NCBI RefSeq assembly: GCF_032917945.1
Contig: NZ_CP136624.1
Coordinates: 4,340,001 to 4,404,000, forward strand
Reading direction: 5' to 3'
Length of the DNA: 64,000 nt
Source of the DNA: Bradyrhizobium sp. sBnM-33
GTDB taxonomy: Bacteria > Pseudomonadota > Alphaproteobacteria > Rhizobiales > Xanthobacteraceae
The translations under genes were made by a program, and so were the position numbers. This document shows positions 1-64,000 of this stretch, piece after piece; the first letter of the stretch is position 1; each line of letters begins with the position of its first letter. The notes below the pieces were generated by a model that was not told the origin of the DNA, made no database searches, and saw nothing but the letters and a program-made list of their open reading frames with translations.

Positions 1-821
1 TGCCAGCCCTCGCCGGTCGCCGTGGCAAAGCCGTCCATCAGCCAGAGCGTGGCGGTGCGGTAGCCGCCGTCCTGCATGAAGGCGAGCCATTCCGCATTGG
101 TCACGAGGTTGCGGGCCAGCCCGACCGGGCCGACCAGGGCGCGGTGCGCGGGCTTTTCATTGTCGAAATGGAAGCTGTCGTCGGCGTGGCCTACGGTGTG
201 GATGCCCTCGTTGAGGGTGGTCCACTCCTCTGCCGAACGGTGCGACGCCGGAAAGCGCCAGGACGGATCGTAGGCCGGCGGGATCGGGTTCTGGGCAAAG
301 GCGTGCAGGATGTCGGTCAGCATCAATTCCTGATGCTGCTGCTCGTGGTTGAGGCCGACCTCGACCAGCGGGAGCAGTTTTGTGAGACGCGCTTCGCCGG
401 CGGTCTGGAAGAACTTGACTACGGCGGCATCGACATGCCGTCGATAGGCGGTGACTTCGTCCGCGCTCGGGCGGGTCAGATGGCCGCGCTGGTGACGGGC
501 GTGCCGCGGTCCGGCGCTGACATAATAGGAATTGAACAGAAAGGCATAATCAGGGTGGAAGGGCTGATAGCCCTCGCAGTGCTCACCGAGCAGGAATTGC
601 TCGAAGAACCAGGTGGTATGGGCGCGGTGCCATTTGGCCGGGCTCGCGTCCGGCATCGACTGGATGAGCTGGTCCTCGGGGCTCAACGGAGCGGCCCGGC
701 GCTCGGTCTCGCCGCGGACGGCCAGATAGGCCTCCACCAAATTCTGGGCGAGGGTGCCGGAATCCGAGAAAAGTGACGGGGCAGGGGTGGCGAACGCGGC
801 GGCGGATACTGGTTTCGTCAC
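1..821 (-). CDS. egtB: Ergothioneine biosynthesis protein EgtB (partial, runs off the left edge)
   Basis: EgtB is the non-haem iron sulfoxide synthase that joins hercynine to a thiol donor in ergothioneine synthesis. The visible 273 codons cover the N-terminal DinB-like iron-binding domain and the beginning of the formylglycine-generating-enzyme/lectin-like domain. Seen motifs are KWHRAHTTWFFE near residue 62 and NHEQQHQELMLTD near residue 158, which together supply the three-histidine iron site typical of the family, then NEKPAHR near residue 222. The likely start is GTG at 821, preceded by a GGAG box about 7 bases upstream. EgtB proteins are usually 410-430 residues, so roughly a third is missing beyond the edge. 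Family assignment is firm; partner genes such as egtD cannot be seen. Confidence 0.87.
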   Translation of the reverse strand, partial: MTKPVSAAAFATPAPSLFSDSGTLAQNLVEAYLAVRGETERRAAPLSPEDQLIQSMPDASPAKWHRAHTTWFFEQFLLGEHCEGYQPFHPDYAFLFNSYYVSAGPRHARHQRGHLTRPSADEVTAYRRHVDAAVVKFFQTAGEARLTKLLPLVEVGLNHEQQHQELMLTDILHAFAQNPIPPAYDPSWRFPASHRSAEEWTTLNEGIHTVGHADDSFHFDNEKPAHRALVGPVGLARNLVTNAEWLAFMQDGGYRTATLWLMDGFATATGEGW

Positions 822-1126
822 TGGTGTCTCCGGTCGAGGGAGAGAGAACGTTAGGCTGGCAAACTGGTTCCCGACGGGCGGTCCGTCCTAGATAGGGGTT
901 CCGGTGCGGGAAAAAAGCCTGCCCCGCTATGATATTGATGCCGTCAGACTATGAGCGGCGGTCGCCCAAGGGTGCCGCGAGCCGGCCCCGCGCATGCCAG
1001 CTCCTCGCCATTTTGCTTTGGATGCACAACGGTTTGGGCTACATATATCGCAAGTATCCGGGTTACATGGACGAGCCGGCCCGTTATGCGACGCCGCAGG
1101 GGGCTGAGCCCCAAAAGGAAGCAAAT
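822..1126. other. Intergenic region between egtB and grxD
   Basis: This 305-base divergent intergenic region must hold promoters for both flanking genes. An open frame runs through it in phase with grxD from 929, but its translation does not look like a protein family. BolA genes often sit beside monothiol glutaredoxin genes; none is present here. I see no strong hairpin or repeat. Confidence 0.5.
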
Positions 1127-1465
1127 ATGAGCATCGAACAATTCATCGACAACGAAGTGAAGTCGAACGACGTCGTGCTGTTCATGAAGGGCACGCCGCA
1201 GTTTCCGCAGTGCGGTTTCTCGGGACAGGTGGTCCAGATCCTCGATCACATCGGCGTCGGCTACAAGGGGCTGAACGTCCTGGAATCCGCCGAGCTTCGC
1301 AACGGCATCAAGGAATATTCGAACTGGCCGACCATCCCGCAGCTCTACGTCAAGGGCGAATTCGTCGGCGGCTGCGACATCATCCGCGAGATGTTCCAGG
1401 CCGGTGAATTGCAGCAGCTCTTCGCCGAGAAGGGCGTCACCGTCAACGCGGCGGCTTCCGCCTGA
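1127..1465 (+). CDS. grxD: Monothiol glutaredoxin, Grx4 family
   Basis: A 112-residue cytoplasmic glutaredoxin of the CGFS class, which binds a shared [2Fe-2S] cluster with glutathione and works in Fe-S cluster delivery and iron sensing rather than general disulfide reduction. The active-site CGFS motif follows FPQ near residue 27, the cis-proline loop is WPTIPQLY near residue 66, and the glutathione-binding GGCDI element is near residue 82. The ATG at 1127 is chosen because an AAGGAA box lies just upstream and it gives the usual family length; an in-frame extension upstream has no homology. The downstream macrodomain gene begins at or overlaps its stop, suggesting co-transcription. Confidence 0.95.
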
Positions 1466-2016
1466 GCGGCATCGCGCGCCAGGTCGGCCAGGCGCGGCTG
1501 GAAGTCATTGTCGCCGACATTACGACACTGCGCGTTGACGCCATCGTCAACGCCGCGAACTCGTCGTTGCTCGGCGGGGGCGGCGTTGATGGCGCGATCC
1601 ATCGGGCGGCCGGACCTGAACTGCTTGCCGAGTGCCGTATGCTGAATGGCTGCGCGACCGGCGACGCCAAGATCACCCGAGGATACCGGTTGCCGGCCAG
1701 CCATGTGATCCACGCCGTCGGGCCGGTTTGGCACGGCGGCAATGATGGGGAGGACGGGCTGCTCGCTTCCTGCTATCGGCGCTCCCTCGAACTCTGTCAG
1801 GCCAACGCGCTCTCATCTCTGGCCTTTCCCGCGATCTCTACGGGCGTCTATCGCTTCCCTGCCGACCGTGCGGCGGGCATCGCAGTCGCAACGGTCGTCG
1901 ATGGGCTGGCCGCGGCGCCTGCCGTGAAAAGGGTTATCTTCTGCTGCTTCTCCCGCGACAGCGCTCGGTTGCATGAAGAGGCGCTGGCAGCCTTTGGCAG
2001 CCCTTGCGCCGACTGA
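1462..2016 (+). CDS. Macrodomain protein (O-acetyl-ADP-ribose deacetylase type), non-canonical start
   Basis: A stand-alone macrodomain of the YmdB/O-acetyl-ADP-ribose deacetylase type, predicted to hydrolyse ADP-ribose esters or ADP-ribosylated proteins in the cytoplasm. The ligand-binding signature [18 protein letters not shown] and the later [12 protein letters not shown] loop are intact, and the end of the protein is normal. The unusual point is the start. The domain clearly begins near 1498-1510 (LEVIVADIT), yet no ATG or GTG occurs in frame between the upstream stop at 1405 and that point, and the first TTG (1567) would delete the first strand and half the signature. A CTG at 1462 overlaps the grxD stop as CTGA and is used here as a provisional, translationally coupled start. 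Function is confident; the start is not. Confidence 0.8.
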
Positions 2017-2059
2017 CGCCGCAGCTACACTCCTCTCCGAATTCCGGAGGGGGGTTCCC

Positions 2060-3343
2060 ATGAACTTACGTCAAATGCTGCGCGCGCTTGCCTGCGGCGC
2101 GCTGATGCTAGCGGTTGCGCCGCAAGTCCGCGCCGAAGGCACATTCGATATTCCCGCTGGCGCGCGTTTCAACAAGGACAAGCTTGCGAAGATCACCGAA
2201 TTCTTCAAAAACGAGGTGGCGACCGGCAAGATCGCCGGTGCGAACGTCCTGATCCAGCAGCACGGTAAGCCGGTCTATCACGAAACCTTCGGCGTTCAGG
2301 ACGTGGAGTCCAAGAAGCCAATCACCGACAAGACCATCTTCCGCCTGTTCTCGATGACGAAAGCGATCACGTCGGTCGTGGCCATGCAATTGGTCGAGGA
2401 CGGCACGATCAAGCTCGACGATCCCGTCTCAAAGTACATTCCGTCCTTCGCGAATGTGAAGGTCGGTGTCGAGAAGAAGGCCGAGGATGGCACCAAGACG
2501 CTCGAGCTGGTGCCACTGAGCCGGCCGATGACCGTCCGCGACCTGATGCTGCATACGTCGGGGATCACCTATGGCTTCTACGGCGACACCCTGGTCCGCA
2601 AGGCCTATGCGGCCGCCAATATCTATGACGGAGACTTCGATCTGGCCGGATTCGCCGAGCGGATCGCCAAACTGCCGCTACACAATCAGCCGGGCGCGCT
2701 CTGGCAATACGGCCATTCCACCGACGTGCTGGCGCGGGTGATGGAAGTCGCGTCCGGAAAATCCCTGTTCACGATCATGCGCGAAAGGCTGCTCGACCCG
2801 CTTGGCATGGTCGACACCGGCTTCTACATCACCGATCCGGAGAAGCAGAAGCGGATCGCGCTGCCGGTGCCGAACGACAGCAATTTCCGTGTCGGCCGCG
2901 ACACCAATCCGACCAACGTCAAGAAAATGGAGTTTGCCAGCGGCGGCATGTACTCGACCATGGCGGACTACCGGCGCTTTACGCAGATGCTGCTCAACGG
3001 CGGCACGTTCGAGGGCAAGACCTATCTGAAGCCGGAGACGTTCAAGCTGATGACGACGGACCATATCGGTCCCGGGTCGGGGGTCGATCGGGATTATTTC
3101 TACTTCCCCGGGGACGGCTTCGGCTTTGGGCTCGGACTTGCCGTGCGCACCGATCCCGGTAAAGCCAAGCCGCCGCCGCCGGGCTCCCTGGGCGAATTGA
3201 AATGGGATGGCGCCAGCGGCTGCTATTTCGTGGTCGACCGCAAGCAGGACATGTTCTTCGTGCTGCTCGAGCAGACGCCGACGGAACGCCAGCGCATCCA
3301 GCGGACGCTGAAGCAGTTGGTCTATGAAGCGCTGGAGAACTGA
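2060..3343 (+). CDS. Exported serine hydrolase, class C beta-lactamase/esterase family VIII-like (copy 1)
   Basis: A 427-residue protein with an N-terminal signal peptide ending near VRAEG (residue 27), so probably periplasmic. It has the beta-lactamase-fold SxxK nucleophile motif as SMTK (Ser98, Lys101). The second motif reads YGH at Tyr217 rather than the YxN of true AmpC enzymes, and a WDGASG segment near residue 393 replaces KTG. This pattern is typical of family VIII esterases and D-aminopeptidase-like proteins rather than antibiotic-inactivating enzymes. The ATG at 2060 follows a strong GGAGGGGGG box. The next gene is a close paralogue starting inside its 3' end, so the two are probably one transcript. 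The substrate cannot be told from sequence. Confidence 0.88.
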   Translation: MNLRQMLRALACGALMLAVAPQVRAEGTFDIPAGARFNKDKLAKITEFFKNEVATGKIAGANVLIQQHGKPVYHETFGVQDVESKKPITDKTIFRLFSMTKAITSVVAMQLVEDGTIKLDDPVSKYIPSFANVKVGVEKKAEDGTKTLELVPLSRPMTVRDLMLHTSGITYGFYGDTLVRKAYAAANIYDGDFDLAGFAERIAKLPLHNQPGALWQYGHSTDVLARVMEVASGKSLFTIMRERLLDPLGMVDTGFYITDPEKQKRIALPVPNDSNFRVGRDTNPTNVKKMEFASGGMYSTMADYRRFTQMLLNGGTFEGKTYLKPETFKLMTTDHIGPGSGVDRDYFYFPGDGFGFGLGLAVRTDPGKAKPPPPGSLGELKWDGASGCYFVVDRKQDMFFVLLEQTPTERQRIQRTLKQLVYEALEN

Positions 3344-4628
3344 CGGCGCTATCGGGCGTTGCCTTGCTGTGGCGGCGCTTGTGGTTTCCCTGGTCGGCGG
3401 CCAACCGCAGGAGGCGCGGGCTGAGCCGAAAGCGCCGGCCGCGCCAACTTTTTCGCGCGCGGCCCTTGACCGGATTGGAGACCACGTTCGCAACGAGGTC
3501 ACGACCGGCAAGATTCCCGGCGCGGTGCTTCTGATCCAGCAGCACGGCAAGCCGGTCTATTTCGAATGTTTTGGCGTGCGGGACCCGGCGTCTAGCCAGC
3601 CGATGAGACGGGATACGATTTTCCAGATCTATTCGATGTCAAAGGCCGTCACCTCGGTTGCCGCGATGATGCTGGTCGACGATGGCAAGCTGGCCCTCGA
3701 TGATCCCGTGTCGAAATACATTCGCTCCTTTGCGGATGCGAAAGTCGGTGTCGATCTTTCCGATGAAGCCGGAAAGTATCCGCTCAAGCTCGAGCCGCTG
3801 AAGCGCCCGATCACGATCAAGGATCTGCTCCGGCACACGTCGGGTATCACCTACGGTTTCTTCGGCGAAACCGCCGTGCAGAAACTCTATGCCAATCCGC
3901 AATTGTACGCCGGCGACTTCGACAACGCCGAATTCGCTGACCGCATTGCGACACTGCCGCTCGCCGATCAGCCGGCAACGCGTTGGAACTACAGCCACTC
4001 GACCGACGTGCTCGGCCGCGTCGTCGAGGTGGTCTCGGGGCAGACGCTATTTCAATTCGAGAAGCAGAGACTGTTCAATCCGCTCGGCATGTCCGAGACC
4101 GCATACTATGTCGCAGATGAAGCGAAATGGCCGCGCATCGCCCAGCCATTTCCCGTTGATCGTTTTCGAGTGGCCGGAATCGGAGACCCGACAGTGCCGC
4201 GGCGGTGGGAATCCGGTGGCGCGGGTCTGGTCTCGACGGCCGCCGACTATGCCCGATTCCTGCAAATGCTGCTGAACGGCGGCGAACTGGACGGCAGGCG
4301 ATACCTGAAGCCCGAAACAGTCGCGCTAATGACGTCGGATCAGATCGGTCCGGAAACCAAGATTATTCACGATCCCTTTTATTTTCCGGGACCGTCCAGC
4401 GGCTTCGGTCTTGGCTTTGCCGTGCGTACCTCACCGCCGCCAAACACGACATGGCCGCTCGGCGAATACCGGTGGGATGGCGCAGGCGGAAGTTTCTATT
4501 TTGTCGATCCGCAGGACGACTTGCTCGTTGTCTTCATGGTGCAGGCTCCGACGCAAGGCGGGCGAATTCAACTGGCGCTGAAGACGATCATGTATGAGGC
4601 GCTCGGCAAGGGTCTGCGCAAGGATTGA
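3324..4628 (+). CDS. Exported serine hydrolase, class C beta-lactamase/esterase family VIII-like (copy 2)
   Basis: A 434-residue paralogue of the preceding gene, with the same order of motifs: a signal peptide (hydrophobic core about residues 11-25, cleavage near ARAEP), SMSK (Ser104, Lys107), YSH at the second motif position and WDGAGG near the C-terminus. Shared stretches such as LIQQHGKPVY and RHTSGITYGFFG show recent tandem duplication with divergence. Its ATG lies 20 bases inside the upstream gene, so expression probably depends on translational coupling; I see no clear ribosome-binding site of its own. As for copy 1, an esterase or peptidase role is more likely than beta-lactamase activity. 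Confidence 0.87.
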   Translation: MKRWRTDGAIGRCLAVAALVVSLVGGQPQEARAEPKAPAAPTFSRAALDRIGDHVRNEVTTGKIPGAVLLIQQHGKPVYFECFGVRDPASSQPMRRDTIFQIYSMSKAVTSVAAMMLVDDGKLALDDPVSKYIRSFADAKVGVDLSDEAGKYPLKLEPLKRPITIKDLLRHTSGITYGFFGETAVQKLYANPQLYAGDFDNAEFADRIATLPLADQPATRWNYSHSTDVLGRVVEVVSGQTLFQFEKQRLFNPLGMSETAYYVADEAKWPRIAQPFPVDRFRVAGIGDPTVPRRWESGGAGLVSTAADYARFLQMLLNGGELDGRRYLKPETVALMTSDQIGPETKIIHDPFYFPGPSSGFGLGFAVRTSPPPNTTWPLGEYRWDGAGGSFYFVDPQDDLLVVFMVQAPTQGGRIQLALKTIMYEALGKGLRKD

Positions 4629-4639
4629 CAATCGGCTGA

Positions 4640-6118
4640 CTACGCAACCGCGTTTTTGGCGATCGTCTCGCGATAGAACGACGCGCTCAGCTTGGGCGTA
4701 CGACGCTTGGAATCGAAGTCGACGTGGTAGATACCGAAGCGCTGCTCATAGCCATCAGACCATTCGAAATTATCCATCAGGCTCCATAGGAAGTATCCGA
4801 GCACGGGCACGCCCTCGGATGTCGCGCGCTGCAATTGCGTGAGATAATTGCGCAGATACATGATGCGATCGACGTCGTAGATGGTGCCGTCCGGCGCCGG
4901 CTGGTCGCTTCCTGACGTTCCGTTCTCGGTGATATAGATCGACTTCACGTTCCACAGTTTTGCGACATGACGCGGAACCCAGTAGATGGCCTCGGGGCCG
5001 GGCCTGAGCCAGCTCGCTTTCATGTGCGGAAACGAGGTGGGAAACGGCGCCAGCGTGAAGCCGCGCTCGTTGTCGGCGGCAACGACATAATGGTCGGGTG
5101 TATAGACATTCAGCCCAACGAAATCGATCGGGGATGAAATGACGCGCAGATCATCGGCGGTGAATTTCGGTGCGTCTTGGCCGGACCTCGCCAGATACGC
5201 CTCGGTATATTTTCCTTCGAGCATCACGGTCAGATAGCCGGCGTTGAGTTCGCGCGTCGCGGTCTCGGCGGCGCGGATGTTGGCTGATGTTTCGATGGCA
5301 GGGATGCAGCTCACGGCATTTTCCGCCGGACCGACCTTCGTTCCGGCACGCCCATGGGCGCGGATGGCCTGAACCGCGAGACCATGTCCCAGCGCAACGT
5401 GGTGACGGACCTGGTTCAATCCTGACTGAGGCAGTTTGAGGCCTGGCGCGTCGGCACCGAGGCCGTGGCCGAGATGAACGAGCCTGGAGCATTCGTTGAT
5501 TGTGAAGAAATGCTTCACGCGATCACTCAAGCGGGCAGTGACATGGGCGGCGTAGTCCGCGAAAGCCTTTGAGGTATCGCGCGAAGTCCAGCCGCCGAAG
5601 CGATCCTGCAGCGCTTGCGGCAGGTCCCAATGATACAGCGTCGCAAACGGTTCGATGCCATTCGCCAACAACTCGTCGATAAGGCGGTGATAGAAATCGA
5701 GGCCCTGTGGATTTGCCGACCCTATCCCATTCGGGAAGGCGCGCGGCCATGCGATCGAGAATCGATAGGCTTTTGTGCCCAGCGACTTCATGAGTTGGAC
5801 GTCTTGCTTGTAGAGACGATAATGGTCGGTCGCGGTGTCGCCATTGCTGCGATCGGAGATGGTGCCGGGCGTGTGGGCAAAGCGGTCCCAGATCGACGGC
5901 CCGCGGCCGTCTTCGTTGACAGCGCCCTCGACCTGATAGGCCGAGGTGGCAGTGCCCCACAGAAAACCGTTCGGAAAGCTCAAGGCCTTTTGATGTATTC
6001 CGGTCGCGTGATTCGATTGCGCCGTGCTGGACTTGGCTGACAGCATCGACATGCCAAACGCCGACCAGCCTGCAAGTCTGCCAAATTGTCGCCGGGAAAA
6101 TCTCTTGAATGCCATCAT
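4640..6118 (-). CDS. Tat-exported family GH1 beta-glucosidase-like protein
   Basis: A 492-residue glycoside hydrolase family 1 protein. It begins with a twin-arginine signal (FSRRQFGRLAGW followed by a hydrophobic stretch), unusual for GH1 enzymes, which are mostly cytoplasmic. The barrel start FLWGTATSAYQVEG and the nucleophile motif YITENG are normal. The acid/base motif, normally NEP, reads TINEC near residue 209, keeping the catalytic glutamate but replacing the nearly invariant proline with cysteine. The start at 6118 (the first of two adjacent ATG codons) puts the Tat motif near the N-terminus; longer starts add residues upstream. It is divergent from a GH17 membrane enzyme, so both may act on beta-glucans in the envelope or periplasm. 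Confidence 0.9.
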   Translation of the reverse strand: MMAFKRFSRRQFGRLAGWSAFGMSMLSAKSSTAQSNHATGIHQKALSFPNGFLWGTATSAYQVEGAVNEDGRGPSIWDRFAHTPGTISDRSNGDTATDHYRLYKQDVQLMKSLGTKAYRFSIAWPRAFPNGIGSANPQGLDFYHRLIDELLANGIEPFATLYHWDLPQALQDRFGGWTSRDTSKAFADYAAHVTARLSDRVKHFFTINECSRLVHLGHGLGADAPGLKLPQSGLNQVRHHVALGHGLAVQAIRAHGRAGTKVGPAENAVSCIPAIETSANIRAAETATRELNAGYLTVMLEGKYTEAYLARSGQDAPKFTADDLRVISSPIDFVGLNVYTPDHYVVAADNERGFTLAPFPTSFPHMKASWLRPGPEAIYWVPRHVAKLWNVKSIYITENGTSGSDQPAPDGTIYDVDRIMYLRNYLTQLQRATSEGVPVLGYFLWSLMDNFEWSDGYEQRFGIYHVDFDSKRRTPKLSASFYRETIAKNAVA

Positions 6119-6350
6119 TTCACTCGTCAGGCGCGATAATTTTGCGCAAACAAAGCTCACTTTTGAAGGAGCTTAATATCACGGCTTCCGTGCTCTCGCG
6201 CAATTGTACACATGGCGGGACCAGCGGGTCGACATGCCTGTCGCGCACGGCTAAACAGGCTCGTCTATTCGTCCTATTAGGGGAGCAGGACCAATCGGCT
6301 TTCGCACGCCGCTGGCGCTTTTATTTCTATCGCTGGGCATCGTTGTCGCA
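6119..6350. promoter_or_regulatory. Divergent promoter region of the GH1 and GH17 genes, with an orphaned ribosome-binding site
   Basis: The region between the two divergent glycosidase genes. A GGGGAGCAGGA box at about 6280-6290 resembles a strong ribosome-binding site for the GH17 gene, and the open frame continues upstream of the GTG at 6351 to a stop at 6252. That stretch encodes a hydrophobic segment (PLALLFLSLGIVVAV) expected to be the enzyme's first membrane helix. No ATG, GTG or TTG follows the box in frame, so the native start seems to be lost or to use a rare codon such as ATC at 6294. Confidence 0.45.
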
Positions 6351-7907
6351 GTGTGGTGGTGGCTGGCCACGCCGGTAGCGCTGACGCGCGCGCCGATTGA
6401 TGATGCATCGAAGCTGGAGTGCGTTTCCTACGCGCCGTTCCGCAACGATCAGACGCCGCATGACCCGACGCTTATCGTCAAGCCGGAGCAGATCGCGGAG
6501 GATCTGAAGGAGCTTGCCAAGGTCTCCCAATGCATCCGCACTTATTCCATCGATAACGGGCTGGACAAGGTGCCCGAGCTTGCATCCAGGGTCGGATTGA
6601 AGGTTCTGCTCGGCGTTTGGATCGGGCGTGATCGCGCGAAGAACGCGCAACTCGCCGACATTGCGGTCTCGCTGGTGAAGGATCATCCCGGCACGGTCGC
6701 AGCGCTCATCGTTGGCAGCGAAGTGCTGCTGCGCGGCGACATGACCGTCGGCGACCTTCGCCAAACGATCCAGTCGGTCAAGCCGCGCGTGGACATTCCG
6801 GTGACCTATGCCGATGTCTGGGAATTCTGGCTGCGTTACCGTGAAGTTGGCGCCGATGTCGATTTCGTCACCGCTCATTTCCTGCCCTATTGGGAAGACG
6901 TTCCTCCGCGCGCCGAGGATGCGGCCGCGCATGTCGATGATGTCCGCAAGCAGGTCGTCGCGGCCTTTCCGGGCAAAGAGATTTTGATCGGTGAGACCGG
7001 TTGGCCAAGCCACGGGCGGATGCGCGACGGCGCGCTGGCTTCCCGCGTCAACCAGGCACGTTTCATTTCCGAGATTCTCGAACGGGCAAGGCGCGACAAT
7101 TTTCGCGTCAATCTGTTCGAGGCCTATGACGAGCCGTGGAAGCGCCGCTGGGAAGGAACGGTAGGTGGCTATTGGGGACTGTTCGACGGGGCCGAACGCA
7201 AGCTGAAATATCCGGCCGGCGTCGCCATCAGCAACTACCCGTTCTGGAAGCTGCAGATGGCAGGCGGGCTGCTTCTTTGCCTCTGTGTGTTCGCCGTTGC
7301 CTGGTTCACGCGGAAGCGCCAGCCGGCGTTGCCGCCGTTGGCATCGTGGGCCGCGGTCGCCGCATCCGCGACCGCTGGCGGGATGTTGCTGGGCATCAGC
7401 ATCGACAAGATGCTCCAGGAAAGCTACGGGCTCGGCGGTTGGCTAGTTCAGGGTTTTCTGCTGACGGCTGCAGTGACAGCGCCGCTGCTGGCCACCTACG
7501 CGCTGATGTCGGGGCGGGGGCTTCCGGCGTTTCTTGAAGTGTTGGGGCCGCGCAAGGGCCTGACCCCATTGTTCATGAGCAACATACTGGGCGTGACGCT
7601 GATCGTGACGACGCTCATTGCCGCGCAGACCGCGCTCAGTCTGGTATTCGACGCGCGCTGGCGCGATTTCCCGTTCGCCGCCCTGACCATGGCCGTGGTG
7701 CCGTTCTGGACATTGGCGTTTCTCAAGGGTTCGAAATCCGGCGAGCGGCCGCTTGCCGAAGCCGTGTTTGCCGGGCTGTTCGCGCTGGCTGCGATCTATA
7801 TCGTCTTTAACGAAGGCTTCCAGAACTGGCAGGCGATGTGGACCGGCGCAGTGTATCTGCTGCTCGGCAGCGCGCTGTGGCGGGCGCGCACGCCTGCCGT
7901 GGCCTGA
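6351..7907 (+). CDS. Membrane-bound family GH17 beta-glucan synthase/transglycosylase-like protein
   Basis: A GH17-type (beta-1,3-glucanase fold) domain of about 290 residues fused to about six C-terminal membrane helices, the architecture annotated as beta-(1-6) glucan synthase in Bradyrhizobium and related to NdvC-type cyclic glucan enzymes. The catalytic acid/base lies in VGSEVLLRG near residue 122 and the nucleophile in LIGETGWPS near residue 213. Helices begin at FWKLQMAGG near residue 297. The GTG at 6351 is the first standard start, but the upstream in-frame sequence clearly encodes the rest of an N-terminal membrane anchor, so the real protein is probably about 20 residues longer. It probably makes or remodels periplasmic beta-glucans. 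Confidence 0.85.
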   Translation: MWWWLATPVALTRAPIDDASKLECVSYAPFRNDQTPHDPTLIVKPEQIAEDLKELAKVSQCIRTYSIDNGLDKVPELASRVGLKVLLGVWIGRDRAKNAQLADIAVSLVKDHPGTVAALIVGSEVLLRGDMTVGDLRQTIQSVKPRVDIPVTYADVWEFWLRYREVGADVDFVTAHFLPYWEDVPPRAEDAAAHVDDVRKQVVAAFPGKEILIGETGWPSHGRMRDGALASRVNQARFISEILERARRDNFRVNLFEAYDEPWKRRWEGTVGGYWGLFDGAERKLKYPAGVAISNYPFWKLQMAGGLLLCLCVFAVAWFTRKRQPALPPLASWAAVAASATAGGMLLGISIDKMLQESYGLGGWLVQGFLLTAAVTAPLLATYALMSGRGLPAFLEVLGPRKGLTPLFMSNILGVTLIVTTLIAAQTALSLVFDARWRDFPFAALTMAVVPFWTLAFLKGSKSGERPLAEAVFAGLFALAAIYIVFNEGFQNWQAMWTGAVYLLLGSALWRARTPAVA

Positions 7908-7931
7908 GTTCACGGCTCGGGCTGACGCCTC

Positions 7932-8999
7932 TCACGCGCCGCGGACGATCTCGCGCACCAGCCCGACCGTCTCCTCGACCATCGCAGCGCTAACGTCGAG
8001 ATGCGTGCAGGCGCGAATGCGGCCGTCCATCATCGCGAGCAGCACGCCGCGCTTGCGCAAGGCCTCGATCATCTTGTCGCCCGCGACGCCCGCTCTATCA
8101 GGCTTGAAGAACACCAGGTTGGTCTCAGGCTCTTGCACCTCGATGCCGTTGATCTGCGACAGCCCTCGCGCCAGCGCACGCGCATTGGCGTGATCGTCGG
8201 CGAGGCGGTCGACGTGATGGTCGAGCGCGTAGACGCAGGCCGCGGCGCAAATGCCGGCCTGCCGCATCGATCCGCCGAGGCGCTGCTTCCAGCGCCAGAC
8301 ATCGTCGATGAAGGCGCGCGACCCCGCGATCACGCCGCCGATCGGCGCACCAAGGCCTTTTGAGAAATCGATCCAGGCGGAATCCCATCCTGCGGCCATG
8401 TCGCGCGCCGATATTTTGGTGGCGACGCAAGCGTTCAACAGCCGCGCGCCATCCATATGGGTGATGAGCCTGTTCGCCTTGGCGATCTCCACGATTTTGT
8501 CCAGCGCCGCCTTCTTCCAAATCGTGCCACCGCCGATATTGGCGGTTTGCTCGACGCTGACGACGGCCTGCGGCGGCTGATAACGCGAGCGCGGGTGCAG
8601 CGCAGCGCGGAATGTTTCCGGCGTGAATTGTCCGTCCTCGCCCGGCAGCGGCGTGATCTGGAATCCGCCCAGCGCTGCATGCGCGCCGCCTTCGCGGGCG
8701 ATGATATGGGCGGTGGCATGGGCCAGAATTTCATCGCCCGGCCGGCAATGGGCGAGGGTGGCCGCGACGTTGCACATGGTGCCGGAGGGCATGAACACGG
8801 CGGCTTCCTTGCCGAGCAGCTCAGCCACGCGCTCGCAAAGCAAATTCACGGTCGGATCGTCGCCGATCTGCTCGTCGCCGACTTCCGCCCGCGCCATCGC
8901 CTCCCGCATCGCGGGCGTCGGTCGCGTCTGCGTATCCGACAACAGGTTGATGCGGATCGGATCGGCCTTAGGATCGCGCGGGGCAGGGGTGTAGTGCAT
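7932..8999 (-). CDS. ltaE: Low-specificity L-threonine aldolase
   Basis: A 355-residue PLP-dependent enzyme of the beta-eliminating lyase/threonine aldolase family, which cleaves L-threonine or L-allo-threonine to glycine and acetaldehyde. The N-terminal SDTQTRPTPAMREAM and GDDPTVNLL motifs mark the family, and the Schiff-base lysine is in DFSKGLGAPIGG near residue 209. Length and motif order are normal. It is convergent with the GH17 gene (25-base gap), and an FMN-dependent hydroxyacid oxidase gene lies 42 bases upstream in the same direction, so they could share a transcript. Confidence 0.92.
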   Translation of the reverse strand: MHYTPAPRDPKADPIRINLLSDTQTRPTPAMREAMARAEVGDEQIGDDPTVNLLCERVAELLGKEAAVFMPSGTMCNVAATLAHCRPGDEILAHATAHIIAREGGAHAALGGFQITPLPGEDGQFTPETFRAALHPRSRYQPPQAVVSVEQTANIGGGTIWKKAALDKIVEIAKANRLITHMDGARLLNACVATKISARDMAAGWDSAWIDFSKGLGAPIGGVIAGSRAFIDDVWRWKQRLGGSMRQAGICAAACVYALDHHVDRLADDHANARALARGLSQINGIEVQEPETNLVFFKPDRAGVAGDKMIEALRKRGVLLAMMDGRIRACTHLDVSAAMVEETVGLVREIVRGA

Positions 9000-9041
9000 G
9001 GCAGTTTCTCGTCTCTTTTCAACTTGATGGCGGGACAGAAA

Positions 9042-10187
9042 TTATCTGAACCGCAGATTTTCGCGAGAGAGCTGATTGATCGCAGTGCATCCCATCAGCT
9101 TCATTCCCCGCTCGAGTTCCGACCGCATCAGGTCGAGAGCCCGCTCGACGCCGGCCTGGCCGGCCGCCGCGAGAGGATAGAGATAATAGCGTCCAACGCC
9201 TACGGCCTTGGCTCCAAGCGACAATGCCTTCAAGACATGGGTGCCCCGCTGAATTCCGCCGTCCATGATCACGTCAATTCGATCGCCGACAGCATCGACG
9301 ATTTCGGCCAATTGATCGAATGGCGCGCGTGAACCGTCCAACTGCCGGCCGCCATGATTGGACAGCACGATGCCGGTGCAACCGATCTCGACGGCGCGCC
9401 TGGCGTCTGCCACCGACATGACGCCCTTCAGGCAGAATTGCCCGTCCCATAGCCGGACCATTTCAGCCACATCGTCCCAGTTCATCGAAGGGTCCAGCAT
9501 CTCGGTAAAATATTTAGAGATCGACAGCGCGCCACTGCCCATGTCGACGTGCTGGTCCAGTTGCGGAAGCTTGAACCGCTCATGCGTGAGATAATTGATG
9601 CCCCAGGCCGGCTTGATCCCGAACTGGTACATCCCGGCAAGCGTCAGCCGAAATGGAATCGAAAAGCCGGTGCGCTTGTCCCGCTCGCGGTTGCCGCCTG
9701 TGATGCTGTCCACGGTGAGCATCATGACCTGGACGCCGGCTTCTTTTGCGCGTTGCATCATCGTGCGGTTGAGGCTGCGATCCCGGTGATAGTAGAACTG
9801 ATAGACCTGCGGCGTGTCGTGCGCCTGGCGCAGTTCCTCGAGGCTTACGGTGCCGAGCGAGGATACGCCGAACATCGTGCCGTACTTCGCCGCAGCGGCG
9901 GCGACAGCGCGTTCGCCGGTATGGTGGAATAGACGTTGCAGTGCGGTCGGAGAGCAATAGATCGGCATCGCCAGCTTCTGGCCTAGGACCGTCACCGACA
10001 GATCGATATTTTCGACGCCGCGCAGGATGTTGGGTACCAGGTCACAGTGCTCGAAACTTGCGGTGTTCCGGCGATGGGTCACCTCGTCGTCAGCCGCGCC
10101 ATCGATGTAATCGAAGATAGGACCGGGCAGCCGTCGCCGGGCCAGCCTGCGGAAATCATGAAAGTTATGGCAGTCGCGCAAGCGCAT
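9042..10187 (-). CDS. FMN-dependent alpha-hydroxy-acid oxidizing protein (L-lactate dehydrogenase-like)
   Basis: A 381-residue member of the glycolate oxidase/L-lactate dehydrogenase/mandelate dehydrogenase family, which oxidises L-2-hydroxy acids with FMN. The N-terminal LPGPIFDYIDGAADDE segment and the active-site LSNHGGRQLDG block carrying the catalytic histidine and arginine are intact, as is the phosphate-binding MDGGIQRG. The ATG at 10187 is preferred because it matches family N-termini; a longer frame would start inside the rpsD terminator. Substrate choice (lactate, glycolate or mandelate) cannot be fixed from sequence. No membrane segment was seen. Confidence 0.9.
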   Translation of the reverse strand: MRLRDCHNFHDFRRLARRRLPGPIFDYIDGAADDEVTHRRNTASFEHCDLVPNILRGVENIDLSVTVLGQKLAMPIYCSPTALQRLFHHTGERAVAAAAAKYGTMFGVSSLGTVSLEELRQAHDTPQVYQFYYHRDRSLNRTMMQRAKEAGVQVMMLTVDSITGGNRERDKRTGFSIPFRLTLAGMYQFGIKPAWGINYLTHERFKLPQLDQHVDMGSGALSISKYFTEMLDPSMNWDDVAEMVRLWDGQFCLKGVMSVADARRAVEIGCTGIVLSNHGGRQLDGSRAPFDQLAEIVDAVGDRIDVIMDGGIQRGTHVLKALSLGAKAVGVGRYYLYPLAAAGQAGVERALDLMRSELERGMKLMGCTAINQLSRENLRFR

Positions 10188-10250
10188 GTTGACCCGAATT
10201 GATTTAAGCCCGCGGCGAGGCTCGGCGTTGAGACGACGCCATACTCGCAT

Positions 10251-10278
10251 ACAAAAAGGCCCCGGCAAAACCGGGGCC
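10251..10278 (-). terminator. Rho-independent terminator of rpsD
   Basis: An 8-bp perfect GC stem (10258-10265 pairing with 10271-10278, loop CAAAA) is followed on the minus strand by TTTTTG. It lies 27 bases after the rpsD stop and separates rpsD from the hydroxyacid oxidase gene. Confidence 0.93.
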
Positions 10279-10304
10279 TTTGATATCTCCGAGCCGTACT
10301 CCGA

Positions 10305-10922
10305 TCAGCGCGAATAGAATTCGACGATCAGGTGCGGCTCCATCTGCACTGCGAACGGCACGTCCGACAGCGCCGGGATGCGGGTGAACTTCGCCGTCAT
10401 CTTGGAGTGATCGGCCTCGATGAAGTCGGGCACGTCGCGCTCGCCGAGCTGGCTTGCTTCCAGAATCGGGGTGAGCTGCTTAGAGGATTCCTTGACCTCG
10501 ACGACGTCGCCCGGCTTGAGCTTGTAGCTCGGAATGTTGACGCGGCGGCCGTTCACCTTGATGTGGCCGTGGTTGATGAACTGGCGCGCTGCGAACATCG
10601 TCGCGACGAACTTGGCGCGATAGACCACGGTGTCGAGACGGCGCTCCAAGAGGCCGATCAGGTTCTCACCGGTGTCGCCCTTCATCCGGCCGGCCTCGAC
10701 ATAGATGCCGTGGAACTGGCGCTCGGAAATATTTGCGTAGTAACCTTTAAGCTTCTGCTTGGCGCGGAGCTGGACGCCGAAGTCGGACAGCTTGCCCTTG
10801 CGGCGCTGGCCGTGCTGGCCGGGGCCGTATTCCCGGCGGTTCACGGGGCTCTTCGGGCGGCCCCAGATGTTCTGGCCCATACGGCGATCGATCTTGTATT
10901 TCGCCTCACTGCGCTTTGTCAT
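10305..10922 (-). CDS. rpsD: 30S ribosomal protein S4
   Basis: RpsD binds 16S rRNA early in 30S assembly and commonly regulates its own synthesis. The 205-residue protein begins [16 protein letters not shown], with the usual S4 N-terminal zinc-less region, the Arg/Lys-rich [17 protein letters not shown] segment, and the S4 RNA-binding domain around residues 94-157 ([11 protein letters not shown], then [19 protein letters not shown]). A rho-independent terminator follows directly. A longer frame extends upstream, but the ATG at 10922 gives the exact family length and N-terminus. It stands alone here rather than in a large ribosomal operon, as is usual in alphaproteobacteria. Confidence 0.98.
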
Positions 10923-11112
10923 CGCGTCCTCTGTATAGGGTTTGAGTGTTGAGGAAACGCGCCCTCCTGTGCACCGGCACTTGCCGGGGCCGACAGGTCC
11001 GCCTCGAAAGCTCGGGGAGGACCACGGGTCGCGAAACGCATCGCGGGCCGAAACCGGCCCGCGAGCAAGCGGGTTCTTAGGGAGAAACCGCCGTTCTGTC
11101 AATGAAATGGAT

Positions 11113-11212
11113 GTCATTCCGGGCCGATGCAAAGCATCGAACTATGGTGCGCATTGCGCACCTGAGAATCTCGAGATTCCGGGTCTGGTCCTGCGGACCA
11201 TCCCGGAATGAC
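11113..11212. repeat. REP-like palindromic repeat (GTCATTCCGGG family)
   Basis: A 100-base element bounded by GTCATTCCGGG and its reverse complement CCCGGAATGAC, with a central AATCTCGAGATT palindrome. A related copy with the same ends and core lies between coxD and coxE (55972-56050). It occupies the 303-base gap upstream of rpsD. Confidence 0.8.
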
Positions 11213-11225
11213 GGCCTGGAGGCCG

Positions 11226-12005
11226 TCAGGTCGCGACCGCCCGGACCGGTTTGGGCTCGGTTTGCTGCCGATTGGCCCGCAATTCGGCTGATATTTCGCC
11301 GTTCAGTACCTGTTCCAGCCGGTTCAACGCCCGGGCCATCGGGGCGGCATCGGTAATCCGGTGATCCCAGCGCAAGACGACATCGATGGTCTGATCGGGC
11401 TTTTCCACCCCATAGCTCAGGATAAAGGGCCCGGGGCTGATGGCATGGAGCTGGCCCGCGCCATAGGCGGCCACGGAGGTGACCCCAAAACTGCCGAAAT
11501 AATTGGCCCGCTGGCGGCCGAAATTTAGCCCGACCGCCCAGAACAGCCGCCGCAGCGGCAGCGGCAGCCGCGTGGTTCGCAGGATCTTCCGGAACGCCGG
11601 CACCTCGTCGATCGGCGCCACCTTGGCGTGCCTGATCAGGGCGTCGACCTCGGCAAGCGGCATTTCGTCGGGCGCGGCGACCTTTTGCGGCAGCACGCAA
11701 TCCTGGCCGTCCTCGATCCGGGCGATCGCCACCATCGCGACGCTGCGCGGCAGCTCGTAGAAGGCCGGCATCGGCCATTTGACGTAGAGGGTGCGCAGGA
11801 TCGGCTCTTCCTTGGCCACCAGCGCGAACGCCTTGACGAAAATCGCAGCCCAGCCCGGCCGCGGGACGGCCTGCGCGCGGGCTTCCTGCATGGTGCGTAT
11901 GTTAAGGGGGCGCGAGAGCGAGACAAACGGCACGCCAAGCGACGCGTGCATGAGGTCAGCGACCAGCCGGCGCGGCAGTGTGATTTTTCGAACCGTTCCG
12001 CGCAT
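11226..12005 (-). CDS. CAT/2-oxoacid dehydrogenase E2-fold acyltransferase-like protein
   Basis: A 259-residue protein resembling the catalytic domain of dihydrolipoyl acyltransferases and chloramphenicol acetyltransferase. The clearest sign is the C-terminal LRWDHRITDAAPMARAL segment, equivalent to the DHRxxDG active-site motif of E2 enzymes, with the catalytic histidine present but the following glycine replaced by alanine. There is no lipoyl or peripheral-subunit-binding domain, so it is not a complete E2. The ATG at 12005 (MRGTVRKITLP) is preferred over a longer frame. The acyl donor and acceptor are unknown. It stands apart from 2-oxoacid dehydrogenase genes. Confidence 0.72.
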   Translation of the reverse strand: MRGTVRKITLPRRLVADLMHASLGVPFVSLSRPLNIRTMQEARAQAVPRPGWAAIFVKAFALVAKEEPILRTLYVKWPMPAFYELPRSVAMVAIARIEDGQDCVLPQKVAAPDEMPLAEVDALIRHAKVAPIDEVPAFRKILRTTRLPLPLRRLFWAVGLNFGRQRANYFGSFGVTSVAAYGAGQLHAISPGPFILSYGVEKPDQTIDVVLRWDHRITDAAPMARALNRLEQVLNGEISAELRANRQQTEPKPVRAVAT

Positions 12006-12205
12006 CGCTCCGCCCGGGTTTCCGCAATAGGCAATCAGAAAGCCGGCAGGCCGCTCAGTAACCTGCCAGCACCTCATCTAGCACGAACAAGGCGTTTTGA
12101 CGCCATGAGGTTCGCATCCGGATTGCCCCGGTTGGCCGGCGCCGCGGCCCCGAGGGACCCCCCGTAAACCCGAAGACTTTGAAGGACTTGCTGCCGTCTC
12201 GGCAC

Positions 12206-12985
12206 CTATCGCTTGATCCCTTCAAAGCTTGCCGCGATACCGCGCTGGAACAGCGACCAGTCGAAGCCGAGCGCCAGCGCGACGTAGCCGCGGTCGATCA
12301 TCTTGTTGGCTTGCTCGGCCGTGCGCGCGACGCCGCCGATTGGTACGCCACTCCTAAGGATGCCTTCCTCGGCACGCTTCATCAGCGCCACCACCTCGGG
12401 ATCATCCGGCAGGCCGCGCTTGTTGATGGAGGTGGCGAGATCGCCGGGGCCGATCACGGCGACATCGATGCCGGGCGTCGCCATGATCTCATCAATGCGC
12501 TCGACCGCCTCGACATGCTCGATGGTGACCATGCAGATCATGTCGTCATCCGCGGTCGCCATGTAATCCGCCATCGAGACGCCCCAGCGGAACGGCGCGT
12601 GAAATGGGCCCCACAGCCGATCGCCGTTCGGCGGATAGCGCACGCTGCGCACGGCTTTTTCGGCATCCGCGCGGCTGCAGATCATCGGGAAGTTGATGCC
12701 GAGCGCGCCGATGTCCATCGGCGCTTTCGCCAGCCAGGGCTCGTTGGCGGCAATCCGCACCATCGGCACGCACGGCGTGCCTGAGGTGGCCGTAATCATC
12801 GCATGCGCCGAGCCGAGATCGATCGGGCCGTGCTCGAGATCGACGATGATAAAGTCGATTCCCGAACGCGCCATGATCTGCACGGTCTGGATCGAGGGAA
12901 TGGTCGCGATCGCGCCGAAGGTCGGGCGTGCCTCCCGCCACGATTGGCGGAGACGGTTGAGCGGCGCTGGCTTTGCGGAGGTCAA
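12206..12985 (-). CDS. HpcH/HpaI-family aldolase (4-hydroxy-2-oxoheptanedioate aldolase type)
   Basis: A 259-residue class II pyruvate aldolase of the HpcH/HpaI family, which reversibly cleaves 4-hydroxy-2-oxo acids to pyruvate and an aldehyde using a divalent metal. The motifs FIIVDLEHGPID near residue 44, the metal-ligand region MVTIEHVEAVERI near residue 151 and IGPGDLATSIN near residue 179 follow family order, and length is normal. It is flanked by a CAT-fold gene and a divergent acyltransferase, which do not form an obvious catabolic pathway, so the physiological substrate is unknown. Confidence 0.9.
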   Translation of the reverse strand: MTSAKPAPLNRLRQSWREARPTFGAIATIPSIQTVQIMARSGIDFIIVDLEHGPIDLGSAHAMITATSGTPCVPMVRIAANEPWLAKAPMDIGALGINFPMICSRADAEKAVRSVRYPPNGDRLWGPFHAPFRWGVSMADYMATADDDMICMVTIEHVEAVERIDEIMATPGIDVAVIGPGDLATSINKRGLPDDPEVVALMKRAEEGILRSGVPIGGVARTAEQANKMIDRGYVALALGFDWSLFQRGIAASFEGIKR

Positions 12986-13189
12986 GTGGAAGCTCCCTAA
13001 TTGATCGATTCAAAATTCGGCACCCGGCATCATATGGATCAATTCGTGGGCCATCGAGCCACCTGCTTTTTGCGCATCGACATTCAGCCCGCCACGCATG
13101 GCGATACGGACATGCGTCAACCGCACAACCATATGTTAATAGCTTACCCGCAAAAATTGCGTTCACAAAAATGAGCGTGCCGGGGCGTT

Positions 13190-14230
13190 ATGCGGACATT
13201 CTATGGTGTGCAAGCCATGCGCGGCGTCGCGGCGCTGGCTGTCGTCTGCGGACACGCGGTGATCGCTCGCTCTGATCCGGCGACGCAAAATGCCGCCGAA
13301 GCGGCGCACACGATCCTGGCGAGCGGCGTCGACATCTTCTTCGTCATTTCCGGGTTCATCATTGCGACCACGGCCGCGTCGCAAACAGACGCGCTGAATT
13401 TCGCTTTCAGAAGGGCCATTCGAATCTATCCGATGTATTGGCTTGTATTGCTGGGGGCGTTTGTCAGTTCCTACTGGATCGCACCTGGCCCGGGAGATCG
13501 CGCTGCGCTGGACCTCGGCCACCTCTTCGCGTGGGACTATCCGAACTGGTATATCCCACCCGCCTGGTCGATCGCATTTGAAATGCACTTCTACGCTGTT
13601 GTTGCGGTGATACTTGCCATTGCACCGCACCGCCTTTTCGAGCTCTTGTTCGTAGGCCTCGGCGTTGCGGTGGTCGCGGTCGTTTTTAAGCTGCCTCTCG
13701 GGATCTATTCGCATCCCCTAATTCTGGAATTCGGCGCCGGTGTCTTTATCGCTTATCTTGTCCGGATGAAGGGAACGCTGCCTGTTTTGCCATACAGCAC
13801 GGCTATCTCCGCAGCCTTATTCGCTGCGGGCTGGTACTGGATCTTCGTCCACGGATCGAGCAATCCTCAATTGGCACGTGTGCCGACCTATGGTCTTGGT
13901 GCGGCACTCCTCATCTATACCGTGGTCTCGGCCGAACTCCACGGCACTTGCTTTTCGCGCATCCTGCAATGGTTCGGCAGCATCTCCTATTCGCTCTACA
14001 TCTCACATTATCTGCTGATCAAATGGATCGCGAACTTCCCCGAGCTGTGGCAGATTTCTCCGGCCGGCGTCATCATAGCCAGCATTTTGCTTTCGATCGG
14101 CCTCGCGGCGGTCTTGCACCTGCTTGTCGAAGTGCCGACGCTCAATTGGGGTCGCAAGCTCAGCCTGATGCGCAGGGGCGGCGAACTCCCGCTTACCTTC
14201 GCTGGCGTGCGAGATCTTCAGAAGCCCTGA
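13190..14230 (+). CDS. Acyltransferase 3 family membrane O-acyltransferase
   Basis: A 346-residue integral membrane protein of the acyltransferase-3 (OafA/NodX-like) family, which transfers acetyl or other acyl groups to exported sugars, such as O-antigen, exopolysaccharide or Nod-factor-type glycans. The first segment carries the family motif RGVAALAVVCGH with the essential histidine, followed by VDIFFVISGFII, and about nine to ten hydrophobic segments run to the C-terminus. No extra SGNH domain is present. A 204-base gap separates it from the divergent aldolase. The glycan target is unknown. Confidence 0.9.
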   Translation: MRTFYGVQAMRGVAALAVVCGHAVIARSDPATQNAAEAAHTILASGVDIFFVISGFIIATTAASQTDALNFAFRRAIRIYPMYWLVLLGAFVSSYWIAPGPGDRAALDLGHLFAWDYPNWYIPPAWSIAFEMHFYAVVAVILAIAPHRLFELLFVGLGVAVVAVVFKLPLGIYSHPLILEFGAGVFIAYLVRMKGTLPVLPYSTAISAALFAAGWYWIFVHGSSNPQLARVPTYGLGAALLIYTVVSAELHGTCFSRILQWFGSISYSLYISHYLLIKWIANFPELWQISPAGVIIASILLSIGLAAVLHLLVEVPTLNWGRKLSLMRRGGELPLTFAGVRDLQKP

Positions 14231-14254
14231 GCGGGTTGATCAATGCCCGGCAGT

Positions 14255-14332
14255 TTACGCCGGCACGCGGCCGCCGACAAACGGCATCAGCGCCTGGCTC
14301 GGCGTATGCGGCCGCTGGGAAGTGAAGGTCAT
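14255..14332 (-). pseudogene. Displaced 3' end of a second murI allele (26 codons with stop)
   Basis: On the minus strand these 78 bases read as 26 codons ending MPF-V-GGRVPA-stop, aligning with the last 26 codons of the intact murI at 15360-15437. The two differ at about five amino acids (T/I, Q/R, P/S, P/L, V/F) and a few third positions, and similarity ends exactly at the stop codon. Just upstream one base is gained relative to murI, and the rest of the gene is absent. The copies are in the same orientation, with a DUF336 gene and a MITE-like element between them. Confidence 0.8.
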
Positions 14333-14466
14333 CTTCGGCCTCGGCCTGATAGCTCGGGCGCTTGGCTGGCAGCGAACCATAGGGCTTTGCGACATCATTG
14401 GACATCGACGTTTTCATCCGCCCCGGTATGATCCCCTGCACAATAAAACCTAGGGAGGAGTCGAAG

Positions 14467-14934
14467 ATGAGGACAATCCTAGTCGCCGCTGCACTCGCCG
14501 CCCTTACCGTTGGCGCATCCGCGCAGGACAAGCGCCCTGACTACGGCACAGCGGTCAATGCCGCGGGTGCTAAGAAGATCGCAACCGGCGTCCTCGCCGA
14601 ATGCCAGAAGAACGGATGGAACGTGGCCGTCGCGGTGGTCGATAATCACGGCTTCCTGGTGTACTTCGAACGCATGGACAACACGCAGACGGCCAGCATG
14701 GACATCGCCATCGGTAAGGCGAGGTCCGCGGCGACCTATCGGCGCCCGACCCGCGTTTTCATGGAGGCGATCAACAAAGGCGGGACAGCCACGGCCACTC
14801 TGCCCGGGGTCTTTGCCTCGCCTGGCGGAGTGCCGATCATGGTCGACGGCAAAGTCACTGGCGGCGTGGGAGTGAGTGGCGTCACCGGCGACCAGGACGA
14901 GCAATGCGCCAAGGCCGGCCTTGGAACGACATAA
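14467..14934 (+). CDS. Secreted DUF336/GlcG/HbpS-like haem-binding family protein
   Basis: A 155-residue protein with a short signal peptide (MRTILVAAALAALTVGASAQ) and a GlcG/HbpS-type DUF336 domain. Typical family elements are VAVVDNHGFLVYFERMD near residue 56, SMDIAIGKARSA near residue 77, and the glycine-rich PGGVPIMVDGKVTGGVGVSG near residue 117. Members bind haem or act near glycolate/propanediol enzymes, but most lack a defined role. The ATG at 14467 follows a very good AGGGAGGAG box. The gene lies between intact murI and a stray copy of the murI 3' end, so it probably arrived as an insertion. Confidence 0.88.
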   Translation: MRTILVAAALAALTVGASAQDKRPDYGTAVNAAGAKKIATGVLAECQKNGWNVAVAVVDNHGFLVYFERMDNTQTASMDIAIGKARSAATYRRPTRVFMEAINKGGTATATLPGVFASPGGVPIMVDGKVTGGVGVSGVTGDQDEQCAKAGLGTT

Positions 14935-14995
14935 AAATTTCATTCGGCGTACGAGAGCCGGCACGGTTCTGCACGCAGCCGTGCCGCGCCATGAC

Positions 14996-15291
14996 TAGAG
15001 CATGATGAAATTGGATTTGATTGCGACCACGAAGAAGGTGCGCGCTCCCTCTCCCGCTTGCGGGGGAGGCATAGGCGGCCCATGTCCGCCGTTCTTTAGT
15101 AGAAGGCCGATGCGGAGCATCGGCTATGGGTGGGGATGTCTCCGCGGGCGACACTGCCCGAGTGGAGAGAACCCCCACCTGGCGCTTCGCGCCGACCTAA
15201 GAGCGAGCTTTGCTCGTCTCGACCCCCGCAAGCGGGAGAGGTGAAGTGCGTCTGCGGCCAAATCGATCTAACCAAAGATCATCATGCTCTA
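14996..15291. mobile_element. MITE-like element with 13-bp perfect terminal inverted repeats
   Basis: A 296-base non-coding segment bounded by TAGAGCATGATGA at 14996-15008 and its exact reverse complement at 15279-15291, with weaker pairing continuing inward. Nested inside are two copies in opposite orientation of a CCTC-CCGC/GCGGGGGAGG palindrome (15047-15070 and 15222-15242). No transposase is encoded, so it would be non-autonomous. It fills most of the 425-base gap between the DUF336 gene and murI. Confidence 0.7.
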
Positions 15292-15359
15292 ACCGCCAAA
15301 CTGACCTTTTTATTAAGTTTTTCAGTCCACTGCTTTTTGAATACACACCACAGCCGACG

Positions 15360-16148
15360 TTACGCCGGCACGCGGCCGCCGAAAAACGGCATCAGGGCCT
15401 GGCTCAGCGTATGCGACCGCCTGGACGTGAATATCATCTCGGCCCCAGCCTCGTCGCTTTTCCGGCCTAGCGACCCCAGCAGTTCGGACACGCGCCGGGC
15501 GATCGCGGGGGCTGGATCGATCCAGTCAACCGGCCACGGCGCGAGTTGGGTCAGGCGGTCGAGCAACAGCGGATAGTGGGTGCAGGCCAGCACGACGGTG
15601 TCGGTGCGATGCTCACCGTTTCCGACAAAGCAGGGGGCAAGCTCGGCCGCAATATCCTCGTCGCGCACGTCGTTGCCGCTGAGCGCGGATTCGGCAAGGG
15701 AAGCGAGCTCGGCCGATCCCACCAGCGTCACTTCGCAACCTTGCGCGAAATCATCGATCAGCCGCTTGGTGTATTCGCGCTTGACGGTGCCCTTGGTGCC
15801 GAGCACCGACACGCATTTGGTCTTCGAGCTGGCGCAGGCCGGCTTGATCGCGGGCACGGTGCCGACGAACGGCACGCTATAGGTGCTGCGCAGATGCGAC
15901 ATCACGAGCGTGGAGGCGGTGTTGCAGGCAATCACCACCAGGGCAGGGGCGTGCCGGGCGATCAACTCGCCGACCAACGGCACCACGCGGGCGATGATCT
16001 GCTCCTCGCTATGATGGCCGTAGGGAAAGAACGCGTCGTCGGCGACATAGACGTAGTGCGCGTCGGGCCGGGTGCGGACGATCTCGCGCAGGACCGTGAG
16101 GCCGCCAAGGCCGGAGTCGAAGACGAGGATTTTCGGCGGGGATGACAC
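15360..16148 (-). CDS. murI: Glutamate racemase
   Basis: MurI makes D-glutamate for peptidoglycan by cofactor-independent racemisation. The 262-residue protein begins with the family motif FDSGLGGLTV, and both catalytic cysteines are present, in IACNTAST near residue 74 and LACTHYPLL near residue 189. Length is normal. The last 26 codons are duplicated, in diverged form, about 1.1 kb downstream at 14255-14332, suggesting that foreign DNA entered at the 3' end of this gene. The reading frame itself is intact. Confidence 0.96.
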   Translation of the reverse strand: MSSPPKILVFDSGLGGLTVLREIVRTRPDAHYVYVADDAFFPYGHHSEEQIIARVVPLVGELIARHAPALVVIACNTASTLVMSHLRSTYSVPFVGTVPAIKPACASSKTKCVSVLGTKGTVKREYTKRLIDDFAQGCEVTLVGSAELASLAESALSGNDVRDEDIAAELAPCFVGNGEHRTDTVVLACTHYPLLLDRLTQLAPWPVDWIDPAPAIARRVSELLGSLGRKSDEAGAEMIFTSRRSHTLSQALMPFFGGRVPA

Positions 16149-16482
16149 GCTGCGACCTTAGCCGATCTGCGGTTACCGTTAGGTTGCTTCGAGGATGCCG
16201 GCGGGGGTCACGGAGCTTGTCGGCGGCGGTTGTGGCAATTTGGAACCATCTAATTCGGCTTGGCAAGGCCGGGAAACTGCTGGTTCGGCTACCCAGGGCA
16301 CCCACGGGCAAAGTTCGACCGAACTGCGATGGGAGTGTCCAGGAGACGACGGACGGCCGTCCGTCCGCTGTCTCTGGGCGGCGATCAACGCGTGGTCGAG
16401 CGGGGTCAGCGGCAGCTTGGTCAGCATCGGCTTTAACTCCAGTGCAAGAGACCAGGCACCTTCGACGCTCGCCGCCAATCGA
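16149..16482. other. Intergenic region between murI and the RidA-like gene, possible gene remnant
   Basis: A 334-base gap with no convincing complete gene. On the minus strand a short stretch around 16370-16460 translates to SLALELKPMLTKLPLTPLD, with protein-like composition, which might be the remnant of a decayed gene. I could not match it to a family. A small palindrome-rich patch (ACGGACGGCCGTCCGT) lies near 16350-16367. Confidence 0.3.
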
Positions 16483-16881
16483 TCAGGTGGACTGAGGAAT
16501 TCGCGCGATGACCTTGATCTCAAAATCGAAGCCCGCCAGCCAGTTAACGCCCACCGCGGTCCAGTTCGGATAGGGCGGCTCACCGATCTCCTTCAAGCGA
16601 ACTGCGTTGACCGCCTCCCATTGCGTGGCCGGGTCGGTGTGGAACGTGGTCACGTCAACGACGTCGTCGAACGTGCAACCGGCAGACTTCAGCACGGCCG
16701 AGAGATTGTCGAAGGCAAGTTGGACCTGTTTTTCGAAGACCGGCTCCGGCGACCCGTCATCGCGGCTGCCGACCTGGCCCGAGACGAACAGAAAGCCGCC
16801 CGAGCGGATCGCCGCCGAATAACGGTTGATCTCGTAGAGCGCCTGCCTGCCAGCAGGAAAGATTGCATCGCGTTTGGCCAT
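16483..16881 (-). CDS. RidA/YjgF/YER057c/UK114-family protein
   Basis: A 132-residue cytoplasmic protein of the Rid superfamily. Family features are an N-terminal RYSAAIRSGGFLFVSGQVG block near residue 22 and a central AFDNLSAVLKSAGCTFDDVVDVTTF block. Canonical RidA enamine deaminases have a catalytic arginine in an IPEARA-type loop near position 105; here the region reads EPPYPNWTAVGVNWLAG, which lacks that arginine. It is therefore more likely a Rid4-7-type member without proven imine deaminase activity. It is divergent from a TetR regulator, with operators over both promoters, so it is probably the main target of that regulator. Confidence 0.88.
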   Translation of the reverse strand: MAKRDAIFPAGRQALYEINRYSAAIRSGGFLFVSGQVGSRDDGSPEPVFEKQVQLAFDNLSAVLKSAGCTFDDVVDVTTFHTDPATQWEAVNAVRLKEIGEPPYPNWTAVGVNWLAGFDFEIKVIARIPQST

Positions 16882-16956
16882 AACGTCACTTCCTTGTTCA
16901 AAGGCAGGCCAGACCTCCACGGTTCCGGCTCTTTGCATTCCATTGTCGGGCGGTGT

Positions 16957-16985
16957 TTGACATACGCTCCGTATGTTTCTATAAA
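16957..16985 (+). promoter_or_regulatory. Predicted sigma-70 promoter of the tetR gene, overlapping operator 1
   Basis: TTGACA at 16957-16962 and TATAAA at 16980-16985 are separated by exactly 17 bases. The spacer contains almost all of the palindrome at 16960-16976, so a bound repressor would cover both hexamers. Transcription would begin near 16992, about 48 bases before the tetR ATG. Confidence 0.75.
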
Positions 16986-17027
16986 TTACATACGCCGCGT
17001 ATGTCAACTAGCATACGGGGCGTATGT
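16960..17027. promoter_or_regulatory. Three TetR-type operators, consensus ACATACG-N3-CGTATGT
   Basis: Three 17-bp palindromes with 7-bp half-sites and 3-bp spacers lie at 16960-16976, 16988-17004 and 17011-17027. The first two are perfect; the third begins with G instead of A. Centre spacings are 28 and 23 bases. They lie between the RidA-like gene and tetR, and overlap both predicted promoters, implying autorepression and coordinate control. Confidence 0.9.
16978..17007 (-). promoter_or_regulatory. Predicted promoter of the RidA-like gene, overlapping operator 2
   Basis: On the minus strand a perfect TTGACA (17007-17002) is followed after 18 bases by TATAGA (16983-16978). Operator 2 lies in this spacer. 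The -10 region overlaps that of the tetR promoter, so the two core promoters are interleaved and fire in opposite directions. Confidence 0.55.
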
Positions 17028-17039
17028 CTTTTGCGGGGA

Positions 17040-17642
17040 ATGGCGGTGGCCGCGAAGCGACGCGCACAAATGGTGGAGGAAACCCGGGCCAAGCTAATCC
17101 GGGCCGCCCGGAAGGCGTTCGCGACCAAAGGCTATGCGGCGGCGTCGATGGACGATTTGACCGCCGAGGCCGGCCTGACGCGCGGCGCGCTCTATCACAA
17201 CTTTGGCGATAAGAAGGGTCTGCTGCAGGCCGTGATCGACCAGATCGACGCGGAAATGATGGCGCGAATGCGCGCTGTACAAGATCGGGCGGAGACCCGG
17301 TGGCTCGGCTTTCTCGCCGTGGGCGTCGCCTATATCGAGATGGCGCTGGAGCCGGAGATTCAGCGCATCATGCTGCTGGACGGGCCGGCCGTGCTCGGCG
17401 ATCCATCGCTATGGCCCAACCAGACTGCGTGTCTTCGCACGACGATGCAATCGATCCAGGCGCTTATCGACGAAGGAACGGTGAAGCCGATGGATGCGGA
17501 AGCTGCCGCGCGGCTCATCAACGGAGCGGCGCTCAACGCCTCGCTCTGGATTGCCGCAGCCGACGATCCGCACGCCGTCTTTGCAAAGGCTGTCGAGGCT
17601 TTCCGACATCTAGCGGTCGGTTTGCTGCAGACCGAGAGATGA
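17040..17642 (+). CDS. TetR/AcrR-family transcriptional repressor
   Basis: A 200-residue regulator. The N-terminal helix-turn-helix is clear: KLIRAARKAFATKGYAAAS, then MDDLTAEAGLTRGALYHNF, with the recognition helix at about residues 39-50. The remaining 140 residues form a helical ligand-binding domain of TetR C-terminal type with no recognisable ligand class. The ATG at 17040 follows GCGGGGA closely; MVEETRAKL at 17070 is an alternative start. Three matching operators and interleaved promoters upstream show it almost certainly represses itself and the divergent RidA-like gene. It is followed 27 bases later by the convergent 3' end of purB. Confidence 0.92.
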   Translation: MAVAAKRRAQMVEETRAKLIRAARKAFATKGYAAASMDDLTAEAGLTRGALYHNFGDKKGLLQAVIDQIDAEMMARMRAVQDRAETRWLGFLAVGVAYIEMALEPEIQRIMLLDGPAVLGDPSLWPNQTACLRTTMQSIQALIDEGTVKPMDAEAAARLINGAALNASLWIAAADDPHAVFAKAVEAFRHLAVGLLQTER

Positions 17643-17669
17643 CCGTCAGGCGTTCGGATGGCGTGCGTG

Positions 17670-18977
<1,308 letters not shown>

Positions 18978-19153
18978 CGAAAACTCCGGACGAGCAGGGC
19001 GGGGCGGAAGGCTATCCCCGGCCGATTTGTTTTTTACGCCACGGCTTAGCAAATCGTGTCAGGAGAGGCCACCCATACAGGGCCGCAGAGACGGGAAAAC
19101 CGAGAGCTCCGGCAGGGCAGAAACCCGTTCGGCGACGGGGCGCCCCGCCGTCC

Positions 19154-19807
19154 CTATAGGCTGGCCAGCCCGCATTCCACGGCCAGGCGGACAAGCTGCG
19201 CGTCCGTCCGCATGCCGGTCTTGGTCTTGATCAGATAGTGGTAGTTCTGCACGGTCTTCATGCTGATATTGAGATTCGAGGCGATCTGCTCGGTGGTGGC
19301 GCCGGCAGCCAATTGCCTGAGGATCTCGATTTCGCGCTCGCCCAGTTGATCGAGCACCGATCCCGAGGGGGAGAGGCTTTCGAGCGCCAGCACGCGCGCG
19401 ATGTCATCGCTCATCGCCTGTTCGCCGCGGACAAGCGAACGGATCGCCCGGATCAGCGCTGATGGGTCGGAGCCCTTCGTGACATAGCCGTTCGCGCCGG
19501 CATTGAAGGCGGCTTTCACCTGCGCCGCCTCGCAGTGCATGCTGAAGACGAGAATGCGGGTGTCGGAGGAGCGGGCGCGAATGTTCCTGATCGCCTCGAG
19601 CCCGCTGGCGCCCGGCATCGATATGTCCATGACCACGACGTCAGGAGCGTGCGCCTTGAACGCGCGATAGGCGTCGGCGGCGTTGTCGGCTTCGGCTACC
19701 ACCTGGAAATCATCCTGATGCTCCAGCACGCGCCGGTAGCCTTGCCGGACTACGGGATGGTCGTCGACGAGCAGGATCGAAACGCCTTTGGTCTGCGACG
19801 CGGTCAT
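19154..19807 (-). CDS. NarL/FixJ-family response regulator
   Basis: A 217-residue DNA-binding response regulator. The receiver domain (residues 8-125) carries VDDHPVVRQG, the phospho-acceptor aspartate in VVVMDISMPG, and the lysine in GYVTKGSDP. A LuxR-type helix-turn-helix follows (LGEREIEILRQLAAGATTE, then IASNLNISMKTVQNY). Its ATG overlaps the stop codon of the upstream histidine kinase as TGATG, so the two are translationally coupled and form a cognate pair. Targets are unknown; no enzyme cluster next door suggests one. Confidence 0.95.
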   Translation of the reverse strand: MTASQTKGVSILLVDDHPVVRQGYRRVLEHQDDFQVVAEADNAADAYRAFKAHAPDVVVMDISMPGASGLEAIRNIRARSSDTRILVFSMHCEAAQVKAAFNAGANGYVTKGSDPSALIRAIRSLVRGEQAMSDDIARVLALESLSPSGSVLDQLGEREIEILRQLAAGATTEQIASNLNISMKTVQNYHYLIKTKTGMRTDAQLVRLAVECGLASL

Positions 19808-21177
19808 CAGGCTGCAAGCGGGATCGTGGCGGCCACGCTGACCCCGCGGGTCGCATCCGCGATCGATAGCGAGCCGCCGAGCGCTGTGACCCTCTCGCGA
19901 ATGCCGGTCAGGCCGAAGCCGGGAGAGCGGGCCAATTTGGCCGCATCGCCGCCGCCGTCGTCCTCGACGTGAACCAGCAGCGCGTTTTCGGCGCCGGTGC
20001 GCCGCTCGATCCGCAGCACGATCACCCGCGCCGAACTGTGCCGCAAGGAATTGGTCAGGCACTCCTGGGCGACCCGATAGGCGGTCGCGGCGACGGCGCC
20101 GCGGACGTCGGCGAGGTCGCCCTTGAGATCGAGCTGGATCATCGGCTGTGCGGCGTTCCGCGAGCGCCAGCTATCGACGAGATCGACGAGGCAGGCCTCG
20201 AGCCCGAGTTCCTCGGCGGGCGGATGGCGCAAGCGGTTCAATGTATCGCGCAGACACGCCATGATGCGGTGGGTGGCTTGCGAGATCATCCGCGCGTCCT
20301 GCGCAACCTCGCTCTTGTCTTTTTCCTGCGCGCTGGTTGCTTCGATCGTGTTGGCGAAAGCGAGGATCGCCGTCAGGTTCTGTCCGAATTCGTCATGCAG
20401 TTCACGGGCAAGCGCCCGCCGCTCGTCGCTGCGGATTTCGAGCAGGCGCCGGGTCAGCGCGGCGCGTTCCTCCATGGACTGCGCGAGACGGCCGCCGAGA
20501 TCGCCGACGGCCTGTCCGATCATGGCAAGTTCCATCGATCGGAAGCGAGGCAGCGACGTGCTGTATTGTCCGCGCGCCATCCGCTGCAGCGCGGCGACGA
20601 TCTGCTGCGCCGGCGCAAGCGTGTGCGCAATCGCGAGCGAGGCAAGCAGCGCGATTGCAACGGCCATCAGCAGGGCGACGTGGATGTTGTCGAGGATGTG
20701 CTGCCAGGCGAGTGCGATGGCGGCACTTGGATCGGCAGCGGCCGAGACGCTGCCTGCGTTGGCCGCGCGGGTGCTGATCGGCTGGACGACCGCGGCGTGA
20801 TCCCCAAGCAGTGTCTGCACGGTGGCCGCGAACCAGCGCGGCGGAGATTGGCCGATCCCCTTGTTCTGTCCGCAGAGCGGCTTCTCGAACGCGCCCGCCG
20901 GCTCGAGCCGGATGCAGATGCCCGGCGAGATCAGCCCCATCGTTTCGATGGTGCGCCATTCCGGCACCGGCAGGAGTTGCTCGCGCATTCTGTTGCTGCG
21001 CAACATCAATTCGCGCCAGTAGAGCGCTTCCAGCGCCACCGAGACACGCTCAGCGGAAGCGGCCGTGGCACGATCGACGCTGCGATGCGCGTCGATCGTT
21101 GCCCAGATGGTTGCCGCTCCCAGGCACAGGATGACCACGACAAACAGGCGGCCGACGAGCTGGAGCACGAGGCGCAT
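19807..21177 (-). CDS. Membrane sensor histidine kinase, HisKA_3/MoxY-like
   Basis: A 456-residue kinase with two membrane helices (about residues 5-25 and 172-195) enclosing a periplasmic sensor region of about 140 residues of LapD/MoxY type, then HAMP, a HisKA_3 dimerisation domain with the phospho-acceptor histidine in ARELHDEFGQNLTA near residue 262, and an HATPase domain (ECLTNSLRHS; GFGLTGIRERV). The start at 21177 directly precedes the first membrane helix. It is coupled to the NarL-type regulator downstream. Periplasmic Cys residues (CIRLEPAG, PLCGQNKG) might serve in sensing, but this is conjecture. Confidence 0.9.
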   Translation of the reverse strand: MRLVLQLVGRLFVVVILCLGAATIWATIDAHRSVDRATAASAERVSVALEALYWRELMLRSNRMREQLLPVPEWRTIETMGLISPGICIRLEPAGAFEKPLCGQNKGIGQSPPRWFAATVQTLLGDHAAVVQPISTRAANAGSVSAAADPSAAIALAWQHILDNIHVALLMAVAIALLASLAIAHTLAPAQQIVAALQRMARGQYSTSLPRFRSMELAMIGQAVGDLGGRLAQSMEERAALTRRLLEIRSDERRALARELHDEFGQNLTAILAFANTIEATSAQEKDKSEVAQDARMISQATHRIMACLRDTLNRLRHPPAEELGLEACLVDLVDSWRSRNAAQPMIQLDLKGDLADVRGAVAATAYRVAQECLTNSLRHSSARVIVLRIERRTGAENALLVHVEDDGGGDAAKLARSPGFGLTGIRERVTALGGSLSIADATRGVSVAATIPLAA

Positions 21178-21378
21178 GCGATCACTCCCGAATGTGCGGA
21201 TAAGCGTAACAGCACCGCCAACCCGTGCCAATGCAGCGAGTTCTAATTCGGGAAAATTTCCCAACCAACCGTGGGCATATGTCTTTGGACGCGGTCGTGA
21301 CCGCTGATCTATCAAAGCCAGGGCCTATTCGCAGGCGGCCTTTGGACCGCGGTGCGCGTTTACAGGAGCTCATGCAGC

Positions 21379-22146
21379 ATGAGTGCAACGGCTGGCGCCG
21401 AGACCGCAGCATCCGGCGCGGATACGTCGGAACGCAGCGTACTCCTGCTATGGATGATTTTCACCGGGCTTTCGGTTTTCGCCGTGGTCGTCTTATGGCG
21501 ATACGGGTTGCTCCATCTGATGATCATTTCAGACCGCACCTACATTTCGAGCGTCATTGCCGTCCTCTATATCGTCACTTGCTTCCATTGCTTCTGGCGG
21601 ACGCGTGCGATTGCGCGTGAAGGCGAGATCGCGCGACGCTGCCGCGCGATCCTGGCGGTCCCGGGCGGCGCAAGGGGGCTGGACGAGGATGCGCGCGCCT
21701 TGCCGGGTGGGCTGGTGACGGATCACATTCGCAGCCTGGTGCAGAAGGCCAAGGCGCAGGCTGCCGGGCGCATCGACCAGACGCTGCTGCTCCGCTCGCT
21801 CGCCGACCGGCTGCGCGGCTCCAACGGATTTGGCGCGTTCGTGTCCGACACGCTGATGAAGCTCGGGCTGCTCGGCACCATCATCGGCTTCATCATCATG
21901 CTGGCGCCGATTGCCACGCTCGACGCGGCCGACAAGGCCGCAATGAAATCATCGATGGGCTTGATGAGCGACGGCATGGCGGTGGCCATGTACACGACGT
22001 TGGCCGGCCTGATCGGCTCCATCCTCGTGAAGATCCAGTACTACATGCTGGATGCCGCGACCCAGCGGGTGTTTTCCGATGCCGTGATGCTGACCGAGAC
22101 GCACGTCACCCCGGCCCTGGAACGCCATCTTGGAACGCCGGCATGA
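21379..22146 (+). CDS. MotA/TolQ/ExbB-family proton channel protein
   Basis: A 255-residue inner-membrane protein with about four helices: residues 22-48, 54-73, and the paired channel helices around LMKLGLLGTIIGFIIML (about 158-180) and MAVAMYTTLAGLIGSILV (about 200-225). The last pair matches the conserved MotA/TolQ/ExbB core that forms the pentameric proton channel. A cytoplasmic loop of about 80 residues separates the halves. The ATG at 21379 follows an AGGAG box. Its 3' end overlaps the next gene by 4 bases. Neither downstream gene is a recognisable TolR/ExbD/MotB, so the driven partner is probably new or highly diverged. Confidence 0.85.
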   Translation: MSATAGAETAASGADTSERSVLLLWMIFTGLSVFAVVVLWRYGLLHLMIISDRTYISSVIAVLYIVTCFHCFWRTRAIAREGEIARRCRAILAVPGGARGLDEDARALPGGLVTDHIRSLVQKAKAQAAGRIDQTLLLRSLADRLRGSNGFGAFVSDTLMKLGLLGTIIGFIIMLAPIATLDAADKAAMKSSMGLMSDGMAVAMYTTLAGLIGSILVKIQYYMLDAATQRVFSDAVMLTETHVTPALERHLGTPA

Positions 22147-22817
22147 TGGACGATTTCGGTCTCTATCCCCGCGAGGAGGCCTTCGATCCGCTCGGCGTGA
22201 TGCTGTTCAAGGCGCTTCAGGTGATTGCGTTCCTGTTCTTCCTGGCGCTGCTCGCGGTTTCGCCGGACGCGAAGGACGGCAAGATCGATTCCAAGGCCGA
22301 GTTCATCATCACGATGGACTGGCCGGACAACCATCCTGACGATCTCGACCTGTTCGTGCAGGATCCTGCCGGCAACATCGCCTGGTATCGCCATCGCGAA
22401 GCCGGCTTCCTCACGCTCGATCGCGACGACCGCGGCGGCGCCAACAATTTCATCGTCGTCAACGGCAAGAAGATTGCGTCGCCGATCCGGGAAGAGATCG
22501 TCACTGTGCGCGGCATCGTGGCCGGCGAATACACCGTCAACGTCTCGCATTTTCAGGCAACGACCGGGAAGCCCGTGGCGGTGAGCGTGAAAGTCCAAAA
22601 ACTCAATCCGACCGCGCAGGTGATCTTCGACAACAAGCTGACGCTGGATCACACCGGCGAGGAAAGAACCGCGCTACGTTTCTGGCTGGATGCCGAAGGC
22701 AAGGTGGTCGATGTCCAGCAGCGGCAGAAGTCGCTGATGGAGACGTTCCGCAACGTCCGGGCCAATGGCGCGGATCTCGATCCGAAAACCGGCGTCAGGA
22801 TGCCGCGCCGTGAGTAA
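22143..22817 (+). CDS. Single-pass membrane protein of the proton-channel operon, unknown function
   Basis: A 224-residue protein starting at the ATG of an ATGATG overlap with the channel gene. A single N-terminal helix (about residues 17-41, LGVMLFKALQVIAFLFFLAL) is preceded by Asp15 and followed by a roughly 180-residue soluble domain, presumably periplasmic. The domain begins IITMDWPDNHPDDLDLFVQD, a segment resembling YfaP/DUF2135-like beta-sandwich proteins, and continues with GEYTVNVSHF. By position and topology it could play the part of ExbD/TolR, whose helix carries an essential aspartate; here the aspartate is at the helix edge. That analogy is inference. I cannot name a family with certainty. 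Confidence 0.75.
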   Translation: MMDDFGLYPREEAFDPLGVMLFKALQVIAFLFFLALLAVSPDAKDGKIDSKAEFIITMDWPDNHPDDLDLFVQDPAGNIAWYRHREAGFLTLDRDDRGGANNFIVVNGKKIASPIREEIVTVRGIVAGEYTVNVSHFQATTGKPVAVSVKVQKLNPTAQVIFDNKLTLDHTGEERTALRFWLDAEGKVVDVQQRQKSLMETFRNVRANGADLDPKTGVRMPRRE

Positions 22818-23418
22818 CCTGCAATCGGTCGTCCTCACGCTCGCTCTCAGTTACGCGCTGATCGGCGCGCTCTTGCTGATTGTCCTCGTCTATGCGCGCT
22901 TGCCCTGGTCGGCCAAGGCAGTCGCCGTGGTGGTGACGAGCGCGTTCTACATTGCGAGCTTCATGGGCGTGCGCGGCCTTTTGGGGTGGGCCAGCGTCGA
23001 CAGGCTGCCCGCAAGTTTCAAGCTGTTGCAGGCGCGCATCGTGGAGCCGCACTCGCTGGAGGGCGATCCGGGCTCGATCTATCTCTGGGTCGAAGCGCTC
23101 GACGACGGCAATCGGCCGAGCGGCGTCCCCCGGGCGTTCCGCGTTCCCTATAGCGACAAGCTCGCGCAAAAGACCGACAAGGCGACCAGTGAGATCGCCG
23201 CCGGGCGACCGCAGGGCGGCCGCGCTGCCGATTTTGGCGATGGCGGGGGCAGCCTGCTCGAGGCTGTCAGGGAGTACATCATGCCCACGGCGATCATCGA
23301 TACGTCGGGAGGCGACCCCTCCACGGGCGCGGGATTGGCCGCAGCACCCCGCGACGGCGACGGCGTGTCGTTTACGCCGCTGCTCCCGCCGCGGATGCCA
23401 CCCAAGGACGAGCAGTAA
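22810..23418 (+). CDS. Two-helix membrane protein of the proton-channel operon, unknown function
   Basis: A 202-residue protein starting with GTG at 22810, inside the last codons of the preceding gene, so translation is coupled. Two helices at about residues 6-30 and 34-55 are followed by a soluble region containing GDPGSIYLWVEALDDG and a low-complexity Gly/Pro-rich tail ending PLLPPRMPPKDEQ. No family recognised. Its strict overlap with the two upstream genes suggests all three products act in one complex. Confidence 0.75.
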   Translation: MSNLQSVVLTLALSYALIGALLLIVLVYARLPWSAKAVAVVVTSAFYIASFMGVRGLLGWASVDRLPASFKLLQARIVEPHSLEGDPGSIYLWVEALDDGNRPSGVPRAFRVPYSDKLAQKTDKATSEIAAGRPQGGRAADFGDGGGSLLEAVREYIMPTAIIDTSGGDPSTGAGLAAAPRDGDGVSFTPLLPPRMPPKDEQ

Positions 23419-23473
23419 GTTTAAGGCGGGAAGCGGCGGGACTCAGAAGGCCGATCGATCACGGGTTATTGAA

Positions 23474-23495
23474 TGACAGATATTGAAATCTGTCA
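23474..23495. promoter_or_regulatory. Perfect 8-bp inverted repeat, possible operator or RNA hairpin
   Basis: TGACAGAT (23474-23481) and ATCTGTCA (23488-23495) form a perfect inverted repeat around a 6-base AT-rich spacer. There is no T-run, so it is unlikely to be a terminator. It lies in the gap between the channel operon and a TetR gene and may be that regulator's operator, though it is about 280 bases upstream. Confidence 0.45.
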
Positions 23496-23586
23496 GCGAG
23501 ACATGCTATATCCATTGCCGACGCTGATACTGGGCGTCACCCGGCTCGTTGGCTCTGAGCCCCGGGTACTTGCAAAGGACTACGCC

Positions 23587-23697
23587 ATGACTGCCCATCT
23601 CATTCATCTGACCGCCCAAATCCAGCGCTGGCTCAACCAGAGCGTCGCCCGTCATCTGGCTGCCCAGGCCGAGCGGCTGGAACCGGTGAAACATTAA
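23587..23697 (+). CDS. Possible small protein (36 aa)
   Basis: A short frame starting at ATG 23587 with an AAAGGA box about 8 bases upstream, encoding a His/Gln/Ala-rich peptide (MTAHLIHLTAQIQRW... ending EPVKH). A longer in-frame version begins at 23473. Amphipathic helical character is plausible. Family unknown; it may be a conserved rhizobial small protein or a chance frame. Confidence 0.35.
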   Translation: MTAHLIHLTAQIQRWLNQSVARHLAAQAERLEPVKH

Positions 23698-23774
23698 CCC
23701 GCCAAAAGGGGTTAAAAGCGGATTGCAAGGGGGATTAGAATGACCGCCCGTCCCGTTGTTTCGCAGGTGTGCGC

Positions 23775-24371
23775 ATGAACGAAGTCGTGGTTTTGACCCC
23801 CGAACGGATCCTGGAGGTCACCGAAGACGTTTTGCGCCGCTACGGGCTGGCCAAAGCAACGGTGGTGGATGTTGCCCGTGCGCTCGACGTCAGCCACGGC
23901 AGCGTCTACCGCCATTTCCCCAGCAAGGCCTCATTACGCGAGGCGGTGGCCAAGCGCTGGCTCGACCGTCTCAGCGCGCCGCTCCTGAAGATCGCTGAAA
24001 GCTCCGGCCCGGCGCCGGCGCGGCTCGATAAGTGGCTGCGCACGATGTTTTCGATCAAGCACAAGCGGCTCGGCGACGACCCCGAGATGTTTGCGACCTA
24101 CCTGACGCTGGCGCGCGAGGCCTGCAAGGCCGTGAACTGCCACAAGGACTGCCTGGTCGATCAGATTGCCATGATCCTGTCCGATGGCGTGAAGCATGGT
24201 GTCTTTCAGGTGGCCGACGTCAAGGCGACGGCACGCGCCATTTTCGACGCCACCAGCCGCTTCCACCATCCTGCGCACGCCGAAGAATGGAACGAGCCGG
24301 GTGCCCCGGCGCGAATCGATGCATTGCTCGCGCTGCTGCTCAAGAGCCTGGAAGCGCCGCGCAAGCAGTGA
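23775..24371 (+). CDS. TetR-family transcriptional regulator
   Basis: A 198-residue regulator. The helix-turn-helix is intact (VTEDVLRRYGLAKATVVDVARALDVSHGSVYRHF, about residues 14-47), with the classic SVYRHFPSKASL recognition region. The C-terminal part resembles the TetR_C_7/YbiH-like group with conserved REACKAVNCHKDCL. Start choice: ATG 23775 rather than the GTG two codons earlier, since both share the same CAGGTG upstream sequence and the ATG matches typical N-termini. Target genes are unknown; the next gene downstream is 286 bases away. Confidence 0.88.
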   Translation: MNEVVVLTPERILEVTEDVLRRYGLAKATVVDVARALDVSHGSVYRHFPSKASLREAVAKRWLDRLSAPLLKIAESSGPAPARLDKWLRTMFSIKHKRLGDDPEMFATYLTLAREACKAVNCHKDCLVDQIAMILSDGVKHGVFQVADVKATARAIFDATSRFHHPAHAEEWNEPGAPARIDALLALLLKSLEAPRKQ

Positions 24372-24657
24372 CGGCCCTTTTGTAATCCGAACCGTTTTGG
24401 GATGAAGCGGCTACGGCAAGGTCAAGTGCCGAGATCACGTTGAGCCGAAGCCGACCACGTGTGCCCCAAAGGAGCTTTGGAAAACATCAGTTCGGTGAGG
24501 GATTCCAGTAACCGCAAACGCGTCAGGCATTCGGCCATATCCGAGGTGGCTCGGCGGTGCTATCTTCGTCACTAGCTGGACCCTTAGTCCCGCAAATCAC
24601 GTCGGACCGACGGTCGGCCCCCGGAAGCTACCGCTAAGGTATTTCGAGGAGGTCCCG

Positions 24658-25683
24658 ATGCATACGAATCGTCGCGACTTGCTATTGGCGGGGTGCTGCG
24701 CCGCCTCCACTGCGCTGCTTTGGAGCGTTACCCCTCGGCTCAGGGCCGAAGAGCCCGATCCGCCGCCAGAAACCGCCACAATCCGCCTCGCGAAGACCCC
24801 AAGCATCTGCATCGCGCCTGTGTACGTGGTAAGCGATCTGCTGAATGCCGAGGGGTTCACAAACGTCGTTTACGTCGAAAGGGGCGTGTACGTTGGTAGC
24901 GGCGCTGAACAAAACAAAGCTATCTGGAAAAGCGACGTCGACTTCAACGTGAATTTCTCTGGTCCACTTGTTCTTGAGATCGATCGGGGCTTGAGCACTA
25001 CCATTCTGGCCGGGATTCATGTCGGCTGTTTCGAGCTATTCGCCAGAGAGGGCATACGCAGCGTCGCCGACCTGAAGGGTCGAACTGTCGGCATTCAATC
25101 GCTTGAGTCACCCCCGCATGTATTCCTGAGCGCGATGGCGACACTTGTTGGACTCAATCCCTCCAAAGATATCGAGTGGGTGACGAGCGCGAAGGTCAAA
25201 CCTATCGAGTTGTTCGCCGAGGGAAAGATCGACGCCTTTCTCGGATTTCCCCCAGAACCTCAACGCTTGCGCTCGCAGAACATCGGTCGTGTTATCGTCA
25301 ACAGCGCACAGGATCGCCCATGGTCCCAGTATTTTTGCTGCATGTTGGCGGGGAATAGCGAATTCGTCCGAAAGAATCCCATCGCCACCAAGCGCGTGGT
25401 GCGCGCCATGCTCCGGGCGACAGATTTGTGCGTGAGCGAGCCGGCTCTTGTTGCACAGCGTATGGTGGATAGGGGTTTCACGGCTCGCTACGACTATGCG
25501 GTCCAGACGCTTGCGGACGTGCCGTACAACCGCTGGCGCGAGTACGATCCTGAGGACACAATCCGCTTTTACGCGCTTCGTCTGCGTGAAGCTGGGATGC
25601 TGAAATCAAGCCCTGCGAAAATCATCGCGGATGGAGCCAACTGGCGGTTCCTCAATGAGGTTCGACGTGAACTTGGAGGCTGA
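24658..25683 (+). CDS. Periplasmic solute-binding protein, NMT1/THI5/SsuA-like, fused by operon to a kinase
   Basis: A 341-residue binding protein of the NMT1/SsuA/TauA type. The N-terminus (HTNRRDLLLAGCC) is a twin-arginine-like signal ending near RLRAEE; an LAGC sequence could be a lipobox, though the hydrophobic core before it is short. The body shows family order: APVYVVSDLLNAEGF, DFNVNFSGPLVLEIDRG, SVADLKGRTVGIQS, DAFLGFPPEP. No permease or ATPase gene accompanies it. Instead its 3' end overlaps a sensor kinase gene by about 29 bases. It follows a GAGGAGG box. The likely role is ligand detection for the downstream kinase, or both uptake and sensing with a permease elsewhere. Confidence 0.85.
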   Translation: MHTNRRDLLLAGCCAASTALLWSVTPRLRAEEPDPPPETATIRLAKTPSICIAPVYVVSDLLNAEGFTNVVYVERGVYVGSGAEQNKAIWKSDVDFNVNFSGPLVLEIDRGLSTTILAGIHVGCFELFAREGIRSVADLKGRTVGIQSLESPPHVFLSAMATLVGLNPSKDIEWVTSAKVKPIELFAEGKIDAFLGFPPEPQRLRSQNIGRVIVNSAQDRPWSQYFCCMLAGNSEFVRKNPIATKRVVRAMLRATDLCVSEPALVAQRMVDRGFTARYDYAVQTLADVPYNRWREYDPEDTIRFYALRLREAGMLKSSPAKIIADGANWRFLNEVRRELGG

Positions 25684-27262
25684 TCCGACGTCGTTCCTTG
25701 GTCAGCGCCCGCTCTCTGCAGCGCCGCGAGCAAGCGGAGACGGGGCGTGGGTGAAGAACGGTCTCCTCGGCTTCGAATTACGCCCCTCGCTGCGCACGAA
25801 ATTGCTGATAGCCTTCTTCGTAATCGAGACGCTCTTGGTCTCGGTTGGGGTAATCGGCCTTCTTGCGCTGCGCGAAGCCGACCAGCGGGCGAACCAAGTC
25901 GTTGGCCTGCGGCAAAAGATCGAGGCATATCGGCAGATGCAGCACGGCACGCTTCGACAGCTTTATGGCGTATCCACAGCTCTCGCCTTTCCGAACGAAA
26001 CGACATTGGCAGGTGCGCTGCGGCAGATCAACCAGTTCGGGTACGACCTTGACCGTGTTTCGTTCGTCGCAAAGGACGAGGTTGCGCTGCTCAACCAAGT
26101 GCGCGAAGAATATGCGCGTTTCATTGCTGTAGTCTCACATATTGTGGATCTCATCCGCAATGGTCGCGCGGCCGAGGCCAAACAGAGCGAGCTGGTGGAG
26201 CTCGGGCCGCTCGCGGACAAGCTCGAACGACTAACCAATCAATTGGTCAACCGGGCCGAAGCGGACATGGTCGCCGGTCTGGACGCCAGCCGGCAAACCT
26301 ATATCAAATCTCAAATACTTGTCGCCGCTGTCGCGCTCGCAAGCTTCGTGCTTACGCTGGTCTTGGGACATGCGATCTCGCGATCGGTAATCGACCCAGT
26401 CCGCATTATCCACGACGGCCTAAATCGAATAGCGGCCGGCAATTTCGCCGAGCGCATCGAGGTTCCCAATCGAGACGAACTTGGAGAACTTGCGGCGCAC
26501 GTCAATTCGGCCTGCGAAGAGCTCCATCAGCTCTACGAACGCCTTGCAGAGGCGAGCCGTCACAAATCGCAGTTCCTGGCAAACATGAGTCACGAATTGC
26601 GAACGCCACTGAACGCGATACTCGGCTTTTCAGAGCTCCTGCTGGACGGCATCTACGGCGATCTTCCAGAAAGAATGCGATCAGCCGTCGAACGCATCCA
26701 ACGGAACGGCAAACATCTGCTCGGGCTCATCAACGATGTCCTTGATCTCTCCAAGATCGAAGCCGGACAGCTTCGACTTTCTCTGGCCGACTATTCCGTA
26801 GAGGAATTGGTTAGCGGCGTTTATGTATCCGTCGAATCCCTCGCCGCCGAAAAGCAATTGGGTTTGAGAGTTTCCGTTCCCCCTGGTCTGCCGCCGGCGC
26901 GAGGAGACGAACGCAGGCTCGCTCAGGCCCTGTTCAATCTTGTTGGTAACGCGATCAAATTCACCGATGCGGGAGAGGTTCGGATCGAAGTGGAGGCGAA
27001 CGGGGATTCCTACAAATTTTCCATCCAAGATACAGGACCGGGCATCGACGAAGCCGATCAAGCAAAAATCTTCCAAGAATTCCAGCAAGTGGACAACTCG
27101 ATCACCAAGACGAAGGGAGGCGCTGGATTGGGCCTCGCCATCGTAAAGCGAATTGTGGAGATGCATGGTGGACGAATCTGGGTAGAATCCCGCCCCGGTC
27201 ATGGCGCGAGATTTTCGTTTCTGGTGCCGGCCCGACTTGAGCAACAGGCGACGCAGACATGA
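25655..27262 (+). CDS. Membrane sensor histidine kinase (sensor-HAMP-HisKA-HATPase)
   Basis: A kinase of about 535 residues. Helix 1 (about residues 48-70, KLLIAFFVIETLLVSVGVI) and helix 2 (about 218-240) bracket a mostly helical periplasmic domain of about 150 residues. HAMP follows (VRIIHDGLNRIAAGNFAER), then HisKA with [19 protein letters not shown] near residue 310, and HATPase boxes NAIKFTD, DTGPGID and GAGLGLAIVK. Start is uncertain: ATG 25631, ATG 25655 and GTG 25751 are all possible. The gene overlaps the solute-binding protein upstream and shares a 4-base ATGA overlap with a receiver gene downstream, so the cascade is tightly coupled. Confidence 0.9.
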   Translation: MRFDVNLEADPTSFLGQRPLSAAPRASGDGAWVKNGLLGFELRPSLRTKLLIAFFVIETLLVSVGVIGLLALREADQRANQVVGLRQKIEAYRQMQHGTLRQLYGVSTALAFPNETTLAGALRQINQFGYDLDRVSFVAKDEVALLNQVREEYARFIAVVSHIVDLIRNGRAAEAKQSELVELGPLADKLERLTNQLVNRAEADMVAGLDASRQTYIKSQILVAAVALASFVLTLVLGHAISRSVIDPVRIIHDGLNRIAAGNFAERIEVPNRDELGELAAHVNSACEELHQLYERLAEASRHKSQFLANMSHELRTPLNAILGFSELLLDGIYGDLPERMRSAVERIQRNGKHLLGLINDVLDLSKIEAGQLRLSLADYSVEELVSGVYVSVESLAAEKQLGLRVSVPPGLPPARGDERRLAQALFNLVGNAIKFTDAGEVRIEVEANGDSYKFSIQDTGPGIDEADQAKIFQEFQQVDNSITKTKGGAGLGLAIVKRIVEMHGGRIWVESRPGHGARFSFLVPARLEQQATQT

Positions 27263-27624
27263 GCAAGCGCGTACTGGTGGTCGAAGATCAGGAGGACAAT
27301 CGGCAGATTCTGCGCGATCTGCTCGCAAGCGTAGGTTACGAAATGATCGAGGCGCATGACGGCGAAGGAGCGCTCATAGCAGCGCGCACCCAAAGTCCCG
27401 ACCTGATCTTGATGGATATCCAACTGCCCATTCTTGACGGATACGAGGCGACACGGCGCATAAAAGCACAATCAGATCTCCGCCATATTCCAATCGTCGT
27501 CGTCACCTCCTATGCGCTTAGCGGCGACGAAGAAAAGGCGCGTGCGGCGGGCTGCGATGCCTACGTTGCCAAGCCCTACAGCGCACGAAAGCTACTGGAG
27601 ACGATCAATCGATACCTGACATAG
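27259..27624 (+). CDS. Single-domain response regulator (CheY-like)
   Basis: A 121-residue stand-alone receiver domain. The acidic pocket VVEDQED, phospho-acceptor aspartate in LILMDIQLPILDGYE (near residue 54), VVTSYAL threonine position and the KPYS lysine near residue 106 are all present. With no output domain, it probably relays phosphate from the upstream kinase or acts as a phosphate sink or protein-binding switch. The sequence resembles DivK-type regulators, but context argues for a dedicated role in this operon. Confidence 0.93.
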   Translation: MSKRVLVVEDQEDNRQILRDLLASVGYEMIEAHDGEGALIAARTQSPDLILMDIQLPILDGYEATRRIKAQSDLRHIPIVVVTSYALSGDEEKARAAGCDAYVAKPYSARKLLETINRYLT

Positions 27625-27654
27625 GGTTCCAGCGCGTCCAGACGTGGAGCAGAA

Positions 27655-28767
27655 ATGCATGTCCCACCCCGAATCCTGATCGTGGATGACAACGAAACGA
27701 ATCGCTGCCTCCTTACCGCGCGGCTCGGTGCCGAGGGTTATGAGACCATGGAGGCTGAAAACGGCGAGAGGGCGCTCGCAGTCGTGGGTGAAGTCGCGCC
27801 GGACGTTGTCCTGCTCGACGTCATGATGCCGAAAATCGATGGCTTTGAGGTCTGCCGGCGACTGAAGGTCAACAATACGCTTGGATTTGTTCCAATCATT
27901 ATGGTTACGGCGCGGACCGATTCAAAGGATGTCGTCACGGGACTTAACGCGGGCGCCGACGAATATCTGACCAAGCCGATCGACCATGCGGCCCTGGTGG
28001 CGCGTGTGCGCTCTATGCTCCGCATCAAGGAATTGCATGATCGAGTTGAAGCCCAGGCAGTCGAACTCGCTGCGTGGAATAGAATGCTTGAGCAACGCGT
28101 TGCGGAGCAAGTTGTACAAATTGAACGGGTTAGCCGCCTAAAGCGTTTTCTTTCGCCGCAGATAGCAGAATTGATTCTTTCTTCCTCGACATACGAGCTC
28201 TTGGCGAGCCACCGCAGACAGGTGGCGATAGTCTTCGGTGACCTAAGAGGTTTCACCGCCTTCTCCGAGATCGCCGAGCCCGAGGAGGTGATGGCGGTGA
28301 TGCGGGAATATCATGCAACCTTAGGCTCCCTCGTCCACGAGTTCGAAGGTACGTTGGAGAGATTCCTGGGCGACGGAATCATGGTGATTTTCGGCGATCC
28401 GATTCCTTTTCCAGATCCGTGCGAGCGAGCTGTCCAGATGGCGGTCGCGATGCGAAGCCGGCTATTGGAACTATCGAAGAAGTGGCGGCGTGAACGACAC
28501 GAACTCGGTTTTGGTGTCGGCATTGCATATGGATATGCGACGCTCGGCGCTATTGGTTTCGAGGGCCGCTCCGAATATAGCGCGATCGGGACAGTAGTAA
28601 ATCTCGCTGCCCGTCTTTGCGCGGAGGCGCGCGACGGTCAGATTTTGGTCGATAGCAAAGTGCATGAGGCGCTAGGCGAGAGGGCGACTGCGGAGCCCGT
28701 AGGTGAATTGACGCTCAAAGGTTTGCGTCGTCCCATAGCGGCGTACAACGTGATAGCGATGACTTGA
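27655..28767 (+). CDS. Response regulator with class III adenylate/guanylate cyclase domain
   Basis: A 370-residue protein. The receiver (residues 5-122) has the acceptor aspartate in VVLLDVMMPKIDGF and KPID near residue 104. A coiled linker (residues 122-165) leads to a class III nucleotide cyclase domain (about 180-365) with metal-binding aspartates in VFGDLRGFTAFSE and FLGDGIMVIFGDP and the C-terminal GRSEYSAIGTVVNLAARL segment. The substrate-determining pair is not resolved by eye, so cAMP rather than cGMP is assumed. It would turn phosphorylation of the upstream kinase into a second-messenger signal. It lies 30 bases after the receiver gene. Confidence 0.92.
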   Translation: MHVPPRILIVDDNETNRCLLTARLGAEGYETMEAENGERALAVVGEVAPDVVLLDVMMPKIDGFEVCRRLKVNNTLGFVPIIMVTARTDSKDVVTGLNAGADEYLTKPIDHAALVARVRSMLRIKELHDRVEAQAVELAAWNRMLEQRVAEQVVQIERVSRLKRFLSPQIAELILSSSTYELLASHRRQVAIVFGDLRGFTAFSEIAEPEEVMAVMREYHATLGSLVHEFEGTLERFLGDGIMVIFGDPIPFPDPCERAVQMAVAMRSRLLELSKKWRRERHELGFGVGIAYGYATLGAIGFEGRSEYSAIGTVVNLAARLCAEARDGQILVDSKVHEALGERATAEPVGELTLKGLRRPIAAYNVIAMT

Positions 28768-28870
28768 GGGGAGATGCCGATCATGAGCGCACTCGAAGCG
28801 ACCGGGCCGGACGTCCGGCTGTTATCCGGCCGACCAGAGTTCAAGGGCTAGCGATGGATCAGGCGTGCGC

Positions 28871-29245
28871 TCACTCGAGAGTCTGGACCGGCGGCAGCTT
28901 TGTGCTGGAGCGCGGCGGGTTCGGCACGGGATAACTGGTGACGCGGCCGCTGCGTTCGGCCTGACCGGCGGATGCGGGGCCTACGGCTTCCGCCCTGGCA
29001 CCTCGCACGCTGTCTCTCGAAGTATGTCTCCGGTGCCGCGACGAGCGCGAGCCTTCCAGTCCCCACGAGCGCGATATCGAAGGCCCGGCCGTGTAGCCGA
29101 CGAACGCGCCGGCGAGGGCCCCAACCGGGCCCAGCACGACGGCACCGGCTACGGCGCCGAGGGCCGCGTCGCCTGCGCGCTGCGCGAGCGCGGCTGAGGG
29201 CGCGAGTACCAGGAGCATTGCGGCTGCGGTGAAGGCCTTGATCAT
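28871..29245 (-). CDS. Small exported glycine-zipper protein
   Basis: A 124-residue protein with a signal peptide (MIKAFTAAAMLLVLAPSAALA) followed by a glycine-zipper stretch (ALGAVAGAVVLGPVGALAGAF) typical of small outer-membrane or periplasmic proteins with oligomerising helices, then a basic, Ser/Arg/Pro-rich tail. The ATG at 29245 gives the best signal peptide. Family-level function is unknown; such proteins are often annotated as hypothetical or 17-kDa-antigen-like. Confidence 0.68.
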   Translation of the reverse strand: MIKAFTAAAMLLVLAPSAALAQRAGDAALGAVAGAVVLGPVGALAGAFVGYTAGPSISRSWGLEGSRSSRHRRHTSRDSVRGARAEAVGPASAGQAERSGRVTSYPVPNPPRSSTKLPPVQTLE

Positions 29246-29424
29246 ATCTCTGTCCCGTCCGTGAAAGACGGGATGCTGGTCCGCGTTTATGGCGAGATGC
29301 GTGAAGCTTTGTGGCCGGAGCATGGACTTTCGGGTTCCATGGCTCGCCGCACGCCGGGTGTGGCTTTCCTGCTGTCCTGCTTACGTCGTTCAGTGCGCTC
29401 GGCGTGTGAGGGCGGCAGTCCGCG

Positions 29425-30126
29425 CTAGACCGCTTCGCCGCGCGCCAGCGCCGCTGCGTTGCGGATCGCGGATATGTTGGCCTTGTAGGCTTCCATGGTG
29501 CCACCCTTGAACACCGCGGAGCCCGCGACCAGCGCATTCGCGCCGGCAGCGGCCAATTGTCCGGCGACCTCAGGCGCGACGCCGCCATCAACCTCGATGT
29601 CGATCGGACGTCCCGCGGTCATCGCCCTGATGTCGCTGACCTTGCCGAGCGCGGATTTGATGAATGCCTGGCCGCCAAAGCCGGGATTGACCGACATGAC
29701 CAGCACCAGATCGATCAGGTCGATGACATATTCGATCGCGCTCGCCGGCGTACCCGGGTTGAGCGAGACGCCGGCCTTCTTGCCGAGCGCACGGATCGCC
29801 TGCAGCGAGCGATGCAGATGCGGTCCGGCTTCGGCGTGGACGGTGATGTGATCGCAGCCGGCCTTTGCAAACGCCTCGAGGTAGGGGTCGCAGGGCGAGA
29901 TCATCAGATGCGCGTCGAAAATCTTCTTCGTATGCGGGCGCATCGCCTTGATGACATCGGGGCCGTAGGAAATGTTCGGGACGAAATGCCCGTCCATCAC
30001 GTCGAGATGGATCCAGTCGGCGCCCGCCGCGTCCACGGCGCGGACTTCCTCGCCGAGCTTGGCGAAATCCGCCGCCAAAATCGACGGTGCGATGACGAGG
30101 GGACGCGCCGCAAATTGCTGGGACAT
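29425..30126 (-). CDS. rpe: Ribulose-phosphate 3-epimerase
   Basis: Rpe interconverts ribulose 5-phosphate and xylulose 5-phosphate in the pentose-phosphate and Calvin cycles. The 233-residue TIM-barrel protein carries [13 protein letters not shown], the metal-binding [12 protein letters not shown] near residue 40, DAHLMI, and the phosphate-binding region [12 protein letters not shown] and VAGSAVF near the C-terminus. It stands alone, without cbb or other pentose-phosphate genes nearby, so a housekeeping role is likely. Confidence 0.97.
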
Positions 30127-30388
30127 GTGCGTTTTCCCGAAAGGCCTGCGAGAAGGCGGAACGGCCCCCGCGTAACATGCAGCACGGCCGGGGGCAATGC
30201 GGAGCGCCGACGTCTCCTGTGGGCGGAAAAATCTGCCGCGGCGGGCAGCTATTGCCGGGTTTGCTGATCGAACGGAATACGGAAAAGCCCGATTTTATTG
30301 GATTTTCGTCATGGCATAGCACTTGCTGAGGAAAGCGGACAGAAGGTGTGGGCCGCTATTTCCTGCGCGGCATTGTTGGAGTTCCGCC

Positions 30389-31138
30389 ATGTTCTTTGCT
30401 CTGGGCGCCGCGTCATCGGCTATCGATGCTCTCAAGGCGCTGACGTCGTCGAAGTCACCAGCGCCATCCACCGGCGTCAGCCAGAACTCGGCAAGTCCGT
30501 TCGCCTTCATGTCCTCGAATGCGTCGGCTTCGATCGGCCCAGGAACTGGTTCGGGCGGCACCGGCTCGCCGATATCGCCGGAAACCATGAGCGCGCTGCT
30601 TGACGCGCAAAGCCAGTCTTCGACGGGATCGACCACAGCTTCCAAGAGCCGCCACAACGCGCTGAAGGATCTGTTCGGCCAGATCGATGGCGACGGCGAC
30701 GGCAAGATCAGCAAGACGGAATTCGAAGAGGCGCTTGGCGCCGGCGGCACCAATCTTGCGCAGGCCGACAGCGTGTTCGGCAAGCTCGACCAAGACGGCG
30801 ACGGCTCGGTCAGTCTCAAGGAACTGGCGTCGGCGCTCCGGCCCAACAACGGCCATCATCGCGATCGCGATGAGGCGAGCAATAGCGACGGATCAGCTTC
30901 CGATCCAGTCTCGCAGGCACGGCAGGGCGCTACCACCACGTCAGTCACCAACAGCGACGGTTCGGTAACGACATCGCTGACCTATGCGGACGGCTCGAAG
31001 GTGACGATGACGTCCCCGGCCTCCGGAAGCTCGTCCAGCGCGGCAACCTCGTCCTATAATTTCATCGAGCGGATGATCCAGCGCGAGGCCAAGGCGATTT
31101 CATCCGCCGCCACCGCATCGCTCTCGGTCAGCGCCTGA
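30389..31138 (+). CDS. EF-hand calcium-binding protein, low-complexity flanks
   Basis: A 249-residue protein with two good EF-hand loops, DGDGDGKISKTEF near residue 107 and DQDGDGSVSLKEL near residue 140, joined by a short helix. The first 85 residues are Ser/Thr/Gly/Ala-rich, and the C-terminal part has Asp-Gly-Ser repeats (NSDGSVTTSLTYADGSKV) and Ser-rich tracts. There is no clear signal peptide. The start at 30389 has GGAG 8 bases upstream. This resembles the rhizobial/Xanthomonas EF-hand proteins of XopAW type; the role is unknown, with calcium-responsive binding or secretion possible. Confidence 0.82.
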   Translation: MFFALGAASSAIDALKALTSSKSPAPSTGVSQNSASPFAFMSSNASASIGPGTGSGGTGSPISPETMSALLDAQSQSSTGSTTASKSRHNALKDLFGQIDGDGDGKISKTEFEEALGAGGTNLAQADSVFGKLDQDGDGSVSLKELASALRPNNGHHRDRDEASNSDGSASDPVSQARQGATTTSVTNSDGSVTTSLTYADGSKVTMTSPASGSSSSAATSSYNFIERMIQREAKAISSAATASLSVSA

Positions 31139-31172
31139 GCACGAGACTGGCGATGATCCTTCGGACTCCGAC

Positions 31173-32168
31173 CTAGCCGAAGCGATCTTTCCAGGCAGGT
31201 AATGCGCCGGCAAAGGGCAGTGCGGTCGCACAATGCACGCCGCGCGCGATCGCGCGCGAAACCGTGTTGGCGGCTACCATGCCGAGTTCGGTGAGGCCGA
31301 ACAGCGGATCGATCGGCTTCTTGCCGGTCGCGGCGGCAAACACCACGTCGCCGTCCAGCGGCGCATGCACGGGATAGATGGCGCGCGCCATGCCGGTTTG
31401 CGCAATCATCGCGAGCCGCCTGGCCTGCGGTTTGGACAGCACCGCATCGGTGACGATGACCACCAGCGTGGTGTTCTGCGACGGAGTCGCTAACGGCGCG
31501 CCCTTGAGGCGGGCTCTCAGCATATCAGGCGTGAACGAGGGCGGCAGTCCGTGCCCGCCAAACTCGCTGTCCTTCTCGAACGGCGCCGCCCAGAACCACG
31601 GGCCGTCGCCGACGGTCACGCTGCCCACCGCATTGACCACCGCGAGCGCGCCGACGGTCACGCCGCCGTCGGTCTGTGCCGAAGCGGAGCCGAGGCCGCC
31701 CTTGAAATTGGCAGTGGTCGCGCCGAGGCCGGCGCCGACGCTGCCGAGCGCGAAATCGTCAGCCGCCGCACTGGCCGCGGCGTAGCCGAGATCGCGATAG
31801 GGGGGAAAGCGTCCCCATGCCTTGTTGCCGCCGTTGAGCAGATCGAAGCAGATCGCTCCCGGAACGATCGGGATGACCGCGTCACGGATTCGAAAACCGC
31901 GCCCCTGTTCGGCAAGCCAGGCCTGGACGCCGCCGGCGGCATCCAGTCCGAGCGCCGAGCCGCCGGAAAGCGCGATGCCGTCGATCGCCTCGACGGTGCT
32001 TTCAGGGCTGAGCAGCGCTTCCTCGCGGGTGCCAGGGCCGCCGCCGCGCACGTCGATCGAGGCCACGGCGGGCGAGTCGAACAGGATCGCGGTGACGCCG
32101 GAAGCGGCGGCTACATCGTGGGCGTGGCCGACGCGAACGCCGGAAATATCGGTGAGCAGGTTATTCAA
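31173..32168 (-). CDS. P1-family peptidase (DmpA-like, L-aminopeptidase/D-esterase)
   Basis: A 331-residue member of the DmpA/BapA family, autoproteolytically processed N-terminal nucleophile hydrolases acting on small peptides, often with beta-amino acids or D-residues. Family features include GVRVGHAHDV near residue 10, ALSGGSALGLDAAGG near residue 68 and GGLGSAS near residue 157. The processing and nucleophile site is expected in the TPSQNTTLVVIVTDA region near residue 233, where a threonine would be the nucleophile instead of the usual serine. Convergent with the EF-hand gene. Confidence 0.86.
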   Translation of the reverse strand: MNNLLTDISGVRVGHAHDVAAASGVTAILFDSPAVASIDVRGGGPGTREEALLSPESTVEAIDGIALSGGSALGLDAAGGVQAWLAEQGRGFRIRDAVIPIVPGAICFDLLNGGNKAWGRFPPYRDLGYAAASAAADDFALGSVGAGLGATTANFKGGLGSASAQTDGGVTVGALAVVNAVGSVTVGDGPWFWAAPFEKDSEFGGHGLPPSFTPDMLRARLKGAPLATPSQNTTLVVIVTDAVLSKPQARRLAMIAQTGMARAIYPVHAPLDGDVVFAAATGKKPIDPLFGLTELGMVAANTVSRAIARGVHCATALPFAGALPAWKDRFG

Positions 32169-32235
32169 AGCGCCGGTCCGTGGGCTGCATCCGCCTGGAG
32201 CGTTCCATCACGGATATATCAGCCGCAGCGCTGCT

Positions 32236-35008
32236 TCAACTGGCCAGCGCCAGCCGGATCATCCGGGCAAGCTCGGATTTGCGATAGGGCTTTGCCAGCA
32301 GCAGCACGCCGGAATCCAGCCGGCCGTGATGGACGATGGCGTTTTCGGTATATCCCGAGGTGTAGAGCGTCTTGAGGTCAGGCCGGCGCTTCAGCGCCTC
32401 GTCGACGAGTTGGCGGCCGTTCATGATGCCAGGCATGATCACGTCGGTGAACAGCAAATCGATGGCGGGGCCATCGTCGATGATGCGCAGGGCATCGGAG
32501 GCGTTGGCCGCCTCCAGAGTCGTATAGCCCAGGCTCTCGATCTGGGTCATCACATAGCGCCGCACCAGCGCATCGTCCTCGACGACGAGGATGGTTTCGT
32601 TGCCGCCCTCGATATTTCCCGAGACCAGCGCTTCCGCCGCGGTCTGCTGCAAGCCCGTTGCCCGCGGCAAATAGATCTTGACGGACGTGCCGTGGCCTTC
32701 CTCGCTGTAGATCTTGACGTGTCCGCCCGACTGCTTGACGAAGCCGAACACCATGCTCAGCCCGAGGCCGGTGCCCCTGCCGACTTCCTTGGTCGTGAAA
32801 AAGGGTTCGAATACCCGTTCGAGCAGCGCGGGCGGGATTCCGGAGCCGGTGTCGCTGACTGCGATCATCACGTAATTGCCGGGCGTGACCTCGCTGTGCA
32901 GGCTCGCGTAGTTTTCGTCGAGGAAGACATTGCTGGTCTCGAGCGCAAGCTTGCCGCCATTGGGCATGGCGTCGCGCGCGTTGATGGCCAGATTGAGGAC
33001 GGCCGTGGTGAGCTGGCTCGGATCGACCAGCGCGGTCCATGCATCCTCGGCCAGTAGCGGCGTAATTTCGATGTGTTCGCCGAGCGTGGGGTGCAGCAGC
33101 TTGGCGGCCTCCAGCACCAGCGCGTTGACGTCGACTTCGACGGGCTGTAACGGCTGCTTGCGGGCGAAGGCGAGGAGATGCTTGGTCAAATTGGCCCCGC
33201 GCTCCGCCGCCTCGTCGATCAATTTCGCGACGGCGGCGAGCTGAGGCTGATCGGCGACCGCTTCTTCCAGAATGCCGATGGTGCCGGTGATCACGGTCAG
33301 GATGTTATTGAAGTCGTGCGCGACGCCGCCCGTGAGCTGGCCGACCGCGTCCATCTTCTGCGCGTGCCGCAACTGGGCTTCCGCAGCCTGCTTTTCGGTC
33401 AGGTCGCGGCCGATGAAGAAATGGCGGCGGACCGGCTCCGACCAGGTCCCGGTCCAGTTCAACGCGACGGACTTGCCCTCCTTGCTGATATAGCGCGTCT
33501 CGAAATTGCGCTTGCTTCGCCCCCGTCGTCCCGCCCGCATCTCCTTGCGGGTGTGTTCGAGGTCGTCGGGGTGGATGAACTTGATCGCGTTGTGTCCGAC
33601 CATTTCCGATGGCTGATAGCCAAGGATGTCGCTGACGCTCGGGCTGACCTGGATCAAATTCCCCACAGAATCGCTCACCAGGATGAGGTCATTCGAAGAT
33701 TCGAAGATGCGCCGACGCTCTTCCATCTCCTGGTCAAGCGCCTGCTCCGTTCGCCTCCTTTCCGTAATATCGCGCGCGATCTTTGAAGCGCCGATGATCT
33801 CGCCGGAAGCCGACCGGATCGGAGAGATGCTGAGCGAGACGTCGACGGTGCGTCCGTCCTTGCAGACGCGCGAGGTTTCATAATGTTCGAACCGCTCGCC
33901 ATGGCCGACTCGTTCCAGGAGATTGCTGATCTCCGCGCGTTTGTCCGGCGGGACGATGATCGATAGTCTTGCCGACCGCTTCCGCCGCCGTGAAGCCGAA
34001 CAGGCGCTCTGCGGCGCCGTTCCAGCCCGAAATGGTTCCGTCGAGCAGTTTGGTGATGATGGCGTCGCTGGACGATTCCACGACGGCGCTGAACAGGCGC
34101 TCGCGTTCGGTGCGAAGATTTCTTTCCGAGACGATTTCGCGGCGCGATGTTCCGAGCAGGCGCGCGAGCTTGGCTTGCAGTCCGACATTATCGATCAGCA
34201 ACACGGCGAGCACGAAACTTGCGGCGCAGAGGCCGTAGATGCGGCCGAGATAGAAGCCGACATCGAACCGCGCCACGTTCAGGATCGCCGACAGGGCGAT
34301 GTCGAACAACCAGGCGCTCATCACGACCATCAGCCAGACGTCGAGGACGAAATGCGGCCTGCGAAGCCACAGCACTATCAATGCAGCGAAGCTCAGGCAC
34401 CATACGGTCGAAACCACCCCCAGCATGGTAGGCGTGTAGTGACCGCCGCTCAGAAGGATCGGCAGACGATCGTGTTGCGCCGTGACGACCCAGGTGAACG
34501 CCGCGATCGCGACACTGACCGCAACGATGCTCGTAACGACGGCCGCCCGGGCCGCGCCCCGTATTTTCGGCTCGTCGTCCCCTGCTTTCAGCAGCGCATA
34601 GCCGAGAACCAGTAGCGGGAATACGCCGTGCCAGACCATGTAGAGCCAAACGGTTGTCTGCGTTCCCGCGCCGAGCAGCCCGCCCGGCGCGAACAAGCCG
34701 GGAAAGGTGAGGGTGTGGACAATGGCCGCTATCGCCGTGAACAAATATCCGCTGGCTAGCAGCAGCAGCGCCCGCGAGCGGGTAATCGCGAACTGAGAAA
34801 ACAGCAGGACGGCGGTGATCAGGTCGTTGATAGCCAATGCGGACTGATAGCTCGCGACGAACGCCGGGACCGGGGCAAGCGGCACGCCGGCAAACGGCAC
34901 GGCGCAGGCGAACAGCACCGCGGAGACGCCGACCACGGCTAGCGCAGCCATGCGATCGCCGCGCGTCGCCTTCATCGTGGATAGAAAAATGTTGCGCTCG
35001 TCACCCAT
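32236..35008 (-). pseudogene. Hybrid sensor histidine kinase disrupted by a frameshift
   Basis: Two overlapping frames together encode one protein of about 920 residues. The first (35008 to about 33961) has an N-terminal block of roughly eight membrane helices of MASE4-like character and the start of a PAS domain. The second (about 33960 to 32236) has the rest of that PAS domain, a second PAS domain, HisKA with AQKMDAVGQLTGGVAHDFNN, HATPase (DTGSGIP, GTGLGLSMVFG) and a C-terminal receiver with LLFTDVIMPG. The join is inside the PAS domain: GFTAAEAVGKTI in one frame continues as IIVPPDKRAEIS in the other at about 33961, consistent with a 2-base loss or 1-base gain. Either a real mutation or a sequencing error; apart from this the gene looks intact. 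Confidence 0.86.
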
Positions 35009-35064
35009 TGTCTTCCGGCCAAAATGGCAGCGAACGCGCCATGATCAAAAACTTCAAACACCAA

Positions 35065-35118
35065 AAAACTATGCATCCGATAAAACTATGCATCCGATGC
35101 GGCTGGATATCCAGCCGC
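35065..35118. promoter_or_regulatory. Tandem 17-bp direct repeat followed by a perfect 20-bp palindrome
   Basis: AAAACTATGCATCCGAT occurs twice head-to-tail at 35065-35081 and 35082-35098. It is directly followed by a perfect 20-bp palindrome with half-site GCGGCTGGAT (35099-35118). The cluster lies in the 314-base gap between the divergent hybrid kinase and the orphan receiver gene, so it is a good candidate binding site for a regulator of one or both. Confidence 0.75.
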
Positions 35119-35322
35119 TATCGGCGCGGGATTTGCGCGGCCAAGACTACGCTAGTGGCGCCGCGGCGGGAATCAACCCAAGGTTACGTATGACCTGAAG
35201 GAAACAGCAGGGAAGCTGATTGGGGTAACCACCTCTTTACCGACCGGCAGAATAATGACCGCAGGATCGCCGAAATCCACGGATTTCGTCGTAAGCTCGC
35301 CCGACCGACCCGGGAGGCTTTG

Positions 35323-35721
35323 ATGCCCCGCGTGCTTGTTGTTGACGATCAGGCCGACGTCCGTACGATGATTTCCATCGTGCTGCGCATCCATCGTTTC
35401 GAAATCGTCGAGGCAGACAGCGCTGCATCCGCACTGAAGCTGTTCGAAGATACGAGCTTCGACCTTGCGATCGTTGACATCTTTCTGCAGGGCACCAACG
35501 GCTCCGATCTGATTGCAGCGATGCGCGCCCGCGTGCCGGGTCTGCCCGTCGTTGCGATTTCGGGCATGACCGCGCTGGACTTTCTGTCCGAAGCGCCAGA
35601 ACTTTCCGACGTCATTTGTCTGCAGAAGCCGTTTCGTCCGCCGGATTTGATGTGTGCGATCGAAACGGCGATGGGACCGGCCCGGCCGCAAGGCGGTGCT
35701 GTAGCAGGGGCAGCGCTTTAG
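35323..35721 (+). CDS. Single-domain response regulator
   Basis: A 132-residue receiver-only protein with VVDDQADVRTM, the acceptor aspartate in LAIVDIFLQGTNGSD, and the lysine in CLQKPFRPPDL. It starts at ATG 35323 after GGGAGG; the short C-terminal tail (GPARPQGGAVAGAAL) is disordered. It lies between three large sensor kinases and is transcribed opposite to them. It may receive phosphate from one of them. Confidence 0.9.
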   Translation: MPRVLVVDDQADVRTMISIVLRIHRFEIVEADSAASALKLFEDTSFDLAIVDIFLQGTNGSDLIAAMRARVPGLPVVAISGMTALDFLSEAPELSDVICLQKPFRPPDLMCAIETAMGPARPQGGAVAGAAL

Positions 35722-35776
35722 CAGACCGGCGTCTGGCAACAGCTTCCGCATGCCCGCTGGTCCGTCCAACGCCGCC

Positions 35777-37273
35777 TTACCGCTCGGCGCGCCGCAGGCC
35801 ATTGTTATCTACAGCAGCCTCGATGAGCGAAACCGGATCGACGGCAAACTGCCGTTGCGACAACGGCACCGACAGGCGGCAAACGAGTCCTTCCGGGCGC
35901 CAGTCGAATTCCGCCCGGCCACCAAGCTGCGACTCGATGCTGGCGATGACGCTTCTGGTTCCGAACCCTCGTGACACCGGTTTCTCGACATGTGGCCCAC
36001 CGGTCTCCGCCCATAGGATCTTGAGAAGGCCCGCCTGGTCTTCCCAACTCACCGACAGCCGGCCCGACAGCGCAGACAGCGCGCCGTACTTCGCCGAATT
36101 GGTGACGAGTTCGTGCAGGGCCAGTGCAACCGTCTGAGCCGTCGCCGGCTCGAGATGGATCTCCGGGCCGGACAAGTCGATCTGGTCGCCGGTGGAGTAG
36201 GGCGCCAGCTCCTCATCGATCAGTTTGCGTATTTCGGCGCCTTGCCAGCTCGAGAGCGAGAGTACGGTGTGCACACGCGCAAGCGCATTGATGCGTCCTT
36301 CGACGGAACGGACGTAGCTCTTCACATTGTCGCCGCGCGTCAATCGGACAATGGATTGCGCGAGCGCCAGCGCGTTCTTGGCGCGGTGATCGACTTCCCG
36401 CGCCAGCAGGCTTTGCCGCTCCTCGGCCTGCTTGCGTTCGGTAATGTCGACGGTGACACCGCTGACGCGGATGACGCGGCCACCCTTGTCGGTGCTTGCC
36501 GCCGCCGTTCCCGCGCACCAGCGCACCTCGCCATTCGGCCGGATGATGCGGAATTCCGCTTCATATGATTTTGCGCCCCGGGCGAAGCTGGCCCACGCCT
36601 CGTGCAATTCATGAACGTCGTCGGGGTGAATCAGCGCCTGGATGTTGGCTGGCGTCAGTTCGAACGTGGCGGGATCGACACCGAGGATCTGATACTGGCC
36701 CTCGTCCCACATGAAGTCGCCATTGACCCAGTCCCAGTCCCATGAGCCCATCTTTCCGGCCGCGATCGCCAGGCTGCGGCGCTGCTCGCTTTCCAGAAGC
36801 CTGGCGTGCGACTCCTCGAGTTCTGCGGTGCGAGCGCGAACCCGGTCCTCCAGTTCGACGTTGAGCCGTTCGAGTTGGCGCGTTTTGCGATAGAGCTCCG
36901 CGAACACCTTGATCTTGGCGCGCAACACTTCCGGCACGACAGGCACCGGAACGTAGTCGACCGCGCCCATCTCGTAGCCGCGCAGCCGGTCGATATCGCT
37001 GACCTGGATCGCGGAGATAAAGATCATCGCCGTCTTCTGGAAGCGGGGATGTTCGCGGATCATGGCGGCGAGCTCGAACCCGTCGAGTTCCGGCATGCAG
37101 ACGTCGACCAGGATGATGGCAACATCGTTCTTGAGCAGGAACTCGAGCGCTTCACGCCCGGACGAGGCCTTGACCAGGTTCTCGCCGAGTTCTTTCAGGA
37201 TGACCTCGTAGGCGAGCAGCTTCGCCGGCTGATCGTCAACCAGAAGAATGTTTACCTTCTCTTGATCCATCAT
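35777..37273 (-). CDS. Receiver-PAS-HWE histidine kinase
   Basis: A 498-residue soluble protein. Receiver at residues 5-125 (LLVDDQPAKLL; acceptor Asp in ILVDVCMPELDGFE), a coiled coil (about 125-165), a PAS_3-type domain (about 170-295, ILGVDPATFELTPANIQALIHPDD) and an HWE kinase core with the acceptor histidine in REVDHRAKNALALAQSIV near residue 305, LHELVTNSAKYGALS and GFGTRSVI. HWE kinases in alphaproteobacteria commonly feed the general stress response or light and redox inputs. It starts 13 bases after the stop of the giant kinase gene, so both are likely on one transcript and may relay phosphate. Confidence 0.93.
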   Translation of the reverse strand: MMDQEKVNILLVDDQPAKLLAYEVILKELGENLVKASSGREALEFLLKNDVAIILVDVCMPELDGFELAAMIREHPRFQKTAMIFISAIQVSDIDRLRGYEMGAVDYVPVPVVPEVLRAKIKVFAELYRKTRQLERLNVELEDRVRARTAELEESHARLLESEQRRSLAIAAGKMGSWDWDWVNGDFMWDEGQYQILGVDPATFELTPANIQALIHPDDVHELHEAWASFARGAKSYEAEFRIIRPNGEVRWCAGTAAASTDKGGRVIRVSGVTVDITERKQAEERQSLLAREVDHRAKNALALAQSIVRLTRGDNVKSYVRSVEGRINALARVHTVLSLSSWQGAEIRKLIDEELAPYSTGDQIDLSGPEIHLEPATAQTVALALHELVTNSAKYGALSALSGRLSVSWEDQAGLLKILWAETGGPHVEKPVSRGFGTRSVIASIESQLGGRAEFDWRPEGLVCRLSVPLSQRQFAVDPVSLIEAAVDNNGLRRAER

Positions 37274-37286
37274 CTGCTTACGCCGG

Positions 37287-40200
37287 TCAGCGGTGCAACC
37301 ACATTCGGATGGCGAGCAGCAACTGCTCGGTATTGACGGGTTTGGCGAGATAGTCCGAAGCGCCGGCTTCGAGGCATTTCTCGCGGTCGCCCTTCATCGC
37401 CTTGGCGGTCAACGCAATGATCGGCAGGCGGCTGAAGGACGGATTTTCGCGGATCACGCCGATGGTTTGATATCCATCCATCTGCGGCATCATGATATCC
37501 ATCAGCACGATTGCGATGTTTGGGGTAGACTCGACCAGCGCAATGGCCTCGTGGCCGGTGGTCGCGGTCAGCACCTTCATCCCGCGTCGTTCTAGAACGC
37601 TTGATAGTGCGAAAATGTTGCGGGCGTCGTCGTCAACCAGAAGCGCGGTCTTGCCAACAAGATCCTCATCGGAGCTATTGAGCTTTTCGAGCATTCTCTG
37701 CTTTTCGACGGGCAATTCCGTGATCACACGGTGCAAAAACAGCGACGTTTCGTCGAGCAGGCGTTCCGGCGACTCGACGCCTTTCACCACGATGCTTCTC
37801 GCCATGGTGTGAAGTTCCGCGTCTTCCTCGGCCGAAAGTTCCCGCCCCGTGAACACCACGACCGGCACGTTCGACAGCACTTCGTCGTTGCGAAGCCGGT
37901 CGAGCACCTCGAAGCCGCTCATGTCAGGCAATCGCAGATCGAGCACGACGCAGTCGCAGGGTTGATTCCGCAGCGTCGACAATGCATCGGCGCCAGTGTC
38001 GGCGGTGAGGATCTCGATGTCGTCGTGTCCAAGCAATTCGGTGATGCTCATCTGCTCGGCGGCATTGTCCTCCACAATAAGCAGGCGCTTGCGGCGAGGT
38101 TTAGCGTATTCCTTGATTTGCGACAGCGCCGCGCTGACGCCCTCGGTCGTGGTCGGCTTGTTGACGAAGGAAAACGCGCCGCGCGCCAGCGCATGCTGGC
38201 GGTCTTCGTCGAGCGTGATGATCTGCACCGGAATGTGCCGCGTCAGCGGATTGTGCTTGAGTTGGCTCAGCACGGTCCAGCCCAGCATGTCAGGCAGGAA
38301 CACGTCGAGCGAGACCGCTGTCGGCTGGAACTGCTTGGCGAGCTCAAGGGCTTCGGCGCCGCGGCTCGCGACCAGCACCTTGAAGCCCTTGTCGCGGGCC
38401 AGATCGATCAGCACCCGCGCATAATGCGGATCGTCCTCGACGATCAGGAGGATGGTGTCTCCCGGCGCGAGGTTGAGGCGGTCGTCCGGCAATTGCTCGA
38501 CGGCCCGCTCCTGCGTTGGGGTGGCTTGCAGCGCCGGCGCGGACGTGAACGGCGACGGGGCAGCGATGCGCGGCGCGATCGTGGGGCCGGAATATTTCAG
38601 CGGCAAATAGAGCACGAAGGTGCTGCCCTTGCCGGGTGCGCTGCGCAGATGGATTTCGCCGCCGAGCAGGCTCGCGAGCTCGCGGCTGATGGCAAGGCCG
38701 AGACCGGTGCCGCCGTATTTGCGGCTGGTGCCGGCGTCCGCCTGCTGGAACGCCTCGAAGATCAGTTTCTGCTTCTCCAAGGGAATGCCGATGCCGGTAT
38801 CCGTCACCTCGAAGGCGACGACGGCGGGGGCGTGATTGAGGATCGGGTGTTCGGCGCTCCAGCCGCCGACGGCTGCCGATACGCTCAGCTTTACGCCACC
38901 CTCCGCGGTGAACTTGAACGCGTTCGACAGCAGGTTCTTCAGCACCTGCTGCAGCCGCTTGGAGTCGGTGACCATGCTGCGAGGAAGGTTCTCGTCGACA
39001 TTGATGTTGAACGAGAGGTGGCGGTTTTCGGCCTCGTGCTTGAACGGGCGGCCGACCGTCTCCAGCAGGCTCGACGTCAGGATTTCCTCGGCATCGACCG
39101 TCACCGTGCCGGATTCGATCTTCGACAGGTCGAGAATGTCGCTGATCAGGTTGAGAAGATCGGTGCCGGCGCCGTGAATGGTGCGGGCGAACTCGACCTG
39201 CTTGGCCGACAGATTGCCGTCGGGATTTTCGGTGAGCTGCTGGCCGAGGATCAGGATGCTGTTGAGCGGCGTCCGCAGCTCGTGCGACATGTTGGCGAGG
39301 AATTCGGACTTGTACTTCGATGTCAGCGCAAGTTCCGTTGCCTTTTCCTCAAGCGCGCGCCGCGCCTGTTCGATTTCCTGGTTCTTTCGTTCCACCTCGA
39401 CGTTGCGTTCGGCGAGCTGCTGGGCCTTCTGCTCGAGCTGTTCGTTGGTCTGCTGCAATTCCTTCTGCTGCGTTTGCAGTTCGCCGGCGAGCTGCTGGGA
39501 TTGCTTCAACAGACCCTCGGTCTGCATCGTGGCCTCGATCGAGTTGAGCACGATGCCGATGCTGTCGGTGAGTTGCTCCAGGAAGGTCATCTGTGACGTC
39601 GTGAACGATGAGATCGAGGAAAGCTCGATCACGGCCTTCACCTGATTCTCGAACAGCACCGGAAGCACGACGATGTTCTTCGGAATCACGCGCAGCAACG
39701 CCGAATTCACCGGCGCCGTATCGCTCGGAATGTCCGATACCAGCCGCTGGCGCTTGTCCATGGCGCATTGGCCGATCAATCCTTCACCGAACTGAACGAC
39801 CTGCGGATGCGGACGGGCGCCGTCGCCGGCGTAGGAGGAGAGCAGGTGCAATTGCGGGATGTCGGCGTTCTCGACCTGATAAATCACGCCCATATGCGCG
39901 TTGACGAGCGGCGCCAGTTCGGTCAGCAGCAGCCGGCCGACCGTGGAGAGTTCGCGCTGGCCCTGCAACATGTTGGTGAATCTTGCGAGGTTTGTCTTCA
40001 GCCAGTCCTGCTCGGTGTTCACCTGGGTGGTGAGCCGCAGGTTGCCGATCATCGTGTTGATGTTGTCTTTGAGTTCGGCGACTTCGCCGCGGGCGTCGAC
40101 CTGGATCGAGCGGGTCAGGTCGCCCTTGGTCACGGCGGTCGCCACTTCGGCGATCGCGCGCACCTGCGAGGTCAGGTTGGCGGCGAGCAGGTTGACGTTG

Positions 40201-43200
40201 CCGGTGAGATCCTTCCAGGTACCGGCCGCGCCGGGCACGTTGGCCTGGCCGCCGAGGCGTCCCTCGACGCCGACTTCGCGCGCCACGCTGGTGACCTGAT
40301 CGGCAAAGGTCGCAAGCGTCTCGGTCATGTTGTTGATGGTGTCGGCAAGGGCTGCGACTTCGCCCTTCGATTTCACCGTCAGGTTCTGCTTCAGGTCACC
40401 GTTGGCGACCGCGGTCACGACCTTGACGATGCCGCGGACCTGCTCGGTCAAGTTCGCCGCCATGAAGTTGACGGTATCGGTCAGGTCCTTCCAGGTGCCG
40501 GCGACGCCGGGGACCTGTGCCTGACCGCCGAGCTTGCCCTCGGTGCCGACCTCGCGCGCCACGCGCGTCACTTCGCCGGCAAAGGCGTTGAGCTGGTCGA
40601 CCATCGTGTTGATGGTGTTCTTCAGTTCGAGAATTTCGCCCTTCACGTCGACGGTGATCTTGCGCGACAGGTCGCCGCGGGCGACCGCCGTGGTGACTTC
40701 GGCAATGTTGCGGACCTGCGTGGTGAGGTTGGCCGCCAAGAGGTTGACGTTGTCGGTCAGATCCTTCCAGGTGCCGCCGACGCCGGGCACCACGGCCTGG
40801 CCACCGAGCCGTCCCTCGGTGCCGACCTCGCGCGCCACGCGCGTCACTTCGGCAGCGAAGGAGCGTAGCTGCTCGACCATCGTATTGAGGGTATCCTTCA
40901 GCAGCAGGATCTCGCCGCGGACGTCCACCGTGATCTTCTTGGAGAGGTCGCCGCCGGCGATGGCGGTTGCGACCTCGGCGATGTTGCGCACCTGTGCCGT
41001 CAGGTTCGAGGCCATGAAGTTGACGTTGTCGGTCAGGTCCTTCCAGGTGCCGGCGACTTCCGGCACCTGGGCTTGGCCGCCGAGCTTGCCTTCGGTGCCA
41101 ACCTCGCGCGCCACGCGCGTCACTTCCGACGCGAAGGCGTTGAGCTGGTCCACCATCGTGTTGACGGTGTTCTTCAGTTCGAGAATCTCGCCCTTGACGT
41201 CGACGGTGATCTTCTTCGACAGGTCACCCTTCGCCACCGCCGTGGTCACCTCGGCGATGTTGCGGACCTGGCCGGTAAGGTTGCCGGCCATCGAGTTGAC
41301 GTTGTCGGTGAGGTCCTTCCAGGTGCCGGCGACGCCGGGCACGTTGGCCTGGCCGCCGAGCCGCCCCTCGGTGCCGACCTCGCGCGCCACGCGGGTCACT
41401 TCGCCCGCGAAGCGGTTGAGCTGGTCGACCATCGTGTTGAGCGTTTCCTTGAGCTGCAGGATTTCGCCGCGCACGTCGACCGTGATTTTTCGCGACAGGT
41501 CGCCGCCGGCAATCGCGGTCGCCACTTCTGCGATGTTGCGGACCTGGGCGGTGAGGTTGCCCGCCATCGAATTCACGCTATCGGTCAAATCCTTCCAGGT
41601 GCCGGCGACGCCGGTCACCTGGGCCTGACCGCCGAGCTTGCCGTCGGTGCCGACTTCGCGCGCCACGCGCGTCACTTCGCTCGCAAAGGCGTTGAGCTGG
41701 TCGACCATCGTGTTCAGCGTTTCCTTCAACTGAAGGATTTCGCCTGAGACGTTCACCGTGATCTTCTTCGACAGGTCGCCCTTGGCCACCGCGGTCGCAA
41801 CCTCGGCGATGTTGCGGACCTGCCCGGTCAGGTTTGAGGCCATCGAGTTGACGCTGTCGGTGAGATCCTTCCAGGTGCCGGCGACGCCGCGCACCAGCGC
41901 CTGGCCGCCGAGCTTGCCCTCGGTGCCGACTTCGCGCGCCACGCGCGTCACTTCACCGGCGAAGGCGTTGAGCTGGTCCACCATCGTATTGATGGTGTCC
42001 TTCAGTTCCAAAATTTCGCCGCGCACGTCCACCGTGATCTTCTTCGACAGGTCGCCATTGGCGACCGCCGTTGTCACCTCGGCGATGTTGCGGACCTGCG
42101 CCGTCAGGTTGGAGGCCATCGAGTTGACGCTCTCGGTCAGGTCCTTCCAGGTGCCGGCGACGCCGAGCACGTTGGCCTGACCGCCAAGCCGTCCCTCGGT
42201 GCCGACCTCGCGCGCCACGCGCGTCACTTCGCCAGCAAATGCATTGAGCTGGTCGACCATGGTGTTGAGCGTTTCCTTCAACTGAAGGATTTCGCCCGAG
42301 ACGTTCACGGTGATCTTCTTGGAGAGGTCGCCGCCGGCAATGGCGGTCGCGACATCGGCGATGTTGCGGACCTGCGCCGTCAGGTTGGAGGCCATGAAGT
42401 TGACGTTGTCGGTGAGGTCCTTCCAGGTGCCGGCCACACCAGGCACCTGGGCCTGACCGCCGAGCTTGCCTTCGGTGCCGACCTCGCGGGCGACGCGCGT
42501 CACTTCCGATGCGAACGAGTTGAGCTGGTCGACCATCGTGTTGATGGTGTCCTTCAACTCGAGGATTTCGCCGCGGACGTCGACCGTGATCTTGCGCGAG
42601 AGGTCGCCGCGGGCGACCGCGGTGGTGACGTTGGCGATGTTGCGGACCTGTGCGGTGAGGTTGCCGCACATCGCGTTCACGGAGTCGGTGAGGTCCTTCC
42701 AGGTGCCGGCGACGCCGGGAACAATCGCCTGGCCGCCGAGCTTGCCGTCGGTGCCGACTTCGCGCGCCACGCGCGTCACTTCGGAAGCAAAGGAGCGGAG
42801 CTGGTCCACCATCGTGTTGATGGCTTCCTTGAGCTGCAGGATCTCGCCGCGGACGTCGACAGTGATCTTCTTCGACAGGTCGCCATTGGCGACCGCAATG
42901 GTAACTTCGGCGATGTTGCGAACCTGGCCGGTGAGGTTGTTGGCCATCGAGTTGACGCTCTCGGTCAGGTCTTTCCAGACGCCGGTCACTTCCGGCACCT
43001 GGGCCTGGCCGCCGAGCTTGCCCTCGGTGCCGACCTCGCGCGCCACGCGCGTCACTTCCGAGGTGAACACGCCGAGCTGCTTGATCATCGTGTTGACGAT
43101 GGTGGCAGACTGCAGAAATTCGCCGCCCAGCGGGCGGCCGTCGACGTCGAGCTTCACGGTCTGCAGCAGGTCGCCCTGTGCCACCGCAGCGACCGCGCGC

Positions 43201-43577
43201 GTGACTTCACGGGTCGGCCACAGCAGGTCGTCGATCAGCGTGTTGACGGATCCCTCCATGTCCGCCCACGAACCACTGGAGAGATCGAATTTGACGCGCT
43301 GGCGCGTCTTGCCTTCACGCCCCACCACCTGGCCGACATGCTCCAGTTGCTGCGCCATGCGCTGGTTGGCGGCGACGATTTCGTTGAAGGTATCGGCAAT
43401 CTTGCCCTCGATGCCGAGGTGATCGCCGGTCATGCGTACCGAGAAATCGCCCGCGCGCATCGCCTGCAAAGCGTGCAAAAGATCCTGCATCGGATCGGAC
43501 GTGCCGTTGGTGGGAGGTGGTTTGGATTTGGCGACCCGGCGAGCGGAGGGTGATGCTCCAGGGGAAAGATCACTCAT
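37287..43577 (-). CDS. Giant poly-HAMP hybrid histidine kinase with three receiver domains (2,096 aa)
   Basis: A very large cytoplasmic hybrid kinase with no membrane segment. Residues about 35-1190 consist of 13 canonical HAMP modules (pattern [20 protein letters not shown]) alternating with 12 HAMP-like linkers (pattern [20 protein letters not shown]). Then come a GAF-like domain (about 1215-1350), a coiled coil (about 1355-1425), HisKA with [20 protein letters not shown] near 1437, HATPase ([20 protein letters not shown]), and three receivers (about 1710-1825, 1830-1945 and 1975-2090) with [16 protein letters not shown] and [12 protein letters not shown]. The layout resembles fungal group III (Nik1-type) osmosensor kinases, which have 5-9 HAMP units. 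Length and repeat number are exceptional. Confidence 0.95.
40007..43046. repeat. Coding tandem repeat array, 276-bp period, 11 units
   Basis: Within the poly-HAMP kinase gene, a 92-codon unit is repeated eleven times at an exact 276-base spacing, for example CTCGCGCGCC at 40551 and 43035 are nine periods apart. Units are highly similar in DNA, especially around the TGGAAGGACCTGAC-encoding stretch, indicating duplication or ongoing gene conversion. Such arrays can expand or contract. Confidence 0.95.
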
Positions 43578-43772
43578 GGTGTTTCCTTGGCCAGTTCGCG
43601 CAAATCATTTCGGCTGAAATGCGATTTCACAAATAGACCGCTGCCCCCGCGGCAGATCAAGCTGGAATAACGGTTAAGGTCGTGAAATCAATGACATGGA
43701 ACTCAGCCCGGTTTGCTCAATGCGCCGGGAACCCAATTGTTCCAACGGGTTAAAAATTTTTTGGAACCCGAA

Positions 43773-43801
43773 ATGAAAACGCCCCGGCGAGCCGGGGCGT
43801 T
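43773..43801 (-). terminator. Rho-independent terminator after the liv binding-protein gene
   Basis: A 10-bp perfect stem (43778-43787 with 43792-43801, loop CGAG) followed on the minus strand by TTTTC. It lies 33 bases after the stop of the binding protein gene. Confidence 0.88.
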
Positions 43802-43834
43802 CGATGTTCTGATCGGCGCTGATCGTCGAAGTGA

Positions 43835-44953
43835 TCAGGACCCCTTCGGATTGATTTCGGTGTAGTTGCCCTTGGCGTCCCACTTGTAGACGACGTAGTC
43901 GATCACCTTGATGTCCCCCTTAGCATCGAAGCCCAGCTTGCCCAGCACGGTGTCCCATTCGCCGGCCTTGATGGTTTCCATGACCTTTTTCGGCTCGGTG
44001 GTTTTCGCTTTCGCCACCGCCTGCGTCCACACCTGCATCGCCGCGTAGGTGTAGAGGGTGTAGCCTTCGGGATCGATGTTCTTGGCCTTGAACTTCTCGA
44101 CGATCGCCTTGGCGGTCGGCTTGTTGCGCGGATCGGGACCGAAGGTGAACAGCGTGCCTTCCGCCGCCGGACCGGCGATCGAGGCGAACTCCTTGTCATT
44201 CAACGCGTCGCCCGCCATCAATACCGTCTTCAGGCCCTGGTCGCGCATCTGGCGCAGGATGAGGCCGGATTCCTGGTGGTAACCGCCAACAAAGACCAGA
44301 TCGATATTGTCGCGCTTCAGGCGCGACACGATCGCGTTAAAGTCCTTGTCGCCCTTGTTGTAGGATTCGAACATCTTCTCGGTGATGCCGGCCTTGTTGA
44401 GCGCCTTCTTGGTTTCGTCGGCGAGACCCTTGCCGTAAGTGGTCTTGTCGTTGAGGATGGCGACGTTCTTGCCCTTGTAGTTCTTGACGATGTAGTCGGC
44501 GGCAACCAGGCCCTGCTGGTCGTCGCGGCCGCAGACGCGCGCCACGTTCCACAGCTTGCGCTCGGTGAACAGCGGGTTGGTCGAGGCCGGCGTAATCTGC
44601 AGCACGTTGCCGTCGGCATAGGCTTCCGACGCCGGGATCGACGACGACGAGCAGAAGTGACCGGCAACAAACGGGATCTTGGCGCTGGCGAACTTTTCCG
44701 CGATCGAGCGCGCCTGCTTGGGATCGCAGGCATCGTCGCCGACCTGCAGCGCCAGCTTCTTGCCGAGCACGCCGCCGGCGGCGTTGATGTCGGCCACGAA
44801 TTGCTCGGCGCCGTTCTTCATCTGCCGGCCGAATGCGGATTCGCCGCCCGTCATCGGGCCCGCCACTGCGATGGAGATGTCCTGCGCCAGTGCCGTCGTC
44901 GATAGCGCCAGCGATGCGCCCAATGCCAGGCCGATGAGTTTCAGTGATTTCAT
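43835..44953 (-). CDS. Branched-chain amino-acid ABC transporter, substrate-binding protein
   Basis: A 372-residue periplasmic binding protein of the LivJ/LivK type, with a signal peptide (KSLKLIGLALGASLALSTTALAQ) and a type I fold. SIAVAGPMTGGESAFGRQM, VGDDACDPKQ and GHFCSSSSIPASE are typical ligand-pocket segments, and GVLGKKLALQVGDD marks the family. It is the last gene of the liv operon and ends at a strong terminator, so it could be expressed at a high level from its own promoter. The exact ligand (leucine/isoleucine/valine or another amino acid or aromatic acid) is uncertain. Confidence 0.93.
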   Translation of the reverse strand: MKSLKLIGLALGASLALSTTALAQDISIAVAGPMTGGESAFGRQMKNGAEQFVADINAAGGVLGKKLALQVGDDACDPKQARSIAEKFASAKIPFVAGHFCSSSSIPASEAYADGNVLQITPASTNPLFTERKLWNVARVCGRDDQQGLVAADYIVKNYKGKNVAILNDKTTYGKGLADETKKALNKAGITEKMFESYNKGDKDFNAIVSRLKRDNIDLVFVGGYHQESGLILRQMRDQGLKTVLMAGDALNDKEFASIAGPAAEGTLFTFGPDPRNKPTAKAIVEKFKAKNIDPEGYTLYTYAAMQVWTQAVAKAKTTEPKKVMETIKAGEWDTVLGKLGFDAKGDIKVIDYVVYKWDAKGNYTEINPKGS

Positions 44954-45111
44954 GAGATATCCTCGCAGTCAGTCGATTTCGGGAAACACCCGGCAGGCCG
45001 GGTACGAAAATCCCGCCCATTGTCGGCTGATTTTACGGCGAAGTCATCGGCAATTTTCAGGCAAATCCACGGTCCGTTCGCCGCATCTTGCCGCAGCGCG
45101 CGCCCGGGAGC

Positions 45112-45849
45112 CTATCCGCCGCTACGGCCGCCTTCCAGATAGGCGGCGCGGATTTCCGGGCGCTGCAGCAATTCGCTGCCGGTTCCGGAGAGCGTGATCA
45201 GGCCATTGACCATGACATAGCCGCGATGGGCCAGTTTCAGCGCGTGGTTGGCGTTCTGCTCGACGATCAGCACGGTCAGGCCGTCCTGCCGGTTCAGGGT
45301 CCGGATTGCATCGAAAATCTGCCGCGCGATCAGGGGGGCCAGCCCCAGCGACGGCTCATCCAGCATCAACAGGCGCGGCCGGCTCATCAGGGCCCGGCCG
45401 ATCGCCAGCATCTGCTGCTCGCCGCCGGACAGCGTGCCGCCGCGCTGGGTCATGCGTTCCTTCAGCCGCGGGAACAGCGCGAAGACGCGTTCCAGGCTGA
45501 TCGCCCGGTCGGCCTCGTTTGAGTCGGTGGCGTCGGCGCCCATCTGCAGGTTTTCCGCCACGCTCATGCGCGGGAAAATCCGGCGGCCCTCGGGCGATTG
45601 GGCAATCCGCAGCCGCGCAATCTCATGCGTCGGCACGCCGGTAATATCCCGGCCGTCGAATTCGATTCGGCCCGCGCGGGCACGGGGCCTGCCGAAGATC
45701 GTCATCATCAGCGTCGACTTGCCGGCACCGTTGGCACCGATCAGGGCGACGATCTCGCCTGCGTTGATGTCGAGGTCGACGCCTTTCAGCGCCTCGATCT
45801 TACCATAGGCCGCCCGCAGCGAGCGGATCGCGAGCAGGGGGTGAGTCAT
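45112..45849 (-). CDS. livF: Branched-chain amino-acid ABC transporter, ATP-binding protein LivF
   Basis: A 245-residue ABC ATPase of the LivF type. Walker A GANGAGKST near residue 39, the Q-loop, signature LSGGEQQMLAIGRAL near residue 140 and Walker B LLMLDEPSLGL are all intact. It works with LivG on the cytoplasmic face of the LivH-LivM channel. Its ATG overlaps by 4 bases the stop codon of a DUF559 nuclease gene inserted between livG and livF, so normal coupling to livG has been replaced by coupling to the inserted gene. Confidence 0.96.
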   Translation of the reverse strand: MTHPLLAIRSLRAAYGKIEALKGVDLDINAGEIVALIGANGAGKSTLMMTIFGRPRARAGRIEFDGRDITGVPTHEIARLRIAQSPEGRRIFPRMSVAENLQMGADATDSNEADRAISLERVFALFPRLKERMTQRGGTLSGGEQQMLAIGRALMSRPRLLMLDEPSLGLAPLIARQIFDAIRTLNRQDGLTVLIVEQNANHALKLAHRGYVMVNGLITLSGTGSELLQRPEIRAAYLEGGRSGG

Positions 45850-46271
45850 GACTCGCCCTCATTCTCATGTGGCGCGAGCGTATCCGTTCTCCCTCCCCCT
45901 GAAAGGGGGAGGGTTGGGGTGGGGGTTGCCACCGCTTGCGCAAGCCTCTCAGTGTGCCCGAGCAGGTCGCTGGGCACGCCCTCCAAATTCGACAGCACGT
46001 CATTGTTCCAGTAGCGAACGACGGTAATGCCTTTCTCGGCAAGCCACTGTGTTCGACGATCGTCGGCTTGCTTACGCTGTTCTGCGTGTTGTCCGCCGTC
46101 CACTTCGACAGCGAGACGGAGCCGGGAGCAATAGAAGTCGACTGTGTATGGCCCGATCGGATGCTGCTTTCTGAATGAAAGGCCATTTAGTTGGTCACGG
46201 CGCAGCGCACGCCACAGCCGCAATTCAGCATCCGTCATGTTTGCGCGGAGAGATCGCGCCCTAGCGGTCAT
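45846..46271 (-). CDS. DUF559 (Vsr/PD-(D/E)XK-like) endonuclease-domain protein, inserted in liv operon
   Basis: A 141-residue DUF559 protein related to very-short-patch-repair-like nucleases. The core reads TDAELRLWRALRRDQLNG, FRKQHPIGPYTVDFYCSRLRLAVEVDG and GGQHAEQ, with the catalytic-type acidic residues (VDFYC..VEVDGGQH) present. The last 24 residues (PTPTLPLSGGGRTDTLAP) are a translation of a downstream REP palindrome rather than protein sequence. Its stop overlaps the livF start by 4 bases, and 92 bases separate it from livG. It sits between two matching REP palindromes, suggesting it travelled with them. Activity is unproven. Confidence 0.88.
   Translation of the reverse strand: MTARARSLRANMTDAELRLWRALRRDQLNGLSFRKQHPIGPYTVDFYCSRLRLAVEVDGGQHAEQRKQADDRRTQWLAEKGITVVRYWNNDVLSNLEGVPSDLLGHTERLAQAVATPTPTLPLSGGGRTDTLAPHENEGES
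45891..45913. repeat. REP palindrome, CCTCCCCCT family (within 3' end of DUF559 gene)
   Basis: A 10-bp perfect stem CCCTCCCCCT / AGGGGGAGGG with a GAA loop. It forms part of the DUF559 coding frame. The same stem type occurs on the other side of the gene at 46321-46343, and a related one at 15047-15070. Confidence 0.85.
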
Positions 46272-46320
46272 ATCTTTCGTGCGGGAAAAGCGTGACCCCC
46301 ACCCGCCCGCTTCGCGGTCG

Positions 46321-46343
46321 ACCTCCCCCTTGCAGGGGGAGGT
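46321..46343. repeat. REP palindrome, CCTCCCCCT family (between livG and DUF559)
   Basis: A 10-bp perfect stem ACCTCCCCCT / AGGGGGAGGT with a TGC loop, immediately upstream of the DUF559 gene. Together with 45891-45913 it brackets the nuclease gene. Confidence 0.85.
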
Positions 46344-46363
46344 TGGTTTTTCGCGTGACACGC

Positions 46364-47197
46364 TCACGTCCCGCTCTCCATCACCGCGATGGCTTCCTCC
46401 TCGTCGGCGCCGAGATAGGCCGCGATCACTTTGGGATCGTCGCGGATCTCTTTCGGCGTGCCCTCGGCAATCTTCAACCCGTGGTCCATCACCACGACGT
46501 GGTCGGAGATTTCCATCACCACGCTCATGTCGTGCTCGATGAGCAGGATCGAAGTGCCCTGGTCGGCGCGGATCGAAAGCAGCAATTCGCTCAATGCAGC
46601 GCTTTCGCGCGCATTCAACCCCGCCGCCGGCTCGTCGAGGCAGAGCAGGGCGGGCTGGGTGCACATCGCGCGCGCGATTTCCAGACGCCGCTGGTCGCCA
46701 TAAGGCAGGTTGCCGGCGGCATCGTCGGCTCGGGCGAGCAATCCGATGCGGTCGAGCCAGATCCGCGCCAGATCGATCGCGGCCTGTTCGGCGTGGCGCC
46801 AGGACGGCGCCCCGATCAGGCCAAGGAACGTCAACCCGGAGGCGCGCATCAGCGCGTTGTGCTGTGCGACCATCAGGTTTTCCAGCGCCGTCATCCCGGG
46901 AAACAGGCGGATGTTCTGAAAGGTGCGCGCGACCTTGGCCAGTTTGGCGATCCGGAAATCGTTCAGCCGCTCGAGCCGGATGGCGGGGCCGTCATCACGG
47001 GTGAGCCGGAGGGTGCCCGAGGTTGGCTTGTAGAAGCCGGTGATGCAGTTGAACACCGTGGTCTTGCCGGCACCGTTCGGTCCGATCAGCGCGGTGATCT
47101 TGCGCCGCTCGGCATCGAAGGAGAGATCATTGACGGCGACGATGCCGCCGAAGCGCATCGACAGGCGATCAACGGAGAGAATCGGATCGCCGCTCAT
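46364..47197 (-). CDS. livG: Branched-chain amino-acid ABC transporter, ATP-binding protein LivG
   Basis: A 277-residue ABC ATPase of the LivG type. Walker A IGPNGAGKTT near residue 38, the family-specific TFQNIRLFPGMTALENLMVA, signature LPYGDQRRLEIARAM and Walker B LLCLDEPAAGLN are intact. Its start overlaps the livM stop by 4 bases (ATGA). Downstream comes the DUF559 insertion, then livF. Confidence 0.96.
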   Translation of the reverse strand: MSGDPILSVDRLSMRFGGIVAVNDLSFDAERRKITALIGPNGAGKTTVFNCITGFYKPTSGTLRLTRDDGPAIRLERLNDFRIAKLAKVARTFQNIRLFPGMTALENLMVAQHNALMRASGLTFLGLIGAPSWRHAEQAAIDLARIWLDRIGLLARADDAAGNLPYGDQRRLEIARAMCTQPALLCLDEPAAGLNARESAALSELLLSIRADQGTSILLIEHDMSVVMEISDHVVVMDHGLKIAEGTPKEIRDDPKVIAAYLGADEEEAIAVMESGT

Positions 47198-48513
47198 CCG
47201 TGTCCCTCCTTGACGAGGTCGGACGAAATCGCCTGGCTGTGCTTGAGAAACACGGTTGGCGCGCGATGGCCGACCAGCCCGCGCGGTCGCCAGATCATCA
47301 ACAGCACCATCGCCATGCCGAACACCAGCATGCGGTATTGGTCGAGCCCGCGAAACAGCTCGAAGCCGCCAATCATGGCCAGCGCAGCCAGCGCCACGCC
47401 GAGCTGCGACCCCATGCCGCCCAGCACCACGATCGCCAGCACCAGCGCCGATTCGTGGAAGGTGAAGGATTCCGGGCTGATGAAGCCCTGCCTGGTCGCG
47501 AAGAACGCGCCGGCGAGACCGCCGAATAACGCGCCGGTTGCAAATGCCGTCAGCTTGGTCGTGGTGGTGTTGATGCCAAGCGCGCGACAGGCGACTTCGT
47601 CCTCGCGCAACGCTTCCCAGGCGCGGCCGATCGGCAGGCGGCGCAGGCGGATCGTGACCCAGTTGGTCAGCAGGGCCAGCGCCAGGATAATGTAGAATAG
47701 AAACACGATGCGGTGCGTCGGCGAGAACTCGATGCCGAGCAGGGCCGCAAGCCCATCGTCGGCGGGCGTCAGCGGAATGCCGAACAGGGTCGGCCGCGGA
47801 ATACCGGTAACACCGTTTGGCCCGCCGGTTACGCTCTGCCAGTTGATGAGGACGAGGCGGATGATCTCGCCGAAGGCCAGCGTGACGATGGCGAGATAAT
47901 CGCCGCGCAGCCGCAGCACAGGAAAGCCGAGCAGCACGCCCCAGAACGCGGCGAGAATGCCGGCGAGCGGCAGGCAGATCCAGAACGACAGCCCGAAATT
48001 GGTGGCGAGCAGCGCGTAGGAATAGGCGCCCACCGCATAGAACGCGACATAGCCGAGGTCGAGCAGGCCGGCGAGGCCGACCACCACGTTCAGTCCCCAT
48101 CCGAGCATCACGTAGGTGAGCACGAGGATGGCGAGGTCGAGAATGTAGCGCTCATTATAGAAGAGGACCGGCACCAGGAACGTGAACACCAGCAGCACCG
48201 GCGCGACCAGGCGTCCGGCGAGCGACAGCGCGCTTTGTACCGAAGGTGGCACCACCCTGACGGTGTCGACCGGTCCCCACCATTGCCGCAGCAACTCGAC
48301 GAGGATGCTGCCGCCGAACACGGCCGCGACCATGATGGCGAGGTCGTCGAAGCGCGTCCAATAGACCAATTGCCCTTGCGGACCGGCCTCGGTGCGCACA
48401 CCGATCATCAGCGAAAACAGCACCAGCGCCACGAACGCGCTGATCAGCGCTTTCTTGAGGATGAAGGCGGCGCCCGGAGCGCGCGAGGTTTGGGCGGCGG
48501 GGGGTGCGCTCAC
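47194..48513 (-). CDS. livM: Branched-chain amino-acid ABC transporter, permease LivM
   Basis: A 439-residue permease with an N-terminal cytoplasmic stretch, several membrane helices and the LivM signature GLNVVVGLAGLLDLGYVAFYAVGA in the middle, then the EAA-like loop RALGINTTTTKLTAFATGA. The start is a GTG at 48513, 11 bases after the livH stop, because that gives the expected N-terminus; a longer frame reads back into livH. The C-terminal tail (KHSQAISSDLVKEGHG) is slightly extended relative to short family members. Confidence 0.94.
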   Translation of the reverse strand: MSAPPAAQTSRAPGAAFILKKALISAFVALVLFSLMIGVRTEAGPQGQLVYWTRFDDLAIMVAAVFGGSILVELLRQWWGPVDTVRVVPPSVQSALSLAGRLVAPVLLVFTFLVPVLFYNERYILDLAILVLTYVMLGWGLNVVVGLAGLLDLGYVAFYAVGAYSYALLATNFGLSFWICLPLAGILAAFWGVLLGFPVLRLRGDYLAIVTLAFGEIIRLVLINWQSVTGGPNGVTGIPRPTLFGIPLTPADDGLAALLGIEFSPTHRIVFLFYIILALALLTNWVTIRLRRLPIGRAWEALREDEVACRALGINTTTTKLTAFATGALFGGLAGAFFATRQGFISPESFTFHESALVLAIVVLGGMGSQLGVALAALAMIGGFELFRGLDQYRMLVFGMAMVLLMIWRPRGLVGHRAPTVFLKHSQAISSDLVKEGHG

Positions 48514-48524
48514 GCTGCCGCCCG

Positions 48525-49442
48525 TCAGACTTTTTCGACTTCGGGCCGGCCGAGCAGGCCGGTCGGAAGGAAGATCAGAACTACGATCAGGATCGAGAAC
48601 GCGGCGACGTCCTTGTATTCGACCGAGAAATAGGCCGACCACAGCGTCTCGATCAGGCCGATCAGGAGACCGCCGAGCATCGCCCCGGGCAGCGAGCCGA
48701 TGCCGCCGAGCACGGCCGCGGTGAACGCCTTGATGCCGGCGACGAAGCCCATGAAGAAATCGACCAGCCCGTAATAGAGTAGGTACATCATGCCGGCGAC
48801 GGCGGCGAGAGCTGCGCCAATCACGAAGGTCATGGAAATGGTGCGGTCGACGTCGACGCCGAGCAGGGAGGCCATGGTCTGGTCCTGTTCGCAGGCCCGC
48901 ATGTCGCGGCCGAGCCGCGTGCTCGACACCAGCCAGGTGAACAGCGCCAGCAGCACGATCGTGGTGATGACGACGATGATCTGGATGTTGGAAAGCTGCA
49001 CGATAAAGCCTTCAGAACCCTCATGCAGCGTATAGCCGCCGGTGATGATCGGCGGCACCGGCTTGACCCGGGCGCCCTGGGCGACCTGCGAATAATTGGT
49101 CAGCACGAATGACATGCCGATGGCGGAAAGCATCGGCGCCAGGCGGAACGAGTGCCGCAGCGGCCGGTAGGCGATACGCTCGACCGCCCAGCCATAGAGC
49201 GCAGTGATCGCCATCGAGACCAGCAGCACGACCAAGAGGATGAGCGGGATGGCGGTCAGCCCGAACGAGACCAGGATCAGGAAGGTGATCAGGGCGATGA
49301 AGCCGCCGATCATGAAAATATCGCCATGGGCGAAATTGATCATGCCGACGATGCCGTAGACCATCGTGTAGCCGATCGCGATCAGACCGTAGATCGAGCC
49401 GAGCACGAGGCCGTTGATCAGTTGCTGGGCGAAATAATCCAT
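48525..49442 (-). CDS. livH: Branched-chain amino-acid ABC transporter, permease LivH
   Basis: A 305-residue permease forming the other half of the channel. The N-terminus QQLINGLVLGSIYGLIAIGYTMVYGIVGMINFAHGDIFM is the diagnostic LivH block, and the cytoplasmic loop ACEQDQTMASLLGVDVDRTI carries the ATPase-contact motif. It is the first gene of the operon (livH-livM-livG-DUF559-livF-binding protein). The 274-base upstream region should hold the operon promoter. Confidence 0.96.
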   Translation of the reverse strand: MDYFAQQLINGLVLGSIYGLIAIGYTMVYGIVGMINFAHGDIFMIGGFIALITFLILVSFGLTAIPLILLVVLLVSMAITALYGWAVERIAYRPLRHSFRLAPMLSAIGMSFVLTNYSQVAQGARVKPVPPIITGGYTLHEGSEGFIVQLSNIQIIVVITTIVLLALFTWLVSSTRLGRDMRACEQDQTMASLLGVDVDRTISMTFVIGAALAAVAGMMYLLYYGLVDFFMGFVAGIKAFTAAVLGGIGSLPGAMLGGLLIGLIETLWSAYFSVEYKDVAAFSILIVVLIFLPTGLLGRPEVEKV

Positions 49443-49716
49443 GCGCTGCCGTTTGTTGCATCAGGACGCGGAGAGAGCTCCGGCAGCCCATGACGACGCG
49501 TCGTGTCATTTTCTAACAGTGGGAACTGGGGGCGGCAACAGCGCCGGCTGCGGCTTATTTGGCTTGTACAGAGCTAGTTTTTGCGCAGCGGTTCCGACGC
49601 CACAGTCCTGACACGGCATTGCCTTCCGATGATCCCACCGGAACCGCTGTTCCGCTGCAACCGACGCCGTGGCTCTCCGTTACTTCGGGCTACGTCTCAG
49701 CAACGGAGATCCCTCG

Positions 49717-49890
49717 ATGAACAAGATGAACCAGAACCCGGGCCAACAGAACCAGAACCCGGGCCAGAAGCCAAGTCAGAAGCCAGGCCAGCAGCAGCAG
49801 GGCGGCGGTCAGAAGCCGGGCCAACAGCAGCAGGATCCTGGCCGTCAGGGTCAGAAACCCAGCCAGGATCCACGGCAGATGCCGGAGTAG
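49717..49890 (+). CDS. Small Gln/Pro/Gly-rich repeat protein (57 aa)
   Basis: A 57-residue protein made almost entirely of Q, P, G, N and K in imperfect NPGQ/KPGQQ repeats (NQNPGQQNQNPGQKPSQKPGQ). It has a GGAG box 9 bases upstream, and a terminator immediately downstream, which supports its being real. Likely disordered and hydrophilic, perhaps desiccation- or stress-related like other such short proteins; function unknown. Confidence 0.68.
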   Translation: MNKMNQNPGQQNQNPGQKPSQKPGQQQQGGGQKPGQQQQDPGRQGQKPSQDPRQMPE

Positions 49891-49895
49891 AAAAA

Positions 49896-49920
49896 GATCC
49901 CGCCGAAAGGCGGGATTTTC
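49896..49920 (+). terminator. Rho-independent terminator after the small repeat protein
   Basis: Stem ATCCCGCC (49897-49904) with GGCGGGAT (49909-49916), GAAA loop, followed by TTTC. A run of As before the stem could make it work on the other strand too. Confidence 0.88.
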
Positions 49921-49969
49921 TTGTGCGCGCTCCGGCCACTACCGTCGTGGCCGACCGGACTTGATTCCC

Positions 49970-50093
49970 ATTCGTGTCCCGGACGCGGCGCAGCGCCTCT
50001 TGGCGGTGCGCCGCAGAGCCGGGACCCTAGATGCAGCCTGGGTCCCGGCTCTGCGTCGCGTCATTTCGTGCCGCGCCGCGTCCGGGACACGAG
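49970..50093. repeat. REP-like palindrome (GTGTCCCGGACGCGGC family)
   Basis: Inverted copies of TCGTGTCCCGGACGCGGCGC bracket about 80 bases containing a second nested palindrome (GAGCCGGGACC and GGTCCCGGCTC). It lies just after the pcaC stop. Confidence 0.8.
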
Positions 50094-50135
50094 TGCGATC
50101 GAGGCCGCAGCGCCAGCCGCTACAACCCCGCCCAG

Positions 50136-50528
50136 CTAACTCTTCAGCAAACCCAATTCCGCGATGATCGCGTTCGCCTCCTTGACGGCGTGGTTGGCCG
50201 CCGGCACGCCGCAATAGATCGCCTGCTGCAGCAGGATTTCCTTGATGTCATCGGGCGTGAAGCCGCCTTCGGCAAGCGCCGCGCGCACATGCAGGCGGAA
50301 TTCATCCCACTGTCCCAGTGCCACCATGGTGCCGATCACGAGCACGCGGCGGGTGCGGTGATCGAAATGCGGCCGGGTCCAGATGTCGCCCCAGGCATAG
50401 CGGGTGATCAGGTCCTGAAAATCGGTGTTGAACGCGTTGCGGTTCTTGATCGACTTGTCGACCCACTCATTGCCGAGCACCTTGCGGCGCTGGGCCATGC
50501 CCTCATCGCGGCGTTGGTTGTCATCCAT
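50136..50528 (-). CDS. pcaC: 4-carboxymuconolactone decarboxylase
   Basis: PcaC removes CO2 from 4-carboxymuconolactone to give the enol-lactone of beta-ketoadipate. The 130-residue protein has the AhpD/CMD fold features, including VLIGTMVALGQWDEFRLHVRAAL and the C-terminal LLQQAIYCGVPAANHAVKEA segment. It starts at ATG 50528; a longer frame begins inside a REP element. It is the third gene of the pcaB-pcaD-pcaC set. Confidence 0.93.
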   Translation of the reverse strand: MDDNQRRDEGMAQRRKVLGNEWVDKSIKNRNAFNTDFQDLITRYAWGDIWTRPHFDHRTRRVLVIGTMVALGQWDEFRLHVRAALAEGGFTPDDIKEILLQQAIYCGVPAANHAVKEANAIIAELGLLKS

Positions 50529-50544
50529 GGTAAGATCTCTCCCC

Positions 50545-50626
50545 GTCATTGCGAGGAGCGAAGCGACGAAGCAATCCATGTATCCGAAAGCGGTGAAATG
50601 GATTGGTTCGCTTCGCTCGCAATGAC
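50545..50626. repeat. REP-like palindrome between pcaD and pcaC (GTCATTGCGAG family)
   Basis: An 82-base element bounded by GTCATTGCGAG and CTCGCAATGAC with inner inverted GCGAAGCGA / TCGCTTCGC copies and a central AATGGATTGG. Confidence 0.85.
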
Positions 50627-50638
50627 GTCTCTGGTTAG

Positions 50639-51421
50639 CTACCGTTGCGTCAGAAAACCGATCACCACTTCGGTGAAGGCGTGCGGCTGCTCGACGTTGG
50701 AAATATGCGCGGCATCGAGCAGTGTCATGCTGGCGCCGGGAATCCGGCTGCGCATGAATTCGGCGTCCGCCACCGTCGTCGACATGTCGTGACGGCCGGC
50801 GATCACCAGCGTCGGACTCTTGATCCTGGGCAGCAGCTCACGCTGGTCGAGCGTCGACAGCGCCTCGCAGCAGGCGATGTAGCCGTCGACCGGCGTGGTC
50901 AGCATCATCGCCTTCATATTGGCGGTGATCTGCGGCTCGCGCTCACGAAAGTCCGCGGTCAGCCAGCCGGCAATCACGGTATCGGCCACCGCGGCGATGC
51001 CGCCTTCCTTCACCGCCTTGATGCGCTCGTGCCAGCGCGTCGGGTCCGGGTAATAGCAGGTAGTATTGGACAGGATGATCTTGCCGAATCTGTCAGGCGC
51101 GTTGGCGCCCAGCCATTGCCCGACCATGCCGCCCATCGATAGGCCGCACCAATGCGTTCGCGCGATGTTGAGATCGTCGAGGATCGCCAGCACGTCGCGG
51201 CCGAAACGTTCCAGCGAGTAGGGCCCGGGCGGCACGCTCGACTTGCCATGGCCGCGCCGGTCGTAGCGGATGACGCGGAACACCTGAGTGAGCGCCTTCA
51301 TCTGCGGCTCCCACATCTGCATAGTCGAGCCCAGCGAATTCGACAGCATCAGCGTCGGTCCACCGTCGCGGCCTTCGACGAATACGTTGAGCAGGCAACC
51401 GTCGGCGTCGATCATCGGCAT
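50639..51421 (-). CDS. pcaD: 3-oxoadipate enol-lactonase
   Basis: PcaD hydrolyses beta-ketoadipate enol-lactone. The 260-residue alpha/beta hydrolase has the nucleophile elbow GLSMGGMVGQWLG (Ser near residue 95), an aspartate in AGRHDMST and the histidine in LDAAHISNVEQP. The start at 51421 is normal. It is separated from pcaC by a REP and from pcaB by another, yet gene order pcaB-pcaD-pcaC on one strand suggests one operon. Confidence 0.95.
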   Translation of the reverse strand: MPMIDADGCLLNVFVEGRDGGPTLMLSNSLGSTMQMWEPQMKALTQVFRVIRYDRRGHGKSSVPPGPYSLERFGRDVLAILDDLNIARTHWCGLSMGGMVGQWLGANAPDRFGKIILSNTTCYYPDPTRWHERIKAVKEGGIAAVADTVIAGWLTADFREREPQITANMKAMMLTTPVDGYIACCEALSTLDQRELLPRIKSPTLVIAGRHDMSTTVADAEFMRSRIPGASMTLLDAAHISNVEQPHAFTEVVIGFLTQR

Positions 51422-51438
51422 GGGTTTAGGCCTCCGCT

Positions 51439-51521
51439 GTCATGCGCGGACTTGATCCGCGCATCCATCCAAAAAGAGTCTATTCAAGGTGATGGATTGC
51501 CGGGTCAAGCCCGGCAATGAC
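51439..51521. repeat. REP-like palindrome between pcaB and pcaD (CCCGGCAATGAC family)
   Basis: An 83-base element with two hairpins: GCGCGGACTTGATCCGCGC and GCCGGGTCAAGCCCGGC, ending AATGAC, separated by AAAAAGAGTCTATTCAAGG. Confidence 0.82.
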
Positions 51522-51522
51522 A

Positions 51523-52878
51523 TCATCCTTTGTCGATTGAAGCGAGCAGGCGGTCGATCAGGGCTTGCGAAGCGCCCTGATAGGCCATCGGCTCGAAAAG
51601 TTCGGTAATCTTGTCGGCGGCGAGTTGTGCAGTGATTCTCGAATCTTGCGTCAGCACATCGCGCAGATGTTTCTTGTCCTTGACCGCCTTCTTGCTCGCA
51701 GCCTCGACCAGATGGTGCGCTTCGCTCTTGCCGATCTTTTCGGCCAGTGCCATCGCCACCGCTTCGGCCATGATCAGCCCATCGGTCGTGTTGAGATTGG
51801 CGCGCATGCGCGCGGCGTCGACTTCGAGCCCTTCCGCGATATCCACGGTGGCCGCAAGCGCACCTGATGTGACCAGCAATAGCGTCGGCAGTGTCGGCCA
51901 TTCCGCGTGCCACGGGCCGGCGCTGCGCTCGTGATCCTGCACTTGCGCGGCAAATATCGTCGCGGCGAGATTGGGCGCCATGGTGGCAGCGGCCAGCGCG
52001 CTGGCTGCCGCCACCGGATTGCGCTTGTGCGGCATGGTGGAAGAGCCGCCGCGGCCTCCGCCCGAGGGCTCGAAGGCTTCGCCGACATCGGTCTGCATCA
52101 TCAAGGAGACATCACGCGCGATCTTGCCGCAAGTGCCGGTGACGATAGCCAGCACGGAGGCCGCTTCGGCGATGCGGTCGCGGTGGGTGTGCCAGGGCGC
52201 GTCCGGCAATGGCAGCTTCAGTTCCTCGGCCAGTTTTTCCGCGACCGCCAATCCCTTGTCACCGAGGGCCGCGAGCGTACCGGCAGCGCCGCCAAATTGC
52301 AGCGCCAGTGCCTCGCCGCGCACGCGCTGCAGCCGCAGCTTCGAGCGCTGCAATGCAGCGGCATATTCGGCGAGCTTCAGGGCGAACGGCATCGGCAGCG
52401 CATGCTGCAGCCAGGTGCGGGCGACCACCGGCGTGTGGCGGTGCTGTCGGGCCAGCCCGGCAAAGCCTGCGATCGCACGATTAATGTCGGCTAGCAGCGC
52501 ATCGATGCCAGCACGAAGGCCGAGCATGGCGGCGGTATCTATGACGTCCTGGCTGGTCGCGCCCCAATGCACATAGCGTGCAGCCGCGGCATCCGATTTG
52601 GCGACATTTGCGGTCAGCGCCTTGACCAGGGGGATGGCGAGGTTGCCGGCTTTGGTCGCGGCATCAGCCAACGCGGCGATGTCGAATGATTCGGCCCGGC
52701 ACGCGCTGGTAATCGGGCCGGCCGCGCCTGCCGGAATCACCCCGGCTGCCGCCTCGGCGCGCGCCAGCGCCGCCTCGAAATCCAGCATGTTCTGCAGGCT
52801 CGCCATGTCGTCGCAGACGGCACGCATCGCGGCGCTTGACAGCATCGGGGAAAGCAAAGGGGAGAGGGACGTGCTCAT
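51523..52878 (-). CDS. pcaB: 3-carboxy-cis,cis-muconate cycloisomerase
   Basis: PcaB cycloisomerises 3-carboxymuconate, the ring-cleavage product of protocatechuate, to 4-carboxymuconolactone. It is a fumarase/aspartase-superfamily protein of 451 residues with the signature GGSSTMPHKRNPVAA near residue 280. N-terminal features (STSLSPLLSPMLSSAAMRAV) match the family. The protocatechuate dioxygenase genes pcaGH are not in this window. Confidence 0.95.
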   Translation of the reverse strand: MSTSLSPLLSPMLSSAAMRAVCDDMASLQNMLDFEAALARAEAAAGVIPAGAAGPITSACRAESFDIAALADAATKAGNLAIPLVKALTANVAKSDAAAARYVHWGATSQDVIDTAAMLGLRAGIDALLADINRAIAGFAGLARQHRHTPVVARTWLQHALPMPFALKLAEYAAALQRSKLRLQRVRGEALALQFGGAAGTLAALGDKGLAVAEKLAEELKLPLPDAPWHTHRDRIAEAASVLAIVTGTCGKIARDVSLMMQTDVGEAFEPSGGGRGGSSTMPHKRNPVAAASALAAATMAPNLAATIFAAQVQDHERSAGPWHAEWPTLPTLLLVTSGALAATVDIAEGLEVDAARMRANLNTTDGLIMAEAVAMALAEKIGKSEAHHLVEAASKKAVKDKKHLRDVLTQDSRITAQLAADKITELFEPMAYQGASQALIDRLLASIDKG

Positions 52879-53035
52879 CGGCGCGACCTAACCATTCCGG
52901 CCTGTCAATGCCAATGCCCTTATCGCCTTGTACTTGTTGCACTTGCGAATATGCATTGCTTATCGCCCTTCCTTTTGGCCCGGGCGTGCTTTACTTGGGG
53001 ACTATCAGGTTGACGCGATCCAGGAGGGCACCCCC

Positions 53036-53482
53036 ATGGCCATGACAATGAACGGCGAAGTCCAGCTTGCGGCGTCGCGCGAGGCCGTGTGGGCCAAACT
53101 GAACGATCCGGAAGTGCTGAAGGCCTGCATTCCCGGCTGCGAGGAGCTGGAAAAGACCGAGGATAACGGCTTCCGCGCCACCGCCAAAATGAAGGTCGGG
53201 CCGGTCTCGGCCCGCTTCAAGGGCAAGGTCATGCTGAGCGATCTCGACCCGCCCAACGGCTACAAGATTTCCGGCGAAGGTGAGGGCGGCGTCGCCGGCT
53301 TCGCCAAGGGGGGCGCCACGGTTGCGCTGACCGAGAAGGATGGCGGCACGCTCTTGAGTTATAATGTCGAGGCGCAGATCGGTGGCAAGCTGGCCCAGCT
53401 CGGACAGCGCCTGATCAACGGCGCGGCCAAGAAGCTGGCCGACGAATTCTTCACCAATTTCGGCAAGGCCGTGCAGGGCTGA
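53036..53482 (+). CDS. coxG: Carbon-monoxide dehydrogenase subunit G-like protein (SRPBCC family)
   Basis: A 148-residue SRPBCC/START-fold protein of the CoxG family, known to help recruit CO dehydrogenase to the membrane or support its maturation. The MAMTMNGEVQLAASREAVWAKLNDPEVLKACIPGCEEL opening, GFRATAKMKVGPV and DPPNGYKISGEGEGG motifs are diagnostic. Here it lacks the C-terminal hydrophobic anchor of longer CoxG proteins. It starts the cox gene set, after an AGGAGGG box; 185 bases separate it from coxS. Confidence 0.9.
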   Translation: MAMTMNGEVQLAASREAVWAKLNDPEVLKACIPGCEELEKTEDNGFRATAKMKVGPVSARFKGKVMLSDLDPPNGYKISGEGEGGVAGFAKGGATVALTEKDGGTLLSYNVEAQIGGKLAQLGQRLINGAAKKLADEFFTNFGKAVQG

Positions 53483-53535
53483 TCTTCAGGCTGATTCCTG
53501 CGCACCGGCCCTGGTCGAACAGGCCCGTCAAGTCA

Positions 53536-53568
53536 CTCAGGCTATGCCCCAGGCGAGGGGCTCCTGAG
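53536..53568. promoter_or_regulatory. Imperfect hairpin between coxG and coxS
   Basis: CTCAGG/CCTGAG and GCCCC/GGGGC form a two-part stem with an internal loop. There is no T-run. It could limit transcription from coxG to coxS or be an RNA processing site. Little else is recognisable in this 185-base gap. Confidence 0.35.
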
Positions 53569-53667
53569 GTTGCTCATTAGGGGGATGGCCCATATTATGG
53601 GCTTTGGAATGACTATAAACGCCTGCGCTGCCGGCATATCCGGAAGGTGCAGCTCAAGAGAGTGGTG

Positions 53668-54147
53668 ATGGCCAAGATTTCCCTGATCGTGAACGGTAAT
53701 CCCGTAAACGCCAACGTCGATCCCCGTACCCTTCTGGTTCAGTTTCTGCGGGAGAATCTCCGGCTGACGGGCACCCATGTCGGCTGCGATACTTCGCAGT
53801 GCGGCGCCTGCGTCGTGCATCTCGACGGTAAGGCGGTGAAGTCCTGCACCACGCTCGCAGTGATGGCTGACGGCCACGAGGTCAAGACCATCGAGAGCCT
53901 GGCGCCCGACGGCGCGCCGCTGCACCCGATGCAGGAAGCCTTTCGCGAGCATCACGGATTGCAGTGCGGCTTTTGCACGCCTGGCATGATCATGACCGCG
54001 GTCGATCTGGTCAACCGCAAGGGCCACGACCTTTCGGACCATGTCATCCGCGAGGAGCTCGAAGGCAATCTGTGCCGCTGCACTGGCTATCAGAATATCG
54101 TGACCTCGATCGCCGCCGGCGCCAAGGCAATGGCCAAATCCGCTTAA
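53668..54147 (+). CDS. coxS: (2Fe-2S) small subunit of a molybdenum hydroxylase, CoxS-like
   Basis: A 159-residue protein with both iron-sulfur centres of xanthine-oxidase-family small subunits: the plant-ferredoxin type [11 protein letters not shown] near residue 40 and the second, C-terminal cluster [10 protein letters not shown] ... CRCTGYQNI near residues 103-139. It carries electrons from the molybdenum site to FAD. The start at ATG 53668 gives the typical N-terminus [14 protein letters not shown]; a GTG seven codons upstream is possible. Order S then M, with the large subunit expected between, follows form II cox-type operons. Confidence 0.95.
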
Positions 54148-54216
54148 CCAACATGCCCGCTTAATCGACAAGTTCGCCTAATCGATTTCATCGCGAGTAG
54201 CGATCAGGAAGTTCTC
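54148..54216. other. coxS-coxM gap where the large-subunit gene is missing
   Basis: Only 69 bases lie between coxS and coxM, where form II cox-type operons normally carry the ~2.3-kb coxL gene. The gap has a degenerate, three-fold CGCTTAA-like repeat (CCGCTTAAC, CCGCTTAATCGA, CGCCTAATCGA) and a trivial ATGCCCGCTTAA frame. Nothing recognisable as a large-subunit remnant remains. Confidence 0.7.
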
Positions 54217-55020
54217 ATGTACGAATTCAAATATCATCGGCCGGCGACCGTGCGGCAGGCCGCCAATCTCCTGGTGAAGAACGAAGACGCCAAGGTGATC
54301 GCCGGCGGCCACACGCTGGTGCCGGTCATGAAGCAGCGGCTTGCCAGCCCGCCACATCTGATCGATCTCTCGCACATCGAAGGGCTCGACGCGATCGAGA
54401 TGAAGGGCCGTTCGCTGGTGATCGGCGCGACCGCCACGCATGCCGATGTCGCGACGTCGCCGATCGTCGGCGAAGCCATCCCGGCGCTCGCCGAACTCGC
54501 GGGCGGAATCGGCGATCCCGCGGTGCGCCACAAGGGTACGATCGGCGGTTCGCTCGCCAACAACGACCCGACCGCGGATTATCCCGCCGCCGTTCTCGCG
54601 CTCGGCGCCACCATCGTCACCAATAAGCGCCGGCTGAAGGCGGAGGAATTCTTCCAGGGCCTGTTCACCACCGCGCTCGAAAGCGACGAGATCATCACCA
54701 AGGTGATGTTTCCGCTGCCGAAGAAGGCGGCCTACGTCAAATTCCGCAACCAGGCCTCGCGCTACGCCCTGGTCGGCGTGTTCGTCGCCAGGCGCCCGTC
54801 CGACGTGCGCGTCGCCGTCACCGGCGCCGGCTCGGAGGGCGTATTCCGCGCCACCCAGTTTGAGGAAGCGCTAAAGAAGCGTTTCTCGCACAAGGTGCTC
54901 GACGGCATTTCGGCATCGCCGGAAGGGCTGAACAGCGATCTACACGGCAGCGCCGAATATCGCGCGCATCTGATCGGCGTGCTGACCCGCCGCGCCGTCG
55001 AAGCGGCAACGGCGAAGTAA
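54217..55020 (+). CDS. coxM: FAD-binding medium subunit of a molybdenum hydroxylase, CoxM-like
   Basis: A 267-residue FAD-binding protein of the molybdopterin dehydrogenase FAD-binding domain family. FAD-binding motifs VIAGGHTLVPVMKQR near residue 28 and TIGGSLANNDPTAD near residue 108 are intact. The C-terminal domain is present. Together with CoxS it would form two-thirds of a CO dehydrogenase or related hydroxylase; the third, catalytic subunit is absent here. Confidence 0.95.
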   Translation: MYEFKYHRPATVRQAANLLVKNEDAKVIAGGHTLVPVMKQRLASPPHLIDLSHIEGLDAIEMKGRSLVIGATATHADVATSPIVGEAIPALAELAGGIGDPAVRHKGTIGGSLANNDPTADYPAAVLALGATIVTNKRRLKAEEFFQGLFTTALESDEIITKVMFPLPKKAAYVKFRNQASRYALVGVFVARRPSDVRVAVTGAGSEGVFRATQFEEALKKRFSHKVLDGISASPEGLNSDLHGSAEYRAHLIGVLTRRAVEAATAK

Positions 55021-55057
55021 AATTGCCGCTTTCTGGTTCATCAAGATTGGCTGTCCC

Positions 55058-55966
55058 ATGAGTGCATCGACGCTGCCCAAATCCGTCGATGGGATGCTCG
55101 AACTCCTGACCTCCCGCGGCTACCTTGCCGAGCGGTCGCTGGCGACGGTCACCTATCTGTCGCTGCGCATGGGCCGGCCCTTGTTTCTCGAAGGCGAGGC
55201 CGGCGTCGGCAAGACCGAAATCGCAAAGGTTCTGTCGGCCGCGCTCGGACGAAAGCTGATCCGCCTGCAATGTTACGAAGGCCTCGACGTCGCCTCCGCC
55301 GTCTATGAATGGAGCAGCGCGGCGCAGATGATCGCGATCCGGCTCGCGGAAGCCGCCGGCGATACCGACCGCGAGCAATTATCGTCGGATATTTTCGCTG
55401 AACGTTTCCTGATCAAGCGCCCGCTGCTGCAGGCGCTGGAGCCTGATGTCGCCGGCGCGCCGGTGCTGCTGATCGACGAACTCGACCGCGCCGACGAGGC
55501 GTTCGAGGCGTATCTTCTGGAAATCCTCAGCGACTTCCAGGTGACGATCCCCGAATTCGGCACCATCAAGGCGCCGCATCCGCCGATCGTCATCATCACC
55601 TCGAACCGCACCCGCGAGATCCACGACGCGCTGAAGCGCCGCTGCCTCTATCACTGGGTGGATTACCCAGAAGCCGAGCGCGAGCTGGCGATCGTCAAGT
55701 CGCGCGTGCCAGGCATTTCCGCAAAGCTGTCGCAGCAGGTCGTCAGTTTCGTGCAGGCGCTGCGCGACCAGGATTTCTACAAGTCGCCGGGCGTCGCCGA
55801 GACCATCGACTGGGCGACTGCGCTGACCGAGCTCGACGCCCGCTCGCTGACGCCGCAACTGGTCGGCGACACGCTTGGTGCGTTGTTGAAATACCAGGAC
55901 GACATCGCGCGGATGCAGGGCGACGCGCTACAAAAGGTTTTGAAGGACGCGACGAGCGAGACATAG
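55058..55966 (+). CDS. coxD: MoxR-type AAA+ ATPase, CoxD-like maturation factor
   Basis: A 302-residue AAA+ ATPase. Walker A LEGEAGVGKTEIAK near residue 50 and Walker B VLLIDELDRADEAFEAYLLE near residue 138 are intact. In Oligotropha, CoxD is a chaperone that helps build the CuSMo active site together with CoxE and CoxF. Here it is followed by a REP element and coxE. Confidence 0.92.
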   Translation: MSASTLPKSVDGMLELLTSRGYLAERSLATVTYLSLRMGRPLFLEGEAGVGKTEIAKVLSAALGRKLIRLQCYEGLDVASAVYEWSSAAQMIAIRLAEAAGDTDREQLSSDIFAERFLIKRPLLQALEPDVAGAPVLLIDELDRADEAFEAYLLEILSDFQVTIPEFGTIKAPHPPIVIITSNRTREIHDALKRRCLYHWVDYPEAERELAIVKSRVPGISAKLSQQVVSFVQALRDQDFYKSPGVAETIDWATALTELDARSLTPQLVGDTLGALLKYQDDIARMQGDALQKVLKDATSET

Positions 55967-55971
55967 CTGTC

Positions 55972-56050
55972 GTCATTCCGGGACACGCGAAGCGTGAACC
56001 CGGAATCTCGAGATTCCGGGTTCGACGCTGTCGCGTCGCCCTGGAATGAC
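55972..56050. repeat. REP-like palindrome between coxD and coxE (GTCATTCCGGG family)
   Basis: A 79-base element with ends GTCATTCCGGG and GGAATGAC and the central perfect palindrome AACCCGGAATCTCGAGATTC, related to the copy at 11113-11212. It splits the cox maturation genes. Confidence 0.85.
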
Positions 56051-56072
56051 GAGAGTGGAAACCGGGTTCACC

Positions 56073-57278
56073 ATGACCACCATCGATCACCTCAACCCCC
56101 CAACCGGCCAAATGGCCGACAACGTCGTCGGCTTCGCCCGCGCGTTGCGCGCGGCCGGAATTCCGGTCGGCCCGGGCGCCGTGATCGACGCACTCAACGC
56201 GCTGCAGGCGATCGAGATCGGCAACCGTGCCGACGTCTACGCCACGCTTGAGGCGATCTTCGTCAAGCGCCACGAGCATATGCTGATCTTCGCCCAGGCC
56301 TTCGACCTGTTCTTCCGCGCCGCCGAAGACTGGAAGCACATGCTGGATTCGGTGCCGTTGCCCGATCACGCCAAAAAGAAGCCGCCGCCGGCCTCGCGCC
56401 GCGTGCAGGAGGCGTTGGCACAGCCCTCGGCGCGAGATGAAGTACCGCAGGTCCAGGAGCAGGAATTGCGGCTGTCGGTCTCCGACAAGGAGATCCTGCA
56501 GAAAAAGGACTTTGCGCAGATGAGCGCGGCCGAGATCGCCGAAGTGACTCATGCCATCGCGAACATGAAGCTGCCGCAGGCGGAGCTGCGCACCCGCAGA
56601 TACCAGCCCGACGCGAAAGGCCTGCGGCTCGACATGCGGCGCACCTTGCGCAGTTCCTTACGCACCGGTGGCGAGATCATCGATATCAAAAAACTCGGCC
56701 GGATCGAAAAACCGGCGCCGATCGTGGCGCTGCTCGATATCTCCGGCTCCATGAGCGAATATACGCGCCTGTTTCTGCATTTCCTTCATGCCATCACCGA
56801 CGCCCGCAAGCGCGTCTCGGTGTTCCTGTTCGGCACGCGGCTCACCAACGTGACGCGAGCGCTACGGGCACGCGATCCCGACGAGGCCCTGGCGAGCTGT
56901 TCGTCCTCGGTGGAGGACTGGGCCGGCGGTACCCGCATCGCCACCTCGCTGCACTCTTTCAACAAATTGTGGGGGCGCCGTGTGCTCGGGCAGGGTGCTA
57001 TCGTGCTCTTGATCTCCGACGGGCTGGAGCGCGAGGCGGATGCCAAGCTCGCCTTCGAGATGGACCGGCTGCATCGCTCCTGCCGCCGCCTGATCTGGCT
57101 CAATCCATTGCTGCGCTACAGCGCCTTCGAGGCCAAGGCGCAGGGCATCAAAATGATGCTGCCGCACGTTGACGAATTCCGCCCGGTGCATAACTTGACC
57201 TCGATGGAAGGGCTGATCGAGGCGCTTTCGGCGCCGCCCCCGCCGCACCATATGAGTCGCATCCGCTCAGCAGCTTGA
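56073..57278 (+). CDS. coxE: VWA-domain protein, CoxE-like maturation factor
   Basis: A 401-residue protein of the CoxE family. A helical N-terminal half (residues 1-215) precedes a von Willebrand factor A domain with the metal-ion-dependent adhesion motif LLDISGSMSEYTR near residue 230. MoxR ATPases and VWA proteins typically act as partners in inserting metals or assembling cofactors. The start at ATG 56073 is chosen over an upstream ATG at 56046 that lies inside the REP. Confidence 0.92.
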   Translation: MTTIDHLNPPTGQMADNVVGFARALRAAGIPVGPGAVIDALNALQAIEIGNRADVYATLEAIFVKRHEHMLIFAQAFDLFFRAAEDWKHMLDSVPLPDHAKKKPPPASRRVQEALAQPSARDEVPQVQEQELRLSVSDKEILQKKDFAQMSAAEIAEVTHAIANMKLPQAELRTRRYQPDAKGLRLDMRRTLRSSLRTGGEIIDIKKLGRIEKPAPIVALLDISGSMSEYTRLFLHFLHAITDARKRVSVFLFGTRLTNVTRALRARDPDEALASCSSSVEDWAGGTRIATSLHSFNKLWGRRVLGQGAIVLLISDGLEREADAKLAFEMDRLHRSCRRLIWLNPLLRYSAFEAKAQGIKMMLPHVDEFRPVHNLTSMEGLIEALSAPPPPHHMSRIRSAA

Positions 57279-57289
57279 AAGGGCATCCC

Positions 57290-57619
57290 ATGCTCAACCG
57301 CGACGAAGACATTCTGCAGGCCGCCGAGAACTGGCAGAAGGCTGGTCACGGCGTGGCGCTGGCGACCGTGGTCGAGACCTGGGGCTCGGCCCCGAGGCCG
57401 GCCGGGTCCAGCCTCGTCATCAACGACGATGGCACGTTCTTGGGCTCGGTTTCCGGCGGCTGCGTCGAGGGGGCGGTTGTCACCGAGGCGCTCGACGTGA
57501 TCGCCAGCGGCAAGCCCAAAATGCTCGAATTCGGCGTTGCCGACGAGACCGCCTGGAACGTCGGCCTGTCCTGCGGCGGTACCATCCGCGTCTTCGTCGA
57601 GAAGGTGGGCCAATCGTGA
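57290..57619 (+). CDS. XdhC/CoxF-type N-terminal domain protein
   Basis: A 109-residue protein corresponding to the XdhC_CoxI domain, with DEDILQAAENWQKAGHGVALATVVETWGSAPRPAG, SVSGGCVEGAVV and the C-terminal SCGGTIRVFVE motif. XdhC proteins bind molybdenum cofactor and deliver it, sulfurated, to xanthine-dehydrogenase-type enzymes. Here the two halves of the family are encoded by separate, overlapping genes. The start is ATG 57290 after GAAAGGG. Confidence 0.88.
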   Translation: MLNRDEDILQAAENWQKAGHGVALATVVETWGSAPRPAGSSLVINDDGTFLGSVSGGCVEGAVVTEALDVIASGKPKMLEFGVADETAWNVGLSCGGTIRVFVEKVGQS

Positions 57620-58332
57620 AGCTGGAAACCCTCACACAAGTCAATGCCGAGCGCGCCGCGCGCCGGCCGGTCATCGTCGTCACCGACGTCGCCAATGGCG
57701 ATCAGCGTCTGGTAAAGGCGAAGGATATCGCCACCGATCCGCTGAGCGCCGAACTTTCAAAACAGCTCCGCATGGGCAAGAGCGGCATGGTCGAGAGCGG
57801 CGGCAAGAAACTGTTTCTCAATGTCTATGCGCCGACCGCGCGGCTCGTCATCGTCGGCGCCGTCCATATCAGCCAGGCGCTGGCGCCGCTGGCGCGCTCG
57901 CTTGACTACGACGTGACGGTGGTCGATCCGCGCACCGCGTTTGCCAGCCCGGAGCGGTTTCCCGACGTGCCGCTGATCGCGGAATGGCCTGACGTCGCGC
58001 TGCCGCCGCTCAACATCGATCACTACACGGCATTCGTCGCGCTGACGCATGATCCGAAGATCGACGACCCCGCGCTGCTGCACGCGTTCGAGCGCGACTG
58101 CTTCTACATCGGCGCGCTCGGCTCGCGAAAGACCCACGCCAAGCGGGCGGAGCGGTTGAAGGCGCAAGGCGCTGCGGATGCCAACATTGCGCGCATCCAT
58201 GCGCCGATCGGGCTTTCGATCGGCGCTGTGTCGCCGTCGGAGATCGCGGTCGCGATCATGGCCGAGATCACCGCCGAGCTGCGGCTGCCCAAGGAAGGCG
58301 AGAAGCAAACCGCGAAGGTGCAGGCGGCATGA
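57616..58332 (+). CDS. XdhC-family Rossmann-domain protein
   Basis: A 238-residue protein with an XdhC C-terminal Rossmann domain (LVIVGAVHISQALAPLARSLDYDVTVVDPRTAFA near residue 80, GALGSRKTHAKRAERL near residue 173). It begins at GTG 57616, overlapping the upstream stop by four bases, so the two halves are translated together. It resembles CoxI/XdhC chaperones for molybdenum-cofactor insertion. Confidence 0.88.
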   Translation: MKLETLTQVNAERAARRPVIVVTDVANGDQRLVKAKDIATDPLSAELSKQLRMGKSGMVESGGKKLFLNVYAPTARLVIVGAVHISQALAPLARSLDYDVTVVDPRTAFASPERFPDVPLIAEWPDVALPPLNIDHYTAFVALTHDPKIDDPALLHAFERDCFYIGALGSRKTHAKRAERLKAQGAADANIARIHAPIGLSIGAVSPSEIAVAIMAEITAELRLPKEGEKQTAKVQAA

Positions 58333-59933
58333 AGTTCGGTCCCGCCAGTCCGGCCGATGCGATTGGCGGCGTCACGGTGCATACGCTGCGGCAGGGTTCG
58401 CTGGTGCTCAAGAAGGGCACCACGATCGGGCCCGCGGAAGTGGAGGCGCTCAACAAGGCGGGCGTGAAGGAAATCGTCGTGGTACGGCTGGAGGAGGGCG
58501 ACGTCTCCGAAGATGAAGCCGCCGCCAGCATCGCACAGGCCGTCGCCGGCGACGGCGTCACCGTCGAGCGCGCCTTTACCGGCCGCGCCAATCTGTTTGC
58601 TGCGCAAGCCGGCGTGCTGGTGGTGGACCGCGCCGCGGTCGACCGTATCAACAGCGTTGACGAAGCCATCACCTTTGCGACGCTTTCGGCCTTCAAGCCC
58701 GTCGTCGAAGGCGAGATGATCGCAACCGTAAAGCTCATCCCGTTTGGCGTCGAGGCGAAGCTGCGCGACGCCGCCGTGGCCGCCGCAGGCTGCGACGTGC
58801 TGCGGATTGCACCCTACATCATCAAGCGCGTCGGCGTGGTCTCGACGCTACTGCCGGGGCTCTCGCCAAAAGTCATCGACAAGACGTTGCGGGTGACGGC
58901 GGAGCGGCTGGCCCCGGCCGGCGCCAGCATCATTGCCGAGCGGCGCGTTCCGCACGATGAGGCAGCGCTGGCCGCGTCCATCAAGGAATTGCTGGCGCTC
59001 GGAGCCGAGCTCGTCATCGTGTTCGGCGCGTCCGCGATCGCTGACCGCCGCGACGTGATCCCGGCCGCGATCAGCGAAATCGGCGGCGCCATCGAGCACT
59101 TCGGAATGCCGGTCGATCCCGGCAATCTGCTGCTGATCGGCAGCGCCGCCGGCGTGCCGGTGCTGGGCGCGCCGGGCTGCGCCCGTTCGCCGGTCGAGAA
59201 CGGCTTTGACTGGGTGCTGATGCGGCTGATGGCGGGGCTGAAAGTCACGCGCGCCGAAATCACCGGCATGGGCGTCGGCGGCCTGTTGATGGAAATCGTG
59301 ACAAGGCCGCAGCCGCGCACGGTTGCCGATACTGAAGCCAACCGTAACGTCGCGGCAATCGTGCTGGCCGCCGGCCGCTCGACCCGCATGGGGGGTCCCA
59401 ACAAGCTCTTGGCCGAAATCGACGGCAAGAAGCTGGTGCGGATCGTGGCCGAGCAGGCGCTGGCCTCGAAGGCAACCGAAGTGATCGTCGTTACCGGCCA
59501 CCAGGCCGAATTGGTCGAGCAGGCATTGGCAGGCCTCAATGTAAAGTTCGTTCGCAACCCGGATTTCGCCGGCGGACTGGCCTCATCGGTGAAGGCCGGT
59601 ATCGCCGCGGTGCCCGACAGCGCCGACGGCGCCATCGTCTGCCTCGGCGACATGCCGCTGATTGATGCGCAGTTGATCGACCGGCTGATCGAAACCTTCG
59701 CGCCGGACCGCGGCCACCTGATCGCGGTCCCCGTCAGCGACGGCCGCCGCGGCAATCCCGTGCTGTGGTCGCGCCGCTTCTTTAAAGAGTTGATGACGCT
59801 GGAAGGCGACGTCGGCGCCCGTCACCTGATCGCCAAGCATACCGAGGCGGTTGCCGAAGTGCCGGTCGAAGGCCAAAGCGCATTTCTCGACATCGATACG
59901 CCGCAAGCGCTGGAAGCGGCGCGGCGATCGTAA
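58329..59933 (+). CDS. Molybdopterin-binding domain fused to MobA/MocA-like nucleotidyltransferase
   Basis: A 534-residue fusion. Residues about 1-340 form a MoeA/MogA-like molybdopterin-binding domain (VIVFGASAIADRRDVIPAAI; MPVDPGNLLLIG). Residues about 345-534 form a MobA-type NTP transferase (IVLAAGRSTRMGGPNKLL, LGDMPLIDAQLIDRL, GRRGNPVLW). This fits CTP:molybdopterin cytidylyltransferase (MocA), which makes the MCD cofactor used by CO dehydrogenase and relatives. ATGA-type overlap with the preceding gene. Confidence 0.9.
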   Translation: MKFGPASPADAIGGVTVHTLRQGSLVLKKGTTIGPAEVEALNKAGVKEIVVVRLEEGDVSEDEAAASIAQAVAGDGVTVERAFTGRANLFAAQAGVLVVDRAAVDRINSVDEAITFATLSAFKPVVEGEMIATVKLIPFGVEAKLRDAAVAAAGCDVLRIAPYIIKRVGVVSTLLPGLSPKVIDKTLRVTAERLAPAGASIIAERRVPHDEAALAASIKELLALGAELVIVFGASAIADRRDVIPAAISEIGGAIEHFGMPVDPGNLLLIGSAAGVPVLGAPGCARSPVENGFDWVLMRLMAGLKVTRAEITGMGVGGLLMEIVTRPQPRTVADTEANRNVAAIVLAAGRSTRMGGPNKLLAEIDGKKLVRIVAEQALASKATEVIVVTGHQAELVEQALAGLNVKFVRNPDFAGGLASSVKAGIAAVPDSADGAIVCLGDMPLIDAQLIDRLIETFAPDRGHLIAVPVSDGRRGNPVLWSRRFFKELMTLEGDVGARHLIAKHTEAVAEVPVEGQSAFLDIDTPQALEAARRS

Positions 59934-59946
59934 AGCAACCACCGCT

Positions 59947-60070
59947 GTCGTTCCAGCCTTGAGCCGGGACCCATAACCACCTCTGCCGATTGTTGCGACG
60001 AGCTGGGGCCACAACCTGGCCCCAACACGTCATCCTGTGGTTATGGGTCCAGGCGTTCGCTGGGACGACG
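59947..60070. repeat. REP-like palindrome (GACCCATAACCAC family)
   Basis: GGACCCATAACCAC and its reverse complement GTGGTTATGGGTCC bracket a nested GGGGCCA-CAACCT-GGCCCC hairpin in the gap after the nucleotidyltransferase gene. Ends are GTCGTTCC and GGGACGAC. Confidence 0.8.
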
Positions 60071-60166
60071 ACGTGGATAGACTGACGCTTCCGTTCTCAA
60101 TCAACCGTTCACCAACTGGAAACTCCCCCGGCTTAAATTCTACCCGTTACCTCGGGGGAGGGGATT

Positions 60167-60559
60167 TTGATCGTTTCGACTGTCGCGGCACAGCGCCGCG
60201 CGCTGTTTGTCGTTGCATTGACTCTGATACTGGCAGTCTCGAGCTACATCACCAAGGCATGGGCGGCCGGCGCGGTCGCGATCGGCAAGTGCGGCGCTTA
60301 CGGCCAGGCCTATGATTATGCCGCCGAGGCCGACGCGCGGAGCGCGGCGCTGAAGCAGTGCAAGGGCACCTGCACCGCGATCACCATCAAGCGCGCCTGC
60401 GCTGCGTTCGCGGTCGACATGACCAACCCCTGCGGCCCCCACGGTTATGCCGTGAAGCCCAGGATTTCGAGCTCGCTCAACGCCGCAACAAAGAAGTGCT
60501 ACGAGTTCGGCGGCAAGGAATGCGTGATCCGCGCCTGGGCCTGCGACGCGAAGGGGTGA
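60167..60559 (+). CDS. Secreted DUF4189 protein
   Basis: A 130-residue protein with a hydrophobic N-terminus (ALFVVALTLILAVSSYITKAWA) and a cysteine-rich DUF4189 domain (KCGAYGQAYDYAAEADARSAALKQCKGTC, CAAFAVD, CGPHGYA, CVIRAWACDAKG). Eight cysteines suggest periplasmic disulfides. The TTG start at 60167 is supported by GGGGGAGGGG about 5 bases upstream; no ATG fits. Role unknown; related proteins occur across rhizobia. Confidence 0.85.
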   Translation: MIVSTVAAQRRALFVVALTLILAVSSYITKAWAAGAVAIGKCGAYGQAYDYAAEADARSAALKQCKGTCTAITIKRACAAFAVDMTNPCGPHGYAVKPRISSSLNAATKKCYEFGGKECVIRAWACDAKG

Positions 60560-60567
60560 TAAGTTGA

Positions 60568-60664
60568 CCCTCATCCTGAGGAGCGCGCTTGCGCGCGTCT
60601 CGAAGGATGAAGGCCCGGCTCGGGCCTCATGGTTCGAGACGGCGCTGGCGCGCCTCCTCACCAT
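60568..60664. repeat. REP-like palindrome (CCTCATCCTGAGGAGCGCGC family)
   Basis: A 97-base element starting CCTCATCCTGAGGAGC and ending GCGCGCCTCCTCACC, with GCGCTTGCGCGC, and GGCCCGGCTCGGGCC as a second hairpin. It lies between the DUF4189 and DUF2000 genes. Confidence 0.82.
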
Positions 60665-60679
60665 AAGGAGCTGAGTTCA

Positions 60680-61120
60680 TTGAACGCTCAAACGTATGGT
60701 AATTCGCAAATGCAATTCGACACCAAGATCGCGGTCGTGATCCGGACCGATCTCGAGGCGTGGCAGAAGCTCAACGTCGCGTCCTTCCTCGCCGGCGGCA
60801 TCGCTGCGGCGTTTCCCGAGTGCATCGGCGAGCCCTATGGCGACGCATCGGGCACGAAATATCTATCGCTGATCGGCCAGCCGATCCTGATCTACGGCGC
60901 CGACCGCCCGGCGCTGTCCCGCGCGCTGGAACGCTCGCTTGCGCGCGACGTCACGCCTGCGGTCTATACCGAGGACATGTTCAAGACCACGCATGACGTC
61001 GCCAACCGTGAGGTGGTCAAGGGCGTGATCCGTGCCGAGCTCAATCTCGTCGGGATCGCCGTCCGTGCCGAGCGCAAGGTGATCGACAAGATCGTGGATG
61101 GGTTGAAGTTTCACAGCTAG
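60680..61120 (+). CDS. DUF2000-family protein
   Basis: A 146-residue protein of the DUF2000 group (peptidyl-tRNA hydrolase-like fold), with AVVIRTDLEAWQKLNVASFLAGGIAAAFPECIGEPYGDASGTKYLSLIGQPILI. Start is TTG 60680, with AAGGAG about 9 bases upstream; an ATG at 60710 is possible. The last 26 codons recur at 63227-63304. Function unknown. Confidence 0.87.
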   Translation: MNAQTYGNSQMQFDTKIAVVIRTDLEAWQKLNVASFLAGGIAAAFPECIGEPYGDASGTKYLSLIGQPILIYGADRPALSRALERSLARDVTPAVYTEDMFKTTHDVANREVVKGVIRAELNLVGIAVRAERKVIDKIVDGLKFHS

Positions 61121-61399
61121 GCGTTTCGAGCAAGCCTGAGCTGTTGGCCGGGCATTGTGCCATGGCGGCCTCGTTGAAGGGTGACCTCAAAGCAGCCGCC
61201 GCGCTAACCGCTGAATTGACTTGGTAAGTCAATCGTCGGACCGGACATCGTTGGTGCAGTGCTCGCCGCGCCAACAGTCGAGCTCATCGCAAGACGCTGA
61301 TCTGCCCGTCTAACCCGGCGCTGCAAGTTAAGAGAAAAGCCGAGGAACACTTGCCGTGACAGGCTTGTTCGTTCGTCGGGGCAGCACGAGGAGGCTACC

Positions 61400-62266
61400 A
61401 TGAGGACACCTCAGCTCTCCGCATTAATGTTAGCTGTTCTTACCTTCAGCGCCGGCGCCGCGGAACCTCAGAAGCTGTGGGAGGCGAGTGGCTTCAAGAA
61501 CCCCGAATCGGCGGTATTCGACCGAGCTGCGGGGGCCGTCTATGTGTCGAACGTTAACGGCGATCCGATGAAGAAGGATGGCAACGGCTTCGTTTCAAAG
61601 CTCGGGCCGGATGGAAAGGTCGTAGCAATCGAGTGGCTCAAGGGGCTCGACAGTCCGACCGGGCTCGCGCTTGCCGGTGGCAAGCTGTACGTCGCAGACG
61701 TGGACCGGATCGCGGAAATCGACCTCGCCAAGGGCGAAGTCCTGAACCGGTTCGAGGCATCCGGATCCAAGTTTTTGAACGACCTCGCGGCTGACAAGAG
61801 TGGACGGATTTACGCTTCCGATATGGTGTCAAACAGCATTTGGGTGCTCGACGGCGGCAAGCTGTCTCTCCTGATGCAGGATGACGCGCTCGAAAATCCG
61901 AACGGGCTCCTCGTCGAGGACGGCCGGCTTGTGGTTGCGTCGTGGGGCAAGATGGCCCCTGACTTCTCAACGAAGGTGCCCGGCCGCATGAAGGTGGTCG
62001 ATCTCGCGACGAAGAAAGTGTCCGATCTAGGTAGCTCGACACCAGTCGGTAATCTCGACGGCGTCGAACCCGATGGCAAGGGCGGCTATCTTGCCACCGA
62101 TTGGATGAGCGGCGGGCTATTCCGCATCGCGAGCAATGGCACAGCGACGCGCCTTCTTCCGCTCGCCAAGGGGAGTGCCGACCTCGGGATGGGACCGGAT
62201 GGGATCGTCATCATCCCGATGATGATGGAGGGCACTGTTGTGGCTTACAGGGTCGACGCACGCTGA
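61400..62266 (+). CDS. Secreted SMP-30/gluconolactonase/LRE-like beta-propeller protein
   Basis: A 288-residue protein with a signal peptide (RTPQLSALMLAVLTFSAGAAE) and a six-bladed beta-propeller of the SMP-30/gluconolactonase type: GFKNPESAVFDRAAGAVYVSNV, DSPTGLALAGGKLYVADVDR, FLNDLAADKSGRIYASDM, NPNGLLVEDGRLVVASW. Metal-binding acidic residues lie in these loops. The ATG at 61400 follows GAGGAGG. It lies between the DUF2000 gene and its stray 3' copy. Confidence 0.86.
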   Translation: MRTPQLSALMLAVLTFSAGAAEPQKLWEASGFKNPESAVFDRAAGAVYVSNVNGDPMKKDGNGFVSKLGPDGKVVAIEWLKGLDSPTGLALAGGKLYVADVDRIAEIDLAKGEVLNRFEASGSKFLNDLAADKSGRIYASDMVSNSIWVLDGGKLSLLMQDDALENPNGLLVEDGRLVVASWGKMAPDFSTKVPGRMKVVDLATKKVSDLGSSTPVGNLDGVEPDGKGGYLATDWMSGGLFRIASNGTATRLLPLAKGSADLGMGPDGIVIIPMMMEGTVVAYRVDAR

Positions 62267-62698
62267 GAATAGGAATGCGTCTGGCCTGCGCCGGGCGCGG
62301 CTTCCGATGAACTGCGCCCCGGCCCACGATAGTCAATATCATGCATGATGCCACCAACCGAGCATTCCGAACGATGCGTGAGCAATCGGTTGCCTCGTAC
62401 TGATGCGCGCGCTGAACTCAATGCCAATCGGCGTGCATATCGGAGCCGGTGGTGCGAATTGCACGCGGCAGCGACGCCCACTTGAGTACGCAGTTACCAG
62501 CGTGCCGTGCGAGCCGATTATTTTACTGGCTACCACCTCTCTCTTGGGCGCGTCGAATGCAAGGACTTGAACCTTTCTCGCCCCCGCACAAGACAAAGTG
62601 AGCGGCTGGGAGCGGTGCTCTGCGCCCGACCGCCGCCAAGAGCGAGTATGGTTTGCTTGTGGCGCCGCGTGTCTTTGGCGCCAGTTGGAGGATCAGCT
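62267..62698. other. Intergenic region, no gene seen
   Basis: A 432-base gap. Frames on either strand are short and not protein-like. I see no strong hairpin, repeat or promoter match. Confidence 0.5.
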
Positions 62699-63145
62699 AT
62701 GGCGGACGTCATTGAAATCGCAAAAGCCACCGTTACCGCATACAACAACAAGAACTGGAACGAGATGAGAGGCTTGTTGGCTGCCGACGCCGTGTATGAC
62801 GAAAAGGCAACGAGCCGTCGCTTGGAGGGCTCGAGTCAGATCATCGAAGCGCTCGAGGGTTGGGCCCAGGCATTCCCCGACTCGAAGGGGACATTCATCC
62901 GCGAGTTTGTCAGCAACGATAGCGTCATCTTGGAACTCGTATGGAAGGGCATTCACACCGGGCCGCTGCAGACGCCGACCGGTGCCATTGCGGCATCGAA
63001 CAAGCCGATCGAAGTGCCAGCTTGCGAAATCTTCCAGGTAGAAGGTGGAAAGGTCAGGAGCGCGACGCACTATTTCGACATGCTCACATTGCTGAACCAG
63101 ATCGGCGTGACCGGAGCTGCGTCGCCTGCAAAAAGCGCAGCATAG
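62699..63145 (+). CDS. SnoaL/NTF2-like protein
   Basis: A 148-residue NTF2-fold protein (ketosteroid-isomerase-like/SnoaL) with ADVIEIAKATVTAYNNKNWNEMRGLLAADAVYDE at the N-terminus and EIFQVEGGKVRSATHYFDMLTLLNQIG toward the C-terminus. Many members are enzymes on small hydrophobic ligands; here the target is unknown. ATG 62699 follows GGAGGA. It precedes a terminator-like hairpin. Confidence 0.85.
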   Translation: MADVIEIAKATVTAYNNKNWNEMRGLLAADAVYDEKATSRRLEGSSQIIEALEGWAQAFPDSKGTFIREFVSNDSVILELVWKGIHTGPLQTPTGAIAASNKPIEVPACEIFQVEGGKVRSATHYFDMLTLLNQIGVTGAASPAKSAA

Positions 63146-63174
63146 ACTGAAATATATCAACCCGAACACAGCAG

Positions 63175-63200
63175 AGCCCGCCGGTTCATCCCGGCGGGCT
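63175..63200 (+). terminator. Terminator-like hairpin after the SnoaL-like gene
   Basis: A 10-bp stem AGCCCGCCGG / CCGGCGGGCT (63175-63184, 63191-63200) with a 6-base loop. The T-run is weak (TTGAT), so it may be only partly effective. Confidence 0.6.
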
Positions 63201-63226
63201 TGATGCCTGACAACGCGGACTGCACC

Positions 63227-63304
63227 AATCTCGTCGGGCTTGCGATGCGCGCCGAGCGCAAGGTGATCGACAAGATCGTCGACGGGCTAAGGTTTCACAG
63301 CTAG
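63227..63304 (+). pseudogene. Displaced 3' end of a second DUF2000 allele (26 codons with stop)
   Basis: These 78 bases encode NLVGLAMRAERKVIDKIVDG-LRFHS-stop in a frame that aligns without gaps to the last 26 codons of the DUF2000 gene (61043-61120). The three amino-acid differences (I/L, V/M, K/R) are conservative, and most other changes are silent, so this end diverged while still under selection. Homology stops exactly at the stop codon. The rest of that gene is absent. Confidence 0.85.
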
Positions 63305-63361
63305 CGCAGTGCGATATGTCCGGGAGCGCCATGTCCATTTGGTCGTTGCTCATGGCTGGCT

Positions 63362-64000
63362 TCATAGGTTCGAATGCCTCATACGTTGCCGCGCCCGAAG
63401 GATACCGAAGGGGTCTTCGCGGCGGGCCAGCTTCCGATAGGTGGCCAGATCATCTTCCTGGAGCGCCGGTCCCTCGCCACGGCGCCCAACAGAACCCGTG
63501 CCTGGCGCCAACGGCAGCGAGGTGCCAACACCCGCATAAAGGTATCGATCGCCGTAGGCCTGCTTCAACGCTGCAAATGTCGGCTCACCGGTGCAATGGC
63601 CCGGAGCGATGTTCTCTACCTTAAATGTTTCCTTGAGCGCTGCCACGGCCTTGGCAATGATCTCGTCCGATGCGACGACGAGGTGGAAACCGCCGGCGAT
63701 CAAGCGAATTCTGGGATTGATCGCTGTCGCCGCCTCGACGATCTTTTCGATCCCAGGGTGCGCGCAGCCGACCACGAGCACAATGCCGTCCGCGGTGTTG
63801 ATGGCCAGGGACAACTCCTTGAGTTCCTTCGTGCCGGGCGTGTCGGACACAAGTGCGAGCAACGTAATGCCCGGGGCGATTTCCGTTGTCTTGTCGATAA
63901 GCTCGATGTTGGCTCCCTGCCACGCGGTACCGAACTTCATGACTTCCGGCGGCCTGCCGTCGTAGTAGCGCATCGCGGGCGGCAAGGAATCGTCCTTTCG
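63362..64000 (-). CDS. MBL-fold metallo-hydrolase (partial, runs off the right edge)
   Basis: The visible 212 codons are the C-terminal part of a metallo-beta-lactamase-fold protein of the RFA-P-synthase-like (MJ0296) group, with LVVGCAHPGIEKIVEAA near the visible residue 75, IAGGFHLV and the metal-ligand-type segment IAPGHCTGEPTFAALKQAYG. The N-terminal HxHxDH motif lies beyond the window. The last 45 residues after YAGVGTSLPL (PGTGSVGRRGEGPALQED...) look unlike the family and may follow a frameshift near the end. Confidence 0.82.
   Translation of the reverse strand, partial: RKDDSLPPAMRYYDGRPPEVMKFGTAWQGANIELIDKTTEIAPGITLLALVSDTPGTKELKELSLAINTADGIVLVVGCAHPGIEKIVEAATAINPRIRLIAGGFHLVVASDEIIAKAVAALKETFKVENIAPGHCTGEPTFAALKQAYGDRYLYAGVGTSLPLAPGTGSVGRRGEGPALQEDDLATYRKLARREDPFGILRARQRMRHSNL

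What the first reader, a model, noticed from the sequence alone, without database searches (positions are those of the whole stretch)
60680..63304. The same architecture at a second gene: DUF2000 3' end repeated beyond two cargo genes
Seen: the last 26 codons of the DUF2000 gene (61043-61120) recur at 63227-63304 in frame, with three conservative substitutions and mostly silent differences, ending at the stop codon. An SMP-30-like and a SnoaL-like gene lie between. It matches the murI case in orientation, in length of homology (78 bases) and in homology ending at the stop. Two cases in one window suggest a recurrent process of 3'-end-targeted insertion, carrying small accessory genes, not previously connected with these targets as far as I know.
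Basis: partly seen in the sequence, partly recalled or inferred. Interest (0 to 1): 0.78.

Follow-up and report, generated by a model that had tools for sequence, protein, structure and literature searches.

The report
Displaced gene ends mark acquired genes
In this soil bacterium, imported DNA seems to have repeatedly replaced the tail of an ordinary gene and brought new neighbour genes with it, pushing the old tail downstream as a fossil, so the order of gene gains may be readable from a single genome.

Summary
The last 78-79 bp of a DUF2000 gene recur in frame at 63226-63304 (86%), beyond an SMP-30-like and a SnoaL-like gene. About 20 same-genus genomes carry such tails downstream of DUF2000, with varying cargo and order; none was found upstream.
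It is not confined to DUF2000 and murI. In 1.68 Mb of this genome, 10 genes have a partial 3'-end copy in intergenic (or fragment) sequence downstream, none upstream; there are 1-3 mirror 5' cases and none from gene interiors. Relatives show the unoccupied site for three genes.
At DUF2000, main and displaced tails have different origins, which argues against local duplication. At an RND-pump-like gene two relatives end in another C-terminal variant while the common type, with its flank, sits about 6.5 and 13.6 kb downstream. No tyrosine or serine recombinase gene lies in the 879-kb stretch holding seven of the ten genes, and no junction motif is shared.
Best explanation: homology-anchored insertion with displacement, as proposed for T6SS, CDI and Rhs arrays, here at ordinary genes. 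'Targeted' insertion is not supported.

The parts
60710..61120 (+). DUF2000 gene (136 aa from the conserved ATG; the open frame starts at 60629): anchor gene, intact
   Evidence: PF09391 E 1.8e-39; its 3' end matches in 137 of 146 genomes of the genus, G000 included
61042..61120 (+). 3' end of the main gene; differs from the displaced copies and is read as the newest, imported end
   Evidence: identity to other species' gene ends
61121..62266 (+). module next to the gene: leader plus SMP-30-like gene (61400-62266)
   Evidence: PF08450; the same module starts at the base after the stop in several genomes
62333..62360 (+). decayed left part of a displaced DUF2000 3' end (aligns with main 60981-61008)
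   Evidence: alignment score 16 against a maximum of 13 in 500 shuffles; aligns with the junction of the intact copy in L038
62699..63145 (+). second module: SnoaL-like gene
   Evidence: PF07366 E 1.3e-22
63226..63304 (+). displaced DUF2000 3' end, copy 2 (79 bp, 86%)
   Evidence: at least as close to 72 of 106 other DUF2000 genes as to the gene next door
63362..64000 (-). third module: metallo-beta-lactamase-fold gene, continues to window-equivalent 64408 (L004:4362-5408)
   Evidence: PF00753
   Evidence: empty site in L140
14398..14934 (+). cargo of the murI case: HbpS-like gene
   Evidence: PF03928 E 2.5e-36
14255..14354 (-). displaced murI 3' end (100 bp, 85%)
   Evidence: followed by the flank that adjoins murI directly in G052

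Best explanation
Sequential displacement of gene 3' ends by incoming homologous DNA. A donor fragment carrying the 3' part of the same gene plus the donor's downstream genes pairs with the recipient gene body (homology anchor). Its far end, which has no homology, is joined just inside the recipient's own 3' end, roughly 50-300 bp before the stop. The gene stays intact but now ends with the donor's 3' end and is followed by the donor's genes; the recipient's old 3' end and everything after it are pushed downstream as a non-coding remnant. Repetition stacks modules, the newest next to the gene. Shown: unoccupied sites at three genes, displaced ends that keep a flank which adjoins the gene elsewhere, different origins of main and displaced ends, no tyrosine or serine recombinase gene near most cases. 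Inferred: that the anchored exchange is RecA-type homologous recombination, that the other end is joined illegitimately (homology-facilitated illegitimate recombination, possibly helped by Ku/NHEJ), and that the 3' bias comes from selection against insertions that disturb promoters.
For: Copies reach within 7 bp of the stop in 18 of 41 fetched loci (22 copies, one weak) and in 12 of 80 named loci (15 copies), each downstream; the sets overlap and give about 20 genomes. Unoccupied sites: at the RND-like gene, the 200-225 bp that follow the displaced copy follow the gene's own stop directly in 11 of 30 loci, and this flank is not a dispersed repeat in the 1.68 Mb; murI at +3 over 1.5 kb, 90.8%, in 1 of 30 loci; SnoaL-like gene at +10 to +13 in 3 of 29 loci, two of them over about 1.5 kb. 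G039 and G103: RND-like gene with another C-terminal variant, the common type and its flank about 13.6 and 6.5 kb downstream. The two G000 copies are at least as close to 72 and 80 of 106 other DUF2000 genes as to the adjacent one. The flank after G000 copy 3 matches the flank after the main gene in L061 (score 24, null maximum 14). Module order differs (MBL before SMP-30 in L048). No PF00589 match between 3.97 and 5.43 Mb and no PF00239 match between 3.94 and 9.11 Mb; no shared motif. Five Ku loci. Interior control: no intergenic copies from 633 kb of gene interiors.
Against: No donor allele (gene plus cargo without a copy) was identified, so the illegitimate junction and any microhomology were not seen. 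Simple illegitimate joining does not predict that nearly all copies begin within about 210 bp of the stop. The left junction of the RND copy is at the same base in G000/G039 and in G103 although the flanks differ. In G000 itself the RND main end is not clearly foreign (0.929 against 0.922 to G057), and which C-terminal type is ancestral is inferred from the relatives. Part of the RND flank also lies behind the G039 main gene and a second time behind its copy. The displaced L046 copy matches G000's gene end (0.923) no better than at least five other genes. The comparison is ungapped; the L057 row is unusable for that reason. At murI, five of 30 loci lack the first part of the G000 flank and join further downstream, so that flank is itself variable. 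DUF2000 is far hotter than its neighbours (20 of 20 intergenic 3'-downstream copies in a DUF2000-centred sample), which a generic mechanism does not explain. For the TetR-like gene B275685 no empty site was found. Natural competence and other recombinase families were not tested.
Confidence: 0.7

Rival explanations
1. Site-specific integration: small integrative elements (integrase lost or supplied in trans) use gene 3' ends as attachment sites and carry a replacement end; stacked elements give the array.
For: Exact stop-codon boundary, replacement of the gene end, direct repeats of att-like length and stacking are the anatomy of 3'-end integration. G000 encodes many tyrosine integrases elsewhere (43 PF00589 matches).
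Against: Ten different gene ends and no shared motif; no PF00589 or PF00239 match within the 879-kb stretch with seven of the ten genes; one weak PF00589 match (28.5 bits) about 98 kb from the nearest gene of segment B; the cargo annotated is small metabolic or regulatory genes; measured repeat length varies from 46 to 207 bp; at C10143 the repeat runs into the next gene.
Confidence: 0.13
2. Campbell-type homologous integration of circles that carry a gene 3' end plus cargo, including circles released by recombination between existing copies; a recombinase-free cassette cycle.
For: Gives the same product. Flanking direct repeats of 75-140 bp would allow excision and re-integration; the SMP-30 module adjoins the stop in several genomes and its order relative to MBL differs.
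Against: No circle was looked for or seen; the origin of the cargo-to-3'-end junction still needs an illegitimate step; shared junctions may simply be inherited.
Confidence: 0.1
3. Local tandem duplication of gene plus neighbour followed by deletion, leaving 3' scraps.
For: Some copies are longer and partly deleted (murI copies in G039 and G038/G087); 8 of 21 DUF2000 copies examined have gaps.
Against: DUF2000 copies are often closer to other species' genes than to the gene beside them; a flank that adjoins the gene in relatives follows the copy; no upstream copies and no full-length duplicates at DUF2000 in the loci held.
Confidence: 0.05
4. Chance similarity or a dispersed repeat family.
For: Some intergenic repeats exist in the genome, and ten named loci show 42-50 bp internal matches several kb away.
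Against: E values of about 1e-20 to 1e-34 for the DUF2000 copies, phase with the stop codon; the interior control gave no intergenic copies; the flanks tested are single-copy or nearly so in the scanned sequence.
Confidence: 0.01

Closest known systems
Sequential displacement of T6SS effector genes in Vibrio cholerae (Kirchberger et al. 2017, PMC5361080; passages read)
   Same: Incoming DNA anchored by homology, new 3' part plus new downstream gene, old parts shifted downstream, successive events stacking; the authors propose a mechanism akin to homology-facilitated illegitimate recombination and compare it with integron cassette addition.
   Different: There the anchor region belongs to a toxin cluster and the retained genes are immunity genes. 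Here anchors are ordinary genes (DUF2000, murI, an RND-like pump gene and others), the cargo annotated has no evident link to the anchor, and the displaced end is a non-coding scrap.
Orphan CdiA-CT/CdiI modules in Acinetobacter, and Rhs (PMC6336857; passages read)
   Same: 3' remnants of the gene displaced stepwise in the 5'-3' direction by incoming sequence.
   Different: Variable toxin tips thought to be kept for use; here the end mostly keeps the same protein family and the neighbours change.
[quoted passage not shown] 2017, PMC5635113; passages read)
   Same: Accessory gene turnover between core genes without integrases, attributed to recombination in flanking core genes.
   Different: Their model is double recombination in both flanking genes, which leaves no displaced end. 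Here a one-sided product leaves a scar.
Homology-facilitated illegitimate recombination (PMC2884548, passages read; PMC3240628, start of abstract in the search listing only)
   Same: One homologous end, one illegitimate end.
   Different: Laboratory events and small variable segments; the passages seen do not describe a set of gene-3'-end displacements.
Genomic islands integrated in gene 3' ends; integron cassette arrays (general knowledge, recalled)
   Same: Gene end restored by the element, displaced end downstream; newest module next to the anchor.
   Different: No integrase nearby and no common site found; the two ends folded show no unusual structure.

Membership tests
Sequential displacement by homology-anchored insertion (as in T6SS/CDI/Rhs arrays) | Old 3' end with its native flank lies downstream of new genes; gene carries a different end | tested here: met
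   RND-like gene in G039 and G103; flank evidence at murI, the SnoaL-like gene and DUF2000
Sequential displacement by homology-anchored insertion (as in T6SS/CDI/Rhs arrays) | Stacking of successive insertions | tested here: met
   Three modules in G000, four in L046; L058 and L039 hold sub-states
Sequential displacement by homology-anchored insertion (as in T6SS/CDI/Rhs arrays) | Illegitimate junction with little or no homology at the far end | tested here: inconclusive
   No common junction motif, but no donor allele found, so microhomology was not measured
Sequential displacement by homology-anchored insertion (as in T6SS/CDI/Rhs arrays) | Toxin or effector anchor with immunity cargo | tested here: not met
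   The anchors and cargo annotated are metabolic, transport or regulatory genes; PADLOC gave one weak MBL-domain match among 10 proteins
Integrative element / genomic island at a gene 3' end | Integrase in or near the element | tested here: not met
   G000: no PF00589 match between 3,966,829 and 5,436,791 and no PF00239 match between 3,937,549 and 9,113,805, which covers seven of ten genes; segment B has one weak PF00589 match about 98 kb from its nearest gene; other recombinase families not searched
Integrative element / genomic island at a gene 3' end | Gene end restored, direct repeat ends at the gene's end | tested here: met
   C10143 is an exception, where the repeat runs into the next gene
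Integron cassette array | attC sites that fold, with shared core sites | tested here: not met
   Fold z-scores 1.34 and 0.12 for the two strands of the main DUF2000 end, -0.70 and 0.72 for those of the displaced murI end; no shared motif
Local tandem duplication | Copies are each other's closest relatives | tested here: not met
   In each of 15 DUF2000 copies compared, at least one other species' gene end is as close as, or closer than, the adjacent gene's (two ties; ungapped, so the gapped L057 copy does not count)

The most novel reading that the evidence does not exclude
Gene 3' ends act as generic, self-renewing docking points for gene cassettes: each arrival regenerates an intact end next to the gene and leaves a direct repeat, so modules can later be lost, exchanged or re-inserted by ordinary homologous recombination. 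This would be an integron-like accretion system without an integrase or dedicated site, working at dozens of ordinary genes per genome (10 loci in 1.68 Mb, extrapolated to roughly 55 in 9.18 Mb) and leaving a readable record of acquisition order.
Probability: 0.25. Interest if true: 0.82.

Novelty: new variant of a known kind. Interest (0 to 1): 0.62.

Why it matters
Many strain-specific genes in bacteria sit between core genes with no mobile element nearby, and how they arrived usually cannot be read. A displaced 3' end is a scar of one defined event: it tells that the neighbours were imported, which gene served as anchor, in which order modules arrived, and that the anchor gene's own C-terminus may be foreign. 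If it holds across genomes, acquisition histories could be reconstructed from single genomes, and the relative weight of one-sided against double recombination becomes countable. It also warns that a housekeeping gene's last 50-150 bp may have another ancestry than the rest.

Tried and rejected
Chance or dispersed repeats: rejected. Recurrent 42-50 bp matches to DUF2000 positions about -69..-24 or -202..-156 in ten named loci (11 hits), and similar short ones in five unnamed loci (L067, L068, L072, L073, L075), do not reach the stop and were not counted. I inspected nine of the 11 hits, in eight loci: the longest open frame over each was 242 aa or more, and in four it reads like a GntR-type helix (name recalled, not searched); open frames are weak evidence in GC-rich DNA.

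Integron-like fold: not significant. Defence cargo: none beyond a weak MBL-domain match. SMP-30 in other places: four genomes hold it elsewhere with homology from about 56-71 bases before the start to the stop only; no flanking 3'-end repeat of comparable strength within 1.5 kb, so no donor allele was recognised.

Rows dropped before counts., 3'-downstream: 20 rows; 8 dropped because the target lies in a predicted gene (paralogues or repeat-rich regions) and A446480 because it is an internal tandem repeat; 11 copies in 10 genes kept, including B275685, whose target is a 72-aa fragment. Two kept cases are weak: A207330 (46 bp) and A771316 (80 bp, 78%). 3'-upstream: 8 rows, all with targets in predicted genes. 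5': 5 upstream rows, 3 intergenic (C177432 lies in what looks like an intergenic repeat, C70603 is only 36 bp, A769329 is convincing); 4 downstream rows, 1 intergenic (A326767, which extends beyond the gene). Matches of 395 bp or more were left out; those ending within 20 bp of a gene end are listed and were not followed up. A698004 (3' end plus terminator) did not appear and is not counted. L059 ends 8 bp short of the stop and is not counted; L045 (66 bp, 77%) is counted but was left out.

Not done: a second whole-genome control; searches for recombinase families other than PF00589 and PF00239. Gene calls come from my own ORF scoring, not a published gene finder.
Full report
WHAT IS THERE. 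The DUF2000 gene at 60710-61120 ends with a 79-bp stretch that recurs at 63226-63304, 86% identical and ending at the stop codon. A search of the whole genome found a third copy outside the window at G000:C1 4404770-4404881 (112 bp, 87.5%). Between copies lie an SMP-30-like gene and a SnoaL-like gene, and then an MBL-fold gene on the minus strand. A 28-bp remnant of yet another copy follows the SMP-30 gene at 62333-62360. The locus is therefore read as the main gene followed by three modules, each closed by a copy, or a remnant, of the gene's 3' end.

IT RECURS AT THIS GENE. Of 146 genomes of the genus (G000 included), 137 have a match to the DUF2000 3' end (its list of matches was cut). I fetched 40 loci from 39 of these genomes, chosen mainly for multiple or strong matches and so not a random sample, plus G000. 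Of these 41 loci, 18 carry downstream copies reaching within 7 bp of the stop, 22 copies in all (one, in L045, is weak); one search covered the plus strand only. In the 21 copies re-examined the left ends lie 55-143 bp before the stop. In 80 named loci 12 carry 15 such copies, none upstream and none inverted. Together they give about 20 genomes; many of the named ones are B. jicamae, lablabi, valentinum, retamae, murdochi and relatives. Cargo includes SMP-30, SnoaL, MBL, GNAT, alcohol dehydrogenase, family-4 glycosidase and a MASE1 sensor kinase. Order varies: SMP-30, SnoaL, MBL in G000; a GNAT module in front of these in L046; MBL before SMP-30 in L048; SMP-30 without MBL in L039, L044, L050 and L057; MBL without SMP-30 in L058. 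In L049 and L064 the gene is followed within 9 bp by the yedY-like gene region (name recalled, not searched) that elsewhere lies beyond the array. Eight of 21 copies contain gaps: they decay like non-coding DNA.

IT RECURS AT OTHER GENES. A per-gene scan of 1.679 Mb of G000 (1457 predicted genes, 12 kb either side) gave 3'-end partial copies downstream on the same strand, in intergenic or fragment sequence, at 10 genes (11 copies), none upstream, and three 5'-end cases upstream, of which one is convincing. Taking 10 against 1, or 10 against 3, the one-sided binomial is about 0.006 or 0.046 (hand arithmetic). As a control, 633 kb of gene interiors from 677 genes gave no intergenic copies. Besides DUF2000 and murI, anchors include an RND-like pump gene (154 bp, 89%), a SnoaL-like gene (77 bp, 82%; cargo a glutamine synthetase, PF00120), a TetR-like gene (207 bp, 94%), a 117-aa gene (91 bp, 90%) and C10143, where a 649-bp block covers the 3' end and the start of the next gene. 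The names RND, TetR and SnoaL for these three anchors are read by eye and were not searched. In a DUF2000-centred sample of 86 non-redundant loci (1770 genes) all 20 intergenic 3'-downstream copies belong to DUF2000; the same scan gave one 3'-upstream, two 5'-upstream and two 5'-downstream rows. Rates differ strongly between genes.

UNOCCUPIED SITES AND DISPLACEMENT. At the RND-like gene, the 200-225 bp that follow the displaced copy in G000 follow the gene's own stop, from the very next base (in one locus from the sixth), in 11 of 30 loci; beyond that the loci differ. This flank has only weak matches elsewhere in the 1.68 Mb, though part of it also lies behind the main gene and a second time behind the copy in G039. 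At murI, one of 30 loci (G052) has the G000 post-copy flank starting 3 bases after the stop, 90.8% over 1.5 kb; G057 carries the same HbpS cassette, a 101-bp copy, and then that flank; two further loci (G120, G099) have cassette and flank without a detectable copy; in five loci (L147, L150, L162, L164, L165) murI is followed by the flank only from about its base 1209 on, so the flank itself varies. At the SnoaL-like gene three of 29 loci show the flank 10-13 bases after the stop, two of them over about 1.5 kb. For the TetR-like gene no empty site was seen; 8 of 15 loci carry the same insert. At DUF2000, the flank behind G000 copy 3 matches the flank behind the main gene in L061 (score 24, null maximum 14; next best 16), while the flank behind the G000 main gene does not (score 8). 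In G039 and G103 the RND-like gene ends with a C-terminal variant unlike that of the clean relatives, and the end of the clean type with its flank lies about 13.6 and 6.5 kb downstream. That the clean type is ancestral is inferred from the relatives.

ORIGIN OF THE COPIES. The two G000 copies are at least as close to 72 and 80 of 106 other DUF2000 gene ends as to the end of the adjacent gene, and for each of the 15 copies compared some other species' gene is at least as close (two are ties; the comparison is ungapped, which makes the L057 row unusable). This argues against local duplication. It also explains the mostly silent differences: both ends were parts of working genes in different lineages before they met. 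The evidence from L046 is weaker: its first displaced end matches the G000 main end at 0.923, but at least five other genes tie.

MECHANISM. The product is that of a one-sided homologous event: exchange in the gene body, import of the donor end and its neighbours, and joining of the far end inside the recipient's 3' end. No PF00589 or PF00239 match lies within the 879-kb stretch with seven of the ten genes; segment B has one weak PF00589 match about 98 kb from its nearest gene, segment C none. There is no shared motif at the junctions, and the two ends folded show no special structure. Five Ku loci over the curated cut-off, two of them matched in two pieces, make end joining plausible. Homology-facilitated illegitimate recombination is the named process that fits best; that it was the process here is inferred. 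The clustering of junctions within about 210 bp of the stop, the shared junction base at the RND-like gene and the exceptional activity at DUF2000 are not explained.

KNOWN OR NEW. The same displacement logic has been proposed for T6SS effector-immunity arrays (PMC5361080, passages), CDI orphan modules (PMC6336857, passages) and, as cited in the first, Rhs loci. Hotspots without mobile elements and with recombination at flanking core genes are known (PMC5635113, passages), as are additive transfers by flanking homology (PMC11375855, passages) and transformation-driven duplications (PMC3784515, passages). Judged by titles and starts of abstracts, none of the papers listed by my searches describes displaced 3' ends at ordinary genes as a genome-wide signature; these searches cover open-licence papers only. 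I file it as a new variant of a known kind.

Noticed in passing
window 40080-43155: An array of eleven 276-bp repeats inside a 2096-aa reading frame (37287-43577, minus strand), probably a large repeat protein.
   Followed up: no
L054:13768-15282: A 216-bp, 91% direct repeat that covers a whole 71-aa frame with a copy upstream; the only 3'-upstream row in the 86-locus scan.
   Followed up: no
G000:C1 7002881-7010217: A 649-bp, 94% displaced block made of one gene's 3' end and the 5' part of the next gene, beyond about 6 kb of other genes.
   Followed up: partly
RND-like gene in G000, G039 and G103 (G000:C1 1040970): The displaced copy begins at the same base in G000/G039 and in G103 although the sequences to its left are unrelated.
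   Followed up: no
L138, L142, L146 (murI loci of G039, G038, G087): After the HbpS gene these have a different murI copy (203 aligned columns, or only positions -298 to -236), so the same cargo met more than one displaced end or the copies decayed differently.
   Followed up: partly
G000:C1 5108652-5108734: A mirror case: the 5' end of a methyltransferase-like gene (5109329-5110207; name read by eye) repeated 0.7 kb upstream.
   Followed up: no
window 60560-60680: By eye, an intergenic repeat just upstream of DUF2000 resembles a dispersed element also seen at G000:C1 5186180 and 5191100.
   Followed up: no
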